This document shows positions 1 to 24,932 of a stretch of DNA of 24,932 nucleotides, one piece after another; position 1 is the stretch's first letter; every line of letters starts with the position of its first letter. The notes beneath the pieces were generated by a model. That model had not been told where the DNA came from, made no database searches, and was given only the letters and a program-made list of their open reading frames with translations. Both the position numbers and the translations under genes were made by a program. Origin of the DNA: a virus; IMG/VR virus record IMGVR_UViG_3300027801_001462, positions 1 through 24,932 of that record, one strand, 5' to 3'.

Positions 1-477
1 CTAGTAGACGAGATCAACAAACTAAATCCTAGTTTGGTAATTGATGCTGGCTGTGGAATAAACTTCCTCAAAGGCAAGATTAAAAATCTCGTAGGATATG
101 ATCCTGTGTTTAAAGAAGCAGACATAAAGTGTGGACACTTTGATGCACCGTTCAAAACAGAGTGTGCTGACGTGATACTTGCACTGGGATCAGTTAACTG
201 GGGCAACCACGATGACATAGCGAACATGTTGATCAAACTGAAGTCTTGGTTGAAGCCGGGTGGAAGACTTTACATGAGAGGTGCACCAGGTGGATACAAG
301 AATGACCAGGGACTGACATGGTTCCAATGGGGAACAAAAGAAATAGATCAGTTTGCAAGACTGATGGACTTCACTGTTGAACGTGTTGAAATCGAATACA
401 ACACGTCAGGTACCCTTAAATCTAGAGAATGGCCTCACAGATACGTTTGGCTATATCGTAGAAAACTAATCAAGTAA
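1..477 (+). CDS. SAM-dependent methyltransferase, 5' truncated by window edge
   Basis: The frame is open from base 1, so the start lies outside the window; an internal TTG at 34 is not a likely start. The visible part has the class I Rossmann SAM-binding motif (VIDAGCG at the left edge), an acidic residue after the next strand (GYDP) and the ILALGSVNWG strand IV region. It aligns along its length with the gene at 3988-4650 (IDAGCGINFLKGKI versus LDVGCGANEFKGKI; ILALGSVNWG versus ILALGSINFG). By that comparison about 73 N-terminal residues are missing. The substrate is unknown; the setting among oxygenase, sulfotransferase and glycosyltransferase genes suggests glycan or small-molecule modification (inference). 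It converges on the reverse gene at 466-1011, overlapping it by 12 bp. Confidence 0.8.
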   Translation, partial: LVDEINKLNPSLVIDAGCGINFLKGKIKNLVGYDPVFKEADIKCGHFDAPFKTECADVILALGSVNWGNHDDIANMLIKLKSWLKPGGRLYMRGAPGGYKNDQGLTWFQWGTKEIDQFARLMDFTVERVEIEYNTSGTLKSREWPHRYVWLYRRKLIK

Positions 478-1011
478 TTTTTTAACTTCCTTTGGAAGTA
501 CAGGATTTTTCATCCGTTCGGGATGCCAAAGAATACCATATATTGGACGTGACAAATGTTTGAATGCTTCTATGTTTCCTTTCTGGTCATTTGCGATTGC
601 AACAAATTCAGCGGGTAACTTTTTAATTGATTGTGTATGATAACATCTTACAGTATGATCACTTCCTTCCATTGTAACAACAACATCTCGATCAAGATGA
701 CCTGACACTTTGCCATGGGTTCCTCCACAGATGTCATTAATAGCAAAAGCACCGTGGCATATTCCTATGATAGGCACACCTTTATTAAATGCATCATAAA
801 ACAATAAATTCTCCGTCTTGTTCCTAGCAATACTGTCCGGACCACCTGTTAACACAAGACAGTCATAATCATTATCTGGTACTTTAACTGTGTTGGGTGC
901 AGGTATCAATGTGTGAGACTCAAATAGTGTATAGTATGCACGTTCTAATGCATCAAACACAAAGTTTCTAGGCGGGCGAATGAATTCAAGTTGACTGATC
1001 AGTATTTTCAT
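466..1011 (-). CDS. Class I glutamine amidotransferase-like protein (GATase1 / peptidase C26 type)
   Basis: The 181-residue protein has the complete class I amidotransferase signature: oxyanion-loop LTGGPDS (about residues 54-60), nucleophile elbow GICHGAF with Cys85, and H163-P-E165 completing the Cys-His-Glu triad. Such domains release ammonia from glutamine or hydrolyse gamma-glutamyl bonds (PuuD-like). There is no synthetase domain here, so a free-standing amidotransferase or gamma-glutamyl hydrolase is likely. I chose the ATG at 1011 rather than the GTG at 1017, because MKILISQ is a typical first beta-strand and a TAAATA box ends 7 nt before it. It is a single reverse gene between two forward genes, like a moron. 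The substrate is unknown. Confidence 0.85.
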   Translation of the reverse strand: MKILISQLEFIRPPRNFVFDALERAYYTLFESHTLIPAPNTVKVPDNDYDCLVLTGGPDSIARNKTENLLFYDAFNKGVPIIGICHGAFAINDICGGTHGKVSGHLDRDVVVTMEGSDHTVRCYHTQSIKKLPAEFVAIANDQKGNIEAFKHLSRPIYGILWHPERMKNPVLPKEVKKLLD

Positions 1012-1017
1012 TACCAC

Positions 1018-1025
1018 TATTTACT
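1018..1025 (-). promoter_or_regulatory. T4-type late promoter box (AGTAAATA)
   Basis: On the minus strand AGTAAATA ends 7 nt before the ATG at 1011. It resembles the T4 late consensus TATAAATA and the TAAATA core seen before many genes in this window. If it is used, the amidotransferase mRNA has almost no leader. Confidence 0.45.
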
Positions 1026-1042
1026 TGTACAGGTGGGCATAG

Positions 1043-1050
1043 GATAAATA
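1043..1050 (+). promoter_or_regulatory. Late promoter box (GATAAATA) with leader and Shine-Dalgarno
   Basis: GATAAATA lies 46 bp before the ATG at 1089, which predicts a leader of about 33 nt. The leader contains CGGAG at 1078-1082, a good Shine-Dalgarno at normal spacing. Most other TAAATA boxes here sit directly against the start codon, so this unit is built differently. Confidence 0.6.
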
Positions 1051-1088
1051 TCTATACTTTTATAAAAGAAAAACAAACGGAGAAACAT

Positions 1089-1781
1089 ATGTTAACATCA
1101 AAAGAATTTGTAGCAAAACTTGAGTCTGAGAATGAGTCACTCTTTAGAGCGTCTGAGTTACAGATCAAGCACTACTACGAGAACGTAACAGACAAGGACG
1201 AGTTGATTGACAACTTTACTGGTCGTATGGTTAACGAAAGAATGAACATGGAAGAAATTTCAAGAGAAGTAGCGGCGGCGGCGCCAGGAACTGATCCTGA
1301 GAAATTAATCCTTCTTTCGAAACAAGCACTCGACGAAGCGAAGCACTTTCAATTTGTTAAAGAAGTAGTTGAGTACCTATCAGGTGAAAAACTTGACATG
1401 CAAAAGGCTGTTGAAGCTCATGCATCAAGATTGGAGCAAAAAGGTGCGGCAATGATCAAAAAGTACAACTGCAACAACAATCCACTAATGTTAGGGTTAT
1501 ACCAATTATTAGCGGAAGGCAGAGCGGCAAGAAACTGGGGAATGATGGCTGAAGTTATAGAAGATAAATTTATCTCTTCTAGATATGCTAAAATTGCCAA
1601 AGACGAGACTTTCCACGCTACTTTAGGTAGAATGGAACTTGAGAAACTGTGTACTACACAAGAAGCTCAAGACGAGATCAATGCAGTAATCAATAACTTT
1701 AGAAAAGACTTATTTGCAATTACATCTTCTAAAACTGGAACACTTGAAGAAAGTGCGAAGTTAATGGCGGTATACGCATAA
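1089..1781 (+). CDS. Ferritin-like di-iron carboxylate protein
   Basis: The 230-residue, mostly helical protein carries the four-helix di-iron pattern: Glu50 (VNERMNME), Glu83-x-x-His86 (DEAKH), Glu143 (LLAEGRA) and Glu173-x-x-His176 (DETFH). The spacing of two E plus ExxH pairs fits the ferritin-like superfamily, which includes bacterioferritin, RNR beta, MiaE-like hydroxylases and aldehyde-deformylating oxygenase. The length is close to that oxygenase, but I do not see its sequence signature, so no reaction is assigned. The gene stands alone: its own late promoter, Shine-Dalgarno CGGAG and a strong terminator at 1802-1836. That suggests high late expression, perhaps of an iron/redox enzyme or a virion component. 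Confidence 0.8.
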   Translation: MLTSKEFVAKLESENESLFRASELQIKHYYENVTDKDELIDNFTGRMVNERMNMEEISREVAAAAPGTDPEKLILLSKQALDEAKHFQFVKEVVEYLSGEKLDMQKAVEAHASRLEQKGAAMIKKYNCNNNPLMLGLYQLLAEGRAARNWGMMAEVIEDKFISSRYAKIAKDETFHATLGRMELEKLCTTQEAQDEINAVINNFRKDLFAITSSKTGTLEESAKLMAVYA

Positions 1782-1801
1782 TAATTTAAATTATTAATAT
1801 T

Positions 1802-1836
1802 AAAGGGCGAGTATTAATTTACTTGCCCTTTTTTTA
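1802..1836 (+). terminator. Rho-independent terminator
   Basis: AAGGGCGAGT (1803-1812) pairs with ACTTGCCCTT (1821-1830) through one G-U wobble, around the loop ATTAATTT, and a 7-T run follows (1829-1835). It lies just after the ferritin-like gene. The terminator at 10643-10677 has the same loop and downstream flank. Confidence 0.9.
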
Positions 1837-1839
1837 CGA

Positions 1840-1847
1840 CTTAAATA
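1840..1847 (+). promoter_or_regulatory. Late promoter box (CTTAAATA)
   Basis: CTTAAATA follows directly on the terminator. Its last A is exactly 6 nt before the ATG at 1853. With T4 late geometry (box at -13 to -6) transcription would begin on that ATG. The copy at 10682-10689 is in the same context. Confidence 0.6.
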
Positions 1848-1852
1848 TCAGC

Positions 1853-2719
1853 ATGGAACACACTAAAGATTATTCAAAAAACACACTTAAGAAAATAGAC
1901 GAAGATTTACAAGATTCAGACCAAGCAATATTAAAATTAAAAGAGAACACAGATGTTACTGCTAAGACCACAGGTGGAACTTTAGAGTATGGTAAAAGTC
2001 GTTGGGACTATGAAAAAAAACGAAGCATGGAAAGAGGTGCGTATCATTACGATTGGTCAATCAAAGATAACATAGAAGATGTATTAATGTTCCATGGTAA
2101 TATTAATATGGATTGTGATTATTTTGTCAACACGTATGGCGACAAGGCATTAGATAATTCTGTACATTGGGCAAATAGAAACAAAAGTGTAGGCGGCAAC
2201 TATGCAATAGATCAAGAAGTTTATGATATAGTGAGATCAGGTGGAGACCCAGAAGGAAAGATTTATGGCAGAGCAAACATGTTCACTGATCCAAAAGCGA
2301 TAGCACTTGCAGAAGGACTGTTTGGATTATATGATTACGAACTTAAATTACATTCTCAGGTATGTGGACAAGTACTGCATATGCACATGGACAACTTTGC
2401 CGCAAGACTAGACAGACAGAACTCATTACAAGAAATGGACTATGATGTTGATGCAAAGAAAGTGCATAGGTTTGTAGTATTCTTGAATGACTGGAGCATG
2501 GGACAAATATGGCACCAAGGCACAGCAGTACACACGCATTGGAAAGCAGGTGATGTAATCAGCTGGCATTGGCAAGACTTCCCTCATGGCACAGCAAACA
2601 TGGGTTGGGACACTAGATACATCTTGCAATACACAGGCAGAACCACAGACAAGACTTGGGACTTTATAAACAACACAACAAAAAATTCAAAACACAAACT
2701 AGATATACATACCAAATGA
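1853..2719 (+). CDS. 2OG-Fe(II) oxygenase-like protein
   Basis: The 288-residue protein shows a probable Fe(II) facial triad in its C-terminal half: His178-Met-Asp180 (LHMHMD), distal His245 (FPHGTAN) and an Arg about ten residues on (Arg255 in DTRY) that could bind 2-oxoglutarate. Between them lie the double-stranded beta-helix segments VHRFVVFLNDW and WKAGDVISWHW. The N-terminal 65 residues are polar and helical with no recognised domain. A shorter paralogue is encoded at 3299-3955. The start is the ATG at 1853, 6 nt after a late promoter box; an upstream extension would run into the terminator. The stop overlaps the next start (ATGA), so translation is probably coupled. The hydroxylated substrate is unknown. 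Confidence 0.75.
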   Translation: MEHTKDYSKNTLKKIDEDLQDSDQAILKLKENTDVTAKTTGGTLEYGKSRWDYEKKRSMERGAYHYDWSIKDNIEDVLMFHGNINMDCDYFVNTYGDKALDNSVHWANRNKSVGGNYAIDQEVYDIVRSGGDPEGKIYGRANMFTDPKAIALAEGLFGLYDYELKLHSQVCGQVLHMHMDNFAARLDRQNSLQEMDYDVDAKKVHRFVVFLNDWSMGQIWHQGTAVHTHWKAGDVISWHWQDFPHGTANMGWDTRYILQYTGRTTDKTWDFINNTTKNSKHKLDIHTK

Positions 2720-3312
2720 CATACATCTTAATGACAGGTGCTCCTGGGTCGAAATGGAGCAGTGTGTTTAAAAACATACACCGTTCTGCAGATGTGGACC
2801 AAACAGATTACACGGAACAAAGAACCTACTGGCACGATGCCGACACACCAGGTAGCAAACAGTTGATGCACACAGGAGCCTATTGGGATCCGGGTATGGA
2901 GTTTGATTGCAACATAGAAGAATGGGACAAACCATTTAGTGGAATAGGCAAAAGAATTATCAAAGCTCATACATTTGCACATCAATTAGACAATCTTAAA
3001 GATCTAGGCTATCCAATCATAATGGTTTACAGAAATGATCATGAGTGCATGGAATGGTGGAAACTGTGTGGCGAGTTTAGTATTACCTATCCCAACTATC
3101 AACACTTTGAGAACTTAGATAAAATGTGGTATCATATACAAGAAGAGAACAAAGACATTATGAATTTTATGCACACAAACAAAGACCGAGTAACAAGTGT
3201 AAAGAACAATATCGAATTATGTAAAACTCTTAATATGGCATCTCCAAAAGGTGAACACCAAAACTTCCACGAATACGAACCAAAAGGAATACAAGTTTAT
3301 GTCTACAAGTAA
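2716..3312 (+). CDS. Sulfotransferase-like P-loop protein
   Basis: The 198-residue protein begins with a hydrophobic strand and glycine-rich loop (YILMTGAPGSKWSSVF) like the 5'-phosphosulfate-binding loop of sulfotransferases. A central strand (PIIMVYRNDHECMEWW) resembles the 3'-phosphate-binding segment (YRNP-like) and is followed by a Trp/Tyr-rich helix. The P-loop is not a Walker A, which argues against an ATPase. The start at 2716 makes a 4-bp ATGA overlap with the upstream oxygenase gene, and the gene also overlaps the next oxygenase, so the three form one translational unit. I infer that they modify the same molecule. The family call is moderate because overall similarity cannot be tested here. 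Confidence 0.55.
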   Translation: MTYILMTGAPGSKWSSVFKNIHRSADVDQTDYTEQRTYWHDADTPGSKQLMHTGAYWDPGMEFDCNIEEWDKPFSGIGKRIIKAHTFAHQLDNLKDLGYPIIMVYRNDHECMEWWKLCGEFSITYPNYQHFENLDKMWYHIQEENKDIMNFMHTNKDRVTSVKNNIELCKTLNMASPKGEHQNFHEYEPKGIQVYVYK

Positions 3313-3955
3313 TTGGGAAGAAGCAAAAGCAAGAAGCAACTATCACTTTAACAAGTGGCACAAGGACACAGACTGTGTGGAACACTTGGGCAAGTTTACA
3401 GGTGGGTGGCAAACAGAACTACAAGCAGTGATAGAAGATGGCAAACCTCTCAACTGGGCCAACCGTAGAGAAGGTACAGGTAGAGAAAATGTCAATGTCA
3501 ATGTAGAAGCAGAAGAGAATGATCTTAAGACAGCAGGCGCAGATCCCAAGATGACCATATACAGAGGACTGGCAGACTTCACCAAATGTCCAACACTGCA
3601 AAGAATGACAGACTTCTTTGCATTAACCACAACAAAATCCAAACTGCATATACAGTTCACAGGAGAGGTACTGAACATGCACATAGACAAACTGTATGAT
3701 CTAGACGCTGATCCAAACAATGTTGTTCGTATAATGGTAATGTTGCAGGATTGGGAACCAGGACAATTCATAATGTATGGTAACGAACAGTTCGACAGAT
3801 GGCGAACAGGTGATATACATAAGTTCGACTGGCAGAACCTGCCACACTCAACAGCCAACTCCAGCAACAAGCCCAGACCCATGTTGGTAATCACAGGTGT
3901 TATGTCAGACCAGACCAGAGAGATATTATCTAAACCTATCAAAAAAAAGATTTGA
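3299..3955 (+). CDS. 2OG-Fe(II) oxygenase-like protein, paralogue of 1853-2719
   Basis: The 218-residue protein has His128-Ile-Asp130 (NMHID), His183 (LPHSTAN) and Arg193 as candidate iron and 2-oxoglutarate ligands. It parallels the gene at 1853 segment by segment: GEVLNMHIDKL versus GQVLHMHMDNF, MVMLQDWEPGQF versus VVFLNDWSMGQI, WRTGDIHKFDWQNLPH versus WKAGDVISWHWQDFPH. It lacks the long N-terminal helical region of that protein. I chose the ATG at 3299 (MSTSNWEE), which overlaps the previous gene by 14 bp; the ATG at 3251 would cause a 62-bp overlap. Duplication followed by divergence is the simple explanation, with the sulfotransferase-like gene between the copies. Confidence 0.7.
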   Translation: MSTSNWEEAKARSNYHFNKWHKDTDCVEHLGKFTGGWQTELQAVIEDGKPLNWANRREGTGRENVNVNVEAEENDLKTAGADPKMTIYRGLADFTKCPTLQRMTDFFALTTTKSKLHIQFTGEVLNMHIDKLYDLDADPNNVVRIMVMLQDWEPGQFIMYGNEQFDRWRTGDIHKFDWQNLPHSTANSSNKPRPMLVITGVMSDQTREILSKPIKKKI

Positions 3956-3980
3956 AATAATACCAACAATACTATATAAT
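3952..3980 (+). promoter_or_regulatory. Sigma70-type promoter TTGAAA-N17-TATAAT
   Basis: TTGAAA at 3952-3957 and TATAAT at 3975-3980 are separated by 17 bp, a near-consensus host promoter. The predicted start point at about 3987 is next to the ATG at 3988, so this transcript too would have almost no leader. There is no TAAATA box here, so this gene may be early-expressed, unlike its neighbours. Confidence 0.6.
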
Positions 3981-3987
3981 ATATTTT

Positions 3988-4650
3988 ATGAATAGGAAAA
4001 TCTTTGCTGAATTAGTAGCCAAAACTAATAACGATGTGTCTAAGATAACAAGTGAATTAATTAAAGAAACATTTGATGTAACATTAGATAAAACGCACAA
4101 CACTATTGTTGATTATACACTAGACATCGATAGAGAATGTCTACACAGATATTTTGCTCACCACTGGCCGACCGACATGAAGAAGTGGAAACACTCCGGA
4201 CTGCAATTAATAGACCAAGTGAACGATCTTAATCCTAGAGCAGTGCTTGATGTTGGATGCGGAGCAAATGAATTCAAAGGTAAAATACACAATCTTATAG
4301 GATTAGATCCTTATAATCATCATGCAGACTTTCAAATAGATCTATTGGACTTTAGACCCATGGAAAAATTTGATGTTATACTTGCACTTGGATCTATAAA
4401 CTTTGGTGGACAGAATAAAATTATTGCAGAAGTATCTAAATGTGTTAATATGTTAGAAGAAGACGGCATGATCATCTTTAGAGTAAATCCTGGAATACAA
4501 CACGACAAGCCAGAAGCTAAATGGATAGAATTCTATGCTTGGAATGTGCCATTTATTATAGAATTAGCAGGAATGTTCAACTTAAAAGTACTGGATATAA
4601 AGGACGACAGCAATAAACGTAAATATTTCGTTTACAGGAAAGTTAAATGA
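3988..4650 (+). CDS. SAM-dependent methyltransferase, paralogue of 1-477
   Basis: The 220-residue protein has the class I SAM-binding motif Asp88-Val-Gly-Cys-Gly92, an acidic ribose ligand after strand 2 (GLDP, Asp107), and strand IV ILALGSINFGG. The N-terminal 70 residues are helical with no recognised domain. The C-terminus holds a strand pair (KVLDIKDD, KYFVYRK). It aligns with the partial gene at the left edge, so the two methyltransferases flank the oxygenase/sulfotransferase cluster. The upstream promoter is sigma70-like rather than late-type. The methyl acceptor is unknown. Confidence 0.8.
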   Translation: MNRKIFAELVAKTNNDVSKITSELIKETFDVTLDKTHNTIVDYTLDIDRECLHRYFAHHWPTDMKKWKHSGLQLIDQVNDLNPRAVLDVGCGANEFKGKIHNLIGLDPYNHHADFQIDLLDFRPMEKFDVILALGSINFGGQNKIIAEVSKCVNMLEEDGMIIFRVNPGIQHDKPEAKWIEFYAWNVPFIIELAGMFNLKVLDIKDDSNKRKYFVYRKVK

Positions 4651-4662
4651 TGAGTTACGAGA

Positions 4663-4670
4663 AGTAAATA
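4663..4670 (+). promoter_or_regulatory. Late promoter box (AGTAAATA)
   Basis: The last A of the box is 7 nt before the ATG at 4677, in the short gap after the methyltransferase gene. It predicts a leader of zero to one nucleotide. Confidence 0.5.
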
Positions 4671-4676
4671 CCATAT

Positions 4677-4976
4677 ATGCAAAAACGTACCAAAAGTTTA
4701 TTAGAAGAATTAAGTTCAATGCCACTTAAACGTGACAAAGAAGATGTGGTTGAAAGCAGAGCCTCACACATACTTGAGTCAGCGATTAGACTGCTTACAT
4801 ACATCAGAGAAAACTTTGACCAAGACACAGCATTTAAACTAGAAAAAAGATTCAACAGTGCAATAAAAAATATGGATGCATCCAAGTTCAGCAGAGGTGT
4901 TGCACGTATCAAAGAGAACAAAGACGTCAAAGAAAACGTACTAAAAATCAAAGACGGCGAATACAAAGAGGACTAA
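4677..4976 (+). CDS. Small helical protein of unknown function
   Basis: This is a 99-residue, highly charged protein, almost all helical by composition (LLEELSSMPLKRDKED, ASHILESAIRLLTYIRENF, ending in a Lys/Asp-rich tail). It has no signal peptide, membrane segment or catalytic motif. It follows a late promoter box and its stop overlaps the next start by one base (TAATG), so it is translated with the amidinotransferase. I do not recognise it. The lack of Cys and His argues against a metal site. Confidence 0.7.
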   Translation: MQKRTKSLLEELSSMPLKRDKEDVVESRASHILESAIRLLTYIRENFDQDTAFKLEKRFNSAIKNMDASKFSRGVARIKENKDVKENVLKIKDGEYKED

Positions 4977-6031
4977 TGTCTGAAAAGATAAAGGTCTCGA
5001 CACACTCACCATTCCAAAAACTTACAGCAGTAGCAATAGGACAAAGCCTGTCAGAGGATGTGTTTGATTGGATCACTGAAGAAAAAATAAAAGCACCCAT
5101 GCAAAAGATACTTCGTGAAACAAACGAAGACATGGCAGAGTTTAAAAGAGTATTAGAAAGTCTAGGAGTTAAAGTGTTTCAGCCTGCACCATTGCAAAAA
5201 GAAACACTCACAAACAAAGATGAGGTACCTCATGTGCCTTTACAGCCACGTGATATATTTTTAACAATAGGTAACACCTGTTATCAACAAAACACCAACG
5301 GTGTGTATGATTACATGAAAGACTTTGTACACGAAGACTGTCTTGTAGATTTGTTTAATGAGGTGTATGGTCCAGGTGGTGCATCCTTCGAAGGACATGA
5401 ATTAATATCTGGGGCTAACAGCATCAAACTAGGCAAACATATCATTATGCCTGCAGACGGCGAAGAAGGGTTTGTACATCCAGACAGACCCATGTTCAAT
5501 CATATAGTAGACAAATGGAAACAGCAAGGCTACGAAATAGTACAAACAGACGAAGTAGGACACACAGACGGCATCATAAGTTTTATTAAACCAGGAGCAT
5601 TCATGAGGGTAGGAAAGTCTCCTCCACAGGAAAAAGAATTACTTGCAAAATGGGATAGACTAGAACTAGGTGAACAGGGGTCGATACTCTTAAGCAAATC
5701 AAAATGGACGCAGGAAAAGAATATGATTAATGGTAGATGGTGGATCGACGGAGAGCAAGATAATCCACAACTGCATAAATTTATTAACGACTGGTGCGAT
5801 CACTGGGTTGGCTATTGTGCAGAAACAGTGTTTGACATAAACACACTTGGTGTATCTGAAGAGTGTATGCTGGTATCATCATACAACAAAGAAGTGTTTG
5901 ACTTCTTGAAGAAACACAAAGTAGAACCTATCATAGTACCATTGAGGCACAGATATTTTTGGGATGGTGGGTTGCACTGTTGTTCTGTGGATCTTGTGCG
6001 TGAAGGAGATAGGGAAGATTATATATCATGA
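4976..6031 (+). CDS. Amidinotransferase / guanidino-group-modifying pentein enzyme
   Basis: The 351-residue protein fits the amidinotransferase branch of the pentein superfamily, whose members act on arginine or guanidino compounds through a covalent Cys-thiouronium intermediate. Visible motifs are PRD-IFLTIGN (Arg92-Asp93, substrate carboxylate/guanidine region), GHTDG (His196, general acid-base), and GGLHCCSVDLVRE near the C-terminus, where Cys335 aligns with the catalytic cysteine of the usual GG-x-HC motif. The length suits glycine amidinotransferase-like enzymes. The upstream AGAGGA is a plausible ribosome site. The start overlaps the small gene before it and the stop overlaps the next gene (ATGA). 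Whether it transfers an amidino group or deiminates cannot be decided. Confidence 0.85.
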   Translation: MSEKIKVSTHSPFQKLTAVAIGQSLSEDVFDWITEEKIKAPMQKILRETNEDMAEFKRVLESLGVKVFQPAPLQKETLTNKDEVPHVPLQPRDIFLTIGNTCYQQNTNGVYDYMKDFVHEDCLVDLFNEVYGPGGASFEGHELISGANSIKLGKHIIMPADGEEGFVHPDRPMFNHIVDKWKQQGYEIVQTDEVGHTDGIISFIKPGAFMRVGKSPPQEKELLAKWDRLELGEQGSILLSKSKWTQEKNMINGRWWIDGEQDNPQLHKFINDWCDHWVGYCAETVFDINTLGVSEECMLVSSYNKEVFDFLKKHKVEPIIVPLRHRYFWDGGLHCCSVDLVREGDREDYIS

Positions 6032-6768
6032 TATATTTTATAGCACCGTCAGGCGGAAACAACAGTTACATATGCTTAAAACTTGTAGGAACAATCCTAG
6101 ACGGAATGACAACATATCATGACAAAGGTACACACTCCGAGGATCATGAAATAATAAATTTTTTACACATAGCAAAGAAGAATGATAATACAAAAGTTGT
6201 CATAACAGAAAATTATAACAATGTCAAAGGTATGATAAGAGAAGACGATATAGTCATACAAAATAATATAGACAAATATCGTGAGGTGTTGTTGCTAAAT
6301 TGGTTTCACAAAAACCTAGCACAGTTGGGCGAGGAACCAGAAGTTCAGTATGGCTGGAGAGATTCTTGGATTGAATGGCAAACTGACCTTTGGAAAAACA
6401 ACAGCAAAATACCCATAGCATCTGCTGTGGCAGAGTGGATGTACAAACTGTATGATGATAACTTCACTGAAATTAAAACAATACCAAAAATTACCAAAGT
6501 GTTCAATTGGTCCGTAATGTATGAGAGTTCACAGGCCACGGTTGACGAATTCAAAAAGATAGGGTACAATTACACAGTGGAAGAACATGACAAGTGGTTA
6601 GCAAGCCAATCAAAAATACTGGGTTATTGGCAGGATATTAAAAATAACATAGACACACCTTTAAATCTAGATGATGATGTTCACAAAGGCCTTGCTCTTG
6701 CACTGCATGGAAAAACATATGATTTAAACAGACAACAGGTTGAATCTAAGTTTAAATTATTACCATAA
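6028..6768 (+). CDS. Protein of unknown function with P-loop-like N-terminus
   Basis: The 246-residue protein starts with a hydrophobic strand and Gly/Ser/Asn-rich loop (IYFIAPSGGNNSYICLKL), similar in layout to the loop of the sulfotransferase-like protein at 2716, but without a Walker A lysine. Later it has strand KVVITENY and a Trp-rich helical part (VQYGWRDSWIEWQTDLW). The start makes an ATGA overlap with the amidinotransferase gene, so the two are probably translated together and may act on one substrate. A distant sulfotransferase or nucleotide-binding fold is possible, but I cannot support it further. Confidence 0.65.
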   Translation: MIYFIAPSGGNNSYICLKLVGTILDGMTTYHDKGTHSEDHEIINFLHIAKKNDNTKVVITENYNNVKGMIREDDIVIQNNIDKYREVLLLNWFHKNLAQLGEEPEVQYGWRDSWIEWQTDLWKNNSKIPIASAVAEWMYKLYDDNFTEIKTIPKITKVFNWSVMYESSQATVDEFKKIGYNYTVEEHDKWLASQSKILGYWQDIKNNIDTPLNLDDDVHKGLALALHGKTYDLNRQQVESKFKLLP

Positions 6769-6771
6769 ATA
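6764..6771 (+). promoter_or_regulatory. Late promoter box (CATAAATA)
   Basis: The box overlaps the TAA stop of the preceding gene. Its last A is exactly 6 nt before the ATG at 6777, so the transcript is predicted to start on the initiation codon. Confidence 0.6.
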
Positions 6772-6776
6772 TTGAT

Positions 6777-7991
6777 ATGCTTATAGAAGATGTACTAACA
6801 GAATTTAAAAGAACACACCTCGAACACATAGAGGACATAGTGGTCACTGACGGTTATGAAGGTGGCAAAGCAGTTATAGAGTACTTCAGAGGACTACTGC
6901 TAACACTTAAAGGATCAAGTTCAGAAGCAATGAGTGTCACAGTCAAGTGGGATGGTGCTCCTGCTGTGGTTTGTGGGACTAACCCAGACAACGGCAAGTT
7001 CTTCGTAGGAACAAAGTCAGTGTTCGCAAAAGCGGCCAAGATAAACTACACAAAGAAAGACATAGCAAACAATCACGGCACAGACGAACTGGGACAGAAA
7101 CTGTTGAAGTGTCTAGTGCATCTAAAGAAATTAAACATACAAGGTGTGGTCCAAGGTGACATGTTATTCAGAGACGAAGACATCACTAGAAAGAACATTG
7201 AGAGTAAGCCCCACATAACATTCACACCAAACACAATAACATACGCAGTGCCAGAAGGTGGTGACCTAGGCAAACAGATAGACAGAGCCAAAATAGGAAT
7301 CATATTCCACACAACATACAACGGCGAAACACTAGCAGACATGACAGCATCAGGTGGAGCAGATGTAAGTTCATTCACCAAAAGCAATGATGTGTTCTTT
7401 GACAATGCCACATACAGAGATGTATCGGGCAGTGCTAAATTTACCGACGACGAGACAAAACAGTTTTACAACAGCATTGAAAAATTAGAAACCTTATTGA
7501 ATGGTGTGCCACAGAACTTATCAAGTGTGTTAGGACAGAACACAGACTTTGTGCCCATGTTCCAGATGTACATAAACGCAATGGTTAAACAAGGCGAGCT
7601 ACCTAACAATGTTAATCAATTCTTATTAGGATTTAGAAAGTTTTATACAGATAGAATGCAACAACAGATGACAGGACTAAAAGCACAAAAGGCTTTACAA
7701 TCGAGACAGGATAAAATGAAACAGATGCCTGTGTTCTTAAGCAAAGCAAAGAAACCATTACAGGCTATGATGACATTCTACAAAGCAGTACAACAGATGA
7801 AAGCATTTGTTTTAAAGAAAATGAATCAAGCAATGGCTATCGGATCGTTCTCACAAACAGATGGTGGATTAGAAGTGACAGAGCCAGAAGGTTTTGTTGC
7901 TGTGGATAAATCAGGTAGTGCTGTTAAACTGGTGGATAGATTAGGATTCTCAAGAAGAAACTTGACTGCTGTCAGCAAATTCAAGAAATAG
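6777..7991 (+). CDS. Putative covalent nucleotidyltransferase (ligase-fold) protein
   Basis: The 404-residue protein carries an ordered set of motifs like polynucleotide ligases and capping enzymes: Lys57-Trp-Asp-Gly60 (TVKWDGAPAV, motif I with the candidate nucleotidyl-lysine), VFAKAAK and VVQGDMLF (residues 124-131, motif III-like), PEGFVAVD (Glu371, motif IV-like) and SAVKLVDR (Lys384, motif V). A mostly helical segment rich in Met, Gln and Lys (about 220-355) sits between motifs III and IV and is longer than in T4 RNA ligase 2. I believe similar proteins occur as a domain of unknown function in marine T4-like phages (memory, not checked). The reaction, RNA or DNA sealing or something else, is not known. 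The last 42 bp overlap the reverse gene at 7950. Confidence 0.65.
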   Translation: MLIEDVLTEFKRTHLEHIEDIVVTDGYEGGKAVIEYFRGLLLTLKGSSSEAMSVTVKWDGAPAVVCGTNPDNGKFFVGTKSVFAKAAKINYTKKDIANNHGTDELGQKLLKCLVHLKKLNIQGVVQGDMLFRDEDITRKNIESKPHITFTPNTITYAVPEGGDLGKQIDRAKIGIIFHTTYNGETLADMTASGGADVSSFTKSNDVFFDNATYRDVSGSAKFTDDETKQFYNSIEKLETLLNGVPQNLSSVLGQNTDFVPMFQMYINAMVKQGELPNNVNQFLLGFRKFYTDRMQQQMTGLKAQKALQSRQDKMKQMPVFLSKAKKPLQAMMTFYKAVQQMKAFVLKKMNQAMAIGSFSQTDGGLEVTEPEGFVAVDKSGSAVKLVDRLGFSRRNLTAVSKFKK

Positions 7992-8987
7992 ATTCAAAGT
8001 ATTATTAATTTCTGTACCCAACTTCTCTTTATTAAAAAATGTATCAAAGTTGTACTGTCGCAGTGATTGGCTTCGCAGATACATGTCCTTCCATTGAGCA
8101 TCACGTAACCTATCACACACATCAACAATGGTATCAATTCTCATACTTGGATCTCTGTCTAAGTCGTATGCTTCTTCAAAGTAGTTGTTGAAAGTCTTAA
8201 AGCCCATTTCTTTTAACTTCTGCAGATATAGGTAATTGCCATGCACTACAAAAAACTGTTGAGCTATTATAGGTTTCCAAATTTTTTCTGTCATAAACAC
8301 CTCATGATCGTTGTCATTGGTCTCTGACACAATGCTACATGCAGTATCGTTGTACGGCTTCTCGAATATGTCTTGGTCCATGCCATACTGTGGATAGTCT
8401 TGTGCCCATGGCAGTTCATAGTCTGTGGGCAGTTTTCTCTTTGGCCAATTGGTGTACAAACTATTTTCTAGTACGCCCTTGTCTAACATTTTTTCATAAA
8501 GTTTTACCCTATGATCTCTAGGTTGTTTGTTTAGATACAAGAAGTCATATTTTTTGTTAGAGTGATCAAAATTAAACTTGCTGTCCTTGTGCTTGTTATA
8601 CATGTAAAACCAAAACCAAGATACTCCGCCTGACCACAATATCTCGTTTGTTTGTTTAGGCCACAAAGTAAGTGCATCTATATTTTCTTTGGACTCCCAT
8701 GGTGTTGCGAGTATGAATTTAAACCCTTGACTGTGTAATAATACTTTTCTACGTTCCAACTCTTGTCTATATTCTGTGTTGTGTGATGGGTGCTGTTCTC
8801 CCCTCTTTGATCTGTCTATGATGGCAAATTTCCTATCATATGAATCTAAATCATAGTGTTGTAGCATATAGTATTCTGATGTACAATCAAACGTTTGATC
8901 ATTAAGACTGTGCATATTGATAAACTGCTCGTACAGAGCATTCTCTCCGGTCTTCATTAGGTCTGTGAGAATAAAATTACGTTGCAT
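7950..8987 (-). CDS. Glycosyltransferase-like protein (GT10/fucosyltransferase-type C-terminus)
   Basis: The 345-residue protein has near its middle-to-C-terminal part the motif FMTEKIWKPIIAQQFFVVHG followed by LKEMGFKTF. This resembles the TEK-x-x-x-P and GF-x-T-F elements of the nucleotide-sugar-binding domain in alpha-1,3-fucosyltransferase-like enzymes. The N-terminal half is Tyr/Trp-rich with strand KYDFLYLNKQPRDHR, typical of the acceptor/donor interface of this group. I chose the ATG at 8987; the ORF could extend to 9080, but that would overlap the forward gene's promoter and start at 9007. It is divergent from that gene and tail-to-tail with the nucleotidyltransferase-like gene. The donor sugar is unknown. 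Confidence 0.65.
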   Translation of the reverse strand: MQRNFILTDLMKTGENALYEQFINMHSLNDQTFDCTSEYYMLQHYDLDSYDRKFAIIDRSKRGEQHPSHNTEYRQELERRKVLLHSQGFKFILATPWESKENIDALTLWPKQTNEILWSGGVSWFWFYMYNKHKDSKFNFDHSNKKYDFLYLNKQPRDHRVKLYEKMLDKGVLENSLYTNWPKRKLPTDYELPWAQDYPQYGMDQDIFEKPYNDTACSIVSETNDNDHEVFMTEKIWKPIIAQQFFVVHGNYLYLQKLKEMGFKTFNNYFEEAYDLDRDPSMRIDTIVDVCDRLRDAQWKDMYLRSQSLRQYNFDTFFNKEKLGTEINNTLNLFLEFADSSQVSS

Positions 8988-8993
8988 CTGTTC

Positions 8994-9001
8994 TATAAAT
9001 A
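8994..9001 (+). promoter_or_regulatory. Late promoter box (TATAAATA)
   Basis: This is a perfect T4 late consensus octamer inside the 19-bp divergent gap. Its last A is exactly 6 nt before the ATG at 9007. It fixes the start of the forward gene and argues against the longer ORF that begins at 8917. Confidence 0.7.
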
Positions 9002-9006
9002 CGTGT

Positions 9007-9570
9007 ATGTTAACACCTTTTTTAAAGTATGTATCTGAAGCCAAAGTTATTAGACGACATAGTGACTTGGGTAGATTCACATTTCATGATGTAACAGAAC
9101 GAATATATCTTAGTTTTCTTGCTTTAGGATTAATGAGTCAAAGAGATGACAGCAAATCATTTGTAAAATCATACTCTGCTCAGACCATGCAAAAAGGAAC
9201 ATTCGATCAAGTGAGAATGGTAAACAATGACCTAGCAAACATGTTGGCCATTGTGGCAGGTGATCCAGAGATTACCAAAAAATTAAAAAATAAAAATCAA
9301 GCACAGGCCATGAGGCAGAGACAACCTGTGCCAATAATGGCATTAAGAAGGTACCTAAGAACGTATGAGAGCCACTATAAGGTACTGACACAGTTAGAGA
9401 CAGCACTTGGTATCCGTGATGCTAATTTTAGAAATTTGAGAAGAGCTGTGGCCAATTACAACAGTTTAGATTCTAGACAACAAGCACAAACATTGGCCAA
9501 ATTAAAACAACTGCTACAAGTCAAATTACCAAACACAGACATACAACGTAAATTCAAAGAACTATCCTAG
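9007..9570 (+). CDS. Protein of unknown function, helical
   Basis: This is a 188-residue basic, helical protein (SFLALGLMSQRDDSK, RRYLRTYESHYKVLTQLETALGIRD, QAQTLAKLKQLLQVKLP). There is no signal peptide, obvious membrane span or catalytic motif. I chose the ATG at 9007 because it lies 6 nt after a perfect TATAAATA box; the longer ORF from 8917 would start inside the divergent glycosyltransferase gene and adds a Cys-rich segment typical of antisense reading. The FkbM methyltransferase gene follows after 5 bp, so the two are probably co-transcribed. I do not recognise the family. Confidence 0.7.
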   Translation: MLTPFLKYVSEAKVIRRHSDLGRFTFHDVTERIYLSFLALGLMSQRDDSKSFVKSYSAQTMQKGTFDQVRMVNNDLANMLAIVAGDPEITKKLKNKNQAQAMRQRQPVPIMALRRYLRTYESHYKVLTQLETALGIRDANFRNLRRAVANYNSLDSRQQAQTLAKLKQLLQVKLPNTDIQRKFKELS

Positions 9571-9575
9571 AACAT

Positions 9576-10166
9576 ATGAACAATAGCTTTTGGGTATTGT
9601 ACGGACAACACACTGAACCTACTTTCTTAGAACAGGCAGGTAATGGCCAATTGGCCCAACGAAACAACAGTCTTGGACATGTGAAACAATGGAGGAACGC
9701 CATAGACGTAGGCGCCAACGTGGGACAGTGGACTAGACCATTGGCTGAGAAATTCCAACAGGTCATCTGCTTCGAACCCAACCCTAACTTCAGAGAGTGT
9801 TTCAACAAGAACATCACAGAATCAAATGTGACATTGTGGCCTTATGGTCTGTCAGACAAGGAACACACTGCACAGCAGGACTTCAACTCCACAGTGCTGA
9901 AAGAGGGAGAAGGCGACATAGAATGTAGGACACTGGACAGTTTCAATCTAACAGATGTCGACTACATCAAAATTGACGTGGATGGATTTGAGGTTCCTGT
10001 GCTCCAAGGTGCACAAGAAACTATAAGGAAAAACAATCCTGTGATCAACATAGAGATGAAGGAACGTAAGAGACCACATATAGTTGGAGAATGTCGGCAA
10101 ATACTGATCAATCTCGGTTATAATTGCCGTTCACGTGTTAGAAGTGACGAAGTGTGGACAAAATAG
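9576..10166 (+). CDS. FkbM-family methyltransferase
   Basis: The 196-residue protein has the FkbM-type methyltransferase layout: SAM motif Asp44-Val-Gly-Ala-Asn-Val-Gly50, acidic Glu68 after strand 2 (ICFEPNP), and the family-typical YIKIDVDGFEVPVLQGAQETI near residues 130-150. FkbM enzymes usually O-methylate sugars or polyketides, so glycan methylation is a reasonable guess beside the glycosyltransferase-like gene at 7950. Strand ends INIEMKER and the basic C-terminus are also usual. The ATG at 9576 follows the previous stop by 5 bp without a clear Shine-Dalgarno. Confidence 0.88.
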   Translation: MNNSFWVLYGQHTEPTFLEQAGNGQLAQRNNSLGHVKQWRNAIDVGANVGQWTRPLAEKFQQVICFEPNPNFRECFNKNITESNVTLWPYGLSDKEHTAQQDFNSTVLKEGEGDIECRTLDSFNLTDVDYIKIDVDGFEVPVLQGAQETIRKNNPVINIEMKERKRPHIVGECRQILINLGYNCRSRVRSDEVWTK

Positions 10167-10197
10167 TAATATTACAGCATAATTTACCAAAATAATT

Positions 10198-10205
10198 TAT
10201 AAATA
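10198..10205 (+). promoter_or_regulatory. Late promoter box (TATAAATA)
   Basis: A perfect T4 late consensus octamer lies 64 bp before the ATG at 10269. It predicts a leader of about 58 nt that holds an imperfect hairpin (ACTTGAT around 10212-10218 with ATCAAAGT around 10230-10237) and then the Shine-Dalgarno at 10252-10260. Confidence 0.7.
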
Positions 10206-10251
10206 CTTGCAACTTGATTACAGAGTGTGATCAAAGTCATTTTAATCAGAT

Positions 10252-10260
10252 AAAAGGAGG
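10252..10260 (+). promoter_or_regulatory. Strong Shine-Dalgarno (AAAAGGAGG)
   Basis: AAAAGGAGG ends 8 nt before the ATG at 10269. It is the best match to anti-Shine-Dalgarno in the window, where most genes have none, and marks the downstream gene for high translation. Confidence 0.85.
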
Positions 10261-10268
10261 ATTTAAAC

Positions 10269-10607
10269 ATGACAACTAAAGTAAACCCGGTAGCAACAAC
10301 AGTACCAGCACAAATGATTGGTAAAGATATCCAATTATTCACAGTTGATTACATCAACGCAGTAAACGGTTCAGCAGGACCATTAGGTGTTCAAAAAGCA
10401 GTTCTTGATTCAATCATGCAAACAGCAACGATCATCGCGGCAGGACCATTAGGTAACTCAAACACAGAGCAAACTTTCATAACTGAAGGTACTGACTCAG
10501 TAGTAGTAGCTACTTTACAAGCAGACATCAGAGCGTTAGGAACACACGATTCAGTGGACGTTTCAGCGGCAACGGTAACTGCAAAAACTTTAACAATCGC
10601 TGTATAA
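10269..10607 (+). CDS. Small, probably abundant virion-type protein of unknown family
   Basis: The 112-residue protein is rich in Ala, Thr, Val and Ser, with a low charge and a beta-like C-terminus (DSVVVATLQ, VTAKTLTIAV). The tetrapeptide GPLG occurs twice (about residues 37-40 and 59-62). There are no Cys residues, no signal peptide and no catalytic motif. It forms a complete monocistronic unit: perfect TATAAATA late promoter, 58-nt leader, AAAAGGAGG and a strong terminator at 10643. That pattern and the composition suggest a high-copy virion protein, for instance a capsid or tail decoration protein; this is inference. I cannot name a family. Confidence 0.75.
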   Translation: MTTKVNPVATTVPAQMIGKDIQLFTVDYINAVNGSAGPLGVQKAVLDSIMQTATIIAAGPLGNSNTEQTFITEGTDSVVVATLQADIRALGTHDSVDVSAATVTAKTLTIAV

Positions 10608-10642
10608 TAATAGCAATTAATAAGTTTTTACGTAAGACATTT

Positions 10643-10677
10643 AAAAGGGTGGACATTAATTTGTTCACCCTTTTTTT
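10643..10677 (+). terminator. Rho-independent terminator
   Basis: A 12-bp stem (AAAAGGGTGGAC at 10643-10654 with GTTCACCCTTTT at 10663-10674, one G-U wobble) closes the loop ATTAATTT and runs into 7 T. The loop and the downstream flank are the same as in the terminator at 1802-1836. Confidence 0.92.
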
Positions 10678-10681
10678 ACGA

Positions 10682-10689
10682 CTTAAATA
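10682..10689 (+). promoter_or_regulatory. Late promoter box (CTTAAATA)
   Basis: Follows directly on the terminator, as at 1840-1847. The last A is 13 nt before the ATG at 10702, so a leader of about 7 nt is predicted. Confidence 0.55.
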
Positions 10690-10701
10690 TTGAAAACACA
10701 T

Positions 10702-11172
10702 ATGTACGAGTACAGAATTCACACCCTGGTTGATATCACAGACAATGGTAATCTAAAACAACAGTTTCCATTCAAGACAACTGCAGACGAAGTGATACAC
10801 GACAAGCACTCATTAGCCATAGCACGTAATCAAAATTCAAACTTCAACACCCTACTACAATTATTACAGATGAGAGCAAACATCACGTGGGAAGTACCAC
10901 CTAAAAGAGTTAACGACACACTAGGTAACAGCAACTTTGGTAGCTTCTATGAGGGAAAACATAACACTTGGCACTTCCAGTTCTTTACAGAACAATCAGG
11001 AGTATATGGAGATGACGACATGATGACTTCGTCATTGATCAGCGATTTCCACAATGTGCCTATCGTAAGTTTCTGCAAAGAGACCACAACATTTCCATTA
11101 TCCACATTTGACACAGAGAATCTCAAGACAATAAACACGTACTTTTCCTATGCTGGATATCAAGATAAATAA
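10702..11172 (+). CDS. Protein of unknown function
   Basis: The 156-residue protein has mixed alpha/beta composition, beginning YEYRIHTLVDITDNGN and containing a Phe/Trp-rich middle part (NTWHFQFFTEQSG). There is no signal peptide, membrane span or known motif. I start it at the ATG at 10702; an in-frame TTG at 10690 would overlap the late promoter box. Its stop codon lies inside the next TAAATA box (11164-11171). Not recognised. Confidence 0.7.
   Translation: MYEYRIHTLVDITDNGNLKQQFPFKTTADEVIHDKHSLAIARNQNSNFNTLLQLLQMRANITWEVPPKRVNDTLGNSNFGSFYEGKHNTWHFQFFTEQSGVYGDDDMMTSSLISDFHNVPIVSFCKETTTFPLSTFDTENLKTINTYFSYAGYQDK
11164..11171 (+). promoter_or_regulatory. Late promoter box (GATAAATA)
   Basis: The box overlaps the TAA stop of the gene at 10702. 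It lies 51 bp before the ATG at 11222, giving a predicted leader of about 45 nt. Confidence 0.45.
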
Positions 11173-11221
11173 TAGCATACATTAGGCAACAAGACACAAA
11201 CAAACTAAGGCACACATAGGC

Positions 11222-11533
11222 ATGGAACAGGCAGACGTCAAGGCGATACTAACGGAGGTACGGTACCTCAAAACAGAATTAAAAGAATTTATGAGTGGAC
11301 ACACAACAGAACTAGAAAAACAAAACCTAGAAGCACACGTGGACCTTTGTTCAGAGAGATACAAAGGGTTACACGACAGATTAAGTGCGATAGAAATCAG
11401 ACTGGCCAAAATGAATGAAGAGATGGGCACCAGTCACAAAAGCAGTCAGAAGACAATCATAGCCACAGCAGGCACAGTGGTTGCAAGTTTATTATCGATA
11501 GTGGTAGTGATCCTGATGAAAATGCCTAGCTAA
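11222..11533 (+). CDS. Holin-like membrane protein (coiled coil plus C-terminal transmembrane helix)
   Basis: This 103-residue protein has a charged, heptad-like N-terminal region (about residues 1-72: VKAILTEVRYLKTELKEF, RLSAIEIRLAKMNEEM) and one strong hydrophobic segment at residues 78-99 (TIIATAGTVVASLLSIVVVILM), with a very short polar tail. This is the layout of XhlA-type holin or lysis-accessory proteins, with a coiled coil inside the cell and a tail anchor. No endolysin gene lies beside it in this window, so a lysis role remains inference. Another tail-anchored structural or membrane protein is the alternative. Confidence 0.6.
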   Translation: MEQADVKAILTEVRYLKTELKEFMSGHTTELEKQNLEAHVDLCSERYKGLHDRLSAIEIRLAKMNEEMGTSHKSSQKTIIATAGTVVASLLSIVVVILMKMPS

Positions 11534-11569
11534 TCCAAGTTAAATTACCAAATACAATATATATAACAT

Positions 11570-11803
11570 ATGTTCATACAAATAGCACCTCGGGTCAACG
11601 TATATGTCTCAGAGGACGACGTAAAATTTATTCAAACACATTCACAAGAGTCATTTAGAGCAAGCCAATTACCAGCTGAAGATGTTGACAGAGCCAAGAA
11701 GTTATCTGACAAAGCAATCTTTGTTAGAAAGAAACTTGACACCGACATGCAATATGCTTTAAATAGACGTATAAGATTTGTGAACAATGCCAAAAAAAAG
11801 TAA
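11570..11803 (+). CDS. Small basic protein of unknown function
   Basis: This 77-residue protein begins with a beta-like part (IQIAPRVNVYVSEDDV) and ends in a basic helix (YALNRRIRFVNNAKKK). It has no Cys and no membrane segment. The last 17 bp overlap the next gene, so the two are translated together. The start is preceded by an AT-rich TATATATAAC tract rather than a TAAATA box or Shine-Dalgarno. Not recognised. Confidence 0.65.
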   Translation: MFIQIAPRVNVYVSEDDVKFIQTHSQESFRASQLPAEDVDRAKKLSDKAIFVRKKLDTDMQYALNRRIRFVNNAKKK

Positions 11804-12302
11804 ACATAAACCATTCAGCGAACTAGTACGACAGATAGAGGCTTACGGTCTCAAGGACAAACTTGCGGACCTAGTACACAAAGAAGAAGCAAGAAGACCG
11901 TTCCGACACTTACCCAAACAGTTCTCTAAAGGTATCCTCATAGGCAACATAGCCATTGTACCCAAGAAATGGACTGGCACTAGATATGTGTATGTGATAG
12001 CAGACATGATGGAAGCAAAGATACTGCACGAAGATATTAATCTTAAACAAACTGCCATAATGGTAGCACATCATCTAGCAGACGGTGAGAACATTCCTTA
12101 CAACATACTAGAACTGGATACTAAATTTGCATCGCAACTGTTCAACATACAGAGTGCTAAACGTATGATAAGAGAAGCACAAAAAGAAGATAACGTAACA
12201 CAAGAAGATGTGTATTATGACCGTTTAGACACAGCAAACCACCTAGCAGACGATTGTAAAGACAAAATACAGCAAATTTTTAACGATACGTTTGGAGGAT
12301 AA
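11787..12302 (+). CDS. Protein of unknown function
   Basis: The 171-residue protein has a basic N-terminal 45 residues, a beta-containing middle (GILIGNIAIVPKKW, RYVYVIADMMEAKIL) and an acidic helical C-terminus (QEDVYYDRLDTANHLADDCKDKI). The layout suggests a small virion or assembly protein, but nothing specific is seen. It overlaps the gene at 11570 and ends at a TAA that leads directly into the late promoter box of the next gene. Confidence 0.7.
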   Translation: MPKKSKHKPFSELVRQIEAYGLKDKLADLVHKEEARRPFRHLPKQFSKGILIGNIAIVPKKWTGTRYVYVIADMMEAKILHEDINLKQTAIMVAHHLADGENIPYNILELDTKFASQLFNIQSAKRMIREAQKEDNVTQEDVYYDRLDTANHLADDCKDKIQQIFNDTFGG

Positions 12303-12303
12303 A

Positions 12304-12311
12304 TATAAATA
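12304..12311 (+). promoter_or_regulatory. Late promoter box (TATAAATA)
   Basis: A perfect octamer whose last A is exactly 6 nt before the ATG at 12317. GGAGG at 12294-12298 is too far from the start and upstream of the predicted start point, so it should not act as a Shine-Dalgarno on this transcript. Confidence 0.7.
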
Positions 12312-12316
12312 ACACT

Positions 12317-13177
12317 ATGAAGAGCTTAGAACTTACAAAACCTTTAACAACAGAGTCCTTATTAAATGAGTTTGAATCTAGATTCAACCAAACTATGGAC
12401 TTATCAAAATTTAACGAAGAAGAATTACAAGATTACGCAAATCATGTAAGAACAAAGATACACGAAATTACACAAAACACACACTTTGGACAAGAGCTTA
12501 AAGACAACAACTATCAAAAGAATCAAATGATGTTGGACATTATTAATCAGGAAGTGTCACAGAGAAAACTTGCTGAGTATGGTGGAATGAAAACAGATCC
12601 TATGACAGGCAAGATGGTGCAAAAAATACAAAAAGTTACAAGCCTAGATGACAAAGAGAAGAAAGAGATCATAGGCGGAATAGTTACTAAAGAAACAGAA
12701 GTAAAAGAAGGTGTTGAAGAACAATCAGAATTAATACTAGCGGCTAAGGACATGATGGACAAAGTTACAGGTTACTTAGAAGATCTAGCATCAATGAAAA
12801 CAGAAGGTGCATTAGAACTAGTAGACAGAATCAGAGACGAAATGGGTGCCGAGAAGGCAGACGCATTTTTAAACAAAATCCAACCAGCGATTGAACAAGC
12901 GGAAGCTGTTTTAACGACAACTAGACAAGAGCTAGACAACGGTGTAAGAATATTGACCGGAGAAGAAGTAGCTTCAGACCCTATGGGCGCCGATGACACG
13001 ATGGACATGGATGACACAGACGCAGGCTTAGATGATCTCGAAGCACCAGAGACAGATGAGTTTGGCGCCTCTGATGCAGAAGCAGGTGGATCAGATCCTG
13101 AAGGCAGAGAAACAAGAGAATCCAAAGAAGTGTTTGAAACTTCAAACAGACTGTACAGCAAACTAGCAGGGAAGTAG
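12317..13177 (+). CDS. Acidic coiled-coil virion or scaffold-like protein
   Basis: The 286-residue protein is helical and heptad-rich over residues 1-215 (for example NEFESRFNQTMDLSKFNEEE, SELILAAKDMMDKVTGYLED, KADAFLNKIQPAIEQAEAVL). A strongly acidic low-complexity tail follows at about 225-265 (DDTMDMDDTDAGLDDLEAPE), then a short basic end (NRLYSKLAGK). Coiled coil plus acidic tail is typical of phage scaffold, prohead-core and some T4-like virion proteins. No protease or enzymatic motif is seen. It is preceded by a perfect late promoter and followed within 4 bp by the gene at 13182. The scaffold or virion role is inference from composition. Confidence 0.6.
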   Translation: MKSLELTKPLTTESLLNEFESRFNQTMDLSKFNEEELQDYANHVRTKIHEITQNTHFGQELKDNNYQKNQMMLDIINQEVSQRKLAEYGGMKTDPMTGKMVQKIQKVTSLDDKEKKEIIGGIVTKETEVKEGVEEQSELILAAKDMMDKVTGYLEDLASMKTEGALELVDRIRDEMGAEKADAFLNKIQPAIEQAEAVLTTTRQELDNGVRILTGEEVASDPMGADDTMDMDDTDAGLDDLEAPETDEFGASDAEAGGSDPEGRETRESKEVFETSNRLYSKLAGK

Positions 13178-13181
13178 TCCT

Positions 13182-13532
13182 GTGAGGTTTTTCGAATTCC
13201 AAAACAAAGATTTAGAATCCGCACTAATAAATGTTCTTATGAACATGAAAGGTGATGCAGATGACAGAGACTCATCATCAGAGATAAGCATGGATGCTGT
13301 AAAGAGTGTTATGGCAAACACAGGTTATCCAGCATTCAATTACGATGTATTCAAGAGCATGTATGATGGAGACGGTGACTTAAAAAATGTTGTTGCTGAT
13401 TTTGACAACGACAAAATAGTAATCAAAACAGATCAAGAAGCAGACGCAGATCCATCAATGGACTTTGACAATCAAGGTTCAACAGATGTAGTTAAGAAAA
13501 TGGCCAAGTCTGCAATGAACAGAAGAAAATAA
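13182..13532 (+). CDS. Small acidic protein of unknown function, GTG start
   Basis: The 116-residue protein begins MRFFEFQNKDLE and has an acidic, Ser/Asp-rich body (DADDRDSSSEISMD, VVADFDNDKIVIKTDQEADADP) with a basic end (KKMAKSAMNRRK). The start is a GTG at 13182, only 4 bp after the previous stop, with AGGGAAG a few bases upstream as a possible Shine-Dalgarno. The neighbouring gene has the same acidic-body, basic-tail design, so they may work together in the virion. Its stop abuts the stop of the reverse radical SAM gene without any gap. Confidence 0.7.
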   Translation: MRFFEFQNKDLESALINVLMNMKGDADDRDSSSEISMDAVKSVMANTGYPAFNYDVFKSMYDGDGDLKNVVADFDNDKIVIKTDQEADADPSMDFDNQGSTDVVKKMAKSAMNRRK

Positions 13533-14831
13533 TTACAAGTCTTTTACGATATCAAATATTTGGGGATAAATGGTTGCCCATTTGGTAGATCTTCTACGAT
13601 CTAATTCGTCTAGATATATCTTAAATTGTTTTTGTCGTTTTGGGCTAGGTTCTCTTTGGTCAAACTCTTGCATAATGCTCTGCATATAATTTTTGTAAAT
13701 TACTTTCACTGAATCAGGATGTCCATGGGAGGTTGTGTCAAACAGCTCAACTGCTTCACGCAGTCCCCAGTCGTTGATCTTCTTGCCAAATATTCCAGGG
13801 TACATGTATTCCCTAGGACCTATCTCATGTTGGTTGGCTTTCATCATGCTCCAATAGATGGGTTTGATCTTGCTACATTCATTTATGTACCTGACCATAG
13901 CAGGCATGCCCGGAACTGCTGTTACTGTTAGAGCACTGTTAATACCTTGTTCAAATGATGTGTTGTGTAAAATGTATTCAAAGTTTTTTAGTGCCACATT
14001 TAAATCCAACCCAGTACGCACATACTCACCCTCTGGACCCAGTGCATCACAGCTGAAGAATATCTGTATCTTGTCCAGCCTTCCAGACTTCTGTAATACA
14101 TCTAACCTGTCCATCCACTTTTTAAATCGTTCATGTTCTATGTTATGATTGCTAAAGAAAACAAGGGTAAGATCAGGATAGTTACCTTTCTCTAGGAACT
14201 CTATAAACCTAAATGTTTCCTTCTGTAGGAATGGTTCTCCACCCATGACAAATATCTTGTGTAAATCTTGTAAATGATTTTCAAACCATTTGAACAGTAA
14301 TTCTGTATGCTCTTCTATCTTAGGATTTTTCTTCCACCAATCATTTATTTTTACACCCTCTTTTTTAAAATCTCCAAATCTTTTTTCTTCCTGCTGTATG
14401 GTTGAGCTGTAATGAGCTCCGCAGTATATACATGCCTGTTGACAAGTGTTTCCCCAATACACTTCTAGCTGTCTTGGAGTAACATCCACTGCTTCTAGAT
14501 CTGTGTCTAGTTCAGGTGGTGCTGTGGTGCCTTCTAATTTTAAATGAGTGTGTCTGTCTGATCTTCCACCTGCTTCTTCTATGTGTTTGCAGTGTTCACA
14601 CCCCCTGCCTGGCCACTCGCCTTTCAACATCTTGCGTCTTGCTTCTAGCTTGGCTGGTATGTTGTGGAAGTTAAGTTCTCCATTACGCACTTCTAATGGA
14701 TCACCCATTACCCTGTGGCAACTCGCACTGACTCCATCAGTCAAATAGACTGTGCTGTGTGTCCATTTCAACTGACAAGGTAAACCCTTGGTAATTGGAA
14801 ACAGTTTTGGTGGTTGCTTTGATATGCCCAT
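13533..14831 (-). CDS. Radical SAM protein (twitch/SPASM-like cysteine set)
   Basis: The 432-residue enzyme has the radical SAM cluster motif Cys130-x3-Cys134-x2-Cys137 (NTCQQACIYCGAHYS), the SAM-amino-group motif GGEP (about residues 197-200) preceded by FVM, and later strands fitting a partial TIM barrel (LTVTAVPGM, YWSMMKANQHEIG). Upstream of the barrel lies a second cysteine set: Cys19, Cys38 and Cys78-x2-Cys81 (GCEHCKHIEEAGGRSDR). It resembles the auxiliary Fe-S binding twitch/SPASM domain but is N-terminal. The substrate is unknown; peptide or glycan modification is possible. It is a single reverse gene, divergent from the nuclease at 14844 with a 12-bp gap, and end-to-end with the forward gene at 13182. 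Confidence 0.88.
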   Translation of the reverse strand: MGISKQPPKLFPITKGLPCQLKWTHSTVYLTDGVSASCHRVMGDPLEVRNGELNFHNIPAKLEARRKMLKGEWPGRGCEHCKHIEEAGGRSDRHTHLKLEGTTAPPELDTDLEAVDVTPRQLEVYWGNTCQQACIYCGAHYSSTIQQEEKRFGDFKKEGVKINDWWKKNPKIEEHTELLFKWFENHLQDLHKIFVMGGEPFLQKETFRFIEFLEKGNYPDLTLVFFSNHNIEHERFKKWMDRLDVLQKSGRLDKIQIFFSCDALGPEGEYVRTGLDLNVALKNFEYILHNTSFEQGINSALTVTAVPGMPAMVRYINECSKIKPIYWSMMKANQHEIGPREYMYPGIFGKKINDWGLREAVELFDTTSHGHPDSVKVIYKNYMQSIMQEFDQREPSPKRQKQFKIYLDELDRRRSTKWATIYPQIFDIVKDL

Positions 14832-14843
14832 TCGTATATAATT

Positions 14844-15554
14844 ATGCTTATGAAGATACCCAAAGAAGTTTTAAACGATAAAGGCATTACCTACATACAA
14901 AAATACCCGTACGGAGAAATGTCGAGAGTTACCAAGAATCACAAACGACACTACGAAACTCCAGACGGCAGGCAAGTGCCCAGTGTGACAACTGTGTTGA
15001 GTGCAACCAAAGACATGACGTTCTTACATGCATGGCGTAAGAGAATTGGTGTGGAGAAGGCACAACAGATCACAACAGAGTCGGCAAACATAGGGACAGT
15101 GATGCACAACTCACTAGAGAAACATGTTAAGGGTATTGATAGAACGCCTGGATCAAATCTCATACAGCAGAAAGCACACACAATGGCCAATGTCATCATA
15201 GACAACGGACTTAAGGATGTTAGTGAAGTGTGGGGATCAGAAGTATCGTTATATTATCCAGAACTGTACGCAGGTACAACAGACCTTGTCGGAGTATACA
15301 AAGGACAACCTGCCATAATGGACTTTAAGCAGTCACGTAGACTCAAGAAGAAAGAATGGGTGGAAGATTATTACCTTCAACTGGTGGCATATTCAGAAGC
15401 ACACAACAAGCAGTATGACACACAAATAAAAAGTGGACGTATGTTTATATGTACACAGGCTAATGAGTTTCAATCATTTGAAATAGAAAATTACGATATG
15501 TGGGTAGGCAAGTGGTATGCAAAATTAGAAGAATATTACAAACTAGTATTATAG
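14844..15554 (+). CDS. PD-(D/E)XK nuclease (RecB/Cas4-like exonuclease domain)
   Basis: The 236-residue protein shows the motif order of RecB-like PD-(D/E)XK nucleases: His88 (GTVMHNSLEKH), Glu133 (WGSEVSLYYPEL), Asp147 (AGTTDLVG), Asp160-x-Lys162 (AIMDFKQ) and Gln179-x3-Tyr183 (QLVAY). The N-terminal part has PSVTTVLSATKD, usual for phage exonucleases of this family. It probably acts on DNA in recombination, replication or host DNA breakdown. No Cys cluster is seen, so it is not the Fe-S type of Cas4. The second ATG at 14850 is an alternative start, since a TATAAT at 14837-14842 could start transcription next to it. The last 6 bp overlap the reverse gene at 15549. Confidence 0.85.
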   Translation: MLMKIPKEVLNDKGITYIQKYPYGEMSRVTKNHKRHYETPDGRQVPSVTTVLSATKDMTFLHAWRKRIGVEKAQQITTESANIGTVMHNSLEKHVKGIDRTPGSNLIQQKAHTMANVIIDNGLKDVSEVWGSEVSLYYPELYAGTTDLVGVYKGQPAIMDFKQSRRLKKKEWVEDYYLQLVAYSEAHNKQYDTQIKSGRMFICTQANEFQSFEIENYDMWVGKWYAKLEEYYKLVL

Positions 15555-16238
15555 ATATTTTTTAACAAACTCTGCCCAAACATTAGATCCTTCAATACCT
15601 GGATGAATCAAGTCATGCACTGGAAAATCTTTGCAGTGTCCTTCCATGGAATACCAAAGTTCTTTAATCCAAATAGCTGTATCAAGTTTGGATATGAGAT
15701 TCTTTAAATCATTTGTGTTTGCTTGTATGCCCATACGTTCAATGTCTTTGTTCTCATGTGACATAAAAGCATTTCTAGCCAATCCGGTTAGATAAGTGTC
15801 ATCTATTGTTCTAAAAAATGATTTGAAGTACAACAATTTAATCTGTTTTGCTTTGCAATATTCTTGCAAATGAATCATGTACTGCAAAGTGTTTTTAAAG
15901 TTTACAAATTCGTTGTGACAATGCTTGTAATAAAACTTAGAATGCTCGTCACAATTACCACTACCGTTTTCATCAAATGTATGCACAGGAGTTACCACCA
16001 CTCTTGATCCGTTGCTGTTGGGCAACATGAATCTATCTGGGTCTGTCCACCCTATAACCAACACATCTGGTTTGTGTGCATTCAGATATTCTATGGTCGT
16101 ATAAAATATTCGTTCGTTGGATCCGCCACCCAGTGCTAAATTTTCAACGGCGCCAATTTTTGTGGTCCATCTGTCTTCTTTGTTAAGGTGTAATTCTTGT
16201 GTAAAAGAACACCCGTTTGTTACTATATGCTGTGGCAT
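15549..16238 (-). CDS. SGNH/GDSL hydrolase-like protein
   Basis: The 229-residue protein has the blocks of SGNH hydrolases in order: N-terminal TNGCSFTQE (block I, Ser11 as nucleophile), NLALGGGSNERI (block II glycine and block III-like Asn), and C-terminal HDLIHPGIEGSNVWAEF with the Asp-x-x-His pair. Such enzymes remove acyl groups from sugars or lipids. The Cys beside the serine (GCSF) is notable. It is a lone reverse gene directly before the tail-fibre-like gene, which suggests action on cell-surface or fibre-bound glycan (inference). A TTAAATA box on the minus strand ends 6 nt before its ATG. Confidence 0.75.
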   Translation of the reverse strand: MPQHIVTNGCSFTQELHLNKEDRWTTKIGAVENLALGGGSNERIFYTTIEYLNAHKPDVLVIGWTDPDRFMLPNSNGSRVVVTPVHTFDENGSGNCDEHSKFYYKHCHNEFVNFKNTLQYMIHLQEYCKAKQIKLLYFKSFFRTIDDTYLTGLARNAFMSHENKDIERMGIQANTNDLKNLISKLDTAIWIKELWYSMEGHCKDFPVHDLIHPGIEGSNVWAEFVKKYL

Positions 16239-16243
16239 ATACC

Positions 16244-16251
16244 TATTTAAC
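16244..16251 (-). promoter_or_regulatory. Late promoter box (GTTAAATA)
   Basis: On the minus strand the last A of the box (16244) is exactly 6 nt before the A of the ATG at 16238. The same spacing is seen before several forward genes. Confidence 0.55.
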
Positions 16252-16267
16252 GAACTACAATACTCGT

Positions 16268-16275
16268 AATAAATA
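16268..16275 (+). promoter_or_regulatory. Late promoter box (AATAAATA)
   Basis: The last A is 9 nt before the ATG at 16284, giving a predicted leader of about 3 nt. With the box at 16244-16251 it forms a divergent late promoter pair in a 45-bp gap. Confidence 0.55.
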
Positions 16276-16283
16276 AGTGTTAT

Positions 16284-17879
16284 ATGCCAATAGTACAGAT
16301 ATCAAGAATACAACACAGACGTGGAAAAGCAACCGATCTACCGCAACTAGCGGCTGGAGAATTAGGTTGGTCTGTTGACACACAAAGATTATACATAGGT
16401 AACGGCACAGTAGCCGATGGTGCACCAGCAGTAGGAAACACAGAAATTGTTACATCTGGATCACCTTCTTTCTCAGGAGCATTAAGTTATGTGTACAAAG
16501 GATACCTAGGAGACGCTACACCAATCGTTACAGGTGCAAGTGGAGACTTTACTAGAACTCTACAAGCCACACTAGATGATCACGTTTCAGTTAAGGCTTT
16601 TGGCGCAAAGGGTGATAACTCAACAGCAGATGTTTTAGCAATTCAAAGAGCACTAGATGAATTGTATTCAGACACAGATCAAGATGATACAAGAGCAAGA
16701 AGAGTTTTATTTTTTCCTGCAGGTATATACAGAATTAATGCAAGTCTTAAAATTCCACCACACGCACATTTGGTTGGAGAAGGCCCAGACAAAACAGTAA
16801 TAAGAAATTCAGGGTCAGGAGCAGTTGCAGTAACCATAGACGATGATGGACAAGTTTATGGTAGCATAGGTAACAGTGGAGCAACAACACCAACACAGAT
16901 TCAAATAGAGGGAATTACTTTTAAGAACACAGTAGCACACCCAGGCATGTCCATTGACAATGCAACAAAATTATATTTTAACAACTGCAGATTTGAAGGA
17001 TCGTATGCACAAGGTGGTACTGACTCAGCAAATTCAAAAGGCGTAACAGTTAGATCAACAAATGCTTTGCCTTGTTCACAAATAGTTTTCAATCAATGTC
17101 AGTTTACAAAATTTGCTAGACTGGTTGATTTAAGTTATGATGTAACCAATGTAAGATTCAACAACTGTGATTTTAATGAATCATACTACGGTGCATTGAT
17201 TGGCGGTACACTAGACGGATCAACAAACGGATTAACAGTAGGACCAAGAGATGTACAATTTTCAGGTTCAAGCTGGAGCACTATACATCAACAAGCGATA
17301 TGGTCTAAGAATGCATCTGGATCAGTGTATCCAAGAAATGTTCTGTCAACTGGTAACTGGTATGCTAAAGATGTAGCCAACAACAATGAAGGTATTGGTT
17401 CAATCAGAGAAGTTCCAATTATACAATTTGACGGTGATGAATGTACATCACTACTAGACTTTTTTGAAAGAACAGATCTAAGACGTGCTGACAATAGTTC
17501 AGAACTAAATGCCGCTCCAGAATTACAAGGTATCGGAATCACAACCAAAGCAATTAAATCACAGACTTTAGCAGACAATCAATCGGCCACTACAATAAAC
17601 GAATATCCAGCACTAGCAGGAAAAGGTTTAAAAATAACTTACAAGATTGTTAGAGGGACACTGGACAGAACAGGTGAACTAATCATAAGTGCATCAACTA
17701 ATGGTGTAAACTATGATGATACATACACTGAAAGCGGAGCAGATGTTGGAGTGGACCTAACAGCAGTGCTTGACCCCAAAGATAGCACAGTAGGAAGTGA
17801 AACAGTTACTCTAAAATATGCGACTACCAGTACTGGTACAGCCGCAACTATTGATTACCAAACAACAATACTAGCATAA
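16284..17879 (+). CDS. Tail-fibre/tailspike-like protein with pectate-lyase-type beta-helix
   Basis: The 531-residue protein opens with an N-terminal virion-attachment domain of a type common in phage fibres (residues 1-56: RIQHRRGKATDLPQLAAGELGW, then RLYIGNGTVADGAP). Residues about 97-360 form a pectate-lyase-superfamily right-handed beta-helix: VSVKAFGAKGDNSTADVLAI, VLFFPAGIYRINASLKIPPH, then repeating GVTVRST, RFNNCDF-type rungs. The C-terminal 110 residues look like a beta-sandwich (GLKITYKIVRGTLDRTGELI, ETVTLKYAT). It is probably a receptor-binding fibre or a polysaccharide-degrading spike. Catalytic residues cannot be assigned. A late promoter box lies directly upstream, and a putative SGNH hydrolase is its divergent neighbour. 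Confidence 0.85.
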   Translation: MPIVQISRIQHRRGKATDLPQLAAGELGWSVDTQRLYIGNGTVADGAPAVGNTEIVTSGSPSFSGALSYVYKGYLGDATPIVTGASGDFTRTLQATLDDHVSVKAFGAKGDNSTADVLAIQRALDELYSDTDQDDTRARRVLFFPAGIYRINASLKIPPHAHLVGEGPDKTVIRNSGSGAVAVTIDDDGQVYGSIGNSGATTPTQIQIEGITFKNTVAHPGMSIDNATKLYFNNCRFEGSYAQGGTDSANSKGVTVRSTNALPCSQIVFNQCQFTKFARLVDLSYDVTNVRFNNCDFNESYYGALIGGTLDGSTNGLTVGPRDVQFSGSSWSTIHQQAIWSKNASGSVYPRNVLSTGNWYAKDVANNNEGIGSIREVPIIQFDGDECTSLLDFFERTDLRRADNSSELNAAPELQGIGITTKAIKSQTLADNQSATTINEYPALAGKGLKITYKIVRGTLDRTGELIISASTNGVNYDDTYTESGADVGVDLTAVLDPKDSTVGSETVTLKYATTSTGTAATIDYQTTILA

Positions 17880-17914
17880 TACCTTAAGTTGTCCACATAA
17901 TTTTTTTAATTCAC

Positions 17915-17941
17915 TAGACAAAAATGTTTTTTTGTTATAAT
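17915..17941 (+). promoter_or_regulatory. Possible sigma70-type promoter upstream of nrdAB
   Basis: TATAAT at 17936-17941 is a perfect -10 box. The best -35 candidate is TAGACA at 17915-17920 with a short 15-bp spacer, so it is only moderate. It lies in the AT-rich 162-bp gap before nrdA, the largest gap between protein genes inside the window, and would place nrdAB among host-polymerase-transcribed early genes. Confidence 0.4.
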
Positions 17942-17958
17942 ATTAGTACATTATAAAA

Positions 17959-18039
17959 ATGCAAAACGACCTACTAGTTTTAACCGTAGACGTTGGACAC
18001 GAAATTAGTAAAAAAAGATATAAACACAGATTTAGATAA
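17959..18039 (+). CDS. Possible leader peptide upstream of nrdA (26 codons)
   Basis: A short frame begins with ATG at 17959 (MQNDLLVLTVDVGHEISKK) and ends in a basic tail at a TAA only 2 bp before the nrdA ATG at 18042. Its position 18 bp after a TATAAT box and its tight coupling to nrdA suggest a small translated leader. There is no Shine-Dalgarno and no comparison to support it, so it may be chance. Confidence 0.25.
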   Translation: MQNDLLVLTVDVGHEISKKRYKHRFR

Positions 18040-18041
18040 AT

Positions 18042-20447
18042 ATGGACATACAAAAAACAAAATCAAAAATAAAAATTACAAAAAATATAATGCCGACGAC
18101 AAATTCTTCCACGATACAGGTACAGAAAAGAGATGGTCGTCAAGAATCCTTAGACATTAACAAAATTCACTTTGTGGTTGAAGAAGCCTGCGAAGGACTC
18201 ACAGGAGTTAGTTCATCACAAATAGAAATGAACGCCAACATTCAGTTTTATGATGGCATGAGCACCAAAGATATACAGAATGTTTTAGTGCGTTCAGCAA
18301 ACGATCTAATAAGTTTAGAAGCACCCAACTATCAGTATGCCGCGGCAAGACTACTTTCTTATGATATTAGAAAAGAAGCACACGGACAGTACGAATACAT
18401 TCCATTATTAAAGTTGATTTTAAGAAATGTTAAGTTAGGTGTGTATGACAAAGGTATTGTAGAGAAATATACCAAGACAGAAATTAAAAAGTTTAACACA
18501 TGGATCAAAAGAGAAAGAGATCTTAAATTTACATACGCAGGCCTAAGACAGATATGTGACAAGTACCTTGTACAAGACAGAAGTTCAGGAGCAATATATG
18601 AAACTCCACAAGACATGTACATGATGATTGCGGCCACACTGTTCGCAGAGTATCCAGCGAAGACAAGATTAAGTTATGTTAAGAAATACTATGATGCAAT
18701 ATCACAACACAAGATAAACATTCCAACGCCAGTAATGGCAGGAGTAAGAACTCCTATAAGACAATTTGCTTCTTGCGTTCTAGTGGACACTGACGACACA
18801 CTGTCTAGCATATTCTCAAGCGACATGGCAATAGGATTGTACGTTGCCAGAAGAGCAGGCATAGGAATCAATGCAGGACGTATCAGAGGTATCAACAGCA
18901 GAATCAGAGGTGGAGAGGTTCAACACACAGGTGTGGTTCCGTTCCTTAAGAAGTTCGAGGCAACTGTGAGATGTTGCACCCAGAATGGTGTGAGGGGTGG
19001 TAGTGCAACTGTCCACTTTCCAATATGGCACCCAGAGATAGAAGACATTCTTGTACTTAAAAACAACAAAGGTACAGAGGACAACAGAGTAAGAAAATTA
19101 GATTACTCTATACAAATTTCAAAACTGTTTTATGAGAGATTCATGAACGAGGAAGATATCACATTAATATCACCGCACCAAGCACCAGGACTGTATGATG
19201 CATTTGGTACAGAAGACTTTGATGACTTGTACTTGAAGTATGAAGCAGACAAAACAATTCCAAAGAAAACAGTTCCAGCACAGGATCTGTTTGGAGACCT
19301 ATTAAAAGAGAGAGCAGAAACAGGACGTATCTACATAATGAACTTGGATCACTGTAACTCACACAGTTCATTCAAAGACAAAGTGTCAATGAGCAATCTG
19401 TGTCAAGAGATTACACTACCTACTACACCCATACAGGACATACATGATGACCAAGGAGAGATTGCACTATGCATTCTTTCAGCAGTCAACGTTGGTGGAT
19501 TGAATGACCTGGGTGAACTAGAAAGCATATGTGACCTGACTGTTAGAGCACTGGAACAGATTATAGATTATCAAGACTATCCTGTTAAAGCGGCAGAAGT
19601 CAGCACAAAGAGAAGAAGAAGCCTAGGAGTTGGTTACATTGGGCTGGCACACTATCTAGCAAAAAATGGTGTTAAGTATTCTGATCCAAAGGCATGGGAT
19701 CTAGTTGATAGACTTTCAGAAGCATTCCAATACCATTTGTTAAGAGCAAGTAACAATCTTGCAAAAGAAAAAGGCAAGTGCGAAGCATTTGACAGAACAA
19801 AATATGCAGATGGTCTACTGCCAATAGATCACTACAAAAAAGATGTGGACAAGATCGTACCACACAAACAGAGAATGGCATGGGAAAGTTTAAGAAAAGA
19901 TATTGCTAAACATGGCTTAAGACACAGCACACTGTCAGCACAGATGCCAAGTGAGAGCAGTTCAGTAGTTTCAAACGAGACCAACGGTATAGAACCACCT
20001 AGAGCATTAATGGCCATCAAGAAAAGCAAGAAAGGTCCTCTGAAGCAGATAGCACCAGGATTCCCTAAACTTAAAAATGATTACACTTTACTATGGGACA
20101 TGCCAGACAACACAGGATATATCAATGTTGTTGCTATGATGCAGAAGTACTTTGATCAGGCTATATCAGGCAATTGGAGTTACAATCCCACACACTTTGA
20201 AAACAACGAAGTACCACTATCAGTTATGGCCAATGACATGCTGACAGCATACAAACTTGGTTGGAAAACATCTTACTATCAAAACACATACGACTTCAAA
20301 GGTGATGATGAAGATGTACAACCAGCAGGATTAAGTGCTACAATAGACGCCGATGCTGATGATGGTGAGGATGTAGAATTACCCGAAACTTTAATAAGTA
20401 GTGACGCTGACGTCGACGGCGAAGACTGCGATGCCTGTACAATATAA
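18042..20447 (+). CDS. nrdA: Class Ia ribonucleoside-diphosphate reductase, alpha subunit
   Basis: This full-length 801-residue R1 protein reduces ribonucleoside diphosphates to deoxy forms for phage DNA synthesis. It keeps the N-terminal ATP-cone region (VQKRDGRQESLDINKIH), the redox pair Cys245 (FASCVL) and Cys477 (ALCILSAVN), the active-site Asn452/Cys454/Glu456 (SNLCQEI), the Tyr745-Tyr746 radical relay (TSYYQNTYD) and a C-terminal thioredoxin-accessible pair Cys796-x2-Cys799 (DCDACTI). E. coli has CX4C there. The tail before it is unusually acidic. The start is uncertain: ATG 18042 adds 16 residues before a second ATG at 18090, which better matches the E. coli N-terminus. A GATAAATA box at 18035-18042 covers the first ATG, so a late transcript could only use the second. 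The stop overlaps nrdB by 1 bp. Confidence 0.97.
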   Translation: MDIQKTKSKIKITKNIMPTTNSSTIQVQKRDGRQESLDINKIHFVVEEACEGLTGVSSSQIEMNANIQFYDGMSTKDIQNVLVRSANDLISLEAPNYQYAAARLLSYDIRKEAHGQYEYIPLLKLILRNVKLGVYDKGIVEKYTKTEIKKFNTWIKRERDLKFTYAGLRQICDKYLVQDRSSGAIYETPQDMYMMIAATLFAEYPAKTRLSYVKKYYDAISQHKINIPTPVMAGVRTPIRQFASCVLVDTDDTLSSIFSSDMAIGLYVARRAGIGINAGRIRGINSRIRGGEVQHTGVVPFLKKFEATVRCCTQNGVRGGSATVHFPIWHPEIEDILVLKNNKGTEDNRVRKLDYSIQISKLFYERFMNEEDITLISPHQAPGLYDAFGTEDFDDLYLKYEADKTIPKKTVPAQDLFGDLLKERAETGRIYIMNLDHCNSHSSFKDKVSMSNLCQEITLPTTPIQDIHDDQGEIALCILSAVNVGGLNDLGELESICDLTVRALEQIIDYQDYPVKAAEVSTKRRRSLGVGYIGLAHYLAKNGVKYSDPKAWDLVDRLSEAFQYHLLRASNNLAKEKGKCEAFDRTKYADGLLPIDHYKKDVDKIVPHKQRMAWESLRKDIAKHGLRHSTLSAQMPSESSSVVSNETNGIEPPRALMAIKKSKKGPLKQIAPGFPKLKNDYTLLWDMPDNTGYINVVAMMQKYFDQAISGNWSYNPTHFENNEVPLSVMANDMLTAYKLGWKTSYYQNTYDFKGDDEDVQPAGLSATIDADADDGEDVELPETLISSDADVDGEDCDACTI

Positions 20448-21547
20448 TGGCAAAAACTGTTTTTAACACAACAAAAGTTGACTGGATGAAACAACCAATG
20501 TTCTTTGGCGAGGACATGGCTATCCAACGTTATGACGATATTAAATACCCACAGTTTGACAAGTTGAATCAAACCATGCTAGGTTACTTCTGGAGAGCAG
20601 AAGAAGTCAGTTTGCAAAAAGACAGAGCAGACTTCATGAACTTTAGACCAGAACAGAAACACATATTCACAAGTAACTTGAAATACCAAACACTGCTTGA
20701 CAGTGTGCAAGGCAGAGGTCCATCACTAGCATTCCTCCCCTACTGTTCAAATCCTGAACTGGAAGGTTGCATAGTAACATGGGACTTCTTTGAAACTATA
20801 CACTCAAGAGCATACACGCATATCATGAAGAATGTTTACAGTGATCCTGCAGAAGTGTTCGACACTATCCTAGAAGACAAAGAAATTTTAAAGAGAGCTA
20901 AAACTGTCACAGAGAACTATGACAAGTTTAACAAGATGGCGCTGGACTACACAGTAAAAGGAAAAGGTGATATCATAGAACTTAAAAGAGCATTGTATCT
21001 TGCAATGGTCACAGTTAACCTACTAGAAGGATTAAGATTCTACATATCATTTGCTTGTACATTTGCATTTGGTGAACTTAAACTTATGGAAGGTTCTGCT
21101 AAACTATTGTCACTGATAGCAAGAGATGAAGCAACACACTTAAACCTGTCCACACACATAATCAAAGCATGGCAAAAAGGTGATGACGCAGAGATGACTA
21201 AAGCTATGAAAGGCACAGACAAAGAAGTAATTCAGATGTTCAAGAACACAGTAGAAGAAGAAAAAGCATGGGCCAAGTACCTGTTTAAAGATGGTTCTAT
21301 CATAGGACTCAATGAGAAACTGTTGGGCAACTATGTAGAATGGATCGCAAACAAGAGATTGAGAGCATTGGGATTTGATCCAATATACGACGTGGCCGCA
21401 TCAGCTAATCCTCTACCATGGACACAGCACTGGTTATCAAGCAAAGGTATGCAGGTAGCACCACAGGAAACAGAAGTAGAGTCATACATAGTTGGCGGCA
21501 TCAAACAGGATGTTAAAAAAGGCCAATTCAGCAAATTCAAACTATAA
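20447..21547 (+). CDS. nrdB: Class Ia ribonucleoside-diphosphate reductase, beta subunit
   Basis: The 366-residue R2 protein has all di-iron and radical residues: the Asp in DRADF after WRAEEVSLQK, Glu and His in ETIHSRAYTH with the radical Tyr at the E. coli Tyr122 position, Glu in NLLEGLRFY, and Glu-x-x-His in ARDEATH. The radical tyrosine being present makes this a standard tyrosyl-radical enzyme, not a manganese/iron class Ic type. It overlaps nrdA by one base (TAATG), so the subunits are translated together. No homing endonuclease or intron interrupts either gene, unlike T4 nrdB. The thioredoxin/glutaredoxin partner is not in this window. Confidence 0.97.
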   Translation: MAKTVFNTTKVDWMKQPMFFGEDMAIQRYDDIKYPQFDKLNQTMLGYFWRAEEVSLQKDRADFMNFRPEQKHIFTSNLKYQTLLDSVQGRGPSLAFLPYCSNPELEGCIVTWDFFETIHSRAYTHIMKNVYSDPAEVFDTILEDKEILKRAKTVTENYDKFNKMALDYTVKGKGDIIELKRALYLAMVTVNLLEGLRFYISFACTFAFGELKLMEGSAKLLSLIARDEATHLNLSTHIIKAWQKGDDAEMTKAMKGTDKEVIQMFKNTVEEEKAWAKYLFKDGSIIGLNEKLLGNYVEWIANKRLRALGFDPIYDVAASANPLPWTQHWLSSKGMQVAPQETEVESYIVGGIKQDVKKGQFSKFKL

Positions 21548-21567
21548 TACAAGCGGTTTTTAGTATC

Positions 21568-21575
21568 TATAAATA
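21568..21575 (+). promoter_or_regulatory. Late promoter box (TATAAATA)
   Basis: A perfect T4 late octamer in the 35-bp gap after nrdB, with its last A 8 nt before the ATG at 21583. It marks the change from early nucleotide metabolism to late virion genes. Confidence 0.7.
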
Positions 21576-21582
21576 CTAGTAT

Positions 21583-21894
21583 ATGAAATCTGTTTGTGTA
21601 CACAAAAGTTTAGCCTCGACAGGTCACAAGTGTGACAAGGTAGTTCCAATTATAGCATCCGCACGATCTGTAAAGGTCGGTGGTAAAAGAATTGGCAGGA
21701 TGCTCGATAGGCTTATGCCACACTTAATTCAATGTCTGCCGTGTCCAGGTTGTTGTTGTATGGCCCACCCAGCCAAGGTCAACATAGGTTCTCGTTCAGT
21801 GTATGCAGAAGGTATACCAGTTGCAAGAATAAGTGATTCAGCCGACTTTAACAAGATGATAACAGGAAACTTTAATAGTGTTTTTGCAGGATAA
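21583..21894 (+). CDS. PAAR-type spike tip protein (T4 gp5.4-like)
   Basis: The 103-residue protein has the glycine-spaced PAAR repeat pattern: HKCDKVVPIIASARSVKVGGKRIGRM, then VNIGSRSVYAEGIPVARISD and a closing ITGNFNSVFAG. PAAR proteins form a zinc-stabilised cone that sharpens the central tail spike; T4 gp5.4 is about the same length. Candidate zinc ligands are His15/Cys17, His47 and His62. An unusual cysteine-rich stretch CLPCPGCCC (residues 51-59) lies in the middle. The next gene begins 2 bp after the stop, so they form one late operon, probably for baseplate parts. Confidence 0.85.
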   Translation: MKSVCVHKSLASTGHKCDKVVPIIASARSVKVGGKRIGRMLDRLMPHLIQCLPCPGCCCMAHPAKVNIGSRSVYAEGIPVARISDSADFNKMITGNFNSVFAG

Positions 21895-21896
21895 CA

Positions 21897-23108
21897 ATGA
21901 CAGTTAACAAAGGTCTAACATCACTTATAGATTCGGATCCTAACCTCAGCAATCAGGCATTGGAAAATGCAATCAACGAACTAAAGATAGGATGGGTAGT
22001 AGCATCTATAGAACTAGACACTGCTATCACAGACAACACAGTTTTAAGTACTTCACAGAAGAATGATGTAAAAAACACAATTAATAATATAGCATATCTC
22101 AATGTAGGACGTTACCTGAATGATATGATACGACACACCAACACAATACTCGACGGATCTATAATGCCGTTTGACGCAAGTGTAGAAACTAAAACATTCA
22201 CATTCATAGAAGCACTGCAAACAGTAGATGCATTACAGACAACCATTCCAGATCTTTTTGGTGTGCCAGCTTCTTCAAAAAGCAGAAGCGTAAACAACCA
22301 CTTTGGCATACTAAACAACATGTTTACAGCAGTGTTCACAAGCATGAAAGAAGCAATAACATTTATCAATGCAGGTGACCTAGCACAGGACACAGAATAC
22401 CAAACAGCATTAACTGATCTAAAAAATTTTATAGCATCTGTTGTGGGCGACAGCACAGACTTTCAACAAACACTTAATACATTTGCATCAGCAGTGGCCA
22501 TGACAGCAACAGCATTTGATTCACCATTACAATTAGGTGAGTATGCTTCAAGAAGAACACAGCTCATTAGTGACAGAAACAGCATAGTGACACAACAGAC
22601 TCTAGAGAATTCTAACATAATAAGTTTGAGAACATACATAGAAACAATCACTAATAACGATGCACTTGCAGGCTTGGCCGAAAACAAAGACATGAGAGAT
22701 TTACTAACCAACGTTTCACAGAATACAACATGGCAAAAGTACTATAATGATTACGAAACTAATGTGTCGAATATAAATCCAATATATGAAATATCAACTG
22801 ACTCTGACAAGTCAAGTGTAATTAACGCAGTACTTCAATCCAGAGGACTGCCTGATGTAACTGACTATCTGGATTTTCCGGCTGTGGCTAAAAAGGCTAC
22901 ACGAGATAATAGAATCGACGTTAAAGACTATGAGTTTTATTCCATAGAACAAATCATAACAAAAAGCTGTGAACAGTTGGGAATAATAACTGCCAACAGA
23001 ATTATACAAGATCAAAGTAATACACTACTGAATAACATGAACGACAATGATAGAGCTATTGTGGCAAATGAGTTAGATCTAAATGAATCAACAAATACAT
23101 TAAGTTAA
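21897..23108 (+). CDS. Probable baseplate/virion structural protein, family not recognised
   Basis: The 403-residue protein has no Cys-rich, membrane or catalytic motifs; it is Asn/Thr/Ser-rich and helical (ALENAINELKIGWVVASIEL, NNHFGILNNMFTAVFTSMKE, ITKSCEQLGIITANRI). A weak Shine-Dalgarno (GCAGGATAACA) precedes the ATG, 2 bp after the PAAR gene. Joint transcription with the spike tip suggests a tail or baseplate part; this is inference from position only. The next gene follows after 1 bp. Confidence 0.65.
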   Translation: MTVNKGLTSLIDSDPNLSNQALENAINELKIGWVVASIELDTAITDNTVLSTSQKNDVKNTINNIAYLNVGRYLNDMIRHTNTILDGSIMPFDASVETKTFTFIEALQTVDALQTTIPDLFGVPASSKSRSVNNHFGILNNMFTAVFTSMKEAITFINAGDLAQDTEYQTALTDLKNFIASVVGDSTDFQQTLNTFASAVAMTATAFDSPLQLGEYASRRTQLISDRNSIVTQQTLENSNIISLRTYIETITNNDALAGLAENKDMRDLLTNVSQNTTWQKYYNDYETNVSNINPIYEISTDSDKSSVINAVLQSRGLPDVTDYLDFPAVAKKATRDNRIDVKDYEFYSIEQIITKSCEQLGIITANRIIQDQSNTLLNNMNDNDRAIVANELDLNESTNTLS

Positions 23109-23109
23109 C

Positions 23110-23817
23110 ATGTTTGCAGATGTAATAGGCGACTGGCCCACACATGAAAGATTTATACTAACCTCATGTGACAACAAGTACTTTGAGCAGTACTTCCCTA
23201 GATTTTACAAGACCTACAAAAAACACTGGCAGTTACCAATTCATGTACACATAATCGATCCGTCTGATGAATCAATACAAAAACTAGACAAACTAGAGTT
23301 GTCATACACGCACTGCACAACTGATCCTGCAGTTTTGAAATGGCAATACTCATATGAAACTTACTGTCAAGCACAGAGGTTTATACTGTTGGGATTCAAT
23401 TTATTAGATAATCAATCAGTGACTGTTGCAGATGTAGATTCTTATGCGTTAAAAACGCCAAACAGCACTCAGCAACAGCAATTAAGTTCTGATATGGCAT
23501 TTACTGTATATAACGGAAGATACATGGCAACCTTTTGCAACTTCCATCACAGTCGTAGAGAGCAAGCCAAACAAGCCGCAGAGAAAATGATAGACTTGTT
23601 GAAAAATACAGATACCATCGGGGTTGATCAATTGTGCATCAAACAATCTTTTAACGGATTGCCCTACAACACTCTAAAACACGGTGAGTGGATAAGACAC
23701 TATGACGTTAAGACAGAAACAGATTTACAACAGCACAATAACTGTTTGATATATCATGAAAAAGGAACTAGAGGCAAACACAAAACAGTGGAGACCACAT
23801 GGACAGATATAAAGTAA
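23110..23817 (+). CDS. Glycosyltransferase-like protein (GT-A type)
   Basis: The 235-residue protein has a GT-A-like plan: strand RFILTSCDNKYFEQYFPRF at the N-terminus, SVTVADVDSYAL around residue 112 as a candidate DxD metal/nucleotide-sugar site (DVD), GVDQLCIKQSF near residue 175, and a final IYHEKGTRGKHK with basic residues typical of diphosphate binding. The family is not certain. It overlaps the methyltransferase gene at 23799 by 19 bp, so glycosylation and methylation of one substrate are likely coupled. It comes directly after probable baseplate genes. Confidence 0.55.
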   Translation: MFADVIGDWPTHERFILTSCDNKYFEQYFPRFYKTYKKHWQLPIHVHIIDPSDESIQKLDKLELSYTHCTTDPAVLKWQYSYETYCQAQRFILLGFNLLDNQSVTVADVDSYALKTPNSTQQQQLSSDMAFTVYNGRYMATFCNFHHSRREQAKQAAEKMIDLLKNTDTIGVDQLCIKQSFNGLPYNTLKHGEWIRHYDVKTETDLQQHNNCLIYHEKGTRGKHKTVETTWTDIK

Positions 23818-24365
23818 TAGCAAAATTCGCCAAGCAAAACAACTGGAAGCAAGGGCTAGAACTGGGCGTTTGGGTAGGAGTCACTACATTCTACATGATG
23901 AGAGAAACAGATGTAAAGATGTATTGTGTTGACTCATGGGAAGAACAACCAGACAATCCAGAGTACGATTGGCAGTTCAACAAGAAACCTAGGTGGAAGG
24001 ATGGGAAACTGAAGGTTGAAGAATTCACCAACGAGAATCAAGCATGGGATCACAACAAGAACGAGCGTCATTTCAGAGACAACGCCCAACAATGGGGAGA
24101 TAGGATAACCATAATAAAAGGCAGATCACTTGCAATCATAGATCAAATACCCAATAACAGCATGGACTTTATATTCCACGATTCAGATCACTCATACCCA
24201 TTTGTTAAAAACGAGATAGAAGCTTACTTGCCCAAACTCAAATCGGGTGGCTATTCCATGGGGGACGACTATAATTGGGGTACAGTTGAGAAATCAGTTG
24301 TAGAAGCATTTGGTGAGAATCACCGAGTTACAGGCAAAGGCGTCTGGTATTCAATAAAAAATTAG
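23799..24365 (+). CDS. Class I SAM-dependent methyltransferase (Methyltransf_24-like)
   Basis: The 188-residue protein has SAM motif I at about residues 19-30 (GLELGVWVGVTT), an acidic residue after strand 2 (YCVDSWE), and the family-typical segment MDFIFHDSDHSYPFVKNEIE followed by LKSGGYSMGDDYNW. The HDSDHSY stretch fits the Methyltransf_24 group, often linked to carbohydrate or natural-product O-methylation. The middle part is Trp/Asn/Lys-rich. The gene overlaps the glycosyltransferase-like gene upstream and the reverse gene downstream (by 4 bp). This is the third methyltransferase type in the window, unrelated in detail to the pair at 1 and 3988 and to the FkbM protein. Confidence 0.82.
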   Translation: MDRYKVIAKFAKQNNWKQGLELGVWVGVTTFYMMRETDVKMYCVDSWEEQPDNPEYDWQFNKKPRWKDGKLKVEEFTNENQAWDHNKNERHFRDNAQQWGDRITIIKGRSLAIIDQIPNNSMDFIFHDSDHSYPFVKNEIEAYLPKLKSGGYSMGDDYNWGTVEKSVVEAFGENHRVTGKGVWYSIKN

Positions 24366-24565
24366 ATCTTTTCACAATCAATAACAATACTCTCAAATGG
24401 TATGTCCATTCGGATAAAAGTATCTGTCATCTCGTAGAATTTAACTCCGGCCGACTGCTCACAGACCTGTTGTGTTGGGTAAGTTTGTTTGGTGTTTTCG
24501 TAATATGTCGTACATTCCGGAACACCGTTCATCAAAATACACATAACTAGCACCATTTTAAACAT
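24362..24565 (-). CDS. Small secreted-type protein of unknown function
   Basis: The 67-residue protein begins with a short hydrophobic leader (FKMVLVMCILMNG) that looks like a signal peptide or membrane anchor, followed by a region with three cysteines (PECTTYY, QQVCEQ, VIDCEKI). An ATTAAATA box ends exactly 6 nt before the ATG at 24565, and the gene is translated away from the tmRNA. The Met at 24556 is an alternative start. An envelope-directed small phage protein is likely; function unknown. Confidence 0.65.
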   Translation of the reverse strand: MFKMVLVMCILMNGVPECTTYYENTKQTYPTQQVCEQSAGVKFYEMTDTFIRMDIPFESIVIDCEKI

Positions 24566-24570
24566 AAAAC

Positions 24571-24578
24571 TATTTAAT
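24571..24578 (-). promoter_or_regulatory. Late promoter box (ATTAAATA)
   Basis: On the minus strand the last A (24571) is exactly 6 nt before the A of the ATG at 24565. It separates the small secreted gene from the tmRNA. A weak 5-bp hairpin AAGTG-CCC-CACTT lies beside it at 24580-24592. Confidence 0.55.
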
Positions 24579-24629
24579 TCAAGTGCCCCACTTCTGTTGC
24601 AAGGCAGGGGCCGCCCCTGAAATTGTTGG

Positions 24630-24701
24630 TTATTACGCCGCTAATCTCAATTCAGAAGTGCTAACTGTTAAGTCAGCAAATCCTAATGCTTTTTTGTTTG
24701 C
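24630..24701 (-). other. tmRNA tag-peptide reading frame
   Basis: From a GCA (Ala) resume codon at 24701 the frame encodes 22 residues, starting ANKKALGF and ending ELRLAA, followed by two TAA stops (24635-24630). The Ala-Asn start and Leu-Ala-Ala end are standard for tmRNA tags that direct ClpXP-type proteolysis. At 22 residues it is longer than the E. coli tag (ANDENYALAA). Confidence 0.88.
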
Positions 24702-24789
24702 ATTTAAAACTTGGCCGTTACCTCGTTCCAACTGGATAAACTCCACATCTCTTTACACGTCCGTCGATCCTATTTCACCCCCGGAAGGG

Positions 24790-24811
24790 ATTACATAAGC
24801 CACCATGTAAT
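24790..24811 (-). other. Hairpin in the tmRNA intervening segment
   Basis: A perfect 7-bp inverted repeat (ATTACAT and ATGTAAT) with an 8-nt loop lies between the CCA end of the acceptor piece and the G-run that starts the coding piece. In permuted tmRNA genes this segment is cut out; the hairpin would present both processing sites side by side. Confidence 0.75.
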
Positions 24812-24886
24812 AAAATGGTGGAGGTGGTCGGTACTGCCCCGACGTCCGCAACGTTTATTCCAAATGCTTCAACGTCTACAATTATA

Positions 24887-24915
24887 ATTATACCTTAAGG
24901 TTGACTCTTTGTCAA
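24887..24915 (-). promoter_or_regulatory. Consensus sigma70 promoter of the tmRNA
   Basis: On the minus strand TTGACA (24915-24910) and TATAAT (24892-24887) are separated by exactly 17 bp, a perfect match to the bacterial housekeeping consensus. Transcription would start at about 24880, directly before the acceptor piece. Confidence 0.88.
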
Positions 24916-24928
24916 CAAGAAGTATAAT
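24901..24928 (+). promoter_or_regulatory. Divergent sigma70 promoter reading out of the window
   Basis: On the plus strand TTGACT (24901-24906) and TATAAT (24923-24928) are 16 bp apart. Its -35 box is one arm of the inverted repeat GTTGAC-TCTTT-GTCAAC (24900-24916), whose other arm is the -35 box of the tmRNA promoter. The transcript would begin just past the window end. Confidence 0.6.
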
Positions 24929-24932
24929 TAGA

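Follow-up and report, generated by a model that had tools for sequence, protein, structure and literature searches.

Does a marine virus, apparently of the T4 type, own a tmRNA, and with which tag would that RNA mark stalled proteins? The question is raised by the far end of the window, by which we mean the whole 24,932-nucleotide stretch of viral DNA analyzed here. A preliminary description had read at 24600-24932, on the minus strand, a complete circularly permuted ssrA gene, and had proposed an Rfam search as a check. This search returned a match to alpha_tmRNA (RF01849, cut-off of 50 bits) at 24919-24582(-) with 111.9 bits and an E value of 4.2e-30, covering all model positions from 1 to 355, and a match to tmRNA_permuted (RF04321) at 24879-24669(-) with 102.8 bits. 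ARAGORN also predicted a permuted tmRNA, at 24911-24542(-), with the tag ANKKALGFADLTVSTSELRLAA followed by two stops. The complete permuted gene was thus borne out by two Rfam models and ARAGORN, and a chance origin of its signature is excluded. The anatomy first proposed stood as well; only its boundary at 24600 was slightly short, as the 3' end lies near 24582.

Along the minus strand, the promoter (24915-24887) is followed by the acceptor piece, a spacer, and the coding piece with its 3' end near 24582. The full-length matches to RF01849 and RF04321 place the acceptor piece upstream of the coding piece, with the spacer in between. The acceptor piece (24816-24879, 5' end approximate), delimited by the Rfam alignment and by the way it covaries with the coding piece across 29 aligned sequences, has the 5' strand of P2, a T-arm with a 5-bp stem (GTCGG-GGCAGTA-CCGAC, 24843-24827), the acceptor 3' strand CACCTCC (24826-24820), A73 (24819), and an encoded CCA (24818-24816). 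The 33-nt spacer (24783-24815), whose sequence is conserved in the family, is predicted to be lost in maturation. The coding piece (24582-24782, from the end of the Rfam match and ARAGORN) opens with the acceptor 5' strand GGGGGTG (24782-24776), continues with AAATAGGATCGACGG, and holds a D-like domain, the 3' strand of P2, the tag frame, and 3' hairpins. The tag frame of 22 codons (24636-24701; ARAGORN) begins at the resume codon, encodes ANKKALGFADLTVSTSELRLAA with its AA end, and is closed by tandem stops, TAA TAA (24630-24635). Just downstream of the tmRNA and outside it lies a 67-aa open reading frame (ORF) on the same strand (24362-24565), with homologues in 22 related loci. Its N-terminus is hydrophobic and it contains Cys; it had no match in Pfam or PHROG and is possibly cotranscribed with the tmRNA.

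We scanned IMG/VR with a tmRNA pattern and separately with a tag pattern, which gave 35 tag-bearing viral contigs; together with two contigs of one SAR11-like genome, they form a tag family with the consensus AN[KTR][KR]ALGFAD[LF]T and a C-terminal [LM]RLAA. Most members have a tag of 22 residues, and two have one of 25. Conservation at residues 1-2 and 5-11 is partly built in, because the tag pattern fixes these residues and many relatives were retrieved that way. However, nine contigs were retrieved without using the tag beyond GCAAAC, and the tags in the SAR11-like genome (G391) were found by Rfam alone; therefore, the conservation is more than a retrieval effect. The frame is also constrained, with a mean dN of 0.068 and a mean dS of 0.232 (ratio of 0.29, over 66 nt only). 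Neither tblastn of the tag nor blastn of the tmRNA gave a match against 50,697 phage records. Neither the tag lineage nor its ClpX-bearing relatives (see below) were found in the literature searched, with its limited coverage, and this lineage of viruses, with its conserved tag of 22 residues, looks new.

An origin of the tag in the host was considered and rejected: none of 385 alphaproteobacterial genomes contained the tag pattern, and G391 was the sole member of the SAR11-like order to show it, on two contigs, C5 and C3, the former of which carries the window's phage genes. Most other alphaproteobacterial tags seen were short and of the ANDN type. The SAR11-like order (that of genome G323), which we take to be SAR11, has genomes mostly of 0.9 to 1.4 Mb with about 30% GC around the tmRNA. 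Its own tmRNA is likewise permuted and of the alpha type, but most members have the 10-residue tag ANDNEMALAA and a spacer of 3 to 15 nt, in contrast to the 33 nt in the window. The phage genes on C5 indicate SAR11-type hosts, in one case, and on the basis of these phage contigs inside a SAR11-like genome, such bacteria are likely hosts. The suggestion that a phage copy may bring a viral tag in place of the host's agrees with the difference between ANKKALGFADLTVSTSELRLAA and the likely host's ANDNEMALAA. The lineage thus bears on why phages carry tmRNA at all, as a long tag of their own would replace the likely host's short one.

Phage-borne permuted tmRNA as a class is already known. A two-piece tmRNA has been published for phage Melnitz and 17 of 47 related contigs, and 53 unique permuted forms, 50 of them aquatic, were reported among 18,146 phage genomes (PMC9004378). 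We also found an unannotated permuted tmRNA with the tag ANFNEYALAA in Pelagibacter phage HTVC008M (L328:47836-48177; NC_020484.1 145120-145461), and a permuted tmRNA was present in 5 of the 19 pelagimyophage-type contigs used as controls. The initial view that such a gene would be unusual in a marine T4-type virus is not supported in light of all three, and unannotated two-piece tmRNAs evidently exist in public phage genomes, HTVC008M among them. Melnitz and related pelagimyophages are marine T4-related phages that, like the window phage, have a two-piece ssrA of the alphaproteobacterial type with a promoter-like site of its own (PMC9004378). Melnitz differs, however, in its tag, ANDNYVPVDYALAA, and in its 142-nt, ORF-holding spacer, whereas in the window phage the tag is of the GFADLTV type, with 22 residues, and the spacer is 33 nt long. 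The Caulobacter-type RNA of RF01849 shares the gene order, acceptor stem, G3-U70, T-arm, P2, resume codon, AN start, and AA end, but the window gene departs from it in the T-loop GGCAGTA and the long non-ANDN tag, and it scores 111.9 bits against about 183 to 212 bits for most SAR11-like genomes.

We consider it very probable that the phage owns a functional ssrA, circularly permuted as in alphaproteobacteria, whose RNA acts in trans-translation together with SmpB from the host and adds a viral tag. Host SmpB is assumed because no SmpB was found in 14 viral contigs of the lineage, all of which may be fragments. From established tmRNA biology, we infer the steps that follow transcription of the gene as well as its expression. 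Host RNA polymerase would transcribe a single precursor from the consensus promoter, acceptor piece first; RNase P and 3' processing would cut out the 33-nt spacer and leave two RNAs joined by the acceptor stem and P2; and host AlaRS would charge the encoded CCA end via G3-U70. Host SmpB and EF-Tu would then deliver the charged tmRNA to stalled ribosomes, which would restart at GCA and append ANKKALGFADLTVSTSELRLAA to the stalled protein, and the -LAA terminus would direct the tagged product to a ClpX-type protease. In this way the phage may keep ribosomes cycling while mRNAs are broken, with the products marked by a viral and not a host tag.

The alternative that survives best is that the viral tag mainly routes or protects proteins, for instance because it evades SspB or another host adaptor, rather than sending them to degradation. 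This would fit a tag that, compared with most alphaproteobacterial ones, lacks the ANDN start and has roughly double the length. Yet the LAA end, a ClpX-type signal in other bacteria, is retained, and relatives encode ClpX, so we hold this alternative to be unlikely. Less probable again is a decoy RNA that mainly occupies host SmpB or EF-Tu and thereby blunts host trans-translation. Its model is the tag-less tmRNA-like RNA of phage DS6A, which, as cited in PMC11915505, inhibits endogenous tmRNA when expressed in Escherichia coli. The DS6A RNA has no tag, however, whereas in the window gene the tag is complete and constrained, with both the AN start and the LAA end, which makes a decoy very unlikely.

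Trans-translation with a viral tag raises the question of what reads that tag. A full-length ClpX was found in 13 of 31 virus records, comprising the window and 30 tag-family contigs (TIGR00382, 487 to 504 bits). In the contigs mapped in full, roughly 13 to 22 kb separate it from the tmRNA, in the direction that leads past the window end; Hsp20 adjoins it, and two contigs also have DnaK. Most of the ClpX-negative contigs end short of this distance, although a few may reach that far. Since the window's contig stops before the expected position, a ClpX in its own phage is predicted from the relatives. The phage ClpX is about 50% identical to SAR11-type ClpX and retains the zinc finger, the Walker motifs, the GYVG and RKH loops, and the I/MGF loop, which ClpX uses for docking on ClpP. 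Of the 15 contigs with a ClpX that shares 68% identity or more with the query, 14 carry a long-tag tmRNA; the exception is G444 (45.9 kb). No ClpX was found in Melnitz or HTVC008M, and no ClpP was found in the phage contigs by a crude, insensitive motif search.

In these related phages, the phage-encoded ClpX could read the tag, working with host ClpP. That viral tag and viral ClpX would form a private degradation channel, with viral ClpX, docked on host ClpP, reading the viral tag better than host ClpX does, is a tentative idea and rather unlikely; if true, it would put the proteolysis of stalled products under phage control. With a long viral tag and a complete ClpX and Hsp20 (and DnaK in two contigs) nearby, the question of the tag reader is therefore directly testable. 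A general link between ClpX and tmRNA in phages was rejected: outside the tag lineage, 9 of 34 ClpX-bearing contigs had a permuted tmRNA, showing no enrichment over the 5 of 19 controls. Precedents for both genes in one phage, as in the tag-lineage relatives, are the Sinorhizobium jumbo phages AP-J-162, with tmRNA and ClpX (PMC11242549), and Phosso, in which we found ClpX and a permuted tmRNA match of 113 bits (W03 349596-350198, locus L622). Both are soil jumbo phages, however, and Phosso ClpX is only about 52% identical to that of the related 93-kb contig G420.

The RNA structure and the promoter speak to whether the gene is maintained. RNAalifold of 29 sequences predicted 57 pairs, 29 of which keep the pair though both sides have changed in at least one sequence. 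P2, the pairing between the two pieces, covaries (columns 39 and 182, for example, are AU in 11 sequences, UA in 8, UG in 7, and CG in 3), and two-sided compensatory changes were seen in four of the five T-stem pairs and in two acceptor pairs. The G3-U70 pair of the 7-bp acceptor stem, noticed at the outset together with the T-arm and the encoded CCA, is present in the sequence as described, and the corresponding column pair is U-G in 29/29 aligned sequences. At the level of the alignment, this covariation is strong evidence for a functional RNA. The T-arms fall into several distinct cassettes, of the GGGGCAGTACC, TTCGAAT, and TGCAATT types, suggesting that they have been exchanged by recombination between phages.

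The promoter claimed for the gene was confirmed as a sigma-70 consensus, TTGACA-N17-TATAAT, on the minus strand (24887-24915), with the -35 box at 24915-24910 and the -10 box at 24892-24887. It matches at 12 of 12 positions and is the sole exact copy in the window, where shuffles give an expectation of 0.01. All 29 aligned sequences have TTGAC spaced 17 nt from TATAAT or TTAAAT. An opposed promoter-like site, TTGACT-N16-TATAAT (11 of 12 positions), lies on the plus strand at 24901-24928, with its -35 box overlapping that of the tmRNA. In the relatives, a conserved small divergent ORF (MPK.RIFK..DGTETKEVEAL...) starts just past the position that matches the window end. The overlapping boxes form a dyad, TTGAC-N5-GTCAA, exact in 22 of 29 sequences; it was considered as a repressor operator, an idea dropped in favor of the simpler one that the dyad arises because two back-to-back promoters share a -35 region. 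Phages frequently hold stray host genes, and the tmRNA could accordingly be a decaying or neutral passenger copy acquired from a host. The compensatory changes throughout the helices, the preserved promoter spacing and reading frame, and the spread of the family across many contigs argue against such a copy, which we regard as still less probable than a decoy.

The spacer is conserved too, with a similarity among relatives of 0.78 against about 0.6 for P2. Its ATGGTGG can pair with the CCACCAT of the acceptor end, and the resulting hairpin (24783-24822) has a predicted energy of -9.2 kcal/mol and a z score of -2.96. Though it is conserved and stable, no covariation was found for CCACCA:TGGTGG in the aligned relatives, in which its pairing columns barely vary where the motif is present. 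A short ORF of 38 to 77 aa, often with a Shine-Dalgarno-like site, lies in the spacer of permuted tmRNAs at other loci: in viral contigs (L018, L180, L081, L175, L049, L115, L161, and L116), in Melnitz (L205, 45984-46436), and in a SAR11-order genome contig (L312/L322, G392:C8). In Melnitz, L116, and some others, it continues into the coding piece. In some loci these ORFs differ mainly at third codon positions, as in 6 of the 8 differences between L018 and L180.

Ownership by the phage follows from the gene neighborhood. In the window, the tmRNA is preceded by NrdA, NrdB, PAAR, two ORFs (21897-23108 and 23110-23817), a methyltransferase (23799-24365), and the small ORF at 24362-24565. The order nrdA-nrdB-PAAR-two ORFs-methyltransferase-tmRNA recurs in about 20 viral contigs, many of which extend far past the tmRNA. 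By tblastn of the window ORFs, each tmRNA neighbor was found in 9 to 30 of the retrieved loci, many of which do not extend far enough for all neighbors to show. G420 has most of the window genes in the same order, with the tmRNA in the opposite orientation. A host ssrA fragment misassembled onto the contig end, a concern raised by a gene lying fewer than 20 bases from that end, has next to no probability, because relatives keep the same phage genes around the tmRNA in these contigs and the tag and spacer are unlike every host copy seen. On this gene order, the tmRNA is borne by the phage and is not a host fragment.

The assignment of the virus to the T4 type, as a Kyanoviridae-like marine phage, rests on NrdA/NrdB, an exonuclease, and phrog_455. 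NrdB is about 63 to 65% identical to those of cyanomyoviruses and HTVC008M, and the 465 phage records that contain the phrog_455 protein are almost exclusively from cyanophages. Homologues of the HTVC008M capsid, portal, and terminase were found neither in the window nor in five related contigs of 65 to 93 kb, all incomplete. A search with PF07068 (gp23) gave no match, nor did it in controls, and is thus uninformative.

Other genes of note were seen in the window and its relatives. The 351-aa protein encoded at 4976-6031, an unusual accessory gene product, matched no more than three phage records, and its best match (30%) is annotated as glycine amidinotransferase. A glutamine amidotransferase-like protein (Pfam GATase) at 466-1017, a 230-aa protein without an assigned family at 1089-1781, and a protein with a weak Radical_SAM match, below the Pfam cut-off, at 13533-14831 are possible parts of an accessory phage metabolism. 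The 93-kb contig G420 (L323-L327) encodes an unusually host-like set of proteins: ClpX, DnaK, Hsp20, SufB, SufC, PurF, and ThyX.
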